The notes: generated from the letters alone by a model not told the origin. 64,000 bases of DNA from Bacteroidota bacterium (GCA_023480735.1 JAMCXB010000043.1:76750-140749); one strand, 5' to 3'; counted from the first letter of the stretch, positions 1-64,000 are shown. Numbers and translations: made by a program.

Positions 1-724
1 CCACACTTTCTATAAGGGAAAACCTTCCGCTGAAATCCAACGCATCAGAAGACCTCTTTATTTGAATGCAGTCCGCCGTGTCAGCTTCTCCCCCCGCGAG
101 AGCAACTCTGCTGAACGTCGATACCTTTCGAGCGAGCAGCGACCAATACTCAACCGGCCAGCGTTTCGTGAAATGATTTGCGCCCGGACAAAGAAAAACA
201 GCCTGCCCGCTCCCTGCGCCGGTGATTCTCCAGAGATTATCTGTTTTCTCTTGAACATCTCTGGGAACAAAAATCTCGGGCCTTGGGACTTCTGAGACCG
301 ATGGGTCGTAAGTCTGGGCATACTTGAGGGCGACCGATCTGATGTTTGAATATAGATTGACCTTGGTCTTCACCAGGATCGCCCGTTTGAAGATATCCTT
401 ATTGACGACTCGTACTTCTTTTGCCGTATTCTTTCTGATATAGACGCTTCGGAAATTGTTATGCAAATCGAGCGTAATCTCGAAATGTTGTGCGAGAAGT
501 GTCCTCCTGAGATTCTCCAGCCGGTGTATATCCGCGTGGTCCTGAACTAAATGGACGAAGTTGACGTTAGGATTACATCTAATGAGGTCGGCGTATTGTG
601 ACTTTACGACAAAATGGATTTCGGAATTAGGTTCAGTTTCCTTCATCAACTTCAAGAGCGGAGAAGTCAGAAGCACATCGCCCGCCGAGCTTAACCTTAT
701 GAGGAGCTTTTTTGAACTTGACAT
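1..724 (-). CDS. GT9 family glycosyltransferase (heptosyltransferase-like), 3' end beyond the window
   Basis: This gene is absent from the ORF track because it has no stop inside the window. Reading the minus strand from the ATG at 724 gives about 241 open codons. The N-terminus has the GT9 beginning (KKLLIRLSSAGDVLLTSPLL), then LDLHNNFRS, and further on the nucleotide-sugar binding type motif CPGANHFTKRWPVEYW. This family (ADP-heptose:LPS heptosyltransferases WaaC/WaaF and relatives) adds sugars to lipopolysaccharide core at the inner face of the cytoplasmic membrane. Family members are usually about 330-350 residues, so about 100 C-terminal residues lie outside. The exact sugar donor cannot be told. 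It is divergent from the AAA+ gene at 995. The ORFs listed at 58-321, 62-295 and 561-749 are shadows of it. Confidence 0.88.
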   Translation of the reverse strand, partial: MSSSKKLLIRLSSAGDVLLTSPLLKLMKETEPNSEIHFVVKSQYADLIRCNPNVNFVHLVQDHADIHRLENLRRTLLAQHFEITLDLHNNFRSVYIRKNTAKEVRVVNKDIFKRAILVKTKVNLYSNIRSVALKYAQTYDPSVSEVPRPEIFVPRDVQEKTDNLWRITGAGSGQAVFLCPGANHFTKRWPVEYWSLLARKVSTFSRVALAGGEADTADCIQIKRSSDALDFSGRFSLIESV

Positions 725-994
725 TGTTAGAAAATATGAATTTGAATGAGTAGTTTCAATTGTGAATTCCAATTCAATGCATAGGAAGTGAACGGAACTC
801 ATAAGGCCTAAGCGAGTGACTGTCTTGAATCTCAAATAATTACCGCTGAACATTTCTTGCAGCGCCGTCAATTTATACTCGAATGGCGTACAGTTGTTGG
901 TTAAACGGTCGAGGCGAAGAGGTAGGCGATGAAGAAGCTGGTTTGCATTTTGGCAAAGGTAAAAATAAATTCACAGCAGAGGTAAGAGAGAATT
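725..994. other. divergent intergenic region, GT9 / AAA+ genes
   Basis: These 270 bases separate two divergently read genes and must hold both promoters. I could not pick a convincing promoter hexamer pair. A reading of 18 codons from an ATG at 929 with a purine-rich stretch before it ends just upstream of the AAA+ gene; it is too short to support as a gene. Confidence 0.4.
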
Positions 995-2503
995 ATGAAG
1001 CAGCTGCCGCGTACCACTGATGGACTGAAAAAGAGCGGTTACAGAGTCCTTCCTGTAAAAGAAGAGATAAGGAAGAATCTGATTGCCAAACTCAACAGGG
1101 GAGAGACTTTATTTCCGGGGATAATCGGATATGATAAGACAGTAATTCCGTCGATAGTCAACGCATTACTTGCCAAACATGACATGATATTGCTGGGATT
1201 GAGGGGCCAGGCAAAGACTCGAATCGCCAGGAGTCTGGTAGGCCTACTGGACGAACAAATTCCGATTATAAAGGGATGTGAAATCGACGACAATCCATAC
1301 AGCCCGGTTTGCAAGCGTTGCGTTGATCTCGTGAAGGAACGGGGAGACGAGGTGGAATTAGACTGGCTGTCACGCGAACAGCGCTACGGAGAAAAGCTGG
1401 CGACGCCGGACGTTACGATCGCCGATTTGATCGGCGATATCGATCCGATAAAGGCGGCGGTTCAGAAGCTTCACTACTCGCACGAGGGAGCGATTCACTT
1501 CGGGATAATTCCCCGGACAAATCGCGGCATATTTACGATTAATGAGCTTCCGGATTTGCAGCCGAGGATTCAGGTGGGACTTTTCAATATAATGGAAGAG
1601 AAAGATATTCAGATACGCGGATTCAATGTAAGAATTCCTCTGGACATCATGATGGTTTTCACTGCTAACCCTGAGGATTACACGAACCGCGGGAATATCA
1701 TTACGCCACTGAAGGACAGGATCGATTCCCAAATTCTGACCCATTATCCGCGTACTCTGGAAGAAGCGATGAAGATAACAGAACAGGAAGCCTGGCTGGC
1801 CAGAGACGGCGGGAGAGAAGTTGTAATGCCGGCATATCTGAAGGAAATAATCGAAGGGATAGCATTCCAGGCCCGTGGTAGCGAATTCGTCGACCAAAAG
1901 AGCGGGGTGAGCGTTCGTATGACCATCTCCGTCATGGAGAATCTGATAAGCAGCGCCGAGCGCCGCGCGATTATCAATAACGAAAAGGTTATCGTGCCTC
2001 GGATCTGCGACCTCCAGCAGGTGCTTCCCGGCATGACCGGAAAACTCGAACTTGTTTTCGAGGGTGAACAAGAGGGATCTGTGAAGGTCAGCCGGGCGCT
2101 GATCGGCAAAGCCGTCAGGGAGACTTTCAAGAAGTACTTTCCTGATCCGCTGCAAAAACGAATACGAAACTCGCAGGGCGAAGAGCCGAAGAGGCGTGAT
2201 GACGAGTATACGCCGATCATCTCGTGGTTCGAATCTGGAAACAAGATTGAAGTTGCCGACGACATGCCGTTCGATGAATACTTCTCGGAGTTGAACAAAG
2301 TAACAAATCTAAGAGAAGTTGCCAGGCGGCATATGAAGGTTGATGATTCCAGGAAATACGAATTGGCTACTTCAATGGAATTCGTCCTTGACGGGCTGCA
2401 CCAGTTCTCCCGGATAGCGAAGGACGATACAGATAACGTAGTCGCTTATAAAGATTTAGTCGGAAGCATCTTCCCGCCTAAAGGAAGATACGAGGAGGAT
2501 TGA
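995..2503 (+). CDS. MoxR/magnesium-chelatase-like AAA+ ATPase
   Basis: A 502-residue cytoplasmic AAA+ ATPase of the MoxR/ChlI type. It has a Walker A loop GLRGQAKT at residues 68-75, a Walker-B-like strand GIFTINELPDL near 178-188 in which Asn replaces the usual first Asp, and a sensor 1 strand VFTANPEDY. Between Walker A and B there is an insertion with three cysteines (C95, C106, C109, the last two as CKRC) that might bind a metal. MoxR ATPases normally act with a VWA-domain partner to remodel or load cofactors into target proteins, and such a partner is encoded two genes downstream. The substrate is unknown. The ATG has AGAGGTAAGAGAG before it. The last bases overlap the next gene, indicating an operon. 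The ORFs on the opposite strand are shadows. Confidence 0.85.
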   Translation: MKQLPRTTDGLKKSGYRVLPVKEEIRKNLIAKLNRGETLFPGIIGYDKTVIPSIVNALLAKHDMILLGLRGQAKTRIARSLVGLLDEQIPIIKGCEIDDNPYSPVCKRCVDLVKERGDEVELDWLSREQRYGEKLATPDVTIADLIGDIDPIKAAVQKLHYSHEGAIHFGIIPRTNRGIFTINELPDLQPRIQVGLFNIMEEKDIQIRGFNVRIPLDIMMVFTANPEDYTNRGNIITPLKDRIDSQILTHYPRTLEEAMKITEQEAWLARDGGREVVMPAYLKEIIEGIAFQARGSEFVDQKSGVSVRMTISVMENLISSAERRAIINNEKVIVPRICDLQQVLPGMTGKLELVFEGEQEGSVKVSRALIGKAVRETFKKYFPDPLQKRIRNSQGEEPKRRDDEYTPIISWFESGNKIEVADDMPFDEYFSELNKVTNLREVARRHMKVDDSRKYELATSMEFVLDGLHQFSRIAKDDTDNVVAYKDLVGSIFPPKGRYEED

Positions 2504-2505
2504 GT

Positions 2506-3171
2506 TTGGTAATCGAGAAATTCGAAGACGGTCCCATCTGGACCATCGGTTATCTGGTTTACGATGAGGAATCGAAGGAAACGATGGTTATCGATGTTCC
2601 TATGTGGTCGTCGGAGAAGATATACAGGCGGATTAGACATCTCGGTCTTCGAACGAAGTACATCGTGGCAACGCACGGACACTGGGACCACATAGGCGAG
2701 ATGGAAAAGCTGGCGGATTTAACGGGCGCGGAAGTCTGTGCCCACCTGGGAGATGAGTGGTTGATGCGTGACCCGAACGGAACGCCGATCCCTCCGCCCG
2801 AACAGGTCGAACCTGTCGGCGTAGGAAATTTCCTTGAAGAAAGAGTTAAACTTCAGATTGGGAAGACAGGGTTCAGCGTAATTCATACACCAGGACATTC
2901 AGTCGGCTCAATTTGTCTTTACGCAGACGGCGAAAATGTGATTTTCACCGGCGACACGCTGTTTGCAGGTTCGATCGGACGGACTGATCTCCCTACCGGA
3001 TCGATCGAAGAAATATCGAGAAGCATTTCGGAGAAGATAATGTCCCTCCCTGATGACGTGAGAGTGTTCCCGGGACACGGTCCGGAAAGCACGTTAAAAA
3101 AGGAAAGAGCCGAGAATCAATTTGTTCAGATGATATTTGCGGAGAAAGAGAGCAAGAGTACGACGAGGTGA
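2506..3171 (+). CDS. MBL-fold metallo-hydrolase (glyoxalase II-like)
   Basis: A metallo-beta-lactamase-fold hydrolase of about 221 residues. The metal-binding motif THGHWDH is followed by HTPGHSVGS, GDTLFAGSIGRTD and GHGPEST, the pattern of hydroxyacylglutathione hydrolase-like dinuclear metal enzymes. The substrate cannot be told; many relatives act on thioesters or persulfides. The ORF track starts at TTG 2500, only one base after the GAGGAGG ribosome site at 2492-2498; TTG 2506, giving MVIEKFEDG, is better spaced and I prefer it. Either start couples it to the AAA+ gene. It lies between the ATPase and its presumed VWA partner, which suggests a shared function rather than a free-standing glyoxalase. 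Confidence 0.85.
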   Translation: MVIEKFEDGPIWTIGYLVYDEESKETMVIDVPMWSSEKIYRRIRHLGLRTKYIVATHGHWDHIGEMEKLADLTGAEVCAHLGDEWLMRDPNGTPIPPPEQVEPVGVGNFLEERVKLQIGKTGFSVIHTPGHSVGSICLYADGENVIFTGDTLFAGSIGRTDLPTGSIEEISRSISEKIMSLPDDVRVFPGHGPESTLKKERAENQFVQMIFAEKESKSTTR

Positions 3172-4281
3172 ATGATGAGATTCAGGTATTCGAGATGGAC
3201 AGAGAATTCTATGACGGACGAACAGCGGCTTCAGAACATGATTTCGCTGTTCAGCTACCTCCTCCTTCAGACAAGCGGCGATACCGAGGAGGCTCTCGAC
3301 TGGATACGGCAGCTAGGCCAGGAATATGAGCTGTTCGATGAGGACATGAGTCTCGAGGATTTCATTGACAAGTTGAAGGAACTCGGTTACGTCGAGGACG
3401 CAAAAGACGTCGTCATCATTACTTCAAAAGGAGTGCAGCGTATCAGGGAAGACGCGCTGAGAGAAGTGTTTTCTAATCTAAAGAAGAGCCCCGAGGGGTC
3501 GCACGAGTCACCGCACATGGGCCAGGGGGTGGACCGGCTGAGCGAGACCAAGAAGTACACTTTCGGAGATTTGCCGACCAATATTGACCTGACTTCGACG
3601 ATCACAAACGCGCTGAAGCACGATAGTATAGAGAATTTCCGGCTCGAGGAAGACGATATTGAGATCTACGAGACAGAGCATCTGACAAACTGTGCGACGG
3701 TTGTACTTCTGGACATCAGCCATTCCATGATTTTGTACGGCGAGGATAGAATTACGCCAGCAAAGCAGGTCTCACTGGCTCTTGCGGAATTGATCCGCAC
3801 AAAGTTTCCGAAGGATCATCTAAACATAGTCGTATTTGGCGACGATGCGAAAGAGATAACTCTTGCAGAGCTGCCGTTCGTGACAGTCGGGCCATATCAC
3901 ACGAACACTCTTGCCGCATTGCGTTTGGCTAGAAGTATTCTACGAAGGAAAGGGAACGTAAACCGGCAGATATTCATGGTCACCGACGGGAAACCTTCCG
4001 CGATATTCGAAGAGTCCGGAAAACTCTACCGTAATTCGTTCGGCCTCGACCCAAGGATAGTAAACAAAACTCTTGACGAAGCCGTCGCATGCCGGAGAGA
4101 AAAGGTCGTTATAAGCACCTTTATGGTTGCAAAGGACCCGTACCTAATCAACTTCGTAGAGGAACTCACCCGCGCGAACAAGGGGAGGGCTTACTACTCG
4201 TCCCTGAACAAGCTTGGCGAATATATCTTCGTGGACTATATCCGAAACAGAAGGAAGAAGTTCAACAGCATACTGCCTTAG
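3172..4281 (+). CDS. VWA-domain protein (presumed partner of the MoxR-like ATPase)
   Basis: A 369-residue protein with an N-terminal alpha-helical region and a C-terminal von Willebrand factor A domain. The metal-ion-dependent adhesion site is visible as LLDISHSM at about residues 179-186 (DxSxS), with a later VTDGKPSA strand. There is no signal peptide, so it is probably cytoplasmic. VWA proteins of the CoxE/BchD/ViaA kind pair with MoxR or chelatase AAA+ ATPases and present or bind the target. It begins directly after the stop of the MBL gene (TGA ATG ATG; the start may be 3172 or 3175), so the three genes are one transcription unit. No target gene is visible nearby. Confidence 0.85.
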
Positions 4282-4695
4282 GAAGTGATCCGTCGATCAG
4301 GGGACGTAGACCTGACGGTGCGCCCCTTTATCTCCACAGGAATGCAGTCATTCGCTTTATGGTTTTCTTAAACCCATTTGCAAACGGGGAGTTGCATCAT
4401 CGATTAATCTTTCATCCTATTTCGACCCAGCGAGTCCAGACCCGCGGCCTGAAGGTGTCTGTACAAAATTCTTGACTCTAAGAATTCCGTGGACTACACT
4501 TTTCGTCACAGTCAGAATAGTGTCTGTCGGATTCTAGAGGGAGATCGATACATGAAGACGGAGCTCACAAAATCACAAATCTAGCGTTATCAACAGGATG
4601 GTTTTGTACTCAATCCGTTGATTTGCTCGAAAATGATGTAGGCACGTGTTTAGGGGAGTCTGTGATTGGTTGCACAATGAAGAAGGTTAAACTTG
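4282..4695. other. gene-free stretch between VWA gene and tRNA-Pro
   Basis: About 410 bases with no credible gene. It contains a small perfect inverted repeat, AATTCTT-GACTCT-AAGAATT at 4467-4486, not followed by a T-run, so it is a weak terminator candidate at best. A ten-codon reading at 4551 follows a GAGGGAGA stretch but is too short to call. Confidence 0.4.
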
Positions 4696-4770
4696 TCGGG
4701 GCGGTGGGATTCGAACCCACGACCTCCTGGTCCCGAACCAGGCGCTCTAACCGGGCTGAGCCACGCCCCG
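4696..4770 (-). tRNA. tRNA-Pro (anticodon CGG)
   Basis: On the minus strand the sequence folds as a full tRNA: acceptor stem CGGGGCG pairing with CGCCCCG, anticodon stem CCTGG/CCAGG around the loop TTCGGGA, and the T-arm GTGGGTTCGAATCCCAC. The anticodon is CGG, reading the proline codon CCG. Position 4696 gives the discriminator base A; CCA is not encoded and must be added after transcription. The small ORFs overlapping here (for example the reading VGAVGFEPT) are typical spurious translations of a tRNA. Confidence 0.96.
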
Positions 4771-4876
4771 AATTCCGGACTAATATAACGCCCAAGTCCC
4801 TCAACAAAAAGTGAAAATTCTTGAACATTATGAGAAGTCATTTTGATTTTTGAATTCTTAGTATCCATATTCTTCT

Positions 4877-5131
4877 ATGTTCATCAAGATCAAGGTCCAT
4901 CCGAATTCAAAGAAGGACGTAGTGGTGCGAAAGGGGAGCGATAGTTTCGAAGTTTTTGTCAGGGCTAAGCCCACTGAGGGAAAGGCGAACGAGGCGACTT
5001 TGGATTCACTGAGTGAGTTTCTGAAAGTCCCACGGTCGAGATTGCGGCTGATCAGGGGCGCAACTGCGCGAAACAAGCTCGTCGAATTGTCTGATTGCCG
5101 CGGCGACCTTCTTAGTATGAAGAAGGGATGA
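4877..5131 (+). CDS. DUF167/YggU family protein
   Basis: An 84-residue protein of the YggU/DUF167 family, recognised by VHPNSKKD near the N-terminus, the central AKPTEGKANEA and the final part SRLRLIRGATARNKLVEL. The family is a small alpha/beta fold found in all domains of life; its biochemical function is not established. The length is typical. No strong ribosome site is seen before ATG 4877. It faces away from tRNA-Pro and is followed by a small membrane protein gene after 65 bases. Confidence 0.88.
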   Translation: MFIKIKVHPNSKKDVVVRKGSDSFEVFVRAKPTEGKANEATLDSLSEFLKVPRSRLRLIRGATARNKLVELSDCRGDLLSMKKG

Positions 5132-5196
5132 TAAAGTCTATCGCTTTCAAGGAAGGCCTGATTTTAAATAATCTGATAATAAGGCTAAATTAAAAG

Positions 5197-5445
5197 GTGA
5201 AAGAAATAGCGGCGCGGGCCATATCCTACATCTTCATGCCGACCACCTTTGCCATGGTCGCATTTCTTCTCCTGGCTTTCGGCCCGCAAGTACTTTTTGC
5301 ATTTCCAATCATTGGGGTTGTGGCTTGGGCTAGGATTGAACTTAAGGCGCATCCGACGGCGCAAGTAATCGCAGGTTCCGCGCTCGGAATTGTACTGACT
5401 GCAGCTCAGGCAGAAGCTTTTCTTAAATTTGCAGGGGGATACTAG
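5197..5445 (+). CDS. small membrane protein resembling the C-terminal end of PAP2 phosphatases
   Basis: An 82-residue protein with two or three hydrophobic stretches. The segment ARIELKAHPTAQVIAGSALG resembles the last catalytic motif of PAP2 lipid phosphatases (SRxxxxxHxxxD), keeping Arg and His but with Ala for Ser and Gln for Asp. The earlier PAP2 motifs are absent and the 65 bases upstream are too few to hold them, so this is a short relative or a decayed remnant rather than an active phosphatase. The start is GTG 5197; ATG 5236 is an alternative. Its stop overlaps the GTG of PolX by one base, so it is co-transcribed with it. The PAP2 link is an inference from one motif. Confidence 0.55.
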   Translation: MKEIAARAISYIFMPTTFAMVAFLLLAFGPQVLFAFPIIGVVAWARIELKAHPTAQVIAGSALGIVLTAAQAEAFLKFAGGY

Positions 5446-7169
5446 TGGATAAGAAACAGATTATCGGAGCGCTGGAGGAGATATCTTCTCTGCTGGAACT
5501 GAAGGGAGAAGACAAGTTCAAGGTAACTGCATATTCCAGAGCCGCACGGTCAATCAGCCGGTCCACTCTGGACGTCGTGGATCTTATTGAGAAGGGCGAA
5601 GCGAAGAAAATTCCCGGAGTTGGCGATGCGCTCTCGAAGAAACTTACGGAGCTGGTAGAAACCGGCAGACTCGGCTACCTGGAAGATCTCAGGAATTCAT
5701 TTCCGGCGGGACTCCTCGGCTTATTCGAAATACGAGGACTCGGTCCGAACAAAGTGCGGTCGCTTTACGAACAGCTCGATGTGAAATCTGTCTCCGAGCT
5801 GGAGTATGCATGCAATGAGAACAGGCTTTCCTCGCTAAAGGGGTTCGGAAAGAAGACGCAGGATAAGGTGCTTGCTGAAATAAGGAGAGTAAAGGCAAAC
5901 AGCGAATATCGTTTGCTGAATGTAATCCACGAGACTTCATTGCGTATTTCGCAGACGCTTGAAAAGCTGACGGGCGTAGAACGTTATCAATTTACGGGAA
6001 GTTACAGACGGAGACGCGAGACAATTCGAGACATCGATTGTGTAATCAACTTCAGGTCCGGCGAACGTGACAAACTTTTCGCTTCACTTCAGAGAATGAA
6101 GGGGGTGAAGGAGGTTAAGGATGTTCAGGATGACCTGGTATCCGTGATTTGGGAAAACGGCGTTCCGGTCGAATTCATTATAGTTAACAAGGCGGAGTAC
6201 CCATTTGCCGTTCTACATTCGACGGGAAGCAAAGATTTCTTCGGCAGGCTGAAAGAATACGCCTCATCTCGCGGATACAGTCTCGGGATGCGAGAGCTAA
6301 AGAAAGGAAGGGACAAGATCCGCTTTGAATCCGAAGAAGAAATTTTTGGTGAAATAGGACTTCAATTTGTTCCGCCGGAACTTCGTGACGATGAAGATGC
6401 GGTGACAGCGGCGTCAAAAGGAGAGATACCCGAGCTCGTAAAGGTGGAGGACATTCTTGGTCTCTTTCACATTCATACGAATTGGAGTGATGGGGCCGAC
6501 TCACTCGAAGCCATGATTGCCGGGGCTCGGAATTTGGGCCTTCGTTATCTGGGATTGAGCGATCATAGCAAGGCCGCCTTCTACGCCAACGGTCTGGATG
6601 AAAAGCGTTTAAAGGAGCAAGCCGGCGCAGTCGAGAAATTTAACAGTGAGCATGAAGACTTTCTGGTCTTCAAAGGGAGCGAAGTTGATATTCTGGCCGA
6701 CGGTAAGTTAGACTTCAGTGACACTGCGCTAAAGAAACTTGATTTTTCCGTGGGGTCCGTTCATAGCAAGCTGAACATGAAGAAAGAGGAAGCGACAAAA
6801 CGGCTGGTGAGCGCTCTGAAGAATCCGTATTTGACGTTCCTCGGTCACATGACCGGTAGGTTGCTGCTCGGCAGAGATGGTTACGAAGTCGATATAGACG
6901 AAGTTATCAAGACGGCCGCTCGCAACAGAAAAGTTATTGAGATAAACGCTAATCCTCACCGTCTCGACATTGACTGGCGGCACTTGAAGAAAGCAAAGGC
7001 AGCGGGAGTAAAATTCTCGATTAATCCGGATGCCCATTCCGTCGCGGGATTAGCTGATTTCATTTACGGGGTATTCATTGCCAGGAAGGGATGGCTGACG
7101 AAGGAAGATCTGTTGAATACTATGAGCGCGGACCAAGTGAAGAAATTTCTGGATGATGCCAAAAGTTAA
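5445..7169 (+). CDS. polX: DNA polymerase X family protein with PHP domain (PolX)
   Basis: A 574-residue bacterial PolX. The first part has helix-hairpin-helix segments (IPGVGDALSKKL near 56-67, then a GLG and a KGFGKKT loop). The polymerase palm carries GSYRRRRETIRDID at 185-198, giving catalytic Asp196 and Asp198; the third acidic position seems to be Glu243 (VPVEF) where Asp is usual. The C-terminal PHP domain begins near residue 340 with FHIHTNWSDG and continues with SDHS, GSEVDIL, GSVHS, GHMTG, NANPHRLD and NPDAHS, the metal ligands of a 3'-5' exonuclease. Bacterial PolX fills small gaps in base-excision repair. It starts at GTG 5445, overlapping the previous stop. Confidence 0.92.
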   Translation: MDKKQIIGALEEISSLLELKGEDKFKVTAYSRAARSISRSTLDVVDLIEKGEAKKIPGVGDALSKKLTELVETGRLGYLEDLRNSFPAGLLGLFEIRGLGPNKVRSLYEQLDVKSVSELEYACNENRLSSLKGFGKKTQDKVLAEIRRVKANSEYRLLNVIHETSLRISQTLEKLTGVERYQFTGSYRRRRETIRDIDCVINFRSGERDKLFASLQRMKGVKEVKDVQDDLVSVIWENGVPVEFIIVNKAEYPFAVLHSTGSKDFFGRLKEYASSRGYSLGMRELKKGRDKIRFESEEEIFGEIGLQFVPPELRDDEDAVTAASKGEIPELVKVEDILGLFHIHTNWSDGADSLEAMIAGARNLGLRYLGLSDHSKAAFYANGLDEKRLKEQAGAVEKFNSEHEDFLVFKGSEVDILADGKLDFSDTALKKLDFSVGSVHSKLNMKKEEATKRLVSALKNPYLTFLGHMTGRLLLGRDGYEVDIDEVIKTAARNRKVIEINANPHRLDIDWRHLKKAKAAGVKFSINPDAHSVAGLADFIYGVFIARKGWLTKEDLLNTMSADQVKKFLDDAKS

Positions 7170-7443
7170 ATTTGTGCCTTTAAGTAAAGAGGTCGAAATA
7201 AAAAAGGGAGAGACGCTCTTCAAAGCCGCCCGTGTTAACGGAGTCCCGATAGGAAGTTCATGCCGGGGAGATTGTATTTGCGGCTGGTGCAAAGTGGAAG
7301 TACTGGATGGGATGGACAATCTTTCGCAGCCGTCGGAATGTGAGAAGAAACTCATGTCGAGAGGAAATTACGGACTGAATGAGCGGGTGGCATGCACAAC
7401 AATGGTGTTCGGAGACGTGAGCATTACAACGGGGTACTGGTAG
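7153..7443 (+). CDS. [2Fe-2S] ferredoxin
   Basis: A 96-residue ferredoxin of the beta-grasp [2Fe-2S] type. The cluster ligands lie in SSCRGDCICGWCKVEV (a C-x5-C-x2-C spacing with one additional Cys) and in VACTT near the C-terminus. This spacing is that of adrenodoxin-like rather than plant-type ferredoxins. It would carry single electrons in the cytoplasm; the partner is unknown. The gene overlaps the end of PolX by 17 bases and its stop overlaps the GTG of the ubiquitin-like gene, so it belongs to a tight group with the next two genes. Confidence 0.9.
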   Translation: MMPKVKFVPLSKEVEIKKGETLFKAARVNGVPIGSSCRGDCICGWCKVEVLDGMDNLSQPSECEKKLMSRGNYGLNERVACTTMVFGDVSITTGYW

Positions 7444-7694
7444 TGCAGGTCTTTATTTGTAAAGGCTTCTCCGGGGAAATCTTGAGAATGGAAATCGATG
7501 CGGAAAGTACCGTGGAAGACCAAAAGGCAAAGTTAGCCTCCAAAATGTTTGGCTGGAGTGACGGAGACGGCTCCTACGGGCTAATCAATGTAACCAAAAG
7601 GTTTGAATATTCGCCGGACGACATCATTAAGGAAAACACATCGGAGAACGATGTTCTCCTGATAATAAATTCAAACAACTCTTCACGGTGTTAA
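7443..7694 (+). CDS. ubiquitin-like beta-grasp small protein
   Basis: An 83-residue protein. The ORF track begins at ATG 7392 inside the ferredoxin, but the GTG at 7443, overlapping the ferredoxin stop by one base, gives MQVFICKGFSGEILRMEID and is preferred. The sequence lines up by eye with ubiquitin: MQVF against MQIF at the first strand, VEDQKAKLASK against IENVKAKIQDK in the helix, and a closing NDVLLII strand. There is no C-terminal Gly-Gly; it ends in SSRC, so classical conjugation would need processing or does not occur. It stands between two [2Fe-2S] protein genes, suggesting a redox or sulfur-related role, which is inference. I cannot name a known family for it. Confidence 0.65.
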   Translation: MQVFICKGFSGEILRMEIDAESTVEDQKAKLASKMFGWSDGDGSYGLINVTKRFEYSPDDIIKENTSENDVLLIINSNNSSRC

Positions 7695-7697
7695 GAT

Positions 7698-8078
7698 ATG
7701 AGATACATTAGGCACATCTTTATTTGTACTAACAAAAGAAAAGAGGACGATCCCAAGGGCTCCTGCGCGCAGAAAGGGAGCGAAGAGATTCGCGATATCT
7801 TCAAGAAAGAGCTGCATGCGCGCGGTTTGAAGACAAAAGTGCGCGCAAACAAATCAGGTTGTCTGGACGTTTGTGAACATGGGCCGAATGTCGTCATCTA
7901 TCCGGAGGGAGTCTGGTATAGTCACGTGACGAAAGATGACGTGGTCGAAATCATAGAGAAACACATTATCGGCGGCAAAGTGATTGAGCGGCTGCTGTTG
8001 AACGACCCGAGGTACAAGCCCGATAAAATGGCCTATCCTCCGATGAAAACGCAGGAAGTCAAACCTTCTGTCGGCTGA
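7698..8078 (+). CDS. thioredoxin-like [2Fe-2S] ferredoxin
   Basis: A 126-residue protein of the thioredoxin-fold [2Fe-2S] family (related to the NuoE C-terminal part and to Aquifex ferredoxin). It begins RHIFICTNKR, has the first cysteine pair as C-x12-C (ending GSCAQKGS) and the second as SGCLDVCEHGP (C-x3-C), then VVIYPEGVWYSHV, which is characteristic. It probably transfers electrons or serves as a cluster scaffold in the cytoplasm. It starts three bases after the ubiquitin-like gene and closes the trio. A CGGCTG/CAGCCG inverted repeat lies just downstream (about 8091-8116) without a T-run, a possible weak terminator. Confidence 0.9.
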   Translation: MRYIRHIFICTNKRKEDDPKGSCAQKGSEEIRDIFKKELHARGLKTKVRANKSGCLDVCEHGPNVVIYPEGVWYSHVTKDDVVEIIEKHIIGGKVIERLLLNDPRYKPDKMAYPPMKTQEVKPSVG

Positions 8079-8237
8079 AGAACTCAAATCGGCTGTTGTT
8101 CCTTACCCCCCAGCCGTGGGGAGATCGTCTGGCTTGCAGCGAATATCGCTCCTTCCTAAGTTTAAGAAACAGGTTGCTACCGGATATAACCTCCTCAGAA
8201 AGCCTGACGATTGTGCAACTAAGAAACGGGGGAAGTT

Positions 8238-9506
8238 ATGAAGAGCAGTCTCAGAATAGTTTCAGTCGGTCTTTCCATTGCCATTGCGGGATTATGTTAT
8301 GGTTGCAGCGATGTGACCTCGCCACACAATGGAGTTTCTGGTCCGAATCCACCAAGCAGCTCTACCGTGAAGAAGGTCGAATCTGCAAACAACTCTTTCT
8401 CCACCTCGCTCTTCGATCAATTGGCCGCCCAGGAACAGGGGAAGAATTTCTTCATCTCACCATTCAGCGTTTCTATGGCTCTTGCAATGACGCTAAATGG
8501 TGCCGCCGGGCAAACTTACAGCGACATGCAACGGACGCTCGGGCTGAGCGGCCTTTCGAACGAACAAATCAACCAAGCCTACCAGAACCTGATGACGACG
8601 TTCAGCAGTCTTGATCCAAGCGTGAAGTTCGATATCGCCAATTCGATCTGGTATAGGAATACATTTGCAGTCGAGGACAGCTTTCTTGACGTGGACTCCA
8701 CTTATTTCGATGCAAGGGTCATTGCCGTCGATTTCAGCAGCGCGAGCGCTGCTGAAATCATAAACTCCTGGGTCAGCGACAAGACAGATAACAAGATCCA
8801 GAGCATAATTCAGCCGCCGATTGATCCGTCTACGGTGATGTTTCTAATCAACGCCCTGTATTTCAATGGAACCTGGAAGTACACTTTCGATTCGAAGAAC
8901 ACGAAGCCTGAAACATTCTATCTGGCGAACGGCTCCACAGAATCAGATTCCATGATGGTGGTTCATGACACGATCGATTATTACTCTGACCAGAGTTTTA
9001 CGGCAGTTGAACTTCCCTATGGCGACGGTGATTACAGCATGCTTATTCTGCTCCCCACTAATGCAGCATCGGCAGTGAACACAATTGGCACACTGAGTCA
9101 GGGTGAAGTCAACAGCATTGTTGCCGGATTGAAGCCTGAAGATGTGCAGCTAACAATGCCGAAGTTCAAGGTGAAGTACTCGACGAAGTTGAACGGTGTT
9201 CTCTCTCAAATGGGTATGGGAATCGCCTTTTCAGACGGGGCGAATTTCACGCGGATTAACCCAGCAGGCGGACTATACATCTCTGAGGTGCTGCACAAAA
9301 CTTATATTGACGTAAATGAACAGGGAACCGAGGCAGCTGCGGTAACGGTGGTCACAATTGGGACAACAGTTGTAATCGGAGGGCATAGCGGACCGATAAT
9401 GGTTGATGTCGACAGGCCCTTCGCGTTCCTGATCAAAGAGAACCGCGACAATACAATTCTGTTCATGGGTGCTGTGGCGCAGCCAAGTGTTGAAGTCACG
9501 AACTGA
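8238..9506 (+). CDS. serpin family protease inhibitor, exported
   Basis: A 422-residue serpin. The N-terminus is a signal sequence ending in LCYGCSDVTSP; Cys near residue 23 could be lipidated although the lipobox is imperfect. The body shows SPFSVSMALAMTLNGAAG, FLINALYFNGTWK and the C-terminal DRPFAFLIKE. The reactive-centre hinge EQGTEAAAVTVV has the small residues needed for loop insertion, so it should be inhibitory. By alignment to antitrypsin P1 falls at or near Thr in VVTIGTTVVIGG, but the loop appears about six residues longer, so the target protease cannot be predicted. The gene has its own GGGGGAAG ribosome site and stands alone between ferredoxin and endonuclease III genes. Confidence 0.93.
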   Translation: MKSSLRIVSVGLSIAIAGLCYGCSDVTSPHNGVSGPNPPSSSTVKKVESANNSFSTSLFDQLAAQEQGKNFFISPFSVSMALAMTLNGAAGQTYSDMQRTLGLSGLSNEQINQAYQNLMTTFSSLDPSVKFDIANSIWYRNTFAVEDSFLDVDSTYFDARVIAVDFSSASAAEIINSWVSDKTDNKIQSIIQPPIDPSTVMFLINALYFNGTWKYTFDSKNTKPETFYLANGSTESDSMMVVHDTIDYYSDQSFTAVELPYGDGDYSMLILLPTNAASAVNTIGTLSQGEVNSIVAGLKPEDVQLTMPKFKVKYSTKLNGVLSQMGMGIAFSDGANFTRINPAGGLYISEVLHKTYIDVNEQGTEAAAVTVVTIGTTVVIGGHSGPIMVDVDRPFAFLIKENRDNTILFMGAVAQPSVEVTN

Positions 9507-9720
9507 AGGGCCACTGAACTTGTTCCCAATGCGGTCGCCTCGCCGCTCAGAGTAATAAGGAATCGATGGGGAGTGTGAATTCCGAGGGATTTGAAAAGTC
9601 GTTAGCGCAAGAAATCCGAAGAGGTGCAATCATATTAGGGGCTTGCCCTGCTCATAAGTCTGAGTTTGCCTAAGCAACCCCTGTTAGCTAAATTGACGTG
9701 CACAAAGACTGCTTGATGAT

Positions 9721-10437
9721 TTGAAAACTACAAATGCTGCTGCACAAAGAAAGCTGAAACCGGCCGATCCTGTGGAGAAAGCTCGTGCGCATAAGATATA
9801 TTCCTTGCTTGCGAGAGAGTATCCGGACGCTAAGGCTGCGTTGAACTTCAACACTCCCTTCGAGCTTCTCGTTGCCACGATACTGTCGGCACAGTGTACT
9901 GACGCTCGCGTGAACATGGTGACGCCCGGTCTCTTCAGGAAGTATCCATCGCCTGAGAGCTTCGCCAGCGCGGTCCAGGCCGAATTGGAACCGGACATAA
10001 AATCGACGGGGTTTTACCGCCAGAAGGCGAAATCACTGCTAAGCTGTAGCCGGTCGTTAGTCGAGAAGTTCGGCGGACAGGTCCCGAAGACTATGGAGGA
10101 ATTACTGACTCTAGGCGGCGTAGGGCGGAAGACGGCGAATGTGCTTCTTGGAAATGCGTTCGGTATTCCCGGGATAGCCGTTGATACGCATGTCGGCAGG
10201 CTCGCCCAGCGACTTGGATTGAGCAAAGACGAAGATCCAACAAAAATTGAATTCGCTCTGATGGAACTGTTTCCGAAAGACCACTGGACGCAGCTCTGTC
10301 ATTTATTCATGTCTCATGGAAGGAAGGTTTGTGTGTCACGCCTACCGAAATGTGAGGTGTGCTGCGTGAGCCATTTATGTCCATCGGCATTCAAGTTTTC
10401 AAAGAGTGGTGATTTGAAAAAGAAGAAAGGAAAGTAG
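9721..10437 (+). CDS. nth: endonuclease III (DNA glycosylase/AP lyase)
   Basis: A 238-residue endonuclease III that removes oxidised pyrimidines and cleaves the abasic site. The helix-hairpin-helix with catalytic Lys is seen in TLGGVGRKTANVLLG, the catalytic Asp in VDTHVGR, and the [4Fe-4S] cluster ligands in CVSRLPKCEVCCVSHLC (C-x6-C-x2-C-x5-C). The start is TTG 9721 with no clear ribosome site; the first 20 residues are an extension of basic character compared with the E. coli enzyme, so a later start is possible. It is followed after one base by the MqnD-like gene, indicating co-transcription. Confidence 0.95.
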   Translation: MKTTNAAAQRKLKPADPVEKARAHKIYSLLAREYPDAKAALNFNTPFELLVATILSAQCTDARVNMVTPGLFRKYPSPESFASAVQAELEPDIKSTGFYRQKAKSLLSCSRSLVEKFGGQVPKTMEELLTLGGVGRKTANVLLGNAFGIPGIAVDTHVGRLAQRLGLSKDEDPTKIEFALMELFPKDHWTQLCHLFMSHGRKVCVSRLPKCEVCCVSHLCPSAFKFSKSGDLKKKKGK

Positions 10438-10438
10438 A

Positions 10439-11281
10439 TTGAAAATCAGAGTAGCACATAGCCCGGATTCAGACGACGCATTTATGTTTTATGCCCTGGC
10501 GAACAAGAAGTTTGATACAGGCGAATTGGAGTTTGAAAATATTTTAAGTGATATAGAGACTCTCAACCAGAGGGCGATGAAGGGAGAGTACGAGGTCAGC
10601 GCTATCTCCATCCATGCTTATCCGTATCTTGCTGATAAGTATCAAATGCTGAGCAGCGGTGCGAGTATGGGTGACGGCTACGGCCCGATGCTTGTGAGCA
10701 CAAAACCGTATAAGGTTGAGGATATCAACAGGTTGAAAATTGCGATACCCGGGAGGAGAACATCTGCGTTTCTTGCGTTGAGCATATTTGCGGGAATGTT
10801 CGAATACGAAGTCGTCCCCTTCGACCAGATAATAGACAAGGTTTTGTCCGGAGAATTTGAAGCGGGCCTTATCATACACGAGGGGCAACTGACGTATGAA
10901 ACAAGCGGACTGCACAACATCGTGGATCTCGGTGCGTGGTTCAAAGATAAATTCAAGCTCCCGCTTCCGCTGGGAGGAAATGTGATCCGCCGCGACCTCC
11001 CGGAAGCCGTGAAGAAGAAGGTCGCTTATTACCTCAAGAAAAGCATAGCACACTCGCTCGAGAACCGAAATGAGGCGCTGGATTACGCCCTTGGATTTGC
11101 GCGTGGAATGAACACCAGCCTCGCGGATAAATTCGTCGGTATGTATGTGAACGACTGGACCCTCGACTACGGGTCGAAAGGGAAGGAAGCCATCCAGGTA
11201 TTCCTCGACCTGGCTTTTGAGCGCGGTCTTCTTCCGGCAAGATGCGTTGCTGAGTTCATCGAGACACCGGAAACGCTGTAG
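10439..11281 (+). CDS. MqnA/MqnD family protein, probably 1,4-dihydroxy-6-naphthoate synthase-like
   Basis: A 280-residue protein of the menaquinone biosynthesis (MqnA/MqnD) fold, which resembles periplasmic binding proteins but lacks a signal peptide here. The N-terminus VAHSPDSDDAFMFYAL corresponds to the SPxPNDxFxF region of MqnD, and EVSAISIHAYPYLADKY and LKIAIPGRRTSAFLAL follow as in that family. MqnD acts in the futalosine route to menaquinone. I see no mqnA, B, C or E in the window, so the pathway is not confirmed and an uncharacterised paralogue is possible. The start is TTG 10439 with AAGGAAAG before it. Confidence 0.7.
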   Translation: MKIRVAHSPDSDDAFMFYALANKKFDTGELEFENILSDIETLNQRAMKGEYEVSAISIHAYPYLADKYQMLSSGASMGDGYGPMLVSTKPYKVEDINRLKIAIPGRRTSAFLALSIFAGMFEYEVVPFDQIIDKVLSGEFEAGLIIHEGQLTYETSGLHNIVDLGAWFKDKFKLPLPLGGNVIRRDLPEAVKKKVAYYLKKSIAHSLENRNEALDYALGFARGMNTSLADKFVGMYVNDWTLDYGSKGKEAIQVFLDLAFERGLLPARCVAEFIETPETL

Positions 11282-11286
11282 CAGGC

Positions 11287-11943
11287 ATGAAGTCCGAGGA
11301 TACCCGCATCATGAGCGACTCAACCGTAAGGAGTACGGCAGGGTATGAAGGCTTCTCGAAGGGAGTCAGAGCTGCTCTGTTCATTATGGTAGTTGGCGGA
11401 GCGTTTTATCTCGGCGGTTCAGCGGCGAGAGGTATAATTGGAAACAACCTCGTTGAGCTGGGGACTCTCAAATTCCGTCAGGACATTCCGTTTGATGCTG
11501 AGAAGGAAATCTACGATCTTCTGGCACGGACGTCGCTGTTGACGGATTTTGGTTACATCCTGGCATTGATTGGATTCGCGGTCTTTCTTGTAAAGTCGAA
11601 CATCAGGATGAAGGAGCATCCTAACATCCTGATGGCTGTGATCCTCTTTGGGATGTTTATTCCCGTTGAGTTATATACTAGTTATCTTGACCTGAAGTTC
11701 TTTGTGTCATATGTGGATTTTCAATTGCAGCTCTTTCTTGGAGCGGATCCGGGCCCGTTGCGTGACGAGATGAGGAGACTCTTTGTCGAGCGCGTGAGCG
11801 GCCTGGGCGGTCTGTCGGTGATCGCCATCCTTTCGTACTACAGCGCGATCGGCGCAATAGTGTTTCGCCCCATTAAGCCACGAAAAATAGAAAAGATTAC
11901 AGAAGAAGATGTCGAAACTGAAGACAGAAGCTCTAATAGCTGA
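11287..11943 (+). CDS. integral membrane protein of unknown function
   Basis: A 218-residue protein I do not recognise. It has about four hydrophobic segments: near 30-50 (ALFIMVVGGAFYLGG), 75-95 (FGYILALIGFAVFLV), 105-125 (ILMAVILFGMFIPVELY) and 175-200 (LSVIAILSYYSAIGAIVF), with a charged C-terminal tail IEKITEEDVETEDRSS. A second ATG at 11311 (MSDSTVRST) is an alternative start. It lies five bases after the MqnD-like gene, and its 3' end overlaps the next small gene by 35 bases, so all are probably one transcript. Confidence 0.7.
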   Translation: MKSEDTRIMSDSTVRSTAGYEGFSKGVRAALFIMVVGGAFYLGGSAARGIIGNNLVELGTLKFRQDIPFDAEKEIYDLLARTSLLTDFGYILALIGFAVFLVKSNIRMKEHPNILMAVILFGMFIPVELYTSYLDLKFFVSYVDFQLQLFLGADPGPLRDEMRRLFVERVSGLGGLSVIAILSYYSAIGAIVFRPIKPRKIEKITEEDVETEDRSSNS

Positions 11944-12226
11944 GCTTGAAGAAGCCGCCGCCCAGCTTGGACTGAAGGTGATTTACGAAAAAGGAGATTT
12001 TAGCGGCGGCTACTGTATCCTGAAGGAGGAGAAACTCATTGTTATAAACAAGAGATTCGATCCGAAGCATCGGGCTTCCACAATTGCCAGGAGCCTTGTC
12101 GAAGTAGGCACCGAGAATGTCTTCTTGAAGCCGGCAGTACGCGAGTACGTTGAAGAACAGGCGGAGAATAAAAATGAAACTTCTAGTGGTAAACGGTCCC
12201 AATCTGAACCTAACGGGCCTGCGTGA
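11909..12226 (+). CDS. conserved small hypothetical protein
   Basis: A 105-residue protein with no domain I can name. The central part VIYEKGDFSGGYCILKEEKLIVINKR looks like a compact beta-rich core of a small conserved family seen in this group of bacteria, but I cannot assign a function. The polar C-terminal 25 residues (NENETSS-like) overlap the start of aroQ by about 53 bases, so the tail is probably little constrained. It begins inside the end of the membrane protein gene. Confidence 0.6.
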   Translation: MSKLKTEALIAELEEAAAQLGLKVIYEKGDFSGGYCILKEEKLIVINKRFDPKHRASTIARSLVEVGTENVFLKPAVREYVEEQAENKNETSSGKRSQSEPNGPA

Positions 12227-12605
12227 GCCCCAAATTTACGGAAGCGACACGCTGGAGACCATCAACGCGGAATTGAAGAAAGAATTTCCGGACGTAAGTT
12301 TTGAATTCTTTCAGACCAACAGCGAAGGTATGTTGATAGACAAGATTCAGGCCGTTCAGGGAGAAGCATCCGACGGTGTTATTTTGAATGCAGGGGCACT
12401 TTCACACTACAGCTATGCTTTGAGGGATGCGATAGATGCTATAAAAAAACCAGTCGTTGAAGTCCATCTATCACAAGTATTTTCTCGTGAAGAGTTCCGA
12501 AGGACGAGCGTCATTTCGGAAGTCTGCAAGGGAACTGTAACGGGCTTCGGTAAGTATTCTTACTTTGCAGCAGCCTTCGCGCTTGCCAGACTTATCAAGA
12601 AATGA
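12174..12605 (+). CDS. aroQ: 3-dehydroquinate dehydratase, type II
   Basis: A 143-residue type II dehydroquinase, catalysing loss of water from 3-dehydroquinate in the shikimate pathway. The signature LVVNGPNLNLTGLREPQIYG is at the very start. The track begins at 12150, but ATG 12174 places this motif as in the family and is preferred. The active-site loop ILNAGALSHYSYALRDA replaces the usual NPGAYTHTS; the essential VEVHLS and the REEFRR segment follow. The length fits the family. It overlaps the HAD gene by four bases (ATGA). Confidence 0.94.
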   Translation: MKLLVVNGPNLNLTGLREPQIYGSDTLETINAELKKEFPDVSFEFFQTNSEGMLIDKIQAVQGEASDGVILNAGALSHYSYALRDAIDAIKKPVVEVHLSQVFSREEFRRTSVISEVCKGTVTGFGKYSYFAAAFALARLIKK

Positions 12606-13288
12606 TTAAGGCCGTAGTTTTTGATCTGGATAACACTCTCGTCGATTTCATGAAAATGAAGGGAGAGGCGATCGACGCAGCGATTAGGGCTATGATCGAT
12701 GCGGGGCTGGAACTCTCTTATGACGAGGTTAAGCGACGCATAGATGCCATCTACAAGGAGAAGGGAATCGAGTTTCAGTATGTTTTCGATTCGCTGCTTT
12801 CGGATATTTTCGACAAAGTGAATTACAAGATCCTCTCTGCCGGTGTTGTAGCGTACAGACGTGCGCGTGAGGCGGCGCTTGTCCCTTATCCTCACGTCTA
12901 TATTACCCTCTACGAACTTATAAAGATGGGTATGAAACTCGCCGTCATTTCAGACGCACCCGCCAGAGAAGCATGGCTCCGTCTTACCTATCTGAACATG
13001 CATCATATTTTTGATGTCGTTGTAACGTTCGAGGATACGAACAGGCGCAAGCCGCATCCCGCACCGTTCACCCTTGCGTTGAACAAATTAGGGATAGAAC
13101 CGGGTGAAGCCCTGATGGTGGGCGATTGGGCCGAGCGTGACATCATCGGTGCGAGGGAAGTAGGAATGAAGACTGTATTTGCGAGGTATGGTGACACGTT
13201 CAACACCGGGATTTCCGGGAGTGATTACGAAGTGAATGATATTCAGGAACTGATAGGCTTCATCAAGCGGGAAAATTCCAATGATTGA
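12602..13288 (+). CDS. HAD superfamily subfamily IA phosphatase
   Basis: A 228-residue HAD-type hydrolase. Motif I is VFDLDNTLVDF at residues 6-16 with the nucleophile Asp, motif II is ISDAP, the conserved Lys is in NRRKPHPAPF, and motif IV is VGDWAERDIIGA. A helical cap sits between motifs I and II. Such enzymes dephosphorylate small metabolites such as phosphoglycolate or sugar phosphates; the substrate is unknown. It overlaps aroQ by four bases and acpS by eight, so translation is coupled. Confidence 0.88.
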   Translation: MIKAVVFDLDNTLVDFMKMKGEAIDAAIRAMIDAGLELSYDEVKRRIDAIYKEKGIEFQYVFDSLLSDIFDKVNYKILSAGVVAYRRAREAALVPYPHVYITLYELIKMGMKLAVISDAPAREAWLRLTYLNMHHIFDVVVTFEDTNRRKPHPAPFTLALNKLGIEPGEALMVGDWAERDIIGAREVGMKTVFARYGDTFNTGISGSDYEVNDIQELIGFIKRENSND

Positions 13289-13649
13289 AGGTGTCGGGAT
13301 AGACATCACTGAGGTCAGCAGGATCCGCAAGAGCATCGAGGATTATGGTGAGTTCTTTACGAGCAAGATTTTCACCGAGGATGAGCTGAGATACTGTTCC
13401 GAAAAGCCGAATCCATTCCAGCACTATGCCGCCCGCTTTGCCGCAAAAGAAGCGTTCAGCAAAGCCGCCGGAACAGGATGGAACAGCGACTTTTCGTGGC
13501 AAGAAATCGAAGTGATAAATGAGGCGAGCGGGAAACCTCGATTGCGCCTCGGCGGGGTTTCGCTTGAAATGTTCGGCAAGAAGAGGATATTTCTTTCACT
13601 TTCACACTCCGGCGACTATGTCACGGCGGTTGTTGTCATTGAAAGTTAG
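13281..13649 (+). CDS. acpS: holo-[acyl-carrier-protein] synthase
   Basis: A 122-residue phosphopantetheinyl transferase that attaches 4'-phosphopantetheine from CoA to apo-ACP. The Mg-binding Asp lies in VGIDITEVSRI near the N-terminus, and the second signature is RFAAKEAFSKAAGTG with the catalytic Glu. The C-terminal SLSHSGDYVTAVVV also fits. The length is that of bacterial AcpS. It is the last gene of the run that began near 9721. Confidence 0.95.
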   Translation: MIEGVGIDITEVSRIRKSIEDYGEFFTSKIFTEDELRYCSEKPNPFQHYAARFAAKEAFSKAAGTGWNSDFSWQEIEVINEASGKPRLRLGGVSLEMFGKKRIFLSLSHSGDYVTAVVVIES

Positions 13650-13811
13650 TTTAAACCGATTTCTTCGTTTTTGCGTCATAATCTCGAGACCAATTGAGGA
13701 TCGTGAGCTAGTGAGACCTTTCCTGCCAGTAGGCACATCGAGGAACAGAACGGGTTTGAATCCTATCGTATCTGACAATTCCATGAAGGCCGCATAACTA
13801 GAGCTCTTTGA

Positions 13812-14363
13812 ATGCAGAACCTCAACGATTTAGAGCTCGTAGAGCAAGTGAAGACAGGAAACGACAGAGCCTTCGGCGAGCTGGTGAATCGCTACGAGAA
13901 GAGGGTGTTCTTCGTCATCAAGAGAATGTTGAATGACGATGCGGAGACAGCCGATGCCACGCAGGAAGTGTTCATAAAGCTTCATGATTCTTTGAAGAAG
14001 TTTCGCGGCGATGCAAACCTCTACACATACATCTACAGAATTGCTACAAACGTCGCGATAAGTTATCTGAGAAAAAGAAAAGTAAGAGCAGTCGTTAGAC
14101 TGGATGAAGTGATATCGAACATGTTGGCAGGTGGAAATGAACCTCAGCGTGAGGCTGACAGATCGGAATTGAAGAAGCTTGTTGCCGCGGCGGTGGATTC
14201 TCTGCCGGTACAGCAGAAGCAGGTTTTCGTCTTAAGGTTTTATGAAGAGCTTTCGTATGAAGAAATTGCACAGATGATGCATAGATCACTGGGAGCCATG
14301 AAGGCGAATTATTTCCATGCAATGAAGAAAATAGGGGAGTACTTGAAAGATGCGATGCGATGA
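13812..14363 (+). CDS. ECF-type RNA polymerase sigma factor
   Basis: A 183-residue extracytoplasmic-function sigma factor. Region 2 covers about residues 20-85 (ATQEVFIKLHDSLKKFRG and IYRIATNVAISYLRKRK). Region 4 is at about 125-175 (LPVQQKQVFVLRFYEELSYEEIAQMM) with a helix-turn-helix. It overlaps by 14 bases with an anti-sigma gene and is followed by a Spy-like envelope protein, so the three appear to form an envelope-stress unit. The 160 bases upstream should hold an autoregulated promoter, but I could not identify it. Confidence 0.93.
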   Translation: MQNLNDLELVEQVKTGNDRAFGELVNRYEKRVFFVIKRMLNDDAETADATQEVFIKLHDSLKKFRGDANLYTYIYRIATNVAISYLRKRKVRAVVRLDEVISNMLAGGNEPQREADRSELKKLVAAAVDSLPVQQKQVFVLRFYEELSYEEIAQMMHRSLGAMKANYFHAMKKIGEYLKDAMR

Positions 14364-14922
14364 TGTTGCAGTAAACCTTCCGGACTATGTTCTCGGGAAA
14401 ATCGAGCCGAATCTGAAGAGATCGGTAGAATACCATCTTGAAATTTGCTCAAAATGCAAGGCCGAGCTCGAAAACATTAGGGAGCCGATCAGACTTCTGG
14501 GTGAGATCGAAGTCGAAGAGTATCCCGATACCTTTTGGCAGGAGCTGCACTCCGTAATTATGGAAAGAGTGTCGGCAGAAAAACCGGCAAGATGGAGAGT
14601 CCCGGCCTTTGCAGCCGGACTGGCGGTGATTCTGCTGGTCGTCGGAGTCGGTGTGTACGAGTACGCCGTCAGAACCGTTCCACAGGCAGCGAGCGTATCT
14701 GCGTTGGCGACATCTCTTTCGTCGGATCAGGCGCTGAATCTCCCGAGCATGAATATCAACTACGTGAATGCAGTATCTTACCAGGCGAAAATGACGGACG
14801 AGATTGGAGCCGTTGATGATTCCGTTCAGGAAGCCGTTATCAAATCGATGTGGGCATCGGCTACAGACTCAACTGCCTCTCTCGAGGACTTCTATTACAC
14901 GGGAAATGCCATTGTCAATTAA
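14350..14922 (+). CDS. membrane anti-sigma factor with zinc-finger (ZAS) domain
   Basis: A 190-residue single-pass membrane protein. Residues 1-45 carry the anti-sigma zinc motif HLEICSKCKAEL (H-x3-C-x2-C). One transmembrane helix is near residues 87-107 (AFAAGLAVILLVVGVGVY), and the remaining C-terminal part is outside the membrane. It would hold the sigma factor encoded just upstream and release it on an envelope signal. The outer domain shows no recognisable sensor. Confidence 0.88.
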   Translation: MRCDDVAVNLPDYVLGKIEPNLKRSVEYHLEICSKCKAELENIREPIRLLGEIEVEEYPDTFWQELHSVIMERVSAEKPARWRVPAFAAGLAVILLVVGVGVYEYAVRTVPQAASVSALATSLSSDQALNLPSMNINYVNAVSYQAKMTDEIGAVDDSVQEAVIKSMWASATDSTASLEDFYYTGNAIVN

Positions 14923-14932
14923 GAGGAGATCT

Positions 14933-15454
14933 ATGAAACGAGTAGCAGCTATTTTCGTGATTTGCCCTTTGCTATTGTCTGCCGGATTCGCCCAGGGTAT
15001 GAGGATGGGAAACCCTCCTCCGCAGGGCTATCCACCGGAGATGGGAAGAAGGGGGCAGGAAATAAGAAAACAGCTAGAACAGATCAAGATCTGGCAGATG
15101 ACACGAGAGATGAATCTTCCAACGGATAAAGCTGAGAAGTTCTTCCCGCTCTACAACAAGTATAACGATGAGATGAGAAGCATAACGGCGCAAAGAGGGC
15201 AGCTTGTGAGGGATCTCGACAGTGCGATCGACAACAAGGTCGGAAACGAAGAAATTCAGGGGCAAATTCAACACTTGGTCGATTTGGACAAACAGCTTGC
15301 GGACTCTCACGCGAGGTTTATCGAAAACATGGGAAAGTTTCTGAGTCCGGTAGAAGTTGCAAAGTATCTGGTCTTTGAGCAGCAGTTTGATCGTGAAATC
15401 AGGGATAGGATCAGGATGATTATGATGCAGAGAATGAGGGGACATAACCGGTAG
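14933..15454 (+). CDS. Spy/CpxP-like periplasmic protein
   Basis: A 173-residue exported protein. The track begins at 14804, but ATG 14933 has a perfect AAGAGGAGAT ribosome site and gives a signal peptide (KRVAAIFVICPLLLSAGFAQ). The mature part is helical and charged with repeated Gln/Lys/Glu, including LPTDKAEKFFPLYNKYNDEM, similar to Spy/heavy-metal-resistance periplasmic proteins that act as chaperones or metal sensors. It lies ten bases after the anti-sigma gene and is a probable target or modulator of that sigma system. A composite inverted repeat begins right after its stop. Confidence 0.75.
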   Translation: MKRVAAIFVICPLLLSAGFAQGMRMGNPPPQGYPPEMGRRGQEIRKQLEQIKIWQMTREMNLPTDKAEKFFPLYNKYNDEMRSITAQRGQLVRDLDSAIDNKVGNEEIQGQIQHLVDLDKQLADSHARFIENMGKFLSPVEVAKYLVFEQQFDREIRDRIRMIMMQRMRGHNR

Positions 15455-15457
15455 GAA

Positions 15458-15573
15458 ACGTAACCCCTCACTTATGGTTTCTCGCAAAGCTCGCAAAGCG
15501 AACCGCTCGTCAACATTTCTTTGCGTTCTTGGCGCCTTTGCGAGAGAAATAACCCTTTCAGTGAGGTATTACG
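15458..15573. repeat. composite inverted repeat unit (about 116 bases)
   Basis: The left arm (15458-15489; ACGTAACCCCTCAC then GGTTTCTCGCAAAG) is the imperfect reverse complement of the right arm (15536-15573; CTTTGCGAGAGAAATAACCC then GTGAGGTATTACG). The centre holds further CTCGCAAAG/CTTTGCG copies. It starts four bases after a stop codon. The outer half of the right arm recurs near 63593-63632, so this is a dispersed element, not a simple terminator. Confidence 0.7.
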
Positions 15574-15621
15574 TAGGAAACTTTTACTCCCTCTTTTAAA
15601 TCCCGCTGCGTTGTCTTAAAT

Positions 15622-15644
15622 TTGGTCTCAGAAGCAGAGACCAA
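15622..15644. promoter_or_regulatory. perfect hairpin TTGGTCTC/GAGACCAA before the DUF218 gene
   Basis: TTGGTCTC-AGAAGCA-GAGACCAA is an 8-bp perfect stem with a seven-base loop, followed by an AT-rich stretch and a third GAGACC at 15666. It could be an operator, part of the repeat family, or an RNA hairpin in the leader. Its function is unknown. Confidence 0.4.
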
Positions 15645-15662
15645 CAAATTTCTTATTTAGAC

Positions 15663-16592
15663 TTGAGACCAAGAGTTCTTTTGCACGCAGCCGTGCTGTT
15701 AGATGCCGTAGCGGCGTTGAAGATACTTGCAAACAGGGCTTCGGCTGAACATCTGAAAGATGGATTGATCAGCCCGCAGAACCTGCCTCTTGCGTTGGTA
15801 ATCCTCGTTATTGTTCTCCTGCTCGAACTCGCCTCAAAAAGATTTCGCAAACCCCGAGCTTACTTTCTGGCTTTCCTCGGACTGATATTCTTTCTGTGTT
15901 CGCTATACATTTATCCTCAGAACAGGTTTAAAGATGAGTCTTCAATTCTGGGATACGGAGTCCTCATACTCCAGTTCTCCGCTGCCGGGGTAACCGTGTT
16001 CTTCAAGAGTGCCGGCCTGGGTCGAATACTCGGGGTGACAGTCTTCGTCTTTGTTGTTCTGTCGATCATCGGCTTCGCCTATACGTTTTCAAATGCAGAG
16101 ACCTACGATGGCCATTCGAAAGTTGATGCTGCCGTGGTCCTCGGTGCCTCTGTTTGGGGAAAGGATAAACCCAGTCCTTTGCTGCGCGGGAGGCTTAACA
16201 CGGCAATGAAGCTGTTCAAGTCAGGAATCGCGAAGAAAATTGTGGTCACGGGCGGGACGAAGCGTTTCGGCACCATCGAATCGGAGGTTGAAGCCTCTTA
16301 CCTGCGGGAGAACGGCGTAAAGGACTCCCATATCATAAGGGACCGTCGTTCCCTTAGCACGCCGGAGCAGGTTGATTTTGTAAAAAACGTCCTTATCGAC
16401 TCGCTTAAAATGAAAAAAATAGTGATTGTGACGGACAGATGGCATTTACCTCGCGTGCTGTTGATGTGCCGCTGGCAGAATGCAAGGGTGAAAGGGATGG
16501 CGAGCGATTATAGAATGTTCTTACCCAGCGACATATATTACCGGATGCGCGAATCGGCGGCGCTTCAGGTCTACTTACTTTTTGGAGCTTAA
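15663..16592 (+). CDS. DUF218 (SanA/YdcF-like) membrane protein
   Basis: A protein of up to 309 residues. The first 150 residues hold about four or five hydrophobic segments; the C-terminal half is a DUF218 domain with AAVVLGASVWGKDKPSPLLR, KIVVTGGTKRFG, DRRSLSTPEQ and VIVTDRWHLPRVLLM. Relatives (SanA, ElyC, YdcF) affect envelope permeability and polysaccharide synthesis in Gram-negative bacteria, but the reaction is not settled. The TTG start at 15663 falls inside a sequence that is repeated near 63689 without coding, so the true start may be somewhat downstream, for example TTG 15681. Confidence 0.8.
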   Translation: MRPRVLLHAAVLLDAVAALKILANRASAEHLKDGLISPQNLPLALVILVIVLLLELASKRFRKPRAYFLAFLGLIFFLCSLYIYPQNRFKDESSILGYGVLILQFSAAGVTVFFKSAGLGRILGVTVFVFVVLSIIGFAYTFSNAETYDGHSKVDAAVVLGASVWGKDKPSPLLRGRLNTAMKLFKSGIAKKIVVTGGTKRFGTIESEVEASYLRENGVKDSHIIRDRRSLSTPEQVDFVKNVLIDSLKMKKIVIVTDRWHLPRVLLMCRWQNARVKGMASDYRMFLPSDIYYRMRESAALQVYLLFGA

Positions 16593-16640
16593 TATGAGTT
16601 TACAGGTTTGGCATGAACAGATTACATGGTTTTGTTATTT

Positions 16641-17108
16641 ATGACGTCACAGAGAAGACTTGCCAGAGAGCGCGTGCTTCAGGCGCTCTACGCCTATGAC
16701 ATTTCCCGCACATCTCCGGAATTCTTGAGTTCGGATATCTTCAAGGATATCGAGGATCTTCCAGCGTTGGAGTTTGCAAAGAAACTCTATCGCGATACTC
16801 TGGAGAACTTGAACGACCTTGATGTTATACTTCAGAGTCATCTGGAACATTGGGACATTTCGAGGGTTAATCCGATAGACCGGAGTCTTCTGAGGATGGG
16901 AATCGCTGAGATTCTTTATTCGGTGGAGATTCCAACGAAGGTCACGATCAACGAAGTGATCGAACTGGCCAAAAGGTACAGCACGGAGGAGAGTCCCAAA
17001 TTTGTAAATGGCATTCTGGACGCGGCGTTGAAGCAACTGACCTCGGACGGAAGGGTCCAGAAGAGCGGAAGAGGGTTGATAAACACGTCTACGAAAAAGA
17101 AATCGTGA
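16641..17108 (+). CDS. nusB: transcription antitermination factor NusB
   Basis: A 155-residue NusB. It begins TSQRRLARERVLQALYAYDI, the RNA-binding arginine-rich start, and continues with HLEHWDISRVNPIDRSLLRM, IPTKVTINEVIELAKRY and SPKFVNGILDA, all family signatures. With NusE it joins the rRNA antitermination complex on boxA RNA. The track start at 16626 adds five hydrophobic residues; ATG 16641 fits family N-termini better. It overlaps the MFS gene by four bases. Confidence 0.94.
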   Translation: MTSQRRLARERVLQALYAYDISRTSPEFLSSDIFKDIEDLPALEFAKKLYRDTLENLNDLDVILQSHLEHWDISRVNPIDRSLLRMGIAEILYSVEIPTKVTINEVIELAKRYSTEESPKFVNGILDAALKQLTSDGRVQKSGRGLINTSTKKKS

Positions 17109-18367
17109 TGGACGAGCGTTACTCTCGTCTCACGATATTTTCCTGGATGCTCTTCGACTATGCCCGCACATCATTTTCAGTGATGATTAAGACTGTGGGC
17201 TTTGCCTTATACTTCAGAGAAGTTGTTGCGGCAGGAACGGGGCATGGTGACTTTTACTGGGGGCTTGCAGACAGTCTTTCGATGGTTATTGCGGCGGCGC
17301 TTTCACCTGTTCTCGGTGCGGCGAGCGATTACTCGCACAAAAAGAAAAGATTTCTCCTGGTTTTTGCCGGAGTCTGTGTTTTTGCCACGGCATGCCTCTA
17401 CTGGATTCAGAGGGGAATGATTCTTCCGGCAATGCTCGTTTTCATCGCGGCGAATGTCGGGTTTCAGGGAGGATATACTTTCTACGATGCGTTTCTTCCG
17501 GAGATTGCGCCGAAGCATCTCTACGGCCGTGTGTCGGGATACGGATTTGGTATGGGATACCTTGGAGCTCTTTCGATACTCGCCATAACATTCCCTTTCA
17601 TAAAGGGCGGGTTCGCGTCGGGGAACCTTATAAATTTCCGCACAAGCTTCCTTATAGTGGCCGGATTCTTCGCCATGTTTTCACTCCCTACTTTCCTCAG
17701 ACTTCGTGATCATTCGGGTGTTTACCATCGCAAGCTGCCTTATTTCCGTTTGGGACTCAGACGGGCTGTGAGGACTTTCAGGCGTCTCGGCCAGTACAAG
17801 TCATTGTCCAGATTTCTTCTCGCCTTCTTCCTCTATATCGATGGGGTCAACACTGTAATATTTTTTGCGGCTCTTTACGCAAGAGGAACTCTAGGGTTCA
17901 CGGAAGTGCAAGTGATTGTCTTTTTCATCGTTGCCCAGACAACGGCGATATTAGGTTCGATCATCTTCGGCATCTTGACAGATCACTGGGGCCCGAAGCC
18001 GAGTATAAACATATCGCTGGTAATCTGGGTTGCCGTCGTTCTATCCGCATTCTTCATTCAGACCAAAGGACAATTCTACGTCGTCGGACTTTTTGCGGGC
18101 ATAGCCATCGGCTCTTCACAGTCATGCAGCAGGAGTCTCATGGCTTTGCTGACGCCGCCGGAACATGCGGCGGAATTCTTCGGATTCTATGATGGTATAG
18201 CCGGAAATGCGTCTGCCATTATGGGACCACTTACGTTTGGTGCGATCTCTAGTTTTACAGGGAGCCAGCGCATCGCGGTCCTGTCCGTGCTGATATTCTT
18301 CCTGGGCGGGCTTATGTTGCTCCAACAAGTCAAGGTTGAATGGAAGAAACGAACGGAGACCGCTTGA
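17105..18367 (+). CDS. MFS transporter, UMF1/Atg22-like
   Basis: A 420-residue membrane transporter with about twelve hydrophobic segments. The start WMLFDYARTSFSVMIKTVGF, the loop SDYSHKKKRFL, GYTFYDAFLPEIAPKHLYGRVSGYGFGMGYLG, and the late GSSQSCSRSLMALLTPPEHAAEFFGFYDGIAGNAS are characteristic of the UMF1 family related to fungal Atg22. The substrate is unknown. The start is GTG 17105 or ATG 17108. It overlaps the end of nusB. Confidence 0.85.
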   Translation: MMDERYSRLTIFSWMLFDYARTSFSVMIKTVGFALYFREVVAAGTGHGDFYWGLADSLSMVIAAALSPVLGAASDYSHKKKRFLLVFAGVCVFATACLYWIQRGMILPAMLVFIAANVGFQGGYTFYDAFLPEIAPKHLYGRVSGYGFGMGYLGALSILAITFPFIKGGFASGNLINFRTSFLIVAGFFAMFSLPTFLRLRDHSGVYHRKLPYFRLGLRRAVRTFRRLGQYKSLSRFLLAFFLYIDGVNTVIFFAALYARGTLGFTEVQVIVFFIVAQTTAILGSIIFGILTDHWGPKPSINISLVIWVAVVLSAFFIQTKGQFYVVGLFAGIAIGSSQSCSRSLMALLTPPEHAAEFFGFYDGIAGNASAIMGPLTFGAISSFTGSQRIAVLSVLIFFLGGLMLLQQVKVEWKKRTETA

Positions 18368-18783
18368 GAGGGAATCTTTTAGGAATAATGGTGTTCGGTT
18401 TTGCAGTTATGAGTCTCGCATTTGAAGCAAATAAGTATATAACGGTTGAAGTACCAACTTATGCCGTGGAGGTTGAGAACGGGAGGCCTTTTACTTTCTC
18501 CGTTAAACTGAAAACGGCCGAGGGGGTCCATGTAAATGCCCAACCTCAAATATCCGTCAAATCGGAGACAGAAGGAATCTCTTTCAGAGTCAATACGATC
18601 CACAAGGACGGCGATCATCTCGATCCCGCAAAGCCTATCAATATAGAATGTGAAACCGATGGGTTGGCCACCGGGGCGCACCGCGCTAAGTTCATTTTGC
18701 GCTATACTTACTGTTCAGATACGGAGAAGTGGTGCCGAATGGGCAGCGAATCAGTTACTGTTGAACTAAAGGTAATTAAGTAA
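18340..18783 (+). CDS. exported DsbD alpha-domain-like protein
   Basis: A 147-residue protein with an N-terminal hydrophobic helix (GNLLGIMVFGFAVMSLAF) and a beta-rich domain. The segment FTFSVKLKTAEGVHVNAQP and the two-cysteine motif YTYCSDTEKWCRM resemble the periplasmic N-terminal domain of DsbD, where such a Cys pair passes electrons to thiol-disulfide partners. Here it is free-standing, without the DsbD membrane domain. The match is by motif only, so the redox role is inferred. It overlaps the MFS gene by 28 bases; a start at TTG 18364 (18 bases later in frame) is possible. Confidence 0.6.
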   Translation: MEETNGDRLRGNLLGIMVFGFAVMSLAFEANKYITVEVPTYAVEVENGRPFTFSVKLKTAEGVHVNAQPQISVKSETEGISFRVNTIHKDGDHLDPAKPINIECETDGLATGAHRAKFILRYTYCSDTEKWCRMGSESVTVELKVIK

Positions 18784-19521
18784 TTGAAGCCCGTCTACTT
18801 CATTTCGGACATACACTTAGGTGCTCCTTCGCTCAGCACAGAATTCGAGGTTAAGAGAAAGAATGAGCTATTGAAGTTTATGGGCAAAGTTGCGAATGAT
18901 GGAAGTAGAATGATAATAGTTGGTGACCTTTTCGATTTCTGGTTTGAATATAGGTCCGTGATACCCAAGGACTATTTTTGGATTTACTCGAAATTGAAAG
19001 AGATGACCGATAGTGGAATTCCGGTGGACTACGTTGCAGGAAACCACGACTTTTTCTTGGGTGAGTTCTTCTCGAAATCTGTCGGGATAACTGTACACCC
19101 GGACGGATTCTCAGAAGAATTGAACGGCAAAAGGTTCCTGATCGTCCACGGCGATGGTCTGGCGATAAAGGACTCCGGTTATAGAATGCTGAAGCGAGTA
19201 TTGAGGAACGGGCTCGTGAATTCGGTGATCAGATGGATTCATCCGGACGTCGGCTTCCGGCTTGCAAAGGCATTTTCCAGGAAGAGCAGGGAGTACACAT
19301 CAAGCAAGGATTATGGTGAGGTTGACGGGATGATGGTGTTTGCCGAGAATAACATCAATGATGGATATGATTACGTGGTGATGGGACATAACCATGTTCC
19401 GAGGTTAGAGCATTTTGGGAAGGGCGTTTATATCAACCTCGGAGACTGGCTTAAACATTTTACTTACGGGATTTTTGACGGTAATCAGATGGAACTAGCG
19501 GAATGGGAATTTGAGAAATGA
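18784..19521 (+). CDS. UDP-2,3-diacylglucosamine diphosphatase-like metallophosphoesterase
   Basis: A 245-residue calcineurin-like phosphoesterase of the LpxH group. Motifs in order: YFISDIHLGAP, VGDLFDFWFEYR, AGNHDFFLGEF, IVHGDGLA, and MGHNHVPRLE. LpxH removes UMP from UDP-2,3-diacylglucosamine in lipid A synthesis at the inner membrane. FDFWFEYRSVIPKDYF is typical of the Bacteroidota form. The start is TTG 18784, directly after the previous stop. It overlaps the PBP gene by four bases. Confidence 0.88.
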   Translation: MKPVYFISDIHLGAPSLSTEFEVKRKNELLKFMGKVANDGSRMIIVGDLFDFWFEYRSVIPKDYFWIYSKLKEMTDSGIPVDYVAGNHDFFLGEFFSKSVGITVHPDGFSEELNGKRFLIVHGDGLAIKDSGYRMLKRVLRNGLVNSVIRWIHPDVGFRLAKAFSRKSREYTSSKDYGEVDGMMVFAENNINDGYDYVVMGHNHVPRLEHFGKGVYINLGDWLKHFTYGIFDGNQMELAEWEFEK

Positions 19522-21800
19522 AGTGGCGTTATTCAAAAGAGGAGATGGAGCGTTATTTCAACGACCCTGAATACAGGAAGTCGGCGCGGAAGAAAAGAAA
19601 GCTGAAGTCAAAAGAGAAGCGTGCGGCGAAATGGGGAATTTGGTCCGCTATCATTCTTCTCTTGATCGGATACACCTATTATGTGATAACGGGACTTCCA
19701 TCTTTGGAGGAGCTTGAGAATCCGAAACCAGACCTGGCTACCCGTGTGCTTTCTGCCGATGGACAGGTAATCGACCAGTTTTACCTCAAGAATCGAGCCC
19801 TGGTAAGCCTGAAGGAAATCCCGCCTTATGTCGTTCAAGCCCTTATTTCTACGGAAGACAAGAAATTCTACTCTCACTGGGGGATAGACCCGATCCGTAT
19901 TTTCAAGGCAGCTATTATCGATTTGGTGCACATGCGCGTGGTTGAGGGCGCAAGTACGATTACGCAGCAGCTTGCCAGGAATCTCTATCTTAATCAGGAA
20001 GTAAATCTCACACGGAAAATTCGAGAGGCAATAACCGCAATACAAATCGAGAGGACGTACACAAAGGAAGAGATCCTGTCGATGTATCTCAACGACGTTT
20101 ATTTCGGGCGCGGTGCATACGGGCTTCAGTCAGCCGCTCAGCTCTATTTCGATGAGTCCGCCTCGGATCTGACTTTGCCCCAGGGGGCGCTTCTGATCGG
20201 CATGCTGAGATCGCCGGGTATCTTCGACCCGATCAATCACCCTAAGCGGGCAATAGACGTTCGCAACCTTGTGTTAAGGAACATGCTCAACGACGGCAAA
20301 CTGAGCGAGCCGACGTATGAAGCGGCCAAACGTACGCCGCTCGGTATCAAATACCACAGCCCGTCATCCGGGCTAGCTCCGGCTTTCGTAGAAATGGTGC
20401 GGCAGCAACTGGAGAAGATGGCAGAAAAGTATGGGTTTGACATTTATAGGGATGGACTGACCGTCTACACTACGCTCGACTCGAGGATGCAGCAATTTGC
20501 CGATGACGCCGTCGACCAGCATATCTCGGAATATCAGAAATGGTTTGATACAAAGTGGAACTGGAAGGATAATCGTTCGACCCTGTGGGACGCAGTGGAC
20601 AGGGCGATAAAGGATTATCCCGATTATCGTGATGCGAGCACAGCTTCTGCCCGCGCTTCGATCTATAAGAAACTTCATTCGAGCCCTGCCTTTGTCGATT
20701 CCGTCAAACAGGCCGAACAGACAATCCAGGTCGGATTTGTCTGCATCAATCCGAAAACCGGTTACATCGATGCCATGGTTGGCTCGTCCAATTACAAACA
20801 GTTCAGGTATGGCCTCAACCACGTTACTCAGATAGCAAGGCAGCCGGGCTCCGCCTTCAAGCCGATCGTTTATACGGTTGCCATAGACAACGGCTATGCA
20901 CCGTCGTATAAGCTTCTCAATCAACCCGTTACGGTTATGATGCCTGACGGAACGCGCTGGTCACCCAGGAACGCGGATGGGGAATTCGGAGGTGAGGTCA
21001 CTATCAGGGATGCGCTCAAGTATTCAATCAATGTGGTTGCGGTGCGAGCCGTCCTTGGACAGGATGCAATAGCTCCGATAAATCAGGTAATCGATTATGC
21101 ACACAGGATGGGAATCACAACCGAAATACCTCCTTACCCGTCTATCGCAATAGGTTCGGCTCTCGTCATACCCATACAGCTTGTCTCCGCTTACGGCATC
21201 TTTGCAGATGACGGAATTCTGACGAAGCCAATATCGATCCTGAAGATTGAGGACAAGAACGGCAACGTCATTTATGAGAACCACGCTCAATCTACGGAAG
21301 TTCTGAGTCCCCAGACAGCATACTTGATGACCGACATGCTTCGAGGAGTGATAGATGGTGGTACGGGCGCAAGGGTGAGGAATTACTTCAATCTTGACTG
21401 TGCAGGTAAAACCGGTACGACACAGGATTACGGCGACGCATGGTTTATAGGATATACGCCGCAGCTTGTGGCGGGAGTCTGGGTAGGCTTTGACGATGAC
21501 AGAGTGCACTTCACCAATTGGGACGGGCAGGGCGGCAGGGCCGCTGCGCCTATTTGGGGAATTTTCATGAGGGACGTCTATGCCGACAGAAGTATCGGAC
21601 TTCCGATTACGTCCTTCGTTCAACCCGAAGGAGTCGTTACTCGTATGATATGTGCGCAGACCGGGATGCTTGCAACGGAATTCTGTCCGAACAAAATACC
21701 TGCGCTTTTCAATGCGAAGTACCTGCCGCCGGTCTGTAATGTACACACAGGTCCGCATCAGCGGGCGGTCGCTCAACCTACAGGTAAGATAGGGTATTGA
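19518..21800 (+). CDS. bifunctional penicillin-binding protein 1A
   Basis: A 760-residue class A PBP that polymerises and cross-links peptidoglycan. A basic cytoplasmic tail is followed by a transmembrane helix at about 40-58. The glycosyltransferase domain shows STEDKKFYSHWGIDP, EGASTITQQLARNLYL and NDVYFGRGAYGLQSAAQLYF. The transpeptidase domain shows the active Ser in QPGSAFKPIVY (SxxK), SINVV (SxN) and GKTGTT (KTG). The late part SFVQPEGVVTRMICAQTG with paired Cys is common in this group. It is the end of the operon that contains the LpxH-like gene. Confidence 0.95.
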   Translation: MKWRYSKEEMERYFNDPEYRKSARKKRKLKSKEKRAAKWGIWSAIILLLIGYTYYVITGLPSLEELENPKPDLATRVLSADGQVIDQFYLKNRALVSLKEIPPYVVQALISTEDKKFYSHWGIDPIRIFKAAIIDLVHMRVVEGASTITQQLARNLYLNQEVNLTRKIREAITAIQIERTYTKEEILSMYLNDVYFGRGAYGLQSAAQLYFDESASDLTLPQGALLIGMLRSPGIFDPINHPKRAIDVRNLVLRNMLNDGKLSEPTYEAAKRTPLGIKYHSPSSGLAPAFVEMVRQQLEKMAEKYGFDIYRDGLTVYTTLDSRMQQFADDAVDQHISEYQKWFDTKWNWKDNRSTLWDAVDRAIKDYPDYRDASTASARASIYKKLHSSPAFVDSVKQAEQTIQVGFVCINPKTGYIDAMVGSSNYKQFRYGLNHVTQIARQPGSAFKPIVYTVAIDNGYAPSYKLLNQPVTVMMPDGTRWSPRNADGEFGGEVTIRDALKYSINVVAVRAVLGQDAIAPINQVIDYAHRMGITTEIPPYPSIAIGSALVIPIQLVSAYGIFADDGILTKPISILKIEDKNGNVIYENHAQSTEVLSPQTAYLMTDMLRGVIDGGTGARVRNYFNLDCAGKTGTTQDYGDAWFIGYTPQLVAGVWVGFDDDRVHFTNWDGQGGRAAAPIWGIFMRDVYADRSIGLPITSFVQPEGVVTRMICAQTGMLATEFCPNKIPALFNAKYLPPVCNVHTGPHQRAVAQPTGKIGY

Positions 21801-21904
21801 TATGCTGTCGAATCCTTTGACTAAGTTTCACTGTGTCAAAATGGAACCCAGCGCCCCAGCAGCCATAGGATTTTTCGTCTTGCCTGCCGAAGTTAGCGGC
21901 GCTA

Positions 21905-22696
21905 TTATAACATCCCTCTGTATGCGCCGCCGTCGAACTGAATTGTTGCTCCGGTAACATAACTGTTTCTTTCGGAACACAAGAACGCGACAAAATCACC
22001 AAACTCCTCGGGAGTTCCTAACCTCCCCATAGGAATTTCTTTTACGATGCCCTGGAGAGCCGCCTCTTTCGAAATCCCCTTCTTAGCTGCGGTTTCTTCC
22101 ATCAAGTAGTCAACTCTTTTCGTGGAGACGTAGTATGGAGCTATGTTGTTTATCAGCACATTGTCGCGCGCTACGTCCCGCGAGATTGTTTTCGCCAGCC
22201 CGATAATGGCTGCACGAACCGCATTCGAGAGGAGGAGATTGTCGGACGGCTGCTTCACAGTCAAAGAAGTCAAGTTGACAATTCGTCCCCACTTCTGCTT
22301 CTGCATCGTCGGGATTGCTTTTCTAATTAGCCGGACGGTGCTCATTAGATTCAACTCCACGGCTTTTTGCCATTGTTCGTCGCTGAAGTCGAAGAAACCG
22401 CCTGCCGGAGGCCCGCCCGCATTGGGAACAAGAATGTGCACGGTTCCGAATCGTTTTATCACGTCGTCAAAGAGCCTGTCGATGTCATCCGATTGAGTGA
22501 TGTCTCCCTGGACAGCAAATGCGGTTTGACCCGTCTTCTTTCTTATTTCATCGACAGCGTCGTGAAGATTTTGTTTGTGCCTTCCGTTGACCACAACGCC
22601 GGCACCCTCCGCGGCGAGCGAAGCGGCCACAGCCTTTCCCAGCCCTTTAGTGGATGCCGCGACGACGGCAACTTTTCCTTTTAGTCCGAGATCCAT
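21905..22696 (-). CDS. SDR family oxidoreductase, atypical active site
   Basis: A 263-residue short-chain dehydrogenase/reductase, FabG-like in overall form. The nucleotide-binding glycine motif is VVAASTKGLGKAVA, and VPNAGGP replaces NNAG. The catalytic Ser lies in VNLTSLT, but the YxxxK pair reads SNAVR: Ser stands at the Tyr position and Arg at the Lys position. A clade of SDRs with this change exists and its chemistry is unclear; assignment as 3-oxoacyl-ACP reductase would be unsafe. The C-terminus GRLGTPEEFGDFVAFLCSE and VTGATIQFDGG is typical. It is the last gene of a minus-strand group with MarC and a methyltransferase. Confidence 0.85.
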   Translation of the reverse strand: MDLGLKGKVAVVAASTKGLGKAVAASLAAEGAGVVVNGRHKQNLHDAVDEIRKKTGQTAFAVQGDITQSDDIDRLFDDVIKRFGTVHILVPNAGGPPAGGFFDFSDEQWQKAVELNLMSTVRLIRKAIPTMQKQKWGRIVNLTSLTVKQPSDNLLLSNAVRAAIIGLAKTISRDVARDNVLINNIAPYYVSTKRVDYLMEETAAKKGISKEAALQGIVKEIPMGRLGTPEEFGDFVAFLCSERNSYVTGATIQFDGGAYRGML

Positions 22697-22705
22697 ATCA
22701 TGCTC

Positions 22706-23299
22706 CTAATGTCTTGAAATTGCATCGGTGATGCCTACGCGAATCATCATTACGGCGATAGCCGCAAGAAACAATGAGGCAACTTTGCTGAATACGCGCG
22801 AGCCTGCGTCCCCGAGCAACCGAGTTACGATGTCACTGTAATTGAAAACCAAATAGACAATGGCAAGATTAACTGCCAGGGCGAGAGTCGCGAGAAAATA
22901 CCCGTAGGAATTCACGAGTATGAGAATGGTGGTCAATGCCGCCGGCCCCATTATCAGCGGTATTCCAATCGGAACCACCCCGACCGAGCCGCCCGGATCC
23001 TTTCTCTGTTGTTCGTGTGCAAAGAGGAGGTCGTTGACAGATAGAACGAGAAGTATTATTCCTCCTCCTATTCTGAAGTCGCTCAGCGTTATTCCGAGAA
23101 AGCCGAATATTTCCTTTCCCGCAATGATGAAAAGGACGGACACTGCCAGAGCAGCCAGGGAAGCTTCGATGATTAGTTTCCTTCTGCCCTCCTTCTTCAT
23201 ACCGCCCGTGAAACCTACAAAAATAGGGAGCACCCCAAACACATCGATTGCAACAAAAAGAGGTATGAAACAATAGAGGAAGTTGTGGTAGAAGCTCAT
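22706..23299 (-). CDS. MarC family integral membrane protein
   Basis: A 197-residue protein with six hydrophobic segments of the MarC/UPF0056 family. It starts SFYHNFLYCFIPLFVAIDVFG and contains FVGFTGGMKKEGRRKL, FRIGGGIILLVLSVNDLL, and PIGIPLIMGPAALTTILIL. MarC was once linked with antibiotic resistance, but its function is not known. The track start at 23344 adds 15 residues that do not fit the family; ATG 23299 is preferred. Confidence 0.88.
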   Translation of the reverse strand: MSFYHNFLYCFIPLFVAIDVFGVLPIFVGFTGGMKKEGRRKLIIEASLAALAVSVLFIIAGKEIFGFLGITLSDFRIGGGIILLVLSVNDLLFAHEQQRKDPGGSVGVVPIGIPLIMGPAALTTILILVNSYGYFLATLALAVNLAIVYLVFNYSDIVTRLLGDAGSRVFSKVASLFLAAIAVMMIRVGITDAISRH

Positions 23300-23356
23300 A
23301 GACGAAATTATTTGTGAATCGACAAACTTGCAAGTTTCCGGCAAACGGCTCCTATG

Positions 23357-24187
23357 TCACAATCGCTCGCTGTTAATTATCAGAAATGGGACCTGCATGG
23401 ACAGCGGGCCTGCTTTGTCCGCTACGGAATTCAACTTCTGTTCTATTCTTTTGAAGACTGCTTCGTGGTGATCTTCGGGAATTATCTCCTTCCAGGATGG
23501 CATGAACGCAACCTTGAAAAATGAGTGGTCCAACATCGCAGTGCCGTCCGAGAAATGATAGCTGAAGGTGTCTTTATACGTGGACACCATCCTGAAACCG
23601 TTCGATTCTAGGAGACTCAGGAATACATTGACCGGTTTACGCTTGGTGTATATGTGCTCATCCAATTTCCTCGCAGATTCTTGGAGGTCGAGATCCAAAA
23701 GGACCCCCCGAAATACTGCATAGAACTGCTCGAAAGTCCGGTCCGTGTTGAACGTGAACGAAAATTGCGCCCCCTGTCTTGAGACACGCCGGAGTTCGCT
23801 GAAGGTTTGCTCCAGGTTCTGGACGTTGTTGATTCCGTTGTTGGATAGTATGGAATCAAAATAGCCGTCCTTGAAGGGCATTTCCTCCGCACGCCCCTGA
23901 ACAATTTCAACATTAGTCAATGCATGTGCCTCAATCCTTTGCGCGGCCATGTGAATTCCCTCATCCCATGGATCGATACCGTATACTCTTGATGATTTTC
24001 CTAATCTCATAGCCAATTCTATAAGAGGGAACCCGAATCCACATCCAAGGTCGAGCACCCTCTGCTGCTTCTTATAACGGACGACATCGAGGAGGCGCAG
24101 GCCGAATGGGGTGGACCAGAAGGCCAGGTCGTCTGTTAAGGTATTCATATCCGCACCGTAAAGACTGTCGAGCTGGTAGCAAGCCAT
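23357..24187 (-). CDS. class I SAM-dependent methyltransferase
   Basis: A 276-residue methyltransferase. The SAM-binding motif is VLDLGCGFGFPLIELAMRLG near residues 46-65, followed by VYGIDPWDEG (acidic loop) and EIVQGRAEEMPFKDGYFDSI. The C-terminal 120 residues are specific to this protein and give no clear substrate. GGATGG lies before the ATG. It heads the minus-strand group and is divergent from nuoJ. Confidence 0.82.
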   Translation of the reverse strand: MACYQLDSLYGADMNTLTDDLAFWSTPFGLRLLDVVRYKKQQRVLDLGCGFGFPLIELAMRLGKSSRVYGIDPWDEGIHMAAQRIEAHALTNVEIVQGRAEEMPFKDGYFDSILSNNGINNVQNLEQTFSELRRVSRQGAQFSFTFNTDRTFEQFYAVFRGVLLDLDLQESARKLDEHIYTKRKPVNVFLSLLESNGFRMVSTYKDTFSYHFSDGTAMLDHSFFKVAFMPSWKEIIPEDHHEAVFKRIEQKLNSVADKAGPLSMQVPFLIINSERL

Positions 24188-24535
24188 TTAATCCATCCGC
24201 AGGTTAATTAAGCGACAAGACACAATGAAATTCGAACGATGCAGGTCATGCACATTCGGGCCGGTTGTGATAGTCAAGCAGCAATTCTGAGTGTCTGCCG
24301 AGTCAGAGGTAAGAGATATGGTACAGAAAACTGTGAACGCCCGACTGGAATGACCATCTAAAAAGTATATCCGGACGTCGACAGAGTCAAGCAGGCTCAC
24401 TGCGGAAATCTGTCTTCGAAGATCAGATGCGACGCCGCGCCAGCATGCCGTATAGATTTGATGTCGGGGTTATCATGACGCCGCTGAGCCGATATTCTTG
24501 TGGAGTCGAGAGCGTAACCTTTGCTTTCAGCGTTG
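24188..24535. other. intergenic region between methyltransferase and nuoJ
   Basis: About 350 bases between divergent genes, with no convincing gene. A 70-codon reading on the minus strand (24188-24400) abuts the methyltransferase ATG but has no recognisable features or ribosome site. The nuoJ promoter lies to its right. Confidence 0.4.
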
Positions 24536-24536
24536 A

Positions 24537-24565
24537 TTGTTTATCCCCTATATTTTATATTTTTG
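24537..24565 (+). promoter_or_regulatory. predicted Bacteroidota-type promoter for the nuoJKLMN cluster
   Basis: TTG at 24537-24539 and TATTTTTG at 24558-24565 (TAnnTTTG) are separated by 18 bases, close to the Bacteroidota primary sigma pattern TTTG-N19-TAnnTTTG. An ACGGAGG ribosome site follows at 24582-24588 before the TTG start of nuoJ. Pattern match only. Confidence 0.5.
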
Positions 24566-24595
24566 GCGTTCTAAAAACACTACGGAGGTACTCGG

Positions 24596-25102
24596 TTGAA
24601 TCTTGAACAAATTGCCTTTCTAATCCTTGCTGTGGCTGCCATCGCCTCCGCCATCCTGATGATTACACGCCGGAACCCGGTAACGAGTGCACTTTTCCTC
24701 GTATTCAACTTCTTCATCATCGCTGTTCTATACCTGTTTCTCCGTGCACAGTTTATAGCTGTTATACAAATTACGGTCTACGCCGGCGCTATCATGGTAC
24801 TCTTCCTGTTCGTGATAATGCTGCTCAATCTTGGCGATGACAAGCTGCTAAAATGGAAGCTCAACTCGGCAAAAACGATCTCAGCGCTGCTGGGGATCGC
24901 ATTCCTTGTCGAGATATCTTATTTCGTTATGCACTTCACCTCAACCGCCGGGATGTCCCCGAACGCGGAATCTATGGGAACCGTCGAATCGATCGGCAAG
25001 GTTCTTTACTTAGGTTATCTCTTCCCGTTTGAGGTGACTTCTATTCTGCTCCTGGCTGCAATGGTTGGAGCAATATTTCTGGCCAAGAAAAAATTCGAAT
25101 GA
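24596..25102 (+). CDS. nuoJ: NADH-quinone oxidoreductase subunit J
   Basis: A 168-residue membrane subunit of complex I with five hydrophobic segments. The conserved core is [30 protein letters not shown] in transmembrane helix 3, which contains the pi-bulge region of NuoJ. It starts at TTG 24596 with an ACGGAGG ribosome site eight bases before. It opens the nuoJ-K-L-M-N group. Genes nuoA to nuoI are not present upstream. Confidence 0.93.
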
Positions 25103-25103
25103 T

Positions 25104-25406
25104 ATGATACCATTAGCATACTATATAGGACTGAGCGCAGTGCTCTTCACAATCGGAGTTGTCGGTGTACTTACGCTGCGCAACGCGATAGTAATCTTTA
25201 TGTCCGTGGAATTGATGCTTAACTCGGTGAACCTTTCACTTATAGCCTTTTCAGCATACTCGGGTAATCCCGCGGGTCAGATCCTGGTTTTCTTTGTTAT
25301 TGCCGTAGCTGCGGCGGAATCTGCCGTAGGTCTTGCTATCATCATCGCATTATTCCGTAACAAACTGACCGTGAATATAGACGAAGTCAACATTCTGAAA
25401 TGGTAG
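25104..25406 (+). CDS. nuoK: NADH-quinone oxidoreductase subunit K
   Basis: A 100-residue subunit with three transmembrane helices. [20 protein letters not shown] carries the Glu conserved in helix 2 and [17 protein letters not shown] carries the Glu of the next helix, both in the proton path. The track start at 25065 lies inside nuoJ; ATG 25104, immediately after the nuoJ stop, gives the normal family length. Confidence 0.94.
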
Positions 25407-25467
25407 CTGCTTACGCGGAGGGTCCCTTTCGAATGCAAGCACGAATACCTTTCTTAAAGGATGCTTT

Positions 25468-27417
25468 ATGCAAAATTTAGTCGTTTACGTCGTTATCCTC
25501 CCAATTGTTGGCGTATTAATAAACGGACTCCTCGGAAGTCCTATACAGAAAAGATTCGGCGAAAAAGCTGTCGGGATAATAGGCAGTGCCACCATAGGTC
25601 TTTCTTTTATCTTTGCCGTTCTCATTTTTGTTAATCTCCTGAGTGACCCGTCGAGTGCGCGAAGCCACGTCATGGACCTTTATACCTGGATGGCTGCCGG
25701 TAACCTCCGGGTCAGCGTCTCGTATTTGATCGACCCGCTTTCAATCGTGATGCTGCTAATCGTTACCGGTGTAAGCTTCCTTATCCACGTCTATTCGATA
25801 GGTTACATGCATGGTGACAGAGGCGTATTCAGGTTCTTCACCTATCTGAACCTCTTCGTCTTTGCCATGCTGAATCTTATACTTGCCGACAACTACCTTT
25901 TGATGTTTCTCGGCTGGGAAGGCGTCGGACTCTGCTCCTATCTGTTGATTGGTTTCTGGTATGACAGGAAGTTCGAGGGTGTCAACATCACTTGGACAGG
26001 CGACGCAGGGATGAAGGCGTTCATTGTGAACCGAATCGGTGATTTTGCGTTCCTTATCGGCTTGTTTCTGCTCTTCCAGAACTTTGGCACATTCAATTTT
26101 GATACAATCTTCGGTACGGCCGCCGGACATTTCAGTTCGGGAAGCACGACGGTAACGTGGATCACGATGCTTCTCTTTATCGGGGCCACCGGAAAAAGCG
26201 CACAGATACCACTGTACATATGGCTGCCGGATGCTATGGCGGGTCCAACTCCGGTTTCCGCCCTTATCCATGCCGCAACCATGGTCACGGCAGGAGTCTA
26301 CATGATTGCAAGGAGTTCGATACTCTTTGCACTGGCGCCGACCACAATGCTTGTTGTTGCGATAGTAGGCGCGGTTACTGCAATGTATGCGGCGTCGATG
26401 GGTCTCGTTCAGAACGATATCAAGAAGGTGCTTGCTTACTCTACGATAAGCCAACTCGGCTATATGTTCCTTGCGATGGGGGTGGGCGCATTTAGTGCGG
26501 GCATCTTTCATCTTATGACGCATGCGTTCTTCAAGGCACTTCTGTTTCTCGGTGCGGGCGCCATCATTCATGCCTTGCATGAGAACCAGGACCTGAGGAA
26601 TATGGGCGGCCTGAAATCGCTCATGCCCGGCACCTACAAGACGTTCTTGCTGGCGAGCCTTGCTATCTCCGGTATTCCTCCGTTGTCCGGTTTCTTCAGC
26701 AAAGACGAGATACTCGGCCGCGCGTTTGCGAGCTCCGCCATTCTATGGTTTATAGGTGTGCTCACCGCCTTCCTGACTGCTTTATATATCTTCAGACTCT
26801 TCATCCTGGCATTTGAAGGGAAGCCGAGATTTGATGTTCACCACATTCATGTTCACGACGCGCCGAAAACTATGTTGATTCCCTTATGGGCGCTTGGAAT
26901 ACTCTCGGTAATTGGCGGGTGGATCGGGATCCCCGCTATACTCGGCGGAGGAGACACTTTTGACAGGTTTCTCGAACCCGTCTTTGAGAATGCGCAGGCC
27001 GCGATGCCTTCACTCTTTATTGTAGAACCTTCTACGGAATACATCCTGATGGCTGTCTCCATTTTGATGGCCATTGGCGGAGTCTACCTCGCTTACCGAG
27101 CCTACCTCAAGAACCCGGAGCTGTCTGCGAAGCTTAGAAAGGCAGCCGGCGATATGTACGATATCATCCTGAATAAATACTACATCGACGAAATTTACCA
27201 GGCTGTAATAGTAAAACCGATTGTCTATGTCAGCGACAGATACTTGTGGCACGGCATCGATGAAATCCTGATAGACGGTTCTGTGAATGGCACCGGCAAG
27301 ACCGTAAGATTCTTCGGCCGAGTCGTTCGGAAGATACAGACCGGGTTTGTACAGAACTATGCTTTGACCTTTGTAATCGGTATCATCATAATAATTGGAT
27401 ACATAATCCTGAAGTAA
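25468..27417 (+). CDS. nuoL: NADH-quinone oxidoreductase subunit L
   Basis: A 649-residue antiporter-like subunit at the far end of the membrane arm. It shows FLGWEGVGLCSYLLIGFWY, GATGKSAQIPLYIWLPDAMAGPTPVSALIHAATMVTAGVY and VQNDIKKVLAYSTISQLGYMF, with the key Glu and Lys residues of the proton channel, and a long C-terminal part with the lateral helix and an additional helix (ALTFVIGIIIIIGYIIL). An AAAGGATG ribosome site precedes the ATG. The length fits the family. Confidence 0.95.
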   Translation: MQNLVVYVVILPIVGVLINGLLGSPIQKRFGEKAVGIIGSATIGLSFIFAVLIFVNLLSDPSSARSHVMDLYTWMAAGNLRVSVSYLIDPLSIVMLLIVTGVSFLIHVYSIGYMHGDRGVFRFFTYLNLFVFAMLNLILADNYLLMFLGWEGVGLCSYLLIGFWYDRKFEGVNITWTGDAGMKAFIVNRIGDFAFLIGLFLLFQNFGTFNFDTIFGTAAGHFSSGSTTVTWITMLLFIGATGKSAQIPLYIWLPDAMAGPTPVSALIHAATMVTAGVYMIARSSILFALAPTTMLVVAIVGAVTAMYAASMGLVQNDIKKVLAYSTISQLGYMFLAMGVGAFSAGIFHLMTHAFFKALLFLGAGAIIHALHENQDLRNMGGLKSLMPGTYKTFLLASLAISGIPPLSGFFSKDEILGRAFASSAILWFIGVLTAFLTALYIFRLFILAFEGKPRFDVHHIHVHDAPKTMLIPLWALGILSVIGGWIGIPAILGGGDTFDRFLEPVFENAQAAMPSLFIVEPSTEYILMAVSILMAIGGVYLAYRAYLKNPELSAKLRKAAGDMYDIILNKYYIDEIYQAVIVKPIVYVSDRYLWHGIDEILIDGSVNGTGKTVRFFGRVVRKIQTGFVQNYALTFVIGIIIIIGYIILK

Positions 27418-27432
27418 TCTGAGAACAACGAA

Positions 27433-28959
27433 ATGTTCGAAACTCATTTCCTTACTTACATAATATTCACTCCGCTTGTCGGGTCTCTCATACTCCTGCT
27501 ATTAGGCAACGAGAAGCTTGTCAAGAGCGTTTCGATATTCTTTGCGGCTGTGACATTTGTATTTTCGGTACTGCTTTATCTGAACTTTGACGCTGCGAAG
27601 CCGGGGTTTCAGTTTGTGGAGTATGTGCCGTGGATCAGCAGCCTGAATGTGGCGTACCATCTTGGCATTGACGGGATATCCTTGCTGCTCATAACACTGA
27701 CGACTTTCCTGACGCTCATAGCTCTTGTGGCCTCCTGGTCTTCGATTGGGAAAAGGGTGAAGGCTTTCAACTTCTTTGTACTCCTTCTTGAAGTAGGAAT
27801 GCTGGGTGTCTTTTCATCCCTCGATCTGTTCCTCTTCTATATTTTTTGGGAGGCAATGTTGATCCCGATGTACTTCATCATCGGCATCTGGGGTCACGAG
27901 AGAAGGGTGTATGCGGCGGTGAAATTCTTCATTTACACGATGTTCGGCAGCTTACTGATGCTTGTCGCAATCATCTGGCTTGGCTATTACGCGAGCACGC
28001 TTCCCGGCGGTCAGTTCACGACGAATCTGGTGGAACTGTATAGGATAGGTCCAACGATCCCGCTTTCCATTCAGACTTGGCTGTTTCTTGCCTTCACTCT
28101 CAGTTTTGCTATTAAAGTCCCGATATTCCCACTCCATACCTGGCTTCCGGATGCTCATACGGAAGCGCCAATGGCCGGCAGTGTCCTGTTGGCAGGAGTG
28201 CTTTTGAAAATGGGGACATACGGACTACTGAGATTTTCGCTTCCCCTTTTCCCGCAGTCTGCCTTCAAGTTTCTTCCGCTAATGGCAATCCTCGCTATTA
28301 TCGGCATCATTTACGGCGCATTCGTTTCAATGGTCCAGAAGGATTTGAAGAAGCTTGTGGCGTATTCCTCTGTTGCCCACCTTGGATTCGTAGTGCTTGG
28401 TATATTCGCCGTCACTGTGGAATCAATACAGGGGTCGGTGATTCAGATGGTGAATCACGGTCTGACTACCGGCGCTTTGTTCCTTCTGGTTGGGATGCTC
28501 TATGACAAGAGACACACGAGGCTGATAAGTGATTTCGGAGGCCTGGCCAGAGTTGTTCCTATCCTGGCTACTTTTTTCATGATAGCAATGTTAGGGTCGG
28601 TAGGACTCCCCGGTTTGAATGGATTCGTCGGAGAGTTTCTCATCCTGGTAGGCTCCTTCAAGAGTGATTTCCTTGGAAGTCAAGCCTATGCAATTGTTGC
28701 GACCAGCGGGATCATCCTTGCCGCGGTCTATCTCTTGTGGATGTACCAGCGCGTGTTTTTCAAGACCGTCGACAAGTCTGAGAATGAGCACATTAAGGAT
28801 CTTAATCTGCGCGAGATATTGGTGCTCTCGGCCATCGTCGTGTTTATAGTGTGGATCGGAGTTCACCCGATGACGTTTCTGTCCAAAAGCGAGCCAGCAG
28901 TGCAAGCACTTGTCGATACTCTGACGAAAGCCAAGATTGGTGCGCTCGCGGCACAGTGA
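27433..28959 (+). CDS. nuoM: NADH-quinone oxidoreductase subunit M
   Basis: A 508-residue antiporter-like subunit. Characteristic parts are IFWEAMLIPMYFIIGIWG (conserved Glu), KVPIFPLHTWLPDAHTEAPMAGSVLLAG and VQKDLKKLVAYSSVAHLGFV, with Lys residues of the proton path. It follows nuoL by 15 bases. After it, an exported hydrolase gene separates it from nuoN. Confidence 0.95.
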   Translation: MFETHFLTYIIFTPLVGSLILLLLGNEKLVKSVSIFFAAVTFVFSVLLYLNFDAAKPGFQFVEYVPWISSLNVAYHLGIDGISLLLITLTTFLTLIALVASWSSIGKRVKAFNFFVLLLEVGMLGVFSSLDLFLFYIFWEAMLIPMYFIIGIWGHERRVYAAVKFFIYTMFGSLLMLVAIIWLGYYASTLPGGQFTTNLVELYRIGPTIPLSIQTWLFLAFTLSFAIKVPIFPLHTWLPDAHTEAPMAGSVLLAGVLLKMGTYGLLRFSLPLFPQSAFKFLPLMAILAIIGIIYGAFVSMVQKDLKKLVAYSSVAHLGFVVLGIFAVTVESIQGSVIQMVNHGLTTGALFLLVGMLYDKRHTRLISDFGGLARVVPILATFFMIAMLGSVGLPGLNGFVGEFLILVGSFKSDFLGSQAYAIVATSGIILAAVYLLWMYQRVFFKTVDKSENEHIKDLNLREILVLSAIVVFIVWIGVHPMTFLSKSEPAVQALVDTLTKAKIGALAAQ

Positions 28960-29036
28960 CCGACGATCGAGCAAATGTTGAAAACAGTGCTGCTGTTTAT
29001 TTTGAAAAGCGTAAGGGCGAAGAAGATGGCGATGCG

Positions 29037-29825
29037 ATGGCAAGTTGGCAAGTCTCTCATATCTTTCAATGGATCCGCCCGTCGTTTTTCTCCTGGTTGG
29101 TTATCACTTTTTTAGTTGTCGGAACAACCGGAGGAGCAGCTATGGCTAAGGTTGAAAAAAGAGCATTCAAGTTTGAAACGCTTGATCATTTCAACATTGC
29201 CGCCGATTTTTATTTCGAGTCGATTAAAAGAGAGGTACCTCAACCGTGTGTTGTGCTTGTCCATCAGTTCAATCATAGCAAGGAGCAGTGGGATAACTTT
29301 CCGGAGGAAGTGGTTGCTTTAGGCAATAAGGTTATTTCTTATGATATTCGAGGACACGGAGCTTCAGACAAAGTGAAAGACATGCCGTCGCTACTAAGCG
29401 ATCCTCAGCAGGCGCCTTTTGATTTCGAGGGTCTGCTTCGCTGGATGGCAGGAACCGATGGTGTCAATGTTAACAAAGTGGCAGTGGTCGGAACATCGAT
29501 AGGCGGCTACGTTGCTTGCCTGGCTAACGCCCTTTATCCTGAGAATGTTGAAACGGCAGTCGCAATATCCAGTTCCAAAAAGGGTGTGCTGTCCTTTTTG
29601 CGGCACAAGCCCGGCAAACACCGAATGCGTTCCGTCTTGTACATTGCCGCCAAGGGTGACGGCAGCCATGCGAAAGACGCGGAGGAGCTTGCTAATGATT
29701 ATACTGATGAGCCGAAAGAAGTGAAGATATATGATGGTGTCTCCGGTCACGGTATAAATCTGATAAACGAGAGACCAGAGATTAAAAGCGTTATTATAGA
29801 TTGGTTAAAGAGAAATCTGAAGTGA
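29037..29825 (+). CDS. exported alpha/beta-fold hydrolase inside the nuo cluster
   Basis: A 262-residue protein. The track start at 28851 lies in nuoM; ATG 29037 gives a signal-like N-terminus (SFFSWLVITFLVVGTTGGAAMA) and is preferred. The domain begins VLVHQFNHSKEQWDNF, has DIRGHGASD, the nucleophile elbow VVGTSIGGYVA (GxSxG), an acidic AKGDGSHAKD strand and SGHGINL with the catalytic His, so the triad looks complete. It resembles dienelactone hydrolase/esterase types; the substrate is unknown. Its place between nuoM and nuoN is unusual. Confidence 0.82.
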   Translation: MASWQVSHIFQWIRPSFFSWLVITFLVVGTTGGAAMAKVEKRAFKFETLDHFNIAADFYFESIKREVPQPCVVLVHQFNHSKEQWDNFPEEVVALGNKVISYDIRGHGASDKVKDMPSLLSDPQQAPFDFEGLLRWMAGTDGVNVNKVAVVGTSIGGYVACLANALYPENVETAVAISSSKKGVLSFLRHKPGKHRMRSVLYIAAKGDGSHAKDAEELANDYTDEPKEVKIYDGVSGHGINLINERPEIKSVIIDWLKRNLK

Positions 29826-29876
29826 GCTTAGTAACATTCTACCGGTTAACACCGGGATTCCATGGAGAGAAAGACA

Positions 29877-31301
29877 ATGCCTTTTAACTATAGTGATGTG
29901 ATCGCAGTCAGTCCAATACTTTTCTTAAGTGCCTTTTCGATGGTGCTGCTGGTTGTGGATGCTACTGTGAAGAAGCCGGCGAACCTTGCCTACTGGTTGA
30001 CTCTGCTCGGGCTGATCGTAACCGGGATATTTACGGTAAACACGTATTATGCTTCCGGCAACGCGTTCAACGGTATGGTGTTCACCGGACGTTTTCCAGC
30101 CTTCTTCGAGATTGTATTCCTGTTCAGTGCCGGGTTGAGCGTGCTTCTGTCGAAACCGTATCTCGAAAAAGAACGGTTGCACTTAGGTGAGTACTATACG
30201 CTTATCGTGTTCGCAACGATAGGGATGATGCTGATGGCCAGCGCCCGTGATTTGATGGTGCTCTTCCTCGGGCTGGAACTTATGTCGATTAGCCTGTATG
30301 TTCTTGCCGGTTATGCACGCAGCGATGCGAAGTCAAACGAAGCCTCACTGAAGTATTTTCTGCTTGGTGCTTTCGCGACAGGATTTTTCCTCTACGGAAT
30401 ATCCTTGGTATATGGAGCCAGCGGCACGACAAATCTTGCGATAATTCTTCAGAACTTTTCTTCTCTTGAGAATAGCCCGCTCCTTTGGGTGGGCGCGGCG
30501 TTAATACTTATCGGATTGAGCTTCAAAATCTCCGCAGTTCCGTTTCACATGTGGGTACCTGACGTTTACGAGGGATCTCCGACGACGATCTCAGGCTTCA
30601 TGTCAACCGGAAGCAAGGCTGCGGCTTTTGCGGCACTCGTTATTCTCTTCAGTTATTCGGTACACCCGTCATGGCAGCTTCAACTGGTGATTGCATACCT
30701 GGCGGCGTTTACGATGGTTCTGGGCAACCTTATAGCACTGGTACAGCAGAATATAAAACGGATGCTTGCCTATTCCAGTATCGCGCACGCCGGATATGCT
30801 TTGGTCGGTATTGCCGCGGCAAATAGCATGGGGAGAACCGGAGTGCTTTACTACATGCTCGCCTATACTTTCATGCAGATAGGGGCCTTTGGGGTAGTGT
30901 CCATTCTCGAGAGCAAGGAAGGTAAGTACCTGAACATTTCCGATTACGAAGGCCTGGCCCACAGGCATCCGTTCATAGCGGCGCTGATGGCGCTGTTCAT
31001 GTTCTCACTCGCCGGTATTCCTCCGTTCGCGGGATTCTTCGGAAAGTACTATCTCTTTGCCTCAGCTGTGACGGCAAATATGACTTGGCTCGCCATAGTC
31101 GGTGTGCTTGCGAGCGTCGTCTCCGTGTATTTCTACATAAACGTCGTGGTGAACATGTATTTCAAAGAATCGCCTGAGGGGAGCGCACAAGTTGCAATTT
31201 CAAAGCTTGGAGCCACGGCTCTGGTCATTGCAGCGGCTGCAGTGATTGAACTTGGATTGACTCCTGGATACATTGTTGCACTGACTCAGCGGTTGTTTTA
31301 G
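29877..31301 (+). CDS. nuoN: NADH-quinone oxidoreductase subunit N
   Basis: A 474-residue antiporter-like subunit. It shows FLGLELMSISLYVLAGYAR with the conserved Glu, LSFKISAVPFHMWVPDVYEGSPTTISGFMSTGSKAA and QQNIKRMLAYSSIAHAGYAL with the channel Lys residues, and GIPPFAGFFGKYYLF. ATG 29877 with GGAGAGAAAG before it is better than ATG 29862, which has no ribosome site. It is the last complex I gene here; a terminator follows. Confidence 0.94.
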   Translation: MPFNYSDVIAVSPILFLSAFSMVLLVVDATVKKPANLAYWLTLLGLIVTGIFTVNTYYASGNAFNGMVFTGRFPAFFEIVFLFSAGLSVLLSKPYLEKERLHLGEYYTLIVFATIGMMLMASARDLMVLFLGLELMSISLYVLAGYARSDAKSNEASLKYFLLGAFATGFFLYGISLVYGASGTTNLAIILQNFSSLENSPLLWVGAALILIGLSFKISAVPFHMWVPDVYEGSPTTISGFMSTGSKAAAFAALVILFSYSVHPSWQLQLVIAYLAAFTMVLGNLIALVQQNIKRMLAYSSIAHAGYALVGIAAANSMGRTGVLYYMLAYTFMQIGAFGVVSILESKEGKYLNISDYEGLAHRHPFIAALMALFMFSLAGIPPFAGFFGKYYLFASAVTANMTWLAIVGVLASVVSVYFYINVVVNMYFKESPEGSAQVAISKLGATALVIAAAAVIELGLTPGYIVALTQRLF

Positions 31302-31327
31302 ATTAGGAGGACAGGTTCGAGTGTTTG

Positions 31328-31356
31328 AGGCCGCTTCTATTTTGAGGCGGCTTTTC
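31328..31356 (+). terminator. intrinsic terminator after nuoN
   Basis: GCCGC (31330-31334) pairs with GCGGC (31347-31351) around a 12-base AT-rich loop and is followed by TTTTCTATATTT. The extended AGGCCGC/GGCGGCTT pairing also holds. It lies between nuoN and the NAD(P)HX repair gene and would separate the two transcripts. Confidence 0.65.
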
Positions 31357-31376
31357 TATATTTGTAAGGAGACGAA

Positions 31377-32963
31377 ATGGATTATCTATTGACATCGGAT
31401 GAAATGAGGGAATGTGACCGGGAATCAGTTCAGACCGGAAAGGTCAGCGGAAACTCGTTGATGGAGAAGGCAAGTCTCGGGGTGGCCAAAGTTGCCACTC
31501 GGCTTCTCGGTGATGTTCGCGGGAAACGAATTGCAGTCCTGTGCGGCAAGGGAAACAACGGAGGAGACGGGTTTGGTGCCTCTTTCTATCTTTCTCAAAT
31601 GGGAGCCGGCGTAACCCTTCTCTTGATCGAAAAACCCGAAGAAATATCGGGTGACGCGAAGATATTCTATGATAAGCTGAATCACCTTCCTCCTGACGAA
31701 GGCAGCGTTGAAATTCTGGAAATTGAGGGAGACGCAGGGACGCCGTCATTGGATGATTACAACCTGGTAATAGACGCTGTTCTCGGAACAGGATTGAGCG
31801 GTGACCCGAAGGAGGCGGCTCAAAAGGCTATCGATATGATGCTTCAGACCCGGACTCCTGTGCTTGCTGTGGATATTCCCACGGGGTTGAATTCAAATAG
31901 CGGGATGGTGTATACAACGGCTCCAACTGCTGCAGCAACTGCCACGATGGGAAGTCTGAAGCGAGGTCTGCTTATGAATGACGGCAAAGAAAAGTGTGGA
32001 AAGGTCTTTGTCGTAGACATCGGCATGCCGAAAGATCTCGCCGCGTTCAAGGAAGTCAATACATTTGTTGTAGGGTGTGAAGATGTAAGGATGATGCTTC
32101 CACGACGCAGAGCCGAGACACACAAACATGCCGTAGGGAAGATCTTTGGGCTGGTCGGTTCAGTCGGTTTGACGGGTGCTGGTGTTATGGTGGGGCAGGC
32201 GGCGATGAGGGCTGGAGCGGGCGCAGTCGTCCTCGGAGTCCCATCGGACCTGAACCCAATCTTTGAAAGCAAACTCACAGAGGTAATGACAATCCCTCTG
32301 CCTCAAACGGCCGACGGGAGCCTTTCACTCGCAGTGTTGCTCCAAGTGCAGAAGAATCTTGGCTGGGCGGACGCACTCGTTATTGGGCCCGGTATATCAC
32401 GAAACCAGGAGACTGCACAGCTGGTAGCTAAACTGATTAGAAGCTACGATGGGACGATTCTAATCGATGCGGACGGTCTGAATGCGATAGCTGATCAGGC
32501 CGGGATCCTTCAAGAAACCCATGCGGAGATTATCTTAACCCCGCATCATGGCGAGTTCAGTCGTCTCTCGAAATTTTCGGTTGAAGAAATTGCAAGAGAT
32601 CGCGTGGAATTGGCCCGGAGGTATGCGAAGGAGAATAAAGTCACACTGGTGCTCAAAGGATCACCGACGGTAATCGCCTCGAAAGAGGGGAAGGTATACG
32701 TAAGTACACACGGAAATCCGGGTATGGCCACGGCAGGTTCCGGCGATGTGCTCACGGGTATCATAGCGGCAATGCTGGGACAGAAGCTTAGTCCCGTGGA
32801 TTCAGCAATCGCGGGTGCTTACCTGCACAGCGTTGCCGGAGACGTCGCCCTCGAGTCGAAGGGGGTGTACTCTTTAATCGCTACCGACATAATAGAATCC
32901 CTGCCGGAGGCTTTCAAGAGAATTAGAAATGGAGACGTTTTTGAGTTCGAAAGAATATCCTGA
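31377..32963 (+). CDS. bifunctional NAD(P)HX epimerase/dehydratase
   Basis: A 528-residue repair enzyme with both YjeF domains. The N-terminal epimerase (NnrE) part has VLCGKGNNGGDGFGASFY and DAVLGTGLSGDP; the C-terminal ADP/ATP-dependent dehydratase (NnrD) part has VGSVGLTGAGVMVGQAAMRAGAGAV, DALVIGPGIS, ILTPHHGEFSRL and GNPGMATAGSGDVLTGIIAAML. Together they convert hydrated NADH/NADPH back to the active form. It is near the complex I genes but separated by a terminator. It overlaps the VanZ-like gene by 35 bases. TAAGGAGACGAA is its ribosome site. Confidence 0.95.
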   Translation: MDYLLTSDEMRECDRESVQTGKVSGNSLMEKASLGVAKVATRLLGDVRGKRIAVLCGKGNNGGDGFGASFYLSQMGAGVTLLLIEKPEEISGDAKIFYDKLNHLPPDEGSVEILEIEGDAGTPSLDDYNLVIDAVLGTGLSGDPKEAAQKAIDMMLQTRTPVLAVDIPTGLNSNSGMVYTTAPTAAATATMGSLKRGLLMNDGKEKCGKVFVVDIGMPKDLAAFKEVNTFVVGCEDVRMMLPRRRAETHKHAVGKIFGLVGSVGLTGAGVMVGQAAMRAGAGAVVLGVPSDLNPIFESKLTEVMTIPLPQTADGSLSLAVLLQVQKNLGWADALVIGPGISRNQETAQLVAKLIRSYDGTILIDADGLNAIADQAGILQETHAEIILTPHHGEFSRLSKFSVEEIARDRVELARRYAKENKVTLVLKGSPTVIASKEGKVYVSTHGNPGMATAGSGDVLTGIIAAMLGQKLSPVDSAIAGAYLHSVAGDVALESKGVYSLIATDIIESLPEAFKRIRNGDVFEFERIS

Positions 32964-33354
32964 CTTCGTGAAATTTCAGCTCCCCGCGTTAGTATGGATG
33001 GCTTTGATTTTCTCTTTGTCCTGTGTCCCGGGGTCAGACATTGCGCCGATGGAATTTCCTTACGCACATCTCATCGCTCATACAATGCTTTATGGTGTGC
33101 TCTACTATTTTGCATACAGGGCCATGAAATTCCAGGAATACATCAGGTGGTTAAATGAATTCAGTCTTGTAATTGCATTGTTGTTTGTTATGCTTTACGG
33201 CGCGAGCGATGAGTTTCACCAATCCTTTGTGCCCGGGAGGACTGAGGAGTTCAAGGATTTCGCAATTGACGTTGGTGCAGCCATAATTGTACTCGCAGCC
33301 ATTGTAATCAAAGACAAGTTCCGGCTTGACAAGAAAAAATTGAAGGAGTCTTGA
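32929..33354 (+). CDS. VanZ-like membrane protein
   Basis: A 141-residue protein with four hydrophobic segments of the VanZ-like family. Characteristic parts are PYAHLIAHTMLYGVLYYFAYRAM (His-containing helix) and LYGASDEFHQSFVPGRTEEFKDFAIDVGAA, whose DEFHQxFVPGR is the family signature. The role is unknown; in enterococci VanZ confers low-level teicoplanin resistance, but most homologues are of unrelated context. The first 12 codons overlap the previous gene, so a later start is possible. Confidence 0.85.
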   Translation: METFLSSKEYPDFVKFQLPALVWMALIFSLSCVPGSDIAPMEFPYAHLIAHTMLYGVLYYFAYRAMKFQEYIRWLNEFSLVIALLFVMLYGASDEFHQSFVPGRTEEFKDFAIDVGAAIIVLAAIVIKDKFRLDKKKLKES

Positions 33355-33427
33355 GCGGAAGGTAGCCTACATGAATGTCACTGTCGATCCACCTACTATA
33401 CCTTCTTTTCTCAGCCGCTGATTTTGT

Positions 33428-34633
33428 ATGATGCTTGAAATCATTGTGTTCAGCCTCTCATTGGTTTTGATCGCCTGTTTTGAAGGCGCGGAGACTTCTT
33501 TTGTCTCATCGGACAAAGTTGCGCTAATTGTCGATAGGCACACGACATTCCGATTCAAATCTGCCTTCTTCTTCCTACAGAACAATGAACTCTTCTTTGC
33601 TACCGTGGTTGTGGCCACCAATCTGTTTATGACGCTCTTCTCGTTAGCGGCAGAAATTCTCTTTCATGAGAATATGCACCTGGATATGCCCATTGTTCTA
33701 TTGCTCACCACTGTAGTTGGATTCCTTTTTGGAGAGTTGATACCCAAAAGCCTTGCACTCGAGCGTTCCGAGACAGCTGCCAAGATTCTGATGCCCGTCG
33801 TAAATTCTTTCTATATCGTCGCACGACCGGTAGTGAAGCTAACGGCCAAAGTGTCGACTCTTGTGGCGGGGATCTTCTTCAGTCCTTCTTCGAAACCGGC
33901 AATCTTTCAGAGGCGAGACGTCTACCGCTTTCTGGGGAACTCTGTAGGTGGGGGGTATCTCGATAAAATAGAGTCCGACATGATTCGTAAGCTGATCGCG
34001 AATGCCGGACTCCCGGTAAGAAATATCGCTGTACCGAGGACCGACATTGTGGCGGCACGGCTCGGGACGGGCATTAACAAGGTTCGCGAATTGTTGGAAA
34101 AGACCGGGAAGACGAAAGTGGTCGTTTACGACTCTTCAATAGACAACATAGTTGGTGTCGTTTATGCGAAAGACATCTTTAGAGAAGTCGAAAAAATCGA
34201 CCAATTAGTGGGCGACGTACTGTTTGTACCCGAGAATATATCTGTCATCGATCTTCTCGATGAGTTCAGGACTGAGAAGATATATATTGCAATCTTGATC
34301 GACGAATTCGGAGGGACTTCAGGACTCGTCACCTCGTCCGATGTGATGGAATTATTCCTTGGTGAAGTTGCGATCAGGAATAGTGAAGAGAAAATTAAAA
34401 GGTTGAGTGCGAAACAATATTTGTTGAAGGGAAATACTGAAGTCTCAGAAGTTGAGAATATATTGAAGATCAGACTTCCGGTGGGAGAATATGCCACAAT
34501 GGCCGGCCTATTGATTGCATATCTGGGAAGAATACCTTTGAGAGGAGAGAAAATTCTCCTCGGCCACGTCGAGATTCTGGTCCTGGAAAGCGATGGCAAA
34601 AGGCTGGACAAGCTGAAAGTCACGATAAAGTAA
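33428..34633 (+). CDS. CNNM/CorC-type transporter with CBS domains (hemolysin-like)
   Basis: A 401-residue protein. The N-terminal CNNM (DUF21) domain has three or four hydrophobic helices (LIACFEGAETSFVSSDKVAL at residues 13-32, GFLFGELIPKSLALE at about 100-114). Then two CBS units (RNIAVPRTDIVAARLG and YVEVDLF-like IAILIDEFGGTSGLVT) and the CorC_HlyC-type C-terminal domain follow. Such proteins are proposed Mg2+ or Na+/Mg2+ exporters. It follows the VanZ-like gene by 73 bases. Confidence 0.88.
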   Translation: MMLEIIVFSLSLVLIACFEGAETSFVSSDKVALIVDRHTTFRFKSAFFFLQNNELFFATVVVATNLFMTLFSLAAEILFHENMHLDMPIVLLLTTVVGFLFGELIPKSLALERSETAAKILMPVVNSFYIVARPVVKLTAKVSTLVAGIFFSPSSKPAIFQRRDVYRFLGNSVGGGYLDKIESDMIRKLIANAGLPVRNIAVPRTDIVAARLGTGINKVRELLEKTGKTKVVVYDSSIDNIVGVVYAKDIFREVEKIDQLVGDVLFVPENISVIDLLDEFRTEKIYIAILIDEFGGTSGLVTSSDVMELFLGEVAIRNSEEKIKRLSAKQYLLKGNTEVSEVENILKIRLPVGEYATMAGLLIAYLGRIPLRGEKILLGHVEILVLESDGKRLDKLKVTIK

Positions 34634-35420
34634 TTACCCTGTACGAACACCCGGCTGTGACCGACGACAGGATACTGCGTCTAATTAAATCGAAGCCTTT
34701 GGAAACTGTTTTTGGTGCAAGTCTGTTGATTCCTCTGGACTATTCCGGCGTGATAAATATGCGGCCTTATTTCTTAAATGGAGTGGAGCGAAAAACAGGA
34801 GGTGCCTGTCCGCTCTAAATTGAAGAAATCGCATCTTTTCCCCCTGAAGATCGCCTTTTACGGCTCTGCGGAATACCGTTGCTGCAATGCCATACATCCC
34901 TTGGAAGAGATCGGCACAAATCCACTCAAAAAGAGAGTCTTCCCGTTTCCATTTAACGACTTGGGCATTGGAAAGTCTCAGCGATTGCGAGAGATGACTT
35001 GCAGAGTTCAAGGCAGCATAATTATGATTAAGGGAAATGAAAATGCCATGAATATGACGAGAGTATTTCAATCATAATATGCCGGAGTGGAATAAACCTG
35101 CTGGAAGAGCCAACGTCTCACAAATCAAAATGCAATGTGGATACCGTTGAGACATCGAGTACCGAAACACGATTGCGGCCAACAAGGTGGTGTTTGTTTC
35201 TTCATAAGTTTGTTGCGATTATGAAGAAAATATTAGAAATAGAGTATTCGTTCAGACATAGAGAGTTTATGTTGGGCAGCAAAGGGCTGGATGATCGAGA
35301 GATAATCGAAAGAGGAATGCGGGTTGTGAAAGTATATGGAAAAACTAATCCTTATATCCGGAACGTTAACGCTTTGATTGCAGTCTGTGGTTTGTTTAAT
35401 CATACGATCAGGAGGCAGTC
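34634..35420. other. gene-poor stretch before the peptidase/propeller/barrel gene
   Basis: Nearly 790 bases in which I see no convincing gene. ORFs at 34778-35077 and 35137-35451 lack ribosome sites and familiar features, and the minus-strand ORFs look random. It may contain an RNA gene or decayed coding sequence, but I cannot recognise one. Confidence 0.45.
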
Positions 35421-35474
35421 ATGGAAAGCGTTGACGACTTGCTGCTGGTAATTGTTGCACATTTTTACATCTAA
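35421..35474 (+). CDS. possible 17-residue leader peptide
   Basis: A very short reading frame MESVDDLLLVIVAHFYI, with a good ribosome site (AGGAGG at 35410-35415, five bases before ATG 35421), ends 14 bases before the ATG of the large fusion gene. It could be a translated leader peptide or a chance occurrence. There is no other evidence. Confidence 0.25.
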   Translation: MESVDDLLLVIVAHFYI

Positions 35475-35488
35475 TTCAAAGGGATGCT

Positions 35489-38400
35489 ATGAGAAAGATT
35501 GTCTTCGCCCTGATTGCGTTCGCTCTTGTGCCCACGGCTTTCGCACAACAGTTCGGACAAAACAAGGTCCACTATGTTGATTTCAAATGGGAATACATAG
35601 AGTCCCCCCATTTCAATGTGTATTTCACGCGCGGAGGGTATCAACTGGCCCAGTTCGTCGCGGTCGAAGCCGAAAGCTCTTTGACATCGATTTGTACCAG
35701 CTTCCATTATCAAATAAACAAGCGTATCAACATTGCCGTCTTCAACTCTCATAATGATTTTCAGCAGAACAATATTGTCCCTGAATTCCTTCCGGAAGGC
35801 ACGGGCGGCGTGACGGAATTGTACAAGAACAGGGTTGTGTTGCCATGGGAAGGTGATTTGAGCCTGATGCGTCATGTTACGCACCACGAACTTGTGCACG
35901 CCGTGTTTGATGAGATGTTTTATGGCGGTTCGGTCCAATCGATAATTGAACACAATATCACATTCCATATACCGACATGGTTCAACGAGGGCATGGCACA
36001 ATACCAGTCGCTGAATCACTGGGAAGTGACATCCGACCAGTTTCTCCTTGATGCTACTGTAAACGGCTATATGCCGCCGATCCCTTATCTCAACGGTTAT
36101 CTTGACTACCCAGGGGGTGAATCGGTGTGGCACTTCATAGATGTAAGATATGGCCATGAAAAGGTGGGCGAAATTGTAAATGCTGTGCGCGCTACGATGA
36201 GCGTAAACAGAGGCTTCGAACGAGCCATAGGATTGAATCTCAATCAACTCTCAGATCAGTGGCAGAAGTACAATCGGGACCAGTATTTCCCTGAAGTCGC
36301 ATTGAGACAATCACTTGATAAGTTTGCACAAAGGGTGACCGATCACAGAAAGGGCGGCGGGTCATATAATACGAGCCCGGTAATCTCTCCCGATGGTTCT
36401 CAGGTTGCGTTCATCACCGATAGGAGCGGTTATTTTGATATAGTCGTTGCATCCACCGTCACCGGCAGAATAACGCGCACATTGGTCAAGGGAAGTAGAA
36501 CGGCTAACTTCGAAGAACTTCATATACTGACTCCCGGCATCGCCTGGACGCCCGATGGGAAATATATCGCAGTCGCCTCGAAGACCGGTGAACACGATAA
36601 GATTTCGCTTATAAATGCCAGCACCGGAAAGGCAAGAGAGCTGCCTGGGATTGAATTCCCTGGGATCGACGGGATAGACTTCTCGCCCAACGGGGAAGAG
36701 CTGGCGATATCGGCATACAAGCCGCTCCAGTCCGACATTTACGTTTACAATATGAAAACACATGAACTCCGGAACCTGACGAACGATATCTTCACCGACC
36801 AGGATCCTCATTGGTCTGTCGATGGAAAGGAAATTTACTTCGCATCCGATCGCGGTGATAGCCTTTACCAGCATAGTGATCCGTTGAAGCTGGCACACTG
36901 GGCCGCGGGGAATCCTCTTGATATTTTTTCGATCGATGTCGCGACCGGCCAGATAAAGAGGCTCACTCACACTAACTTTCCAAACATTCCGAATGTCGTT
37001 CCGCATGGCGGCGACAACACTTATCCTCTTCCCACGCCGGACGGAAAAGGCTTGATATTTGAATCCAGCAGGAATGGAATCGACAATCTGTACTATCTCG
37101 ACTTTGCAACGGGAAATCAGACGGCGCTCACGAATTCTCTTTATGGAATAAACGAACCTTCTCTTTCGCGGGACGGCCAGAAGCTTGCGTTTACTGCGCT
37201 GAATTACGGAGGCTACGATGTGTTCACCATGGATTTGCCTCTCACTCACGAGTTGAAGGGCAAGCTGGTCCCGACAAACTACGTTAAGGGCTTCCTCTCA
37301 AAAAGGGAGGAAATTACGGTGAAGGCACCGGCCGATACCAGTAAGACAGAATCCGCTACGTCACTTTATGGAGCATCATTGACTTCTGATTTCAGCCATT
37401 ATGTATTCGCTCCGGAATATGAGAGCCATTACACCAAACCTAAAGCGTCGCCATTCGCTTTGAAGGGAAATGTCGATTCTTCCGGTAAGTTTATTCCTTT
37501 TCCTTACAAAATCGATTTTACACCTGACATCCTGACCGGAGGGGCCGGTTTCAACACGCTCTACGGTTTTCAGGGTGCTACCGAGCTTGCGTTCAGCGAT
37601 ATGCTCGGCAACAATGAGATAGACCTGTACACTGATTTTGTCATCGACCTGCAGAACAGCGACTATGCGCTCTCTTATCAGAATCTTGCTTCTAGGATTA
37701 ATTTTGGTTTGACGCTCCTTCACACCGCGAATTTCCTATATCTCTTCGACAATGCGACGGGAAACTTTGAGTTAAACCGCTTCCAGTCGACGGTAGGCCA
37801 ACTCTCGATGTCGCGCCCGTTCGATAGGTTCCATCGCCTCGATTTCAACCTTGCCTATCTCGGGATTTCGCGGCAGAATTTGGACAATCCATCGGATTCA
37901 GGTTCCACGGCGAATGCCATTCTGACATCTCTGAGTTACGTGGGTGACAACAGCCTCGAAGGATACTTTTCACCGGTCAACGGAACCAGGTACAATCTCA
38001 CGTTGACATACGTCCCGAAGATATCGCCGGCTTTCCTGGGCTTCCTTACCGGGCAGTTCGATTACAGGACATATCTTCCGTTTCTCGATGAAAACGTATT
38101 TGCCTTTCGAGCCTCGGGCGCGGCCAGCGTCGGTGCCAATCCGCAAAAGTTCTTCATGGGCGGCGTGAGCAACTGGATAAACATAAATTATTCTTCCTTG
38201 AACATTCCAATCAGCTCCGTTGGAGATTATGCCTTCCTGACTCCTGTATTTCCGCTTCGAGGTTACGAATTCAATACTCAACTTGGAACCAAGTACTTTC
38301 TGATGAACGCCGAGGTCAGATTCCCGCTAGTTAGATATTTCGTACCCGGGCTGATTCCAATCTTACTCGATAACATTGAAGGAGTGATTTTCACCGATGC

Positions 38401-38611
38401 CGGAAGTGCGTTTGACTCCTTCTCCGAATACAAACCTTTCAGGAAGGACGCTTCCGGAGGAACAGTCACACAAGATTTCTTGATCGGATCCGGTTTTGGA
38501 GCGAGAGTCCCGTTTTTGTATTTTGTGCTGAGGTTTGATTATGCCTGGCAGTATAATATCGAAGGGTTCCATAACCCGATATTCTATTTCTCATTAGGAG
38601 GAGATTTCTGA
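35489..38611 (+). CDS. fusion protein: gluzincin-like metallopeptidase, TolB-type propeller and Omp85-type barrel
   Basis: A 1040-residue exported protein. Residues 1-20 are a signal peptide (RKIVFALIAFALVPTAFAQ). At 133-137 lies HELVH with NEG at 166-168, giving the His, His and Glu zinc ligands of a gluzincin peptidase (peptidase_MA type). About 280-620 is a WD40/TolB-like propeller with repeats such as TSPVISPDGSQVAFITDRSG, IAWTPDGKYIAVAS, PHWSVDGKEIYFASDRGD and PSLSRDGQKLAF. From about 690 to the end is a beta-barrel with VGDNSLEGYFSPVNGTRYNL, FPLRGYE and a terminal aromatic residue (GGDF), as in the Omp85/surface-antigen family. It sits in the outer membrane with the periplasmic parts inside; the substrate is unknown. 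Confidence 0.85.
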   Translation: MRKIVFALIAFALVPTAFAQQFGQNKVHYVDFKWEYIESPHFNVYFTRGGYQLAQFVAVEAESSLTSICTSFHYQINKRINIAVFNSHNDFQQNNIVPEFLPEGTGGVTELYKNRVVLPWEGDLSLMRHVTHHELVHAVFDEMFYGGSVQSIIEHNITFHIPTWFNEGMAQYQSLNHWEVTSDQFLLDATVNGYMPPIPYLNGYLDYPGGESVWHFIDVRYGHEKVGEIVNAVRATMSVNRGFERAIGLNLNQLSDQWQKYNRDQYFPEVALRQSLDKFAQRVTDHRKGGGSYNTSPVISPDGSQVAFITDRSGYFDIVVASTVTGRITRTLVKGSRTANFEELHILTPGIAWTPDGKYIAVASKTGEHDKISLINASTGKARELPGIEFPGIDGIDFSPNGEELAISAYKPLQSDIYVYNMKTHELRNLTNDIFTDQDPHWSVDGKEIYFASDRGDSLYQHSDPLKLAHWAAGNPLDIFSIDVATGQIKRLTHTNFPNIPNVVPHGGDNTYPLPTPDGKGLIFESSRNGIDNLYYLDFATGNQTALTNSLYGINEPSLSRDGQKLAFTALNYGGYDVFTMDLPLTHELKGKLVPTNYVKGFLSKREEITVKAPADTSKTESATSLYGASLTSDFSHYVFAPEYESHYTKPKASPFALKGNVDSSGKFIPFPYKIDFTPDILTGGAGFNTLYGFQGATELAFSDMLGNNEIDLYTDFVIDLQNSDYALSYQNLASRINFGLTLLHTANFLYLFDNATGNFELNRFQSTVGQLSMSRPFDRFHRLDFNLAYLGISRQNLDNPSDSGSTANAILTSLSYVGDNSLEGYFSPVNGTRYNLTLTYVPKISPAFLGFLTGQFDYRTYLPFLDENVFAFRASGAASVGANPQKFFMGGVSNWININYSSLNIPISSVGDYAFLTPVFPLRGYEFNTQLGTKYFLMNAEVRFPLVRYFVPGLIPILLDNIEGVIFTDAGSAFDSFSEYKPFRKDASGGTVTQDFLIGSGFGARVPFLYFVLRFDYAWQYNIEGFHNPIFYFSLGGDF

Positions 38612-39723
38612 TACCCAGAGCGGCGGCGTGTTGTCTAGTATTTCTCTTCGCAAGCTCGGCTTTTGCACAGTCACTTTTTTTAGATGGTGAATACGTCCTC
38701 GCCAACAGGGCTGCCGGGATGTCAGCGTATGTAGCAGCGCCTGACTATGCGCATGCGGTCACGTTGAACCCGGCCGTTTTGGCGTCTGTCTACAGCATCT
38801 ACGCGGCCTCGGATTACGAAGCATATTCCCGACCCTCGGGCGAATCGTTCCTTCCGAGTTCTTATTCCCAGTTTCTGGAAAATGGGAATCTCACGGTATG
38901 GGACGTCTCAGCCGCTTTTCCGGTAGGTCCGTTGGGTGGAGGGGGCTCATACAACAGCTTTGAACTGGGAGGGTGGCGTACGACGACATCGGCGCTGGCA
39001 CTCGCTACCAGCCTGCCGTTAGGGTTTTCCCTGGGAATCACAGGCAAGTACATTACTTATTCGAGAACTACTCTTGTTACCGATCAAACCGTTTTCCCCG
39101 TAAGATTGAATTCCGGCCGCTTCACTTTCGACGTCGGCGCCGCCAATCGTGTCGAGCTTTCAAATACCACATTCTTCCGCGCTATTTTGTCGACCGGGGC
39201 TGTGTTTTCAAATGTGTTGCCCAGGATAACACTTAAACCTGAAGAGTCTGCCTTCGCCGGTGCACCCGCAGAGTTGATCGTGGACCTGCCTCAGACTTTT
39301 AGCTGCGGAATCGCTTACACGTTCGCGTCAAATTACAGACTAGCAGATTTCGAATTGTTCAAGGTAATGGCAGCGGCAGACTATGCTCATCTTTTGAAGA
39401 ACAATGATCCGATGGATGATCTCCCCTCATACAGGGACCAGTACCGATTCGGACTGGAGACGATGGCTTTGGGTGTGCTAGCCGTACGGCTAGGTTATAC
39501 GTTCAAAGCTCCGGCTGTCGGCGGATTCGACTACTACAATAACCTGCACATTTCGCAGATGGGAAGCGGCTTCTCGTACGGATTCTCGCTGAGGTTTCCG
39601 GTTAAACTTCTCCTTCCGGATTGGCCTCTGGCGTCTCTGGAACTGTCATATGCAAAGAATCCGGAGTGGAGCACAGGAATGTACCATGATCTTTTTGGTG
39701 TTGTGTGCGAATTGATGTTCTAG
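38608..39723 (+). CDS. small outer-membrane barrel, PorV/PorQ-like, CTG start
   Basis: A 371-residue exported barrel-like protein. The track begins at ATG 38719, which cuts off the signal peptide. In the same frame upstream there is an open sequence from CTG 38608 reading IPRAAACCLVFLFASSAFAQ then SLFLDGEYVLANRAAGMS; no ATG, GTG or TTG is available there. A strong AGGAGGAGA ribosome site (38596-38603) lies four bases before CTG, and CTG overlaps the TGA of the fusion gene by two bases, so coupled initiation at CTG (ATT 38593 or ATA 38611 are less likely) is proposed. The mature part has many short amphipathic strands, e.g. GLGGGGSYNSFELGGW-like and a C-terminal VVCELMF. It resembles PorV/PorQ-type FadL-like proteins, and its partner is probably the fusion protein. 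Confidence 0.72.
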   Translation: MIPRAAACCLVFLFASSAFAQSLFLDGEYVLANRAAGMSAYVAAPDYAHAVTLNPAVLASVYSIYAASDYEAYSRPSGESFLPSSYSQFLENGNLTVWDVSAAFPVGPLGGGGSYNSFELGGWRTTTSALALATSLPLGFSLGITGKYITYSRTTLVTDQTVFPVRLNSGRFTFDVGAANRVELSNTTFFRAILSTGAVFSNVLPRITLKPEESAFAGAPAELIVDLPQTFSCGIAYTFASNYRLADFELFKVMAAADYAHLLKNNDPMDDLPSYRDQYRFGLETMALGVLAVRLGYTFKAPAVGGFDYYNNLHISQMGSGFSYGFSLRFPVKLLLPDWPLASLELSYAKNPEWSTGMYHDLFGVVCELMF

Positions 39724-39793
39724 ACGGCATCCACGCTGTGTTGCACCGTTCGTAGAAGACAAAAGACGGATTACCGATAGGGGGAACGAATAA

Positions 39794-41146
39794 TTGGAAA
39801 GAACAGCGGGCTCGCATAAATTATTATTGATGAGCAAAACAGAAATATTTCCCGTACTGAGTGTCGGAAGCAACCAGGCAAGAGAACGACTCAAGAGAAT
39901 TAAGAACAGAAACGTCACTGTTAGCTCTGAAGTCGTGGCCAAGGTGGAAGCAATCGTACGAGCTGTTCGGGCGGAGGGTGACTCCGCGTTAATCAGATTC
40001 ACGCAAGAATTTGACAAAGTATCCCTGACCAACCTGCAGGTTTCCAGGAAGGACATTGATGAGGCACCGAAGAAGACCGACGCCAGGCTTCTTGAGATTA
40101 TTCGTGAGTCGGCAGACAACGTCCGGAGATTTCATGAAAGACAGAGACAGAACTCATGGATGGAGCAGGATATAGACGGCACAATACTCGGCCAGCGTGT
40201 CATACCGCTCGAGAGGGTGGCGCTCTATGTACCGGGCGGAACGGCGGCTTATCCCTCCACCGTGATTATGAACGCCGTTCCGGCACAAGTTGCCGGAGTC
40301 AAGGATATTTGTGTTGTTACGCCTCCGAGCAAAGACGGCAGCGTAAACGCGGTTGTTTTGGCTGCCTGCAGCGTTCTGGGGATCGAAAACGTTTACTGTG
40401 TCGGAGGAGCGCAGGGGATAGGGGCCGCGGCGTACGGCACTGAGACAATAAAGAAGGTTGATAAAATTGTCGGTCCTGGAAACGTGTTTGTGGCCGCCGC
40501 AAAGAAACTCGTTTACGGCGATGTAGATATCGACATGATTGCGGGTCCAAGCGAGGTTGCTGTCCTGGCAGACTCAACTGCGGTTCCAGCGGAAATTGCC
40601 GCCGATCTCCTTGCACAGGCAGAGCACGACCGGAATGCTGCCGCTGTTTTGGTTACAACTGAGAGGAAGATCGCACTCAAGGTACAAAATGAAATCAAGA
40701 GTTTTCTTCAGAAACTGCCGAGGAAGGATATCGCTAACGAGTCGATGTATCGCAATGGCGCTGCCTTCGTCACGCGAGACATTGAGGAAGCGGTCGGACT
40801 GGTCAATGAAATAGCCCCCGAACATCTTGAAATAGTTGCGAAGGATGACTGGGATATCCTCGGCAGAATCAAAAATGCCGGCGCCGTATTTATCGGCAGA
40901 TATTCTCCCGAGCCGGTCGGCGATTATTTTGCGGGACCAAGTCACGTGCTTCCAACCGGCGGCACGGCCAGGTTCTCGTCGGTTTTGAACGTGGACTCAT
41001 TCGTGAAACGATCGAGCATTGTTTACTATTCCAAAAAAGCGTTCGAGCGGAATTCAAGGAAAATCAGAATCTTTGCCGAGAGCGAGGGGTTGACCGCTCA
41101 CGCATTATCAATCAAGGTGAGAGAAAAAGGTGGACGTAAGAGATAA
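39794..41146 (+). CDS. hisD: histidinol dehydrogenase
   Basis: A 450-residue enzyme that oxidises histidinol to histidine in two NAD-dependent steps. It shows ERVALYVPGGTAAYPSTVIM, CVGGAQGIGAAAYGT, KIVGPGNVFVAAAKKLVYG, MIAGPSEVAVLAD, LLAQAEHDRNAAAVLV (metal-binding His) and YFAGPSHVLPTGGTARFSS. Start TTG 39794 has AGGGGG nine bases before; ATG 39830 (SKTEIFPVL) is an alternative without a ribosome site. It overlaps hisC by 17 bases. The other his genes are not in the window. Confidence 0.95.
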   Translation: MERTAGSHKLLLMSKTEIFPVLSVGSNQARERLKRIKNRNVTVSSEVVAKVEAIVRAVRAEGDSALIRFTQEFDKVSLTNLQVSRKDIDEAPKKTDARLLEIIRESADNVRRFHERQRQNSWMEQDIDGTILGQRVIPLERVALYVPGGTAAYPSTVIMNAVPAQVAGVKDICVVTPPSKDGSVNAVVLAACSVLGIENVYCVGGAQGIGAAAYGTETIKKVDKIVGPGNVFVAAAKKLVYGDVDIDMIAGPSEVAVLADSTAVPAEIAADLLAQAEHDRNAAAVLVTTERKIALKVQNEIKSFLQKLPRKDIANESMYRNGAAFVTRDIEEAVGLVNEIAPEHLEIVAKDDWDILGRIKNAGAVFIGRYSPEPVGDYFAGPSHVLPTGGTARFSSVLNVDSFVKRSSIVYYSKKAFERNSRKIRIFAESEGLTAHALSIKVREKGGRKR

Positions 41147-42212
41147 TTTCAGGAAAAGCGTGCTTGATTTGGCGCCATATGCAGTCTCGGGTCATCCTGC
41201 AAAAATAAAGCTGAATCAAAACGAAAGTCCGTTTGATATTCCGGAATCGCTGAAAAAAGAAATTATAGATGAGTTCGTTTGCAAGAGTTGGAACCGCTAT
41301 CCGGAGGTTTTCTCCGTTGCTCTGCCGCAGCGTCTCTCGGAAATTCACGGTATTCCCGCCGATTCTTTCATCGTAGCCAACGGTTCGAACGAGCTTATTT
41401 ATACCGTGGCTATTTCAATTGTCAAAGAAGGGACCGAAGTACTTATCCCACAGCCAACTTTCTATTTCTTCGAAAAGATTTCGAAGATACTCGGCGCCAA
41501 CATAAAGAAGGTATACGCGGATAAGAAGTTGAATTTTGAGGAGGAGGAGATTCTGGAGACCGCCCGTAACATGAGGCGCGGACTTGTTATAATCGGCTCT
41601 CCCAATAATCCGACAGGGAAGTCTATTTCACGGGGGCTAATAGTGGAGCTCCTGAAATCGACCGGTGCAATAGTCCTCCTCGATGAGGCTTATATAGAGT
41701 TTTCCGATAAGCCAAGCGCAGTCGAACTCGTGAAGTCGAATAAAAACCTGGTGATTCTGAGGACTTTCTCGAAGGCATACAGCCTCGCCGGACTCAGGAT
41801 GGGGTATCTGGTCGCACATCCAGAGACAGCATTCGAGATACTTAAGGTGAAGATACCGTTCACTGTCAATCCGCTTTCTGAGTTCACTGCTCTGAAGCTG
41901 CTCGAACACCGTGAGCTGTTTGCCGACCGGGTGAAGTTCCTGAAAGAACAGAGGGCCTGGATGACGTCAAGGCTGCGTGCCTTGGAAGGCGTCCGAGTTA
42001 TCGATTCAGACGCGAATTTCTTCTTGTTCTCCACGCCCCTGCCGGCGGCTAAAATATTCGAGGAGCTTCTTGAAAGACAAAGCGTCCTTGTCAGAGACGT
42101 TTCCTCTTACCCGATGCTTGAGAAATACCTCCGCGTCAACGCGGGCTCTGAGGAAGAGAGCGAATACTTTGTGAACTCGATGCAAAAGTGTCTGGAAAGG
42201 TTGTCTGTGTAA
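41130..42212 (+). CDS. hisC: histidinol-phosphate aminotransferase
   Basis: A 360-residue class I/II aminotransferase (fold type I, PLP). The N-terminal KIKLNQNESPFDIPESLK is typical, as are GSNELIY, IGSPNNPTGKSI, VLLDEAYIEFS (PLP-binding Asp and Tyr) and RTFSKAYSLAGLRMGY with the Schiff-base Lys. In histidine synthesis it transfers an amino group to imidazole-acetol phosphate; HisC enzymes may also serve in tyrosine/phenylalanine transamination. The start is GTG 41130 inside hisD. Confidence 0.93.
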   Translation: MDVRDNFRKSVLDLAPYAVSGHPAKIKLNQNESPFDIPESLKKEIIDEFVCKSWNRYPEVFSVALPQRLSEIHGIPADSFIVANGSNELIYTVAISIVKEGTEVLIPQPTFYFFEKISKILGANIKKVYADKKLNFEEEEILETARNMRRGLVIIGSPNNPTGKSISRGLIVELLKSTGAIVLLDEAYIEFSDKPSAVELVKSNKNLVILRTFSKAYSLAGLRMGYLVAHPETAFEILKVKIPFTVNPLSEFTALKLLEHRELFADRVKFLKEQRAWMTSRLRALEGVRVIDSDANFFLFSTPLPAAKIFEELLERQSVLVRDVSSYPMLEKYLRVNAGSEEESEYFVNSMQKCLERLSV

Positions 42213-42264
42213 GCCGCCCCTGATGGCATTAACGTTCCACATTTACGGAAAGAAGTGAAATTGA

Positions 42265-42295
42265 TTGTGCGTCAGAAAGGCAAGGGCTATATTTA
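42265..42295 (+). promoter_or_regulatory. predicted promoter for the response regulator, possibly leaderless
   Basis: TTG (42265-42267) and TATATTTA (42288-42295) are separated by 20 bases, close to the Bacteroidota TTTG-N19-TAnnTTTG pattern. The ATG at 42302 is only seven bases after the element, about where transcription should begin, and no ribosome site lies between. Pattern match only. Confidence 0.45.
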
Positions 42296-42301
42296 AACAT
42301 C

Positions 42302-43663
42302 ATGCCGCTACCTCTAGTCTATTTCCTCGATGATGACGAAAGCATCATAAAGCTCGTGAAGTACGGGCTGCGGAGTGAACAACTGAACATCAAGTCTTTC
42401 TCCCACCCGACCAAACTCATCGAAGCAATCAAGATCGAATATCCGGACGTAGTGATTAGCGACGTCATGATGCCGGAGATTGACGGGATTCAGCTGATCG
42501 AGAAGTTAAGGGGACTTTCACGGTTGATGCCGGTAATTTTGGTGACAGGGAAGGCCGCAGTGGATACGGCGGTGCGGGCGATGAAGACCGGTGCCTTTGA
42601 ATATCTGTTGAAACCCATAAACTTCGACGAGCTGAGACTGGCGATTGGAAGGGCGGTAGAAGTAGGCCGCCTTCGCACCGAGGTCGCCGAAATAAAATCC
42701 GGCTTAAAATTACGCTATTCGTACGACTCGCTGATCGGCGAAAGCAAATCTATCACGGACATACGCGAGTTTATAAGGCGGGTTTCGCCCGTCACTGGGT
42801 CCGTAATATTGCTGCGGGGTGAAAGCGGTGTCGGCAAGAACCTTGTGGCACGCGTCATCCACTATATGAGCCCTATCGCAGAAAGGCGTTATCTCGAAAT
42901 CAACTGCGCCTCTCTTCCCTCCAACCTGCTCGAGGCGGAATTGTTCGGCTATGAAAAGGGAGCTTTCACCGATGCCAAGACGTCCAAGAAGGGGCTGCTT
43001 GAAGTTGCGAGCGGTGGGACTGTACTGCTCGACGAGATCACGAGCATGGATCTGAGCCTTCAGGCGAAATTTCTTTCCTTCATCGAGAACCGCAGAATCA
43101 GGAGAGTCGGCGGTCTTGAAGAAATCCCCGTCGACCTGAGGGTCATATCTGCGACAAATTCAGATCTGGAAGCGGACGTAGTCGCCGGGAAATTCCGAAG
43201 CGACTTGTTCTACAGGATAAATGTTGTGTCCATGGACGTCCCACGGTTGCGTGACAGAGAAAAGGACGTGATTTTAATCGGCAGGAGGTTCATCGAGGAC
43301 TTCAACGTGAAGTTCAAGAAACAGGTTAAGGGTTTGACGGGCGCAGCCGAACGGAAATTACTGTCTCACGATTGGCCGGGAAACGTCCGCGAACTAAGGA
43401 ATGTCATCGAGCGTGCCATGATATTTGCCGAGAGAGAGCACATTGACGCCGATGAAATTTCGCTGTCGAGTATTTCGACTGCCCCGTCGCTTGATGACGG
43501 GCTGTACCTTCCGAAGGGTCTCTCCTTCGAACAGGTTGAAGCAAAGTATCTAAAGAAGGTCTTGGAGTGGAACAACTTCAATCTGGAAGCGGCTGCGAAG
43601 CAGCTTGGGGTGACGCGAAAAACGCTCTGGGAGAGAAGAAAGAAATTCGGACTCTTAAACTAA
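42302..43663 (+). CDS. sigma-54-type response regulator with AAA+ and Fis domains
   Basis: A 453-residue NtrC-type regulator. Residues 1-120 form a receiver with phospho-acceptor Asp54 in VISDVMMPEIDG and Lys104. The AAA+ domain has Walker A GESGVGKN (173-180), then GAFTDA at 220-225 where the sigma-54-contacting loop usually reads GAFTGA, Walker B GTVLLDEI and the arginine finger region RSDLFYRINVVSMDVPRLRDR. The C-terminal Fis-type helix-turn-helix is NFNLEAAAKQLGVTRKTLWERR. No histidine kinase is adjacent. GAFTDA occurs in some members of this class, so sigma-54 activation is unproven rather than lost. The stop overlaps the convergent GT4 gene. Confidence 0.9.
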   Translation: MPLPLVYFLDDDESIIKLVKYGLRSEQLNIKSFSHPTKLIEAIKIEYPDVVISDVMMPEIDGIQLIEKLRGLSRLMPVILVTGKAAVDTAVRAMKTGAFEYLLKPINFDELRLAIGRAVEVGRLRTEVAEIKSGLKLRYSYDSLIGESKSITDIREFIRRVSPVTGSVILLRGESGVGKNLVARVIHYMSPIAERRYLEINCASLPSNLLEAELFGYEKGAFTDAKTSKKGLLEVASGGTVLLDEITSMDLSLQAKFLSFIENRRIRRVGGLEEIPVDLRVISATNSDLEADVVAGKFRSDLFYRINVVSMDVPRLRDREKDVILIGRRFIEDFNVKFKKQVKGLTGAAERKLLSHDWPGNVRELRNVIERAMIFAEREHIDADEISLSSISTAPSLDDGLYLPKGLSFEQVEAKYLKKVLEWNNFNLEAAAKQLGVTRKTLWERRKKFGLLN

Positions 43664-44779
43664 GCCTGTAATCGCCGCGAGAAATTTCTTCTCTTCAACC
43701 TGCCAGTTAAGAACCTCGGAAGCTTTCTCACAGTTTAGGGAGATTTGTTCGTAAGTCTCGGTGGAACCGGTGATTTCCAGTACCGTCTTGGCTACCTCGT
43801 TTAGGTCAGAGGGATCGACAGCGGCCCCGATTCCAAACTCCTTCACTATTCTCTCCATTTCGGGAAATTTAGGAACGATTACCGGCAGACCGGAGGAAAT
43901 AAACTGAAATAGTTTGTTGGGAAGAGAAAGATAATGACACAGACCGGTGTTTTCCATCAGGTAAATGCCAATGTGAGCCTTCGACAGCTCTTCAACAACA
44001 TTCTCATTTCTGACTCTTCCAACGAAGTGAACCCTGTCCTGAATGTGCAGTTCGTATGCCTGATGCATCAAATCCTCCCGCATAGTGCCGTCCCCGACAA
44101 ATCTTATTTCGTAAATAGGCGGAAGAATACTTATTAGCTTGAGGAGGTCATGCAAGCCGCGTCCTCCCTGGAGTCCGCCGGAGAATGTCAGAAATATTTT
44201 GTTAAAAGTCTTCGAAGCGGCGTGACGCTGTGCCAGTTGATCAGGTACGTTCCTCAGGACGGTTGTAGGAAGATGCCACCTGGCCTCAAGTATGTCGGCG
44301 ATGGATTGGTTTACCGTGAAGACTGAGTCGACGTACCTCAATGAAGACTTCTCGACGATATTCCAGAAGAGGAAACTGGTCCGTTTGACCTTCAGGCTCG
44401 GGAGGGCGTCGTACAGTTCCTTCGAGTCGTAAATAAGTCTCACTGTGCGGCCCTTATGAGAGTGCCTGTGTTTGTTTATGATTGCGGGCGGCAGGGAGAA
44501 CAGGTCACCGGCAATGACTATCTTTGCTGATGTCCTTATCGCCTCCGGTATGACTTTCTGGTAGAACTGCACGAAGAAGGCCTTTCCGCCTTTATGGCTG
44601 ATCGGCACTCTCACGAGATCATCTGTCCTTTCTGCGGATCCGTCTGAGGCCACACCTACCAGCTTTGCCTTGAATCCGGTGGAAAGCAGACTTCTTAAGT
44701 ACTTCGTGCTCCTTGCGTCGTACCGGGGGTCCGAGGAGACGATTATAAGGACATCGGTCTGGAATGGTCCTGCTGGCAT
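43655..44779 (-). CDS. glycosyltransferase family 4 protein
   Basis: A 374-residue GT-B glycosyltransferase. The N-terminal half has no strong signature; the C-terminal nucleotide-sugar site shows LTFSGGLQGGRGLHDLL, IRFVGDGTMRED, VHFVGRVRNENVVEELSKAHIGIYL and NKLFQFISSGLPVIVPKFPEMER. It would transfer a sugar from a nucleotide donor to a growing glycan on the cytoplasmic side; donor and acceptor are unknown. It is the last gene of the long minus-strand run and overlaps the regulator gene tail-to-tail by nine bases. Confidence 0.85.
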   Translation of the reverse strand: MPAGPFQTDVLIIVSSDPRYDARSTKYLRSLLSTGFKAKLVGVASDGSAERTDDLVRVPISHKGGKAFFVQFYQKVIPEAIRTSAKIVIAGDLFSLPPAIINKHRHSHKGRTVRLIYDSKELYDALPSLKVKRTSFLFWNIVEKSSLRYVDSVFTVNQSIADILEARWHLPTTVLRNVPDQLAQRHAASKTFNKIFLTFSGGLQGGRGLHDLLKLISILPPIYEIRFVGDGTMREDLMHQAYELHIQDRVHFVGRVRNENVVEELSKAHIGIYLMENTGLCHYLSLPNKLFQFISSGLPVIVPKFPEMERIVKEFGIGAAVDPSDLNEVAKTVLEITGSTETYEQISLNCEKASEVLNWQVEEKKFLAAITGLV

Positions 44780-44780
44780 C

Positions 44781-45686
44781 TCAGAGATAGAACGACAACG
44801 TAAAGGTCTGGCTGTTGCCGAAGTCCAGCTTCATTGGGACATAAGAATAATCGAAGCGGAGGAATTGATAGTTGACACCTGCCCCGAAGGAGAATCCAGT
44901 CATTTCACTTCCCGAAGCATAGCCGGCCCGGAACCTGATAAGGTTGTTGTAATTCAGCTCGGCGCCGACAGCAGGAGTAATACCACCGGACTTGAATGTG
45001 GCTGCACCTGCGAAACCAGTCAGATCAAAATTCCCGCCTATAGATTTCGTGTAACTTCCGCCGAGGCGCAGAAAAACCGGGAGTGTGATCTTTTCTGAGA
45101 TCATAGCAGAAGAGGAACCGAGGTTTCCAGCGGACACGCCCAATTCGACGTTCTCCACGGGAGAATATTTCACGCCTGCGTTGAATGCGTATCCGGTTGA
45201 TTCATAGACAAAGAGTTTTTCATATAAGTACATCGCCGAGACACCCACGTCCACTTTTCCGAATCTCCTTGCTGCGCCGGCCGCGAACACGAAGTCCTTA
45301 GCGGAAAATGTTCCCTGCGGATCCCCCGGAGTTGTCCTGATCTGCATGTCGGGAACGTTCGATAAAAGGAGACTTGTGCCGAACGACATGGTGCCCGCCT
45401 CGAAACTCGTCCCAAACATATCGACCGTAGTTCCGGCTATGTAAGTCCTGTGCGTCAGCATTACATTCAATCCGATTCCGTCCGAATGTTCAGCCGACGT
45501 GAGTCCGGCAGGATTCGTATAGATTGCGATCGGTTCATTTGTGATTGCATCGGCGGAACTTGCCAGGGAGAGGTCACGTGCAGAATAGCCGAGTCTTAGA
45601 ATCTGGAAGCCGGCGCTGCCGGCCTGGCTAAACGCAGACGATGTTGCGAGAAAGAGAAAAGCGAAAAACAAGCAAAGTGATTTCAT
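44781..45686 (-). CDS. PorV/PorQ-like outer-membrane protein
   Basis: A 301-residue protein with a signal peptide (SLCLFFAFLFLATSSAFSQ). The mature start GSAGFQILRLGYSARDLSLA, followed by TNPAGLTSAEHSDGIGLNVM, is the PorV/PorQ type, a FadL-like barrel family seen in Bacteroidota, whose members often serve as shuttle or accessory barrels of the type IX secretion system. The last residues LSFYL end in a hydrophobic strand as for barrels. It resembles its neighbour at 45692-46621, and a gene duplication is likely. A T9SS role is inferred. Confidence 0.8.
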   Translation of the reverse strand: MKSLCLFFAFLFLATSSAFSQAGSAGFQILRLGYSARDLSLASSADAITNEPIAIYTNPAGLTSAEHSDGIGLNVMLTHRTYIAGTTVDMFGTSFEAGTMSFGTSLLLSNVPDMQIRTTPGDPQGTFSAKDFVFAAGAARRFGKVDVGVSAMYLYEKLFVYESTGYAFNAGVKYSPVENVELGVSAGNLGSSSAMISEKITLPVFLRLGGSYTKSIGGNFDLTGFAGAATFKSGGITPAVGAELNYNNLIRFRAGYASGSEMTGFSFGAGVNYQFLRFDYSYVPMKLDFGNSQTFTLSFYL

Positions 45687-45691
45687 GGAAT

Positions 45692-46621
45692 TCAGAACTC
45701 GAATATTAGTGAGACTGTTTGTATTCCGTACGGAGAAAATGGCTCCGACACGTAAGCGTAGTCTAATTGTGGAGTCAGGTCGAGAAAGGCGATCTTTGCA
45801 CCGAACCCAAACGTGGGAGTAACTTTTGTGCCCACGTATTGCTCGTTGGTTGCAGCAAAGCCGGCTCTCAGGACCAGAACATCGAGGGGCGAAAACTCCA
45901 CCCCGCCTCTGATCCCGTTCAAGGGAGATGGGGCAATGTCATATTCCGCCATCACTGAAGAATGAATCGCGGGCAGACTGTACGAGGCGGCAACCTTGAA
46001 TATATGCGGGAACGGGGTCGAGAAATTTGAGCCGTCCGTGCCGTAGAGCTTGGAGGAGTCCCAATGATATGACTCGCCGATATCGGTCGCAACAAAGGCA
46101 ATCGAAAGGTAATCTGTCGGCTTGTAGAGTCCGCCGAAGTCGAACCCTATGGTAGTCGCTGACATGCCGGAGTAAAGATTGTAATAGTACATCTTCAAAC
46201 TGACACCGAGGGAAAATGCGTTTACAAATTGGTTTGAAAAGCTGAAAAATAGCAGGTCCTCGCTCGTCGAAAGGTTCGACGTATGAACGCCATCGGCATC
46301 TCGTCCATCGATGTTGGATACGGTCCCGTTTATCACTCCGAGGGCGAGTCCTGCGGTTGGTGCCAGTCCCTGGGTGTAGGTAATGACATTCAACTGCCTG
46401 TTCAAAGACATTAGCGAGACTGAAGCCGAAACGCTTCCGTCATGCTGAAAAGAAGCGAGGGCGGGGTTGTAAAATGGGTAGACGTTGCCGGTAGTCATGG
46501 CTGAAATAGCATTGCCGAGTGACATTCCTTTTGCATTTAGTCCGATTCGGGCGAAACTTCCGGGGTAACTCTGGGCAAAGGTGACGGAGTAGAATAGCAG
46601 GACAAGAACGATTTTCTTCAT
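45692..46621 (-). CDS. PorV/PorQ-like outer-membrane protein, second copy
   Basis: A 309-residue protein; the start at 46621 overlaps the preceding stop (ATGA) and gives a signal peptide (KKIVLVLLFYSVTFAQ). The track start at 46645 lies within the upstream gene. The mature beginning SYPGSFARIGLNAKGMSLGNA and VYPFYNPALASFQHDGSV is the same kind as the next gene, and repeated beta strands run to the terminal SLIFEF. As with its neighbour, a FadL-like barrel linked to export of the upstream sorting-domain protein is likely, by analogy with PorV. Confidence 0.8.
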   Translation of the reverse strand: MKKIVLVLLFYSVTFAQSYPGSFARIGLNAKGMSLGNAISAMTTGNVYPFYNPALASFQHDGSVSASVSLMSLNRQLNVITYTQGLAPTAGLALGVINGTVSNIDGRDADGVHTSNLSTSEDLLFFSFSNQFVNAFSLGVSLKMYYYNLYSGMSATTIGFDFGGLYKPTDYLSIAFVATDIGESYHWDSSKLYGTDGSNFSTPFPHIFKVAASYSLPAIHSSVMAEYDIAPSPLNGIRGGVEFSPLDVLVLRAGFAATNEQYVGTKVTPTFGFGAKIAFLDLTPQLDYAYVSEPFSPYGIQTVSLIFEF

Positions 46622-48147
46622 CTGACCACCAAAATCTTTCCCCAAAGAGGATTTCCATTGTTTACGCTTACGCTGTAGAAGTACACTCCGTTGTCCACCA
46701 TTCTGCCGCTATCGTCCAATCCATTCCATGTGTCGTCGTTCTCACCGGCATTGCGTGGCGCATTTTGGAGCAGGGTCCTGATTACATGCATTGAGAAATC
46801 GTAAATCCTTATTGTTACTGTACTATTGGCCGCAGGCACGCTGTAATGAATTCTCCCGATGTCGAGGCGGGGTGAGAAGGGATTGGGATAGAAATAGGTG
46901 AGGTTCTGGTTTCCAACGCTAACGTACGTTCTGAGAACATTCCACTGGCTCAGCTGGAATCCGCCGCCGTTGTCAATCCCTATGGCCGTTCCGTCCCCGG
47001 ATCCTACCCAAACAGAGTCTCCCTCGGTTGCTACAGCATAAAAAGCGGGCGAAAGAATTTGCTGATTTGTAGCGGGATCCAGTACGTTCGTCATGACCTC
47101 ACTGGTTTGCCCGAGGTCCGACGTTCTGAAGAGGCCGTCATCGGAAGCTCCATAAACTATAGAGTCCTGGAAGGCCATGCTGTGAAAAAAATGTCCTCTC
47201 AGTATATAATGCCAGCTTGCACCTCCGTCCGAAGTATAACTGAGTGCGGGAACCTCGGTCGGATCGTTGGCATTGACAGTTGCAGCCCAGATGTTGTGGA
47301 CGCCTCCGTAGTTTTGCACATTTATTGATACGACAAAGTCTCCCGACATCGGGCTTCCTTCATTCTGGTGATTAAACTTGTACCACGAGAAACCGTTGTC
47401 GGTCGTCTTGTCTACTCCATCGGCCGTACCGACGTACAGCGCACTGTCGCCGTCGGCGTAGAGGGCGAAAGCTTCATGGTTGTAGTTGGTTTCCGTCGTG
47501 ATATTTCCAGCAATGGGAGAGAGCTGAAAAGAGTATGTGCTATCGGCATTAATGTAATTGAGGTAATCAGGCGGAAGTACGACCCTATGCCAGGTTTTAC
47601 CCAGGTCGGAGCTCCTTCTCACGCCGCCTGCGAAATTTGCTGCGTAGAGATAGCCGCCATAGAATGCCAGAGAGTAGGTTATGTTATTGATTTCCGTCGT
47701 TATCGGAAGAGCTTTCAAGACATTGTGTCCGAATGTCACGGTGGAATCGGACAGGGAATCGAGGCTTTGTGGTTCGTGCGTCCAGGTAGCTCCGTTATCG
47801 GTGGACACGTATAAGCCCGTTCCCTTGGGGTAGGACGTGCCATTCTGCTCGAAAGTTGTGGATACAGCGGTGACGATAGTATCGCCTTTAACGGCAATTG
47901 CATTTGTGCTCACACCCGTAGGACCGTTGGTACCGAAATCCTTCTGAAAAGTGGATCCTCCATCGGTCGTGATGTTGAGCCCCTTGTTGGTAGCGAGGTA
48001 GACCGCTCCATTGGTTATGAGTATCTGATTCACAGTGTTGCTTGACGGCTGTGAAGGCTGTCCGTCGAGCTTGTAAGTCTCTTTAAGAGATTGCGCATTG
48101 GCGCCGGCGAACACACAGAGAACCGAGAGAAGAAAGGTGATTTTCAT
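46618..48147 (-). CDS. exported repeat protein with C-terminal FlgD/T9SS-type sorting domain
   Basis: A 509-residue secreted protein. A signal peptide (KITFLLSVLCVFAGANAQ) is followed by about 390 residues with BNR/sialidase-type repeats (ITTDGGSTFQKD, YVSTDNGATWTHEP, RRSSDLGKTWHRV, KTTDNGFSWYKF, YTSDGGASWHYI), suggesting a beta-propeller. The final 85 residues hold YPNPFSPRLDIGRIHYSVP and a FlgD-like Ig domain ending GVYFYSVSVNN...ILVVR, as in T9SS cargo. No catalytic signature is visible; it may bind a glycan or a surface. It is translationally coupled to the barrel gene downstream. Confidence 0.82.
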   Translation of the reverse strand: MKITFLLSVLCVFAGANAQSLKETYKLDGQPSQPSSNTVNQILITNGAVYLATNKGLNITTDGGSTFQKDFGTNGPTGVSTNAIAVKGDTIVTAVSTTFEQNGTSYPKGTGLYVSTDNGATWTHEPQSLDSLSDSTVTFGHNVLKALPITTEINNITYSLAFYGGYLYAANFAGGVRRSSDLGKTWHRVVLPPDYLNYINADSTYSFQLSPIAGNITTETNYNHEAFALYADGDSALYVGTADGVDKTTDNGFSWYKFNHQNEGSPMSGDFVVSINVQNYGGVHNIWAATVNANDPTEVPALSYTSDGGASWHYILRGHFFHSMAFQDSIVYGASDDGLFRTSDLGQTSEVMTNVLDPATNQQILSPAFYAVATEGDSVWVGSGDGTAIGIDNGGGFQLSQWNVLRTYVSVGNQNLTYFYPNPFSPRLDIGRIHYSVPAANSTVTIRIYDFSMHVIRTLLQNAPRNAGENDDTWNGLDDSGRMVDNGVYFYSVSVNNGNPLWGKILVVR

Positions 48148-48950
48148 TGATAAATCCTGATCTTATGAGAAATTGGTGCGCTCGCTACACCGCTTCGGTC
48201 TACGGCGTGAAACGTGAACACATAGGTGCCGACTGCCGTTCCGGCTGGAAGCTGAACGGAAAGGGTATAGGTGCCGTCGTGTGCTACCCTATCGTCGTCT
48301 CCGACCTGAAGACCAGCTGCACCGCCGTCGTCGTACATCGTAAACGGATTCCCCGTCGAAGGATTTCCATCGGGTTTCACGACATCGAAGTAGACTTTTG
48401 AGACGTCGCTTAATCCGGCGGCGTCAGTGACATAAGCATATATATCGAACACAAGGCTGTTCGATTGAGGGAGGACGAGGGAGTCAGGCATGGAGAGGCT
48501 GTCAATCACCGGCCCGAGGTCTTTGGCGTTGTAGAGCCGAACCACTTTTGTTGCGTAATTCCCGGACGCGCCCTGGGCGTTATACGCGGTGAATACGTAA
48601 GTGAGATCTCCGACATACACGCTCGAAAGCGTCGTCGAGATCGCACCTGTAATAACGTGCCCGTTAAGATCGGTGAAAGAGGCTTGATTCAATACTGTCC
48701 CGGAGTCGTTCTGTACTTGAACGTCGAGATGCGAGAAGTCCCGTGTAGAGCTGAGAAGGATTTGAAAGCTGTCGCTGATCGTCGGTTTCAGAGAAGAGTT
48801 GCTCAGGTACTGTGCGACATTGAGGCTGTCTTTGTCGAAATAGGTCAGTTGGGCATTGATAGGTGCCGAGGAATCGATCACGACCTCATTCGCCTTTTGA
48901 CATGCCGCGATTATTAAGCTGAGAGAAAGGACGAAAAATATTTTCCGCAA
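48144..48950 (-). CDS. lipoprotein with Ig-like domains
   Basis: A 268-residue protein with a lipoprotein signal (FFVLSLSLIIAACQKA, lipobox IIAAC with Cys at 17). The remainder is beta-rich, with repeated YVFTAYNAQGASG/YVFTFHAVDRSGVAS segments, like tandem Ig/cadherin-type domains. No enzyme motif is seen. Its stop overlaps the start of the sorting-domain gene by four bases, so the two are translated together. It is likely anchored in the outer or inner membrane as an accessory of that exported protein. Confidence 0.75.
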   Translation of the reverse strand: MRKIFFVLSLSLIIAACQKANEVVIDSSAPINAQLTYFDKDSLNVAQYLSNSSLKPTISDSFQILLSSTRDFSHLDVQVQNDSGTVLNQASFTDLNGHVITGAISTTLSSVYVGDLTYVFTAYNAQGASGNYATKVVRLYNAKDLGPVIDSLSMPDSLVLPQSNSLVFDIYAYVTDAAGLSDVSKVYFDVVKPDGNPSTGNPFTMYDDGGAAGLQVGDDDRVAHDGTYTLSVQLPAGTAVGTYVFTFHAVDRSGVASAPISHKIRIYQ

Positions 48951-48952
48951 GA

Positions 48953-49963
48953 TTACCTCTGAGCGATTGTGAATGGAATTGGTGAAAAAGAAACGACAAA
49001 AATGAGAATCGTTAGCCAGCCAACCAGCTTTCTCTTGGCATCTAGCGGGGACGGGTCCATTACAGGGGGATGGTCAAGTTTTATGACTAAGAGGAGGATC
49101 AGGCACCAGAAAAGCCATCCCGTCCATCCAATTTCCAGGTTTACTCCTACGACGGGAAGAAGCCCGAGGAGACCCATAGAGAGTATTACATAGAAGAAGA
49201 GTCTCGCTATTTTTCGGTGTGCCCGGCCAAACATCGCGTAAATCATGTGTCCACCATCCAGCTGTCCTATCGGGAGTAAATTCATCGAAGTCACAAAAAG
49301 CCCGAACCACCCTACGCAGAGGAACGGATAGTGGTAAATTTCTGTCATCGGCGGAACAAATTCCGTGTGTGGATTTGTGAAAACGATTTCGAGGAATTTA
49401 AATAAGATCGTATTCCCGAAAGCGAGCGGTATGCCCTCCGAACCGGGAACAGTATTGTTTGCAAAGTTGTAGCTCGGATGAATCTGAAGCAGGAACTCCT
49501 TCGACGGCAGGTGAGTGAATCCAAAAATCAATACTCCGAGGCTCACGATGAACCCCACAATCGGTCCGGACACGCCGATGTCGAAGATTGCCTTGCGCGA
49601 CGGCACGGGAGTCTTGGTGCGGATCACCGCTCCGAGCGTTCCGAAGTTCAGCATCCCTGGGATGACAGGCAATGGTATGAAATAAGGCAGGGTGGCCCTC
49701 ACCCGGTGTTTGAGCGAATAGAAAAAGTGACCGAATTCATGAGAGCCCAGGATGAGCAGAAGTGAAAGGCTGTATTGAAGTCCCAATCCAAAGTTTTGAA
49801 GATTGAGCGGGTCCTTTCCCAGCCATTCTACTCCGGCCATAGTTGTCGTGACCAGGGTGATTAGAAAGAGGGAAACGTGAAGAGGTACGTTCAGTTCCCG
49901 CCAAGTCACGACAGGAGCTAAATCTGTATACTCGTATCCGCCGTCGGCGGACGATTCAGACAT
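48953..49963 (-). CDS. site-2 protease-like M50 metallopeptidase
   Basis: A 336-residue integral membrane protein. The zinc motif is SHEFGHFFYSLKHRV (HExxH), and the second ligand lies in LLPIGQLDGGHMIYAMFG (LDG). Multiple hydrophobic segments surround them. Site-2 proteases cut within membrane-spanning helices and often activate regulators after a first cleavage. No PDZ domain is seen. The substrate is unknown; the lipoprotein and exported proteins in the same run could be connected, but that is inference. The soluble N-terminal 25 residues are acidic. Confidence 0.88.
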   Translation of the reverse strand: MSESSADGGYEYTDLAPVVTWRELNVPLHVSLFLITLVTTTMAGVEWLGKDPLNLQNFGLGLQYSLSLLLILGSHEFGHFFYSLKHRVRATLPYFIPLPVIPGMLNFGTLGAVIRTKTPVPSRKAIFDIGVSGPIVGFIVSLGVLIFGFTHLPSKEFLLQIHPSYNFANNTVPGSEGIPLAFGNTILFKFLEIVFTNPHTEFVPPMTEIYHYPFLCVGWFGLFVTSMNLLPIGQLDGGHMIYAMFGRAHRKIARLFFYVILSMGLLGLLPVVGVNLEIGWTGWLFWCLILLLVIKLDHPPVMDPSPLDAKRKLVGWLTILIFVVSFSPIPFTIAQR

Positions 49964-51073
49964 CTAGTACCTTCGTCCTTTCCAAATTATCGCTCTGCCC
50001 AGGTAGACAGAAAATGGGAGAATGGCAACATATAACAGATAATAAATCTCAAAATAAACTATAAATTTCAAGTGCGCAATCTTTCCGTAGAGACTGAGTG
50101 TCGGAGATATGAAAACGCCGTCGATAATCGATTTTAGGCAGAAGAAAATCAGGAAGATTACCGGAGAATAGAGGATCGACAGTATTAGGAGCCAGTGAAA
50201 GAAGAAACTCGGAGCCAGAGTGCTAACCCCGAACCAACCCGTGTCCTTGCCTCCTGTCGCCCACCTCTTTCTCTGCAGGAAAACATCCTTCAGCGACTCG
50301 ACAGGAAGAGTATGTACAAGAGTGTCTCTGTCCATCGGGAACTTATATTTCCATTTCCGAGAGTCCGCAACCGCTTTGAAGAGGGCAAAGTCCTCGGTTA
50401 CACTAAACCTGATTTTCCGGTACCCACCGACTTCATCATAAGCTTTCTTTCTAAACGCGAGGTTGTTTCCCAAACAGGCAACGGGTTTTCCTATAGAGGC
50501 GGCACCAGCCCCCACGGTCAACAGAAAGTCCCAATCGAGCGCCTGGATGCCGTAAATGAGTCTTGCCGTATTTGAGATTAGCGTGACACCACCCACAATT
50601 CCTGTATCCCTGTCGAAGTATTTCAAGGTCTCAACAATCCAGGTCGGAGGTACAAAACAGTCGGCATCCGTCAAAAAGATGAACTCACCTGTAGCCATGT
50701 CTATCCCCTGGGCCAGCGCGTTAGCCTTGCCGCGCGTAGAGCCGCCCTCTGAGGCATCTACTCTTCTTACAAAGAGATTACCCTCCCGCGCCACGCTGTC
50801 TATGATTTCGGGTGTTGAATCGACAGATTGATCGTTTACAACGATAATCTCCAGCAATTCTTTTGGATATTCCAGATCTAGAAGTGATTGGAGGCAGCCG
50901 GGAAGATTCTTCTCTTCATCCTTGGCTGCAACGACAACCGAAACTTTTTGGGAAGGGAGTTCTGTTCGCAGTTTGCTGTAAGTCAGACGTGACCGACGTG
51001 CCGCGTAAGCAAAGAAACCCAGTTCCAGCAGATAAAGCGCACCGAGGGTTTCCAAAATGTGAAGGAGAGTCAT
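49964..51073 (-). CDS. glycosyltransferase family 2 protein with C-terminal membrane helices
   Basis: A 369-residue GT-A enzyme. It starts with a hydrophobic helix, then VSVVVAAKDEEKNLPGCLQSL, IIVVNDQSVDSTPEIID, GEFIFLTDADCFVPPTW (DxD-type motif), and VTEDFALFKAV with QRKRWATGGKD. The C-terminal 90 residues contain three hydrophobic helices. Such processive GT2 enzymes make polysaccharides or transfer sugars to lipid carriers. It overlaps the DUF2723 gene by four bases, so the two are co-translated. Confidence 0.9.
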   Translation of the reverse strand: MTLLHILETLGALYLLELGFFAYAARRSRLTYSKLRTELPSQKVSVVVAAKDEEKNLPGCLQSLLDLEYPKELLEIIVVNDQSVDSTPEIIDSVAREGNLFVRRVDASEGGSTRGKANALAQGIDMATGEFIFLTDADCFVPPTWIVETLKYFDRDTGIVGGVTLISNTARLIYGIQALDWDFLLTVGAGAASIGKPVACLGNNLAFRKKAYDEVGGYRKIRFSVTEDFALFKAVADSRKWKYKFPMDRDTLVHTLPVESLKDVFLQRKRWATGGKDTGWFGVSTLAPSFFFHWLLILSILYSPVIFLIFFCLKSIIDGVFISPTLSLYGKIAHLKFIVYFEIYYLLYVAILPFSVYLGRAIIWKGRRY

Positions 51074-53070
51074 TGTCCGTGGTCCAGTCGCTGTTCTATT
51101 TCCAGCCTGGCGGTCTGGGCAGGTTGGGAAGTCGGATCAACTTCCAGCGTCTTGTCAAGCCAGGCGAGGGTATGTTTCAACCGCCCGTACTTATATTCGT
51201 ACGCTGCCCTGGCAAGAAACATTCGCGTATAGAAGTTATCTATCTGGTGAGAATAAACGTTGTCAACGTTGCGCGCGGCTCGAAATCCGTTAAGGCCTGC
51301 ACGTCCGAACGGAACGTAGGCTGTGTCTGTGGTAAGCTCATAAAGCAATCCATACGGCACTTTATTGTATCCGTAAAGGTACCTGTCTTCCATTTCAGGG
51401 CCGACAAAGACGTCCCTTCCTTTTTGGAGCGCCCCCCGAATTATCTCGCGTATGAAATCAGAATAAGTGTGTTCTATGCTGTTCGGATCATACGGCAGCC
51501 CGTTCTCAAAAAGGCGAAGATTCTCCATGTAAGCCGCAAAAACAGGATCAGTGTTTGGAAAGATCGAAGCGTAACGCCGGTGTATCTGCGTTGCATACCA
51601 GGATCTTCGAAGGAGCTCTTTGTCAATCACAGTGACATCCCTTCTCACTCCATCGACGTTTTGGTAATAAAGAGAGGCCGAGACGAATACATCCCATTGA
51701 AAGGACAAGACAAGTGAATTTTGCGGCAAACTAGTGAGGATATCTCTGGTGTACTTCTCGACGGCAAAATCGCCGCTCTCGTTAACCTTTTCGTAATTCG
51801 ATGCCGCTGAGACCGCAGGGAGCAGCATTACGAGCAACGCGACGAGGACTTTTTTATTTGTCATATTCATTGCCTGACGGATGAGGAATTGGAAACCGAC
51901 AGCTACAAAGAGTGCCAGCGCAATATCCGCCAAGAGGAAATAGCTTGCGATGTCGTGAATATTATAATTTGCCGCGTAGAAGATGTCTCCAAGGAGTAGA
52001 AGCAGTGCCCACCAGAAGTATTTTCGATATGCGAACATTGAGATGAAGATTCCAAGGACGAGAACGATTATGTTGAATGAAAATTCCGAATACAGGCTGG
52101 AGAAGAAAACACCCAGCTGGTGTTGGAAGACGTTGAAAGAGCTGAACATCCACGTCCTGAACTGTTTGCCGGTAACATGCCAGATGAATCTCTGCAGGTT
52201 GTCCGGATTGCCCCAATCAAGAACTGGGGATTGGGCTGCACGAATGGGCAGGTAGAGGTAGAGAAGTAACGGCAGCGCCCCTCCGACCACCGCAAAAGAA
52301 AGGACCTTTGTCTTTAATCTTCTTTCCCTGTGGTTCATGAATAGGAGAAAAAGAATTGCCGGTACAGTCAGCACGGTTGTCATATGGTTGGAGAAGCCGA
52401 GTCCCAGCATCAGCCCTGCCAGGAAAGCCTGTCGGCCCGTCGGAACGGTGTAGAACTTGAGCCAGAAAATCAGTATCAACGCAAAGAGCGAAAGCTGGAG
52501 AGGGTAAACCTCGATAGAAGTGCTCTGCTCCCAGAAGGTGGCTGAGAAGATGAGGCAAAGGGCTGCGACGGCAGAAGCCAACCTGACAATGAATCCTTTG
52601 CTCAAATCGATCGCGGGGAATCGATCGTGATTATCGACACGCGCCTTTTTTGATGGAGTTGCTTTATTCGCGGCCGTACTGCCGACGCCAAGTGCCCATT
52701 GTGCGCGCAAAAACGCAAGGTAAAACAACCCCCCGGCAATTGCAGTGCAAGTCACGGCAAACAAATTTGCCCGAACAGCGATTTCGCGAGACAGCGGAAT
52801 GTGAACAAATGCATTTCCTAACAAGGTGAAGAGCGGATAACCGGTCGGATGCGCAATGCCAAGTGTCCAGAGTACCGTTGTCAGTTCTCCGCCATCGATG
52901 TAAGGAATACTCCTGGACATCGTAAGGAGATAAATGAGGAACGAAAGAGCGGTGAGATTGCCTGCGATCAGAAAGTCCAGTCGCCCGAAGCGAGTGGAAG
53001 GATCTGATTTAGCCGTATTGTTTCCAGACTTAATGGATGACTGAGTCACAGGCTTCCGGCTGTCTTTCAA
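51070..53070 (-). CDS. DUF2723 membrane protein (PMT-like glycosyltransferase)
   Basis: A 666-residue protein. It has about ten hydrophobic segments up to residue 440 and a soluble C-terminal domain. The loop SRSIPYIDGGELTTVLWTLGIAHPTGYPLFTLLG (given here in parts: YIDGGELTT and AHPTGYPLF) is the DUF2723 signature, related to protein O-mannosyltransferases of the GT-C fold. That relation suggests transfer of a sugar from a lipid carrier to protein or lipid on the outer face. Bacteroidota use such proteins in general O-glycosylation. The N-terminal 35 residues are polar and disordered-looking. Confidence 0.82.
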   Translation of the reverse strand: MKDSRKPVTQSSIKSGNNTAKSDPSTRFGRLDFLIAGNLTALSFLIYLLTMSRSIPYIDGGELTTVLWTLGIAHPTGYPLFTLLGNAFVHIPLSREIAVRANLFAVTCTAIAGGLFYLAFLRAQWALGVGSTAANKATPSKKARVDNHDRFPAIDLSKGFIVRLASAVAALCLIFSATFWEQSTSIEVYPLQLSLFALILIFWLKFYTVPTGRQAFLAGLMLGLGFSNHMTTVLTVPAILFLLFMNHRERRLKTKVLSFAVVGGALPLLLYLYLPIRAAQSPVLDWGNPDNLQRFIWHVTGKQFRTWMFSSFNVFQHQLGVFFSSLYSEFSFNIIVLVLGIFISMFAYRKYFWWALLLLLGDIFYAANYNIHDIASYFLLADIALALFVAVGFQFLIRQAMNMTNKKVLVALLVMLLPAVSAASNYEKVNESGDFAVEKYTRDILTSLPQNSLVLSFQWDVFVSASLYYQNVDGVRRDVTVIDKELLRRSWYATQIHRRYASIFPNTDPVFAAYMENLRLFENGLPYDPNSIEHTYSDFIREIIRGALQKGRDVFVGPEMEDRYLYGYNKVPYGLLYELTTDTAYVPFGRAGLNGFRAARNVDNVYSHQIDNFYTRMFLARAAYEYKYGRLKHTLAWLDKTLEVDPTSQPAQTARLEIEQRLDHGQ

Positions 53071-53080
53071 GAGTCTTCCC

Positions 53081-55948
53081 TCAATCCGCCGATTCGATTA
53101 GCTGTGAGACGGTCTTCTTGAACAGGGAACTGATTTTCCGCATCCTTGCTTTCAGGCTGTCGAGAAACTCACCTGAGTTTTTGAAGTCAAGGTGGGCCGC
53201 AAGGGATTCCAATTCGCGTTCGTCGTGGGGGATTTTGTGATTTGTCTTCGACAGGGAAACGTAGTTAGAGAATTCGATCATCCGATAAAACTCATAGCTC
53301 TCTTTGACCTCATCGGCAATCTGCTCTGAAAGAGACCCCTTCAGCTTCAGTCTGTCTATGGACTCACCGATCGAGGCGGGCATTAGTCCCTCCATCTCCT
53401 TTGCATTAGTGAGGAGGAGTGTCTGGACAAGGAACTCGACCGCAAAAATCCCGCCGTCGCCGGACTTGATGTCAATTTCATCGAAGTAGCTCTTGGACTG
53501 AACGACTTTGCCGTATAATGCCGCTATTTCTTCAATTGACGAACGTGAAATCGAGAAATTCCGGATCGTGTTCAGAATGATCTCTTCAATTTCTTCGGAC
53601 GGGAAGATGCTCCTGAATCGCGTCATTGCCACGGCTTCCCATACCGAGAGGCGTTTCTCTATATACACCTTGTATTCCGACACGGTCATTAGGAGCGGTG
53701 CGCTCTTTCCTTCGGGTCGGAGTTTAAGGTCGATCGCGAAAACCGGACTTCCGTTACTGTCCAGCAGCCCTTTTTGTATGTTGGGAATTTTCTCCTCGAT
53801 TGCCGGTTTCTTTTGTTTTAGAGAATCGGGAAGGATGAAGAGCAGGTCGAGATCCGACATGAAAGACATTTCTCTAGACCCGAATTTTCCTCCCGCCAAT
53901 ACATGCGGACGATTCCTTGGCATTACCTTATCAATTGCATCAGTCAGAAATCTTTCGGCAACGCCGGACCACTTCACGTGCATCTCGGAAAGGGAAATTT
54001 CATCGAGCAGGTAAAGGAGGCCCAGTTTAATCTCGTTGAACTGTCTCAACAGCGAGACAGACAACAAATCCGAAAGGTAGACGTTCTTGTCCAAAAGCCT
54101 GTCCGGTGAGATAATCAGGTCGAGGAGGAGGGGCTCGGCGGTCAGGTAGTCGACGAACCGCGTCGCTTTCGAGCAAAGCGTCAGAATCAATCTCCTAAAA
54201 TGCTCATCGGAAAGAGAACTGTAAAAGACTTCGAGGCTCTTGATGGAAGGGACAATGCGGGCAAGGTTCTTTAGCGTGAGATCCTGATCAACAGTGAGCT
54301 TGATATCCTCGAAAAGAGCGGGAGCGATTTCACGGAAGGTTCTCGTTACTCCTGCCGGAAATTCGACGTCTCCGGCGCGGGTCACCCCACGCGAAAGAAA
54401 CTGTGTGTTCCTGTAGCTTTCCTCAATTCTGGTCAGGCCGTAGTTCTCAAGCACTCGTCGTGTCCTGTTGTCGTTTATTGGACCCTCGATGAGCTGCTCA
54501 ATCTCGGTCCTTTCGATAGGTTGTTCTATGCGGAAAACGTTGTTGAACAGCTCCGAGACCGTGTCGAAGTAGTTGAAGAGTTGATTCCTGAACTTTCGTT
54601 CATTCCTGTACCCGCATCGTTTGGACAAGTTTCTGAATTCGAACCCGTTGGTCGGCAGGGTATGGGTTTGCAGATTTTTGAATAGCTGGAGCCTGTGTTC
54701 AACGAGCCGGTAAAACTTGTATGATTCGGAAAGCAAAGCCGCTTCCTGCCTGTTTAATATCCTGGTAGTTCCCAGAAGCTTGATGGCCTGGAGTGTGTTG
54801 CCGGTCTGAATTTCAGGGGAGGAGCCGCCGTTCAGGAGCTGAAGTGCCTGGACAATAAATTCTATGTCCCGAATCCCGCCCCTTCGCAATTTTATGTTTA
54901 GCTCATTCGGGTTTGCGGCTTCGATCCGTATCTTCATCCTTGGAATTTCATCGATCGGGTTCTCGAGCCACGTGCGCGGGTATATGAACGACCGCATATG
55001 GTTGAAGAAGGTCTCGCTGACCCTCTCATCCCCCGCAACATGTCTCGCCTTTATCAGCATTTGCCTTTCCCAGAGTTCGCCCCGGGATTCATAGTAGGCG
55101 AGTGCGCTCTCGAGGCTCTGAGCCGCGGCACCGGAAGAGCCGTCAGGACGAAGACGAAGATCGATTCTGTAAAGATGCCCCTCCGGTGACTCGGAGGTGA
55201 GGTCCTTCACCAGCTCGCTCACGAAATGATTTGCCTGTTCTGAGGCGTCATGATCGGTTTTGTTCTTACCTGCGGAAAAGAGGAAGAGGAGATCTATGTC
55301 GGAACTGTAATTGAGCTCGTTCCCGCCAAATTTTCCGAGCGCAATGCAGCTCACGCGGGGGGGAGTCCCACCGTACTTCGTTTTGAATCTCGAGCTTATC
55401 ACCTCGAATGATACTCTCAGGATGGATTCGGCCAGCTGGGAAATCTGCAGGGTCGTCTCCTCGATGTCCTCGAGCCCGCAAATATCGCGTGCGCCGATCC
55501 TGAGGATTTCGCGTTTATATATTCGCCTCAGATAATCTTTTGAGTGTGAGGCCTCGTGATATATCTCCATCTGCCTTGAGATCTCGGGGATGAGAGAAAC
55601 AGAGTTTAGCCGCGATTCTATTCCCGCCGGAGAGAACAAGTACCGGAAGAAACCAGGGTGCTTGACGAAGATATCGGCGAGATACTGACTGGTCGATATA
55701 ATTGCGAAAAAGTCTTCGCAGAGTCTCTTGTCCCGGGAAAGGTCCGATAAGATGGAGGCGGAATTCGGAGTAGCCGCAAGGAACCGCTCGAAGTTGTTGA
55801 GCGCCATAAACTGGTCAGGAAGCTTGGCGGTGAGGATCTCGATGTTCTGTATGAATTCCGTCGGGTTAATTGCAGCGCCGGAATTCACAATCAGCTCAAA
55901 AATTTTCATGAGAAGACTCAGAATGTTTTCTTTAACTTTCGCGGTCAC
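53081..55948 (-). CDS. glnE: bifunctional glutamine synthetase adenylyltransferase/deadenylyltransferase
   Basis: A 955-residue GlnE with two nucleotidyltransferase halves. The N-terminal (deadenylylating) core is ALGKFGGNELNYSSDIDLLF around residue 205, and the C-terminal (adenylylating) core is AGGKFGSREMSFMSDLDLLF around 690. RRGGIRDIEFIVQALQLL and GGIFAVEFLVQTLLL close each catalytic half. It regulates glutamine synthetase by adenylylation in response to nitrogen. glnA and glnB/K are not in the window. The gene overlaps the M20 gene by 17 bases. Confidence 0.93.
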   Translation of the reverse strand: MTAKVKENILSLLMKIFELIVNSGAAINPTEFIQNIEILTAKLPDQFMALNNFERFLAATPNSASILSDLSRDKRLCEDFFAIISTSQYLADIFVKHPGFFRYLFSPAGIESRLNSVSLIPEISRQMEIYHEASHSKDYLRRIYKREILRIGARDICGLEDIEETTLQISQLAESILRVSFEVISSRFKTKYGGTPPRVSCIALGKFGGNELNYSSDIDLLFLFSAGKNKTDHDASEQANHFVSELVKDLTSESPEGHLYRIDLRLRPDGSSGAAAQSLESALAYYESRGELWERQMLIKARHVAGDERVSETFFNHMRSFIYPRTWLENPIDEIPRMKIRIEAANPNELNIKLRRGGIRDIEFIVQALQLLNGGSSPEIQTGNTLQAIKLLGTTRILNRQEAALLSESYKFYRLVEHRLQLFKNLQTHTLPTNGFEFRNLSKRCGYRNERKFRNQLFNYFDTVSELFNNVFRIEQPIERTEIEQLIEGPINDNRTRRVLENYGLTRIEESYRNTQFLSRGVTRAGDVEFPAGVTRTFREIAPALFEDIKLTVDQDLTLKNLARIVPSIKSLEVFYSSLSDEHFRRLILTLCSKATRFVDYLTAEPLLLDLIISPDRLLDKNVYLSDLLSVSLLRQFNEIKLGLLYLLDEISLSEMHVKWSGVAERFLTDAIDKVMPRNRPHVLAGGKFGSREMSFMSDLDLLFILPDSLKQKKPAIEEKIPNIQKGLLDSNGSPVFAIDLKLRPEGKSAPLLMTVSEYKVYIEKRLSVWEAVAMTRFRSIFPSEEIEEIILNTIRNFSISRSSIEEIAALYGKVVQSKSYFDEIDIKSGDGGIFAVEFLVQTLLLTNAKEMEGLMPASIGESIDRLKLKGSLSEQIADEVKESYEFYRMIEFSNYVSLSKTNHKIPHDERELESLAAHLDFKNSGEFLDSLKARMRKISSLFKKTVSQLIESAD

Positions 55949-57128
55949 GCTGTCTCAGATATTCGATTGTTAAGAAGGCGAGAAAAGCCGCACCGTACAT
56001 TAAAGACGACTCATCTATCCTGAATTTTGCATTGTGGATGGACGCCGTTGCCCCGGTCTTTTTGTTCCCGGTTCCAATCCACCAGAACGTCCCCGGCACT
56101 TTCTGGAGGTAATAAGCAAAGTCTTCGGCTCCCATGACAGGGGGGACTGTCATGGCGGAACTCTTTCCATAGAGCCGGGTCAGAGCGTTCCGCGCCAGAA
56201 GCGTCTCTTGGTCCGAATTCACCAACACAGGGTACCCGTGGCTGATTTCTGTTTTGCATTTCCCGCCAAACGCTTTTGCCGTTTCGGAGGCAGTGCGGGT
56301 TATCAGCTCGTGAGCTCGTCTGCGCCACTTTTCATTCATAGTTCTCAGTGTCGCAGCAAGTTCCACCTTATCCGGAATAATGTTCGGCGCAGTTCCTCCG
56401 TGAATAGAGCCGATAGTAAGGACCGACGGGTCCAGAGGATCTCTCATTCGGCTTATGACCGATTGTAGCGAATCCACGATTCGTGCAGCAATGACGACAG
56501 GGTCAACGGTCTCATGCGGCTTCGCACCGTGTCCGCCTTTACCCATGACGGTAATGTAGATCTCGTCTGCGGAAGCCATAATGGGTCCCGGCCTGAAGCC
56601 AAACTTGCCCGCAGCCAATTCGTTCGTAACATGCTGTCCGAATATTACATCTGCATCAGGATTCGACAGTGCGCCGTCTTTGAGCATGGCAGGAGCCCCG
56701 CCGGGGTTCTTTTCTTCGCTCGGCTGGAACAGGAATTTGACCGTGCCATTTACATCCTTCTTCAGTTGGGACAGTATCATGGCGGCGCCGACCAGCATAG
56801 CCATGTGAGCATCGTGCCCGCACGCATGCATCCTTCCGGAGCTCCTGCTGGTGAACCCGAGTCCGCTCTCTTCGGTGATCGGAAGTGCATCCATGTCGGC
56901 GCGAAGTGCCACTACGCCCGCGCTTGCGTTCCCCTTTAGAATCCCGACTAGTCCCGTCTTTCCAACGCCTTTTTTAACCCTGATTTCCAGCTTGTCAAGT
57001 TCGGAAGCAATCGTCTTGCCGGTGTCAAATTCTTCAAAGGCAAGCTCGGGATATTGGTGCAAGTGGCGCCTCAGTCTAACGATCTCCGGGAAGACTTTTC
57101 TTGAAAGAGAAAGGATATTATCAGTCAT
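55932..57128 (-). CDS. M20 family amidohydrolase
   Basis: A 398-residue metallohydrolase of the M20D type. ALRADMDALPI, GRMHACGHDAHMAM (metal-binding Cys/His), LFQPSEEKNPGGAPAML and PPVMGAEDFAYYLQKVPG place it with N-acyl-amino-acid/IAA-amino-acid hydrolases and N-acetyldiaminopimelate deacetylases. A dimerisation domain lies between. The substrate cannot be told. It is the first gene of the long minus-strand run, divergent from pgsA. Confidence 0.9.
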   Translation of the reverse strand: MTDNILSLSRKVFPEIVRLRRHLHQYPELAFEEFDTGKTIASELDKLEIRVKKGVGKTGLVGILKGNASAGVVALRADMDALPITEESGLGFTSRSSGRMHACGHDAHMAMLVGAAMILSQLKKDVNGTVKFLFQPSEEKNPGGAPAMLKDGALSNPDADVIFGQHVTNELAAGKFGFRPGPIMASADEIYITVMGKGGHGAKPHETVDPVVIAARIVDSLQSVISRMRDPLDPSVLTIGSIHGGTAPNIIPDKVELAATLRTMNEKWRRRAHELITRTASETAKAFGGKCKTEISHGYPVLVNSDQETLLARNALTRLYGKSSAMTVPPVMGAEDFAYYLQKVPGTFWWIGTGNKKTGATASIHNAKFRIDESSLMYGAAFLAFLTIEYLRQRDRES

Positions 57129-57255
57129 TGGTTAAAAATATTTCGTCGTGGCTTCAAATTCAATTGATAATCGAATCCGTAGGTACTTGGATTAGTTATT
57201 GAAGTGAGGTCCTCGGACTTGACCCCGATTTCATTCGAACTTAAATTGTGTCAGC

Positions 57256-57861
57256 ATGACGTTACCTAACCAGCTAACAATTCTAAGAATCCTGCTCACA
57301 CCTTTGTTCGTGGTTCTATTCATTAGCGAGCGGTTAGTTTTGAAGCAAACGTCCGTGGTTGTTTTTGCAATTGCCGCACTGACAGATTGGTACGATGGCT
57401 GGGTTGCAAGAAAACTGGGAAAGGTCAGCAGGTGGGGAATATTTCTAGATCCCCTCGCGGATAAGATATTGACTTCAGCGGCATTTGTAGCCTTTGCCTG
57501 GATGGGTATGATCGAGGTATGGATGGTCTGGGTTATCGTGGTAAGGGACATCTCGATTACTTTGCTCCGCTCCTTTGCAGAACTGGGCCACCACACTCTG
57601 CACACGAACTTCAGTGCAAAGGTGAAGACTTTCGCACAGATGGTTTTCATTTACGCAGTAATGCTGGCGGTTGTCCTGAAGGATTCGGCTCCGGCCTTAT
57701 TGCCGATAACGAAGATTATCCTCGACAAAAATGTACTCTATGTTTCGATGCTGGTTGTAACGGTGCTCACATTCGGCACGGGAATCCAGTACATCATAGA
57801 GAATTTCAAAGTGATTTATTTGTCCTTGCGGGGGGTCAGTGGAAGAGCGGAGTCTGAGTGA
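57256..57861 (+). CDS. pgsA: CDP-diacylglycerol-glycerol-3-phosphate 3-phosphatidyltransferase
   Basis: A 201-residue integral membrane enzyme making phosphatidylglycerophosphate from CDP-diacylglycerol and glycerol-3-phosphate. The CDP-alcohol phosphatidyltransferase motif is complete: DWYDGWVARKLG, then GIFLDPLADK, i.e. D-x2-DG-x2-AR-x8-G-x3-D-x3-D. LPNQLTILRILLTPLFVVLF is the normal start. The next gene supplies the phosphatase for the same pathway and overlaps by 23 bases. Confidence 0.94.
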   Translation: MTLPNQLTILRILLTPLFVVLFISERLVLKQTSVVVFAIAALTDWYDGWVARKLGKVSRWGIFLDPLADKILTSAAFVAFAWMGMIEVWMVWVIVVRDISITLLRSFAELGHHTLHTNFSAKVKTFAQMVFIYAVMLAVVLKDSAPALLPITKIILDKNVLYVSMLVVTVLTFGTGIQYIIENFKVIYLSLRGVSGRAESE

Positions 57862-58336
57862 ACAGCCGCCGGAAGCTTCTGCCGGCAAGGCTTCCTTTCT
57901 CGATAAATTAATCTCAACCGGAATAGGAAGCGGGCTTTCGCCGGTTGCACCCGGTACGGCGGGCTCGGTCGTCGGACTCCTGTTTTATTCGATAGACGGA
58001 TTTGAGAAATTTTATGTTATCCTCCCTGCAATAGTGGTATTCTTCGTATGGGGAAGCTACACGGCAGGGAAGATGGAGAAAGTTTACGGGCATGACCCCT
58101 CAAGGGTTGTCATTGACGAGATCGTCGGGATCTGGATTACGCTGGCATTTCTTCCGAAGAGATTTCTTCTGGTCGCAATGGGATTTCTTCTTTTCAGGAT
58201 CCTGGATATTTTTAAACCTTTTCCGGCAAGCTATTTCGATAAGAGAAACGGCGGCATGTCAATCATGCTCGACGATGTGGTCTGTGGAATTTATGCAAAC
58301 GTCGCACTCCAACTTTATTTGCACATCTTGAAATGA
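57839..58336 (+). CDS. pgpA: phosphatidylglycerophosphatase A
   Basis: A 165-residue membrane phosphatase that converts phosphatidylglycerophosphate to phosphatidylglycerol. GSGLSPVAPGTAGSVVGLLFY and VVIDEIVGIWITLAFLP are the PgpA family signatures, with NGGMSIMLDDVVCGIYANV near the C-terminus. Start GTG 57839 overlaps pgsA; a start further in is possible since the first 20 residues are polar and variable. Confidence 0.92.
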   Translation: MEERSLSEQPPEASAGKASFLDKLISTGIGSGLSPVAPGTAGSVVGLLFYSIDGFEKFYVILPAIVVFFVWGSYTAGKMEKVYGHDPSRVVIDEIVGIWITLAFLPKRFLLVAMGFLLFRILDIFKPFPASYFDKRNGGMSIMLDDVVCGIYANVALQLYLHILK

Positions 58337-59580
58337 GGACAGCAGCAGCAATTACAATCGGCGATGAAATCCTGATTGGCCAGGTTACGAATACAAACGC
58401 TGCCTTCATCGGACAGAAGCTTTCTGAGATCGGCGTGGAAGTCACTCGGATGGTTGTCGTAGGCGATGAATATGAAGAGATAATGACCGCTTTCAAAGAA
58501 TACTATGAGAAATTTGATGCGGTCTTAATCACAGGAGGCCTTGGGCCTACTCACGATGACATCACGAAAAGGGTGATGGCGGATTTTTTCAATGTGCCGC
58601 TTGTAATGGATAACAGCGTGTTGGAGAATGTCCGTGACAGACTCTCCAAACGAGGCATCCCGATGCGAAAAGTGAACGAAGATCAGGCGCTCGTTCCCGA
58701 AGGGTGTGAGGTGCTGATGAATCACTGGGGCACGGCTCCCGGGATGCTGTTCGATGATGGAAAGAAATTCTTTGTGGTGATGCCGGGCGTCCCGCATGAA
58801 ATGCAAAACATTATGAGCGAACACGTCCTTCCCCGGATGAAAGTGAGGGCAATCGGACAGGTTATTAAGCACAGAGTATTGAAAACGACAGGGATCGCCG
58901 AGTCGAGTCTTTACGAGCTGCTGGGTGACATAGACAGCCTGCTAGGCGGAAGAGCAAAGCTTGCATTCCTGCCGAGTCAGATTGGAGTGCGGCTGAGAAT
59001 AACTGTAAAGGCCGCGACGACCGAGGAAGCCGATTCAATTATTGCGGATTTGGAAGGTAAGATTCGCAACAAGGCGGAAAGATACATCTACGCGGGCGGG
59101 GAGGTAGATATTGAAGAGACTCTGGGGAGAATGTTAACAGAAAAGAAGTTGGCAATTTCGGTAGCGGAGAGCTGTACCGGCGGCTTTATTTCCCATCGGA
59201 TTACCAATGTTTCCGGAAGCTCCGGATATTTCGATAGAGGTGTTGTCAGCTACAGCAACAGGGCGAAGATGGAGATATTGCACGTTCCCGGTGAGCTGCT
59301 GGAGAAGTTCGGAGCGGTGAGCGAGGAAGTAGCCAGGGCGATGGCGGAGGGTGTAAGAAACATCTCCTCATCCGACATAGGGATATCGGTTACGGGGATC
59401 GCTGGTCCTACCGGAGGGACGCCCGAAAAGCCGGTTGGTCTTGTATACATCGGCCTCGCCGATGCCGCAGGAACAATTGTGGAAAGGCGACTGCTCCCCG
59501 ATGAGCGTTTGAGGTTCAAGGACCGCGTGTCTCAGGCTGCACTTGAACTTGTAAGGAAACGGCTTCTGGGGATAAGCTGA
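58333..59580 (+). CDS. cinA: CinA family protein (competence/damage-inducible; NMN amidohydrolase)
   Basis: A 415-residue protein with two domains. The N-terminal molybdopterin-binding-like domain (COG1058) has AAAITIGDEILIGQVTNTN and VLITGGLGPTHDDITK; the C-terminal domain has VAESCTGGFISHRITNVSGSSGYF and SVTGIAGPTGGTPEKPVGLVY, the NMN deamidase module. Roles reported are NAD recycling/ADP-ribose hydrolysis and, in some bacteria, an association with RecA and competence. Here it lies two genes before recA. It overlaps pgpA by four bases. Confidence 0.94.
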   Translation: MRTAAAITIGDEILIGQVTNTNAAFIGQKLSEIGVEVTRMVVVGDEYEEIMTAFKEYYEKFDAVLITGGLGPTHDDITKRVMADFFNVPLVMDNSVLENVRDRLSKRGIPMRKVNEDQALVPEGCEVLMNHWGTAPGMLFDDGKKFFVVMPGVPHEMQNIMSEHVLPRMKVRAIGQVIKHRVLKTTGIAESSLYELLGDIDSLLGGRAKLAFLPSQIGVRLRITVKAATTEEADSIIADLEGKIRNKAERYIYAGGEVDIEETLGRMLTEKKLAISVAESCTGGFISHRITNVSGSSGYFDRGVVSYSNRAKMEILHVPGELLEKFGAVSEEVARAMAEGVRNISSSDIGISVTGIAGPTGGTPEKPVGLVYIGLADAAGTIVERRLLPDERLRFKDRVSQAALELVRKRLLGIS

Positions 59581-60150
59581 ATGCGAATCTTCTTCGGCGC
59601 CACACTTCTGGAAGAGACAAAAGACGAGATCATTGATATCCAAAGAGAGCTTCGATCTCTTGTATCCGGGGCAAGGTTCGAGGGGAGAGACAAGCTCCAT
59701 ATAACCCTTCAGTTCATCGGCGATTTCAGCTCCGAAAAAGTGGAGGAGCTTTACAACTTCTCTACCGATCAGTTGAAGCAGAAACTTGTGGAGCCGTCCG
59801 CTGTTGATATCATCGGCCTCGGATATTTCCCGAATGAAAATGTCAGGAGAGGAATTTGGCTAGACTGCAGGGACAGCGGAACATTGGCCGCGATTGCAGA
59901 CTCACTCAGGACAAGTTCAAAAGAGTTCGGCATAGTGCCCGAGTCGCGGCCTTTTAAGGCACATATCACCATTGCGCGGTCAAAAGGACATGAAGCGGGC
60001 GGCATGAAGCGCATCGACTTGCAGAAAGCATGGGACGAAGGTAAATTGTCGGCGAAGCGATTTTTCCCCAAGAGTGTTGCGTTATTTCAAAGCAGGCTGT
60101 TACCTTCTGGTTCTGAATATGAGGTCATACACGAGTTCTCTTTACAATAA
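59581..60150 (+). CDS. thpR: RNA 2',3'-cyclic phosphodiesterase
   Basis: A 189-residue 2H phosphoesterase (LigT/ThpR). Two catalytic HxTx motifs are visible: DKLHITLQFIGDF and FKAHITIARSKG. They hydrolyse 2',3'-cyclic phosphate ends of RNA. The first gene codon follows the cinA stop directly. ThpR within a cinA-recA context is a common arrangement. Confidence 0.92.
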   Translation: MRIFFGATLLEETKDEIIDIQRELRSLVSGARFEGRDKLHITLQFIGDFSSEKVEELYNFSTDQLKQKLVEPSAVDIIGLGYFPNENVRRGIWLDCRDSGTLAAIADSLRTSSKEFGIVPESRPFKAHITIARSKGHEAGGMKRIDLQKAWDEGKLSAKRFFPKSVALFQSRLLPSGSEYEVIHEFSLQ

Positions 60151-60186
60151 TAGTTCGAAGAGTCCCTTCGGAAAGGAGTTTTAGAA

Positions 60187-61284
60187 ATGGCAGATGAAAA
60201 AGATGCAAAGCTCAAAGCGCTAGATATTGCACTTAATCAGATCGAAAAAGATTACGGCAAAGGCGCCGTCATGAAGATGGGGGAGGGACCCATTGCAAAA
60301 ATAGACGCAATCTCAACCGGCTCCATCTCGCTCGATTGGGCAATAGGCATCGGAGGCATTCCCCGTGGAAGGATCACCGAGATCTACGGTCCTGAATCCT
60401 CCGGAAAAACCACTGTGTGTTTGAGTGTGATTGCTGAGGCTCAGAGGCAGGGCGGCATTGCCGCGTTCATCGATGCCGAACATGCTCTTGACCTAAATTA
60501 TGCGAAACGTATCGGGGTCGATACAAACAACCTCCTTTTATCTCAGCCTGAATTCGGCGAGCAGGCACTCGACATTGTGGAGACGCTCGTGCGGAGCGGC
60601 GCGATAGACGTAGTGGTCATTGATTCGGTAGCCGCTCTAACCCCGCGCGCAGAAATCGAAGGGGAAATGGGCGATGCACAAATGGGGGCACAGGCACGCT
60701 TGATGTCTCAAGCCCTGAGAAAACTTACGTCGGCGATAAACAAGAGCAACACCTCCGTGATTTTCACCAATCAGCTTCGCAGCAAGATCGGGGTCTTCTA
60801 CGGCAATCCTGAGACAACTACAGGCGGAAACGCGCTGAAGTTTTACGCAGCCCTCCGACTGGACATTCGGAAGCGTGACCACATAAAAGAGGGTGCGGAA
60901 ATAATTGGGAATAGAGTGCGGGTTAAGGTGGTGAAGAACAAGGTTGCTCCTCCGTTCAAGGAAGTCGAATTTGACATCGCATACAACGAAGGGATTTCAA
61001 AGATGGGCGATTTACTCGACGTTGCAGTCGAGATGAACATCGTTCAGAAGAGCGGTGCGTGGTTCTCCTATAAAGAGGAGAGGCTTGGACAGGGACGAGA
61101 CGCGGCAAGAAAATACTTCCAGGATAATGCCGCTGCGCTGAAGGAGCTGGAATCCGAAGTCCGCATAAAATTCGGCTTAAATACGCCCCCCAATGGGGCT
61201 TCGCAAGAAAAAAACGGCAAAAATGGATCAGGACCCGTTGAAAAGTCCGATAAGTCGAAGGAAATGAGAAAGCAGAAAGAGTAA
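60187..61284 (+). CDS. recA: recombinase RecA
   Basis: A 365-residue RecA, the strand-exchange ATPase of homologous recombination and SOS. Walker A is GPESSGKTT, with [27 protein letters not shown] and [20 protein letters not shown]. The last 35 residues are charged and variable. A GGAAAGGAG ribosome site precedes the ATG. I see no obvious LexA operator in the 36 bases before it, so it may be expressed from upstream in the pgsA-cinA run. Confidence 0.97.
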
Positions 61285-61311
61285 GAAGTATCTTCAAGCG
61301 TACGCCGCAGG

Positions 61312-61956
61312 ATGCGTATTGTACTTATAGAGAAAGCTCACCGCGGAGTGAGGTTCGTCATCCACTTTGACGAAGGTGCAGATATTCTTCTCACAAGGGA
61401 GGTCATCATCGACTTTGGCCTCCGTAAGAATGACGAGATAGACGATGCGCGGCTGAGAGAGATAAAGGAGGTACAATCCTACCATGATGCCTATGCTGCG
61501 GCGATACGGCTGCTGAATTACAGGATGCGGACGAAGAAGGAGATTTCACAGCGGCTTGAAAAGAAGACGTTCCCTACACCAATTGTGGAACGCGTCATAG
61601 AAAGGCTTTCAGGTCTCGGCTTGTTAGACGATTCTGTATATGCAGAGGCTTATATTTCCGACAAAGGTGCCTCCAAACCCATCGGAAAGAGAGAACTTGA
61701 GCGGAGACTCCGCGAAAAAGGTCTCTCTAAAGATACTATCTCGGATGCTCTGGCCATGGTTGGCAGTGACGAAAAACAATTTGAGCTCGCGGCGGCGGCG
61801 GCTGAAACAAAAATTCGTTCACTGGCACGATTCACGGGCAGACAGAAACAGGAGAAGCTCATTGCGTTTCTCTTACGGCGCGGGTTTGAATGGGGTGTGG
61901 TGAAGAAAGTCGTTGAAACTATAACGAAGGGTGATCTGGATGAAGCCGTTTTATGA
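61312..61956 (+). CDS. recX: regulatory protein RecX
   Basis: A 214-residue RecX, which limits RecA filament growth. The three-helix repeats are seen in AIRLLNYRMRTKKEISQRL, GLLDDSVYAEAYI and GKRELERRLREKGLSKDTISDAL. The N-terminal 50 residues are beta-like and family-variable. It follows recA by 27 bases and its 3' end overlaps the permease gene by 17 bases. Confidence 0.9.
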   Translation: MRIVLIEKAHRGVRFVIHFDEGADILLTREVIIDFGLRKNDEIDDARLREIKEVQSYHDAYAAAIRLLNYRMRTKKEISQRLEKKTFPTPIVERVIERLSGLGLLDDSVYAEAYISDKGASKPIGKRELERRLREKGLSKDTISDALAMVGSDEKQFELAAAAAETKIRSLARFTGRQKQEKLIAFLLRRGFEWGVVKKVVETITKGDLDEAVL

Positions 61957-63010
61957 GAAGAGCAGCTTCAAGGTGTCGGTACTGGTGATCGGGCTTCTCG
62001 TTGCGATTTGGCTCCTAACTTTGTTGGGTGTCGTGTTTATTCTTCTTCTTCTCGCACTAATCATGACATACCTTCTTTCTCCAGTGATAGACTTGCTCGA
62101 AACTCGAGGCCTGAACCGAGTCGTCAGCATTCTATTGGTTTACTTCGTGATCGCCATTTTGATCGTCGGGCTTCTCCAGACTCTCTTGCCGCCTCTAATA
62201 GGACAGGTAGCAAGCCTGGAGGAGGCGATCAGGGCTCCGGCCTTTGCCGAAAGGCTTCGTGCAATTCAGTCTGATCTCCACAGTAAGCTTCCGTTCGTCG
62301 ATTTTGGAGATATCTCAGACGAGTTTAATAGGATGCTTGTACAACTGGCAGGGAAATGGCTGACGATATTGACAAGTGCAGGATCGGCTCTTGTCATGCT
62401 TGTGATCGTGCCTTTCGTTGCATTCTTCCTTCTCAAGGATGGCGATTCGATAATCCACAGTCTTGTCGCCTTTGTCCCGAACAGATACTTTGAAATGACC
62501 CTCAATGTGGTTTCCAAAATTGGAATACAACTGGGCCGCTATGTTCGGGCTTGGTTGACCGAAGCTGCTATCGTGGGGATTCTGGCAATTCTCGGGTTAG
62601 GATTAATGGGGGTGAAGTACGCCGTTATTATCGGCGCGGTCGCAGGAGTTGCGAACCTCATTCCTTATCTTGGCCCCGTTGTGGGAGCGGTGCCCGCTCT
62701 AATCGTCTCCTTCGTGCAATCGGGGAACCCGGGTCTGTTCTTTCCGATTATCGCCCTCTTTGTTGCGATCAGATTGGTGGACGACATAATTATTGTGCCC
62801 ACTGTCTACTCGAGAGGTGTTTCGGTCCACCCGCTCACAGTTGTACTCCTGATACTGATTTCTGCCGAGTTGAAGGGGATAGTCGGTATGGTTCTCGCCA
62901 TACCGCTATACACAGTCTTTAGAGTCATTGTGAAGGAAACTTACTGGGGACTTGAGTCTTACAGGATTACGAAAACCGAAGCCAAGGGGAAGGCGCTGCG
63001 GACTGATTGA
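61940..63010 (+). CDS. AI-2E family transporter (PerM-like)
   Basis: A 356-residue membrane permease with about eight hydrophobic segments. The track start is GTG 61931; ATG 61940 (KPFYEKSSFKVSVL) has AAGGGTG about six bases before and is preferred. AYLLSPVIDLLETRGLNRVVSILLVYF, VPFVAFFLLKDGD, LIPYLGPVVGAVPALIVSF and HPLTVVLLILISAELKGIVGMVLAIPLY are family signatures. Proposed roles are export of AI-2 or sodium/proton exchange; the substrate here is unknown. Confidence 0.88.
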   Translation: MKPFYEKSSFKVSVLVIGLLVAIWLLTLLGVVFILLLLALIMTYLLSPVIDLLETRGLNRVVSILLVYFVIAILIVGLLQTLLPPLIGQVASLEEAIRAPAFAERLRAIQSDLHSKLPFVDFGDISDEFNRMLVQLAGKWLTILTSAGSALVMLVIVPFVAFFLLKDGDSIIHSLVAFVPNRYFEMTLNVVSKIGIQLGRYVRAWLTEAAIVGILAILGLGLMGVKYAVIIGAVAGVANLIPYLGPVVGAVPALIVSFVQSGNPGLFFPIIALFVAIRLVDDIIIVPTVYSRGVSVHPLTVVLLILISAELKGIVGMVLAIPLYTVFRVIVKETYWGLESYRITKTEAKGKALRTD

Positions 63011-63051
63011 ACGCGACAGGGAAGTTGAAAAGAGTCTGTCACGAGGACAGT

Positions 63052-63243
63052 TTACGCAGCTTTCCTGACACGTCCCTGCTTAATGCATGACGCACAGACT
63101 TTCATTCGTTTTACTCTTCCATCGACAACCGCACGAACGCTCTGAAGATTCGGATCCCATCTGCGATTGGTGATATTATGCGCGTGGCTGATGTTGTGTC
63201 CGTAAATCGGTTTCTTTCCACAAACTTCGCAAACTTTTGCCAT
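63052..63243 (-). CDS. rpmB: 50S ribosomal protein L28
   Basis: A 63-residue L28. It begins [19 protein letters not shown] and ends with [13 protein letters not shown], so it is the form with two CxxC pairs that bind zinc. [19 protein letters not shown] is typical. A GGAGAAC ribosome site precedes ATG 63243. It is convergent with the permease gene and stands alone. Confidence 0.96.
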
Positions 63244-63384
63244 TTAGTTCTCCAAAATTTTAATTAATCTAACACCCGGCATCTAATTTTTCAAGATGGG
63301 GAATAAGATGAAATGCAATGCCTCCGTTATGGGAGGGTGAAGAGGGGTTTCTAAACATAGTGGTACAGTTAAGCATAATAAATC

Positions 63385-63475
63385 TCCCCATTCCCCTCTT
63401 TTTCAAAGAGGGGGTGTTGGCAAAAGCGAAGCCTGAACCCTCCCCCTTTACAAAAGGGGGAAAGAGGGGGATTTC
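63385..63475. repeat. stacked C-rich hairpins
   Basis: CCCCTCTTT-TTC-AAAGAGGGG (63393-63413) and CCCCCTTT-ACA-AAAGGGGG (63442-63460) are perfect stems of 9 and 8 bases. Outer sequences AATCTCCCC and GAGGGGGATTT could pair as well, giving a nested structure. Such C/G-rich palindromes are dispersed in genomes of this group; the function is unknown. Confidence 0.7.
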
Positions 63476-63592
63476 CAAGCTTTCAAAGGACCTGAAAACC
63501 AGTGAATTCCTTTGTGAGAACAGCCGAGTTGAAAGATGAATGAAAGGTATTTTTGCGAGCAATTCATCTGAGCGCAGAAGAAGCAGAGGGTC

Positions 63593-63709
63593 GAGAGCCA
63601 ACCCTTTCAGTGAGCGATTACGATGAAATACCGCTAATATATTGAAACTGCGGAGGTACGTTAATATATTCTCCTATCTTAATCTTAATTGAGACCCAAG
63701 AATTCTTGC
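63593..63709. repeat. second copy of the composite repeat
   Basis: AACCCTTTCAGTGAG, then ATTACG, at about 63600-63622 matches 15551-15573, and TTGAGACCCAAGAATTCTTGC (63689-63709) matches TTGAGACCAAGAGTTCTTTTGC at 15663. The interval between the two blocks differs (about 90 and 67 bases) and is not conserved. Confidence 0.6.
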
Positions 63710-63755
63710 TAAGTAGAAGATCAGAGAGGCTCGAAATAACTCACCGCGATAGTCA

Positions 63756-64000
63756 ATGGCTGTAGATCTGAAGAGTGTACTCGTAACCGGCGGAGCAGGT
63801 TTCATCGGAAACAACTTCGTCCGCTTTTTCCTCAAGAGACACGGTGATACGGAAGTGATCAACCTCGATAAGCTGACCTACGCGGGGAATCTCGAGAGTC
63901 TGCGGGACATCGAGGGAAACCATCATTATCATTTTTATAAGGGGGACATTTCGGACGCGGCATTTGTGAAGAGGCTGTTCAACGAGTGGCATTTCGATGC
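63756..64000 (+). CDS. dTDP-glucose 4,6-dehydratase-like NAD-dependent enzyme, 3' end beyond the window
   Basis: The first 81 codons of an extended SDR. VLVTGGAGFIGNNFVRFFL is the NAD-binding motif and LDKLTYAGNLESL is specific to RfbB/RmlB-type dehydratases, which convert dTDP-glucose to the 4-keto-6-deoxy sugar in L-rhamnose and related pathways. The remaining part, including the YxxxK catalytic pair, is outside. It is absent from the ORF track because it has no stop in the window. It may start an O-antigen or exopolysaccharide cluster. Confidence 0.9.
   Translation, partial: MAVDLKSVLVTGGAGFIGNNFVRFFLKRHGDTEVINLDKLTYAGNLESLRDIEGNHHYHFYKGDISDAAFVKRLFNEWHFD

Follow-up and report, generated by a model that had tools for sequence, protein, structure and literature searches.

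A predicted ubiquitin-fold protein without a Gly-Gly tail, encoded between two [2Fe-2S] ferredoxins in Bacteroidota

What might a ubiquitin-like protein do when its gene lies between the genes of two [2Fe-2S] ferredoxins? This question is raised by a 64,000-nucleotide stretch of DNA from a Bacteroidota bacterium (GCA_023480735.1, JAMCXB010000043.1:76750-140749; henceforth the window, with positions counted from its first letter). An earlier note, made from the sequence by eye, had described an 83-residue product starting at GTG 7443 as ubiquitin-like and tightly coupled to both ferredoxin genes, and had proposed that the three proteins form one electron-transfer or sulfur-handling module with the beta-grasp protein as its adaptor. 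We refer to the three products, in gene order, as FER2, UBL and FD4. The three open reading frames were confirmed, and their surroundings are as follows.

5445..7169, + strand: PolX-type DNA polymerase beta/PHP protein, preceding FER2 as a conserved neighbour in the window's genus and family f13
7156..7443, + strand: FER2, adrenodoxin/Isc-type [2Fe-2S] ferredoxin, 95-96 aa (Pfam Fer2, PDB 1i7h, cysteine motif)
7443..7694, + strand: UBL, predicted stand-alone ubiquitin-fold (five-strand beta-grasp) protein, 83 aa (homologs, AlphaFold2, Foldseek, dN/dS)
7698..8078, + strand: FD4, thioredoxin-fold [2Fe-2S] ferredoxin of the Aquifex aeolicus Fd4 type, 126 aa (PDB 1f37, NCBIfam)
8238..9506, + strand: serpin-family lipoprotein gene between FD4 and Nth (family named from sequence)
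9721..10437, + strand: Nth, endonuclease III, conserved downstream neighbour of FD4 (named by homology and gene order)

The end of the PolX gene overlaps the start of FER2 by 14-17 nt. The serpin gene, which separates FD4 from Nth in the window, is probably not part of the three-gene unit; such a gene lies between FD4 and nth in G000, G002, G005, G006 and G010 and is missing there in other genomes of the genus. A scan of positions 4800-9800 for promoters and terminators found no excess over shuffled sequences.

Identity of the ferredoxins and predicted fold of UBL

FER2 starts at ATG 7153 or 7156, with homologs favouring 7156. It matches the Pfam Fer2 profile (9e-12) and is closest, among proteins in the PDB, to ferredoxins of the Isc/adrenodoxin type (1i7h at 3.5e-8). 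All four cluster cysteines are present (C37-x5-C43-x2-C46 plus C81), and the C-x5-C-x2-C...C pattern together with the profile match places FER2 in the adrenodoxin/Isc type, at a score below the Isc equivalog cut-off of NCBIfam. In a PDB profile search FD4 matched the A. aeolicus [2Fe-2S] ferredoxin 1f37 at 3.4e-25, and its four cluster cysteines (C10, C23, C55 and C59) align with those of 1f37; it also matched the NCBIfam model fdxn_Clost at 2.8e-29, which is below that model's cut-off. FD4 has a thioredoxin-fold sequence, and its four ligands match those of 1f37 in position; it is clearly homologous to A. aeolicus Fd4 and the Shethna-type thioredoxin-fold ferredoxins, from which it differs in being co-encoded with FER2, UBL and often nth. 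Both ferredoxins are thus of the types that had been read from the sequence by eye.

UBL starts at GTG 7443, overlapping the FER2 stop codon (TAGTG), and this start is correct because homologs have an ATG at the same position. Single homologs were found in 13 of 41 related genomes (E-values from 6.5e-52 to 5e-8), and the two closest copies have a dN/dS of about 0.10-0.15; UBL is a real, conserved protein. Alignments of 13 and then 19 members have invariant positions that include G8, G11, N49, E55, Y56 and D70. The protein has one cysteine in the first strand (Cys6) and one at its very end (Cys83), where the sequence reads ...NSNNSSRC; as the earlier note had stated, there is no Gly-Gly. UBL had no significant match to any Pfam or NCBIfam model. 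We rejected a foreign origin of the gene, as its composition is unremarkable (GC 0.44 and GC3 0.55 vs. a GC of 0.49 for the window) and its tree follows families. A degenerate copy of FER2, which is also a beta-grasp protein, was likewise rejected: profile comparison of the two gave a probability of 0.5%, with no sequence support.

The resemblance to ubiquitin was borne out by structure prediction. An AlphaFold2 model built from a 13-row alignment (mean pLDDT 87.7, pTM 0.77, with the C-terminal tail modelled at low confidence) has strands at residues 2-7 and 13-17, a helix at 24-36, strands at 45-49 and 71-76 and a short strand near 54-55, i.e., the beta-beta-alpha-beta-beta-beta grasp topology of the ubiquitin fold. 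When this model was compared with the PDB using Foldseek, ubiquitin occurred throughout the top 50 matches and was the best of them (E = 7e-6, TM 0.71/0.79). A sequence profile search of UBL against all PDB chains gave E < 1 only for ubiquitins and engineered ubiquitin variants, with a best value of 0.02-0.03 that is non-significant. Given this weak sequence link, the fold call rests on structure prediction; UBL is a predicted five-strand beta-grasp protein, and we do not claim its descent from ubiquitin.

Gene order and distribution of UBL

When 84,980 species genomes were scanned for the conserved motif, relatives of UBL turned up only in Candidatus Kryptonium, Candidatus Kapaibacterium and allied uncultured Bacteroidota/Chlorobiota; because the scan used a single peptide motif, distant relatives may exist elsewhere. 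In a phylum-wide sample, 11 of 396 genomes had a match, one of them marginal. The UBL tree separates f1, f2 (97%) and Kapabacteria (100%) and so follows families, which argues for mainly vertical inheritance. Within-genus trees are weakly supported at deep nodes, so we make no claim as to the exact number of UBL losses. No paper on the family was found in the literature searched. UBL represents a new family of stand-alone ubiquitin-fold proteins of the non-conjugating kind, and its gene context is unreported: a conserved bacterial family absent from Pfam and NCBIfam and tied to [2Fe-2S] electron carriers.

Synteny of FER2-UBL-FD4 extends to each of the six Kryptonium-family genomes in which UBL was matched and, within the window's genus, to 4 of 13 genomes. 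The tight coupling noted earlier recurs in these trios: all ten have -1 to +1 nt between the FER2 stop and the UBL start, with varying stop-start junctions (TAGTG, TGATG, TAAATG or TGAAATG), and FD4 begins -11 to +25 nt after the UBL stop. Kapabacteria family f5 has the arrangement FER2-lipoprotein-UBL-FD4-pyrophosphatase, with two exceptions (G022 is without FD4, and the stretch examined in G436 showed no FER2). The earlier note knew of no bacterial ubiquitin-like system with such a layout; nor is it among the ubiquitin-like contexts described in the accessible parts of two surveys from 2006 and 2007, which cover ThiS, MoaD, RnfH, TmoB, YukD and polyUbl (PMC1779556, PMC1949818).

The three genes do not always occur together. 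In nine genomes of the window's genus the FER2-FD4 pair stands without UBL, with a gap of 18-151 nt between the two genes; the pair also lacks UBL in G031 and G040 of family f13. UBL loss in the nine sister genomes is clean: an all-frame profile search for a decayed UBL in these gaps returned E-values of 0.38 or worse. Conversely, UBL occurs without detectable FER2 or FD4 in at least seven Kapabacteria genomes (G233, G248, G345, G306, G392, G422 and G423), and the UBL-carrying genomes G025, G198 and G424 have only distant relatives of FD4. In the ferredoxin-less Kapabacteria, UBL adjoins genes for a Sir2 deacetylase and acpS, an arfB-like gene or a gene for a CsgG/LpoB/PelC-like lipoprotein. 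Neither of the two outcomes that the earlier note had named as refuting arose: a beta-grasp fold is predicted, and the trio is conserved in the Kryptonium family and part of the window's genus. Since each is found without the other, UBL can be at most an accessory of the ferredoxin pair.

UBL presence and absence within a single genus amounts to a natural experiment. We found no residues in FER2 or FD4 that separate genomes with UBL from those without it. Within this genus UBL diverges much faster than both ferredoxins; specifically, its identity to the G004 copy is 48%, vs. 80% and 75% for the two ferredoxins.

Some further features of the Kapabacteria loci may be recorded here. In several (L028, L030, L031 and L033), a Sir2-family deacetylase gene followed by acpS lies directly 3' of UBL. 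In families f5 and f23, an envelope lipoprotein of about 350-380 aa with no Pfam match is encoded directly upstream of UBL (L093 4811-5962, L094 4397-5473, L034 3826-4974 and L023 460-1494). Its model resembles domains of the CsgG/LpoB/PelC/TolB type, and all 13 Kapabacteria genomes with UBL that were searched have a homolog, as against none of the Kryptoniales genomes searched; as this is an envelope protein, its tie to UBL is probably one of co-expression only. In G032 the UBL open frame (L093 5968-6480) is extended at its N-terminus by a His- and Asp-rich stretch (HDDDHDHDDDHDHDD...), which is possibly metal-binding.

Candidate functions and known ubiquitin-like systems

We tentatively favour the reading that UBL does not undergo conjugation but, as a ubiquitin-fold protein, docks onto or helps to assemble the ferredoxin pair or the redox enzyme that the pair serves. 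The stand-alone protein would share one message with FER2 and FD4 where the genes stand in the window's order, and would act non-covalently on one or both ferredoxins, presumably by physical binding, or on their enzyme; its role would be accessory, since sister genomes keep the FER2-FD4 pair without it. This mode of action is likened to what is supposed for TmoB and RnfH in other redox complexes. The same surveys describe TmoB, RnfH and YukD as beta-grasp proteins that stand alone and for which a role in assembly or as an adaptor has been proposed (PMC1949818, PMC1779556). If the analogy is right, UBL works like these proteins yet is a member of none of them: none of 19 UBL members matched the Pfam TmoB, RnfH or YukD models at E-values up to 5. 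The predicted beta-grasp with its Foldseek match to ubiquitin and the near-zero FER2-UBL spacing in all ten trios are consistent with docking, as is family f5, where UBL stays beside FD4 with FER2 upstream despite the intervening lipoprotein gene. Against it stand the persistence of the pair without UBL and of UBL without both ferredoxins, the faster divergence of UBL and the lack of any FER2 or FD4 residue that tracks its presence. That the three proteins form one electron-transfer or sulfur module, as proposed earlier, is an inference, and a sulfur-carrier role for UBL has no support.

The docking reading is closely rivalled by another, which we regard as a serious possibility: UBL may have a function of its own, unrelated to the ferredoxins, and simply be encoded in one operon with them in Kryptoniales and Kapabacteria f5. 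The Kapabacteria in which UBL stands beside unrelated genes, with both ferredoxins missing, are what such independence would lead one to expect, as is the survival of FER2-FD4 after clean loss of UBL. However, it sits poorly with the FER2-UBL adjacency, at -1 to +1 nt, in all ten Kryptoniales trios, and with the recurrence of the FER2...UBL-FD4 order in a different order of the class.

It is also conceivable, though unlikely, that UBL is a thiol or metal protein, itself redox-active beside the ferredoxins, in which a disulfide, persulfide or metal site is built from the beta-1 and tail cysteines (C-His in Kapabacteria). Of 24 UBL members, 16 have a cysteine at the end of strand 1, and each of these has a tail cysteine too; the latter is found in only 1 of the 8 others, and the tail reads DGxxCHK in most Kapabacteria. 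Strands beta-1 and beta-5 are parallel neighbours in the ubiquitin fold, so the two cysteine sites could be close enough for such a site. But the sequences are related, so that their covariation is not independent and is an observation rather than a test; the tail is a low-confidence part of the model; and both cysteines are missing in 6 out of 6 Kryptonium-family UBLs and in G007, where the trio is kept.

That UBL is conjugated to proteins or carries sulfur, like ubiquitin, ThiS, MoaD or Bil, is very improbable. These proteins have the core fold in common with UBL, ubiquitin itself giving the strongest Foldseek matches, but UBL has no Gly-Gly, JAB partner or dedicated E1. Gly-Gly is absent from the C-terminus of 24 out of 24 members, and the C-terminus is variable. 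The earlier note had advised looking for E1-like or JAB genes elsewhere in the genome. Prok-JAB had no match in the window's assembly, which is about 90% complete, while the control search matched in 9 of 14 genomes. One full E1-like gene is present, which speaks for conjugation, but it is a distant MoeB-rhodanese gene with a MoaD-like partner of its own: ahead of it in the open frame stands a MoaD-like sequence that ends in ...AGG. The tail and the missing JAB led us to reject a conjugation or sulfur-carrier system for UBL.

Least probable of all is that UBL serves a bacterial multicomponent monooxygenase as its TmoB-type subunit, FER2 being the ferredoxin of that enzyme. TmoB (toluene-4-monooxygenase system protein B) is likewise a stand-alone beta-grasp protein of about 84 aa with no Gly-Gly, and lies in a redox operon with a [2Fe-2S] ferredoxin (PMC1779556). 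UBL differs in its neighbours and in having no Pfam TmoB match, and the PF02332 hydroxylase had no match in the genus's four UBL-carrying genomes (the window's genome, G002, G004 and G007) or in G032, which excludes such an oxygenase subunit for the window's genus. A diiron hydroxylase does occur in 3 out of 3 Kryptonium-family genomes searched, but on another contig than UBL and with a Phenol_monoox protein, to which UBL is unrelated, as its small subunit. This reading is largely refuted. The Kryptonium-family diiron multicomponent monooxygenase (L156 61-3379, and L162) comprises two Phenol_Hydrox proteins, an MmoB/DmpM coupling protein and Phenol_monoox.

Three other systems resemble UBL in part. 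RnfH is also small, stand-alone and ubiquitin-like, and in some proteobacteria it lies beside an electron-transport complex, with a proposed role in assembly or stability (PMC1949818); unlike RnfH, UBL has no Pfam RnfH match, and we recognised no rnf or smpB among its neighbours. YukD shares with UBL a non-conjugating single ubiquitin-fold domain and a conserved operon, but UBL has no match to its Pfam model and no type VII (ESAT-6) secretion genes were recognised nearby. The Bacteroides fragilis ubiquitin BfUbb, whose structures 8hm2 and 8hm3 are among the top 50 Foldseek matches, also has a ubiquitin fold, comes from Bacteroidota and ends in Cys rather than Gly (PMC3352274). However, BfUbb shares 63% identity with human ubiquitin and is probably of horizontal origin and exported by way of a signal peptide (PMC3352274), whereas UBL is about 24% identical over the structural alignment, is inherited mainly vertically and has no signal-peptide-like extension.

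Linkage of FD4 to endonuclease III

FD4 is present in 131 out of 391 genomes of the class. In 27 neighbourhoods of FD4 surveyed outside the window's family and the Kryptonium family, nth lies downstream on the same strand in 17, at a distance of 200 nt or less in 14; it is absent after FD4 in the surveyed members of families f3, f11 and f5. The association of FD4 with the endonuclease III gene is old and extends over several families of the class. Upstream, PolX is found in the window's genus as well as in several genomes of f13 and f17.

Endonuclease III carries an iron-sulfur cluster. In E. coli, its gene nth comes after rsxE of an electron-transport operon (PMC8743547). Taken together, these two points make a redox link to base-excision repair plausible, and the FD4-nth linkage suggests a candidate redox partner for an iron-sulfur DNA-repair enzyme. 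A joint reading, which we regard as a long shot and for which the evidence is gene order, is that UBL, FER2 and FD4 form an unrecognised redox unit serving endonuclease III, with UBL as the docking factor; the service might consist in reducing, supplying or repairing the cluster of the enzyme. If true, this would define a bacterial base-excision-repair gene set, PolX-FER2-(UBL)-FD4-Nth.

The loci with FD4 and nth are the window (7698-8078 and 9721-10437), L087, L091, L092, L136, L141, L143, L145 and L146, and further L148, L149 and L152-L155, with FER2 and PolX often upstream.
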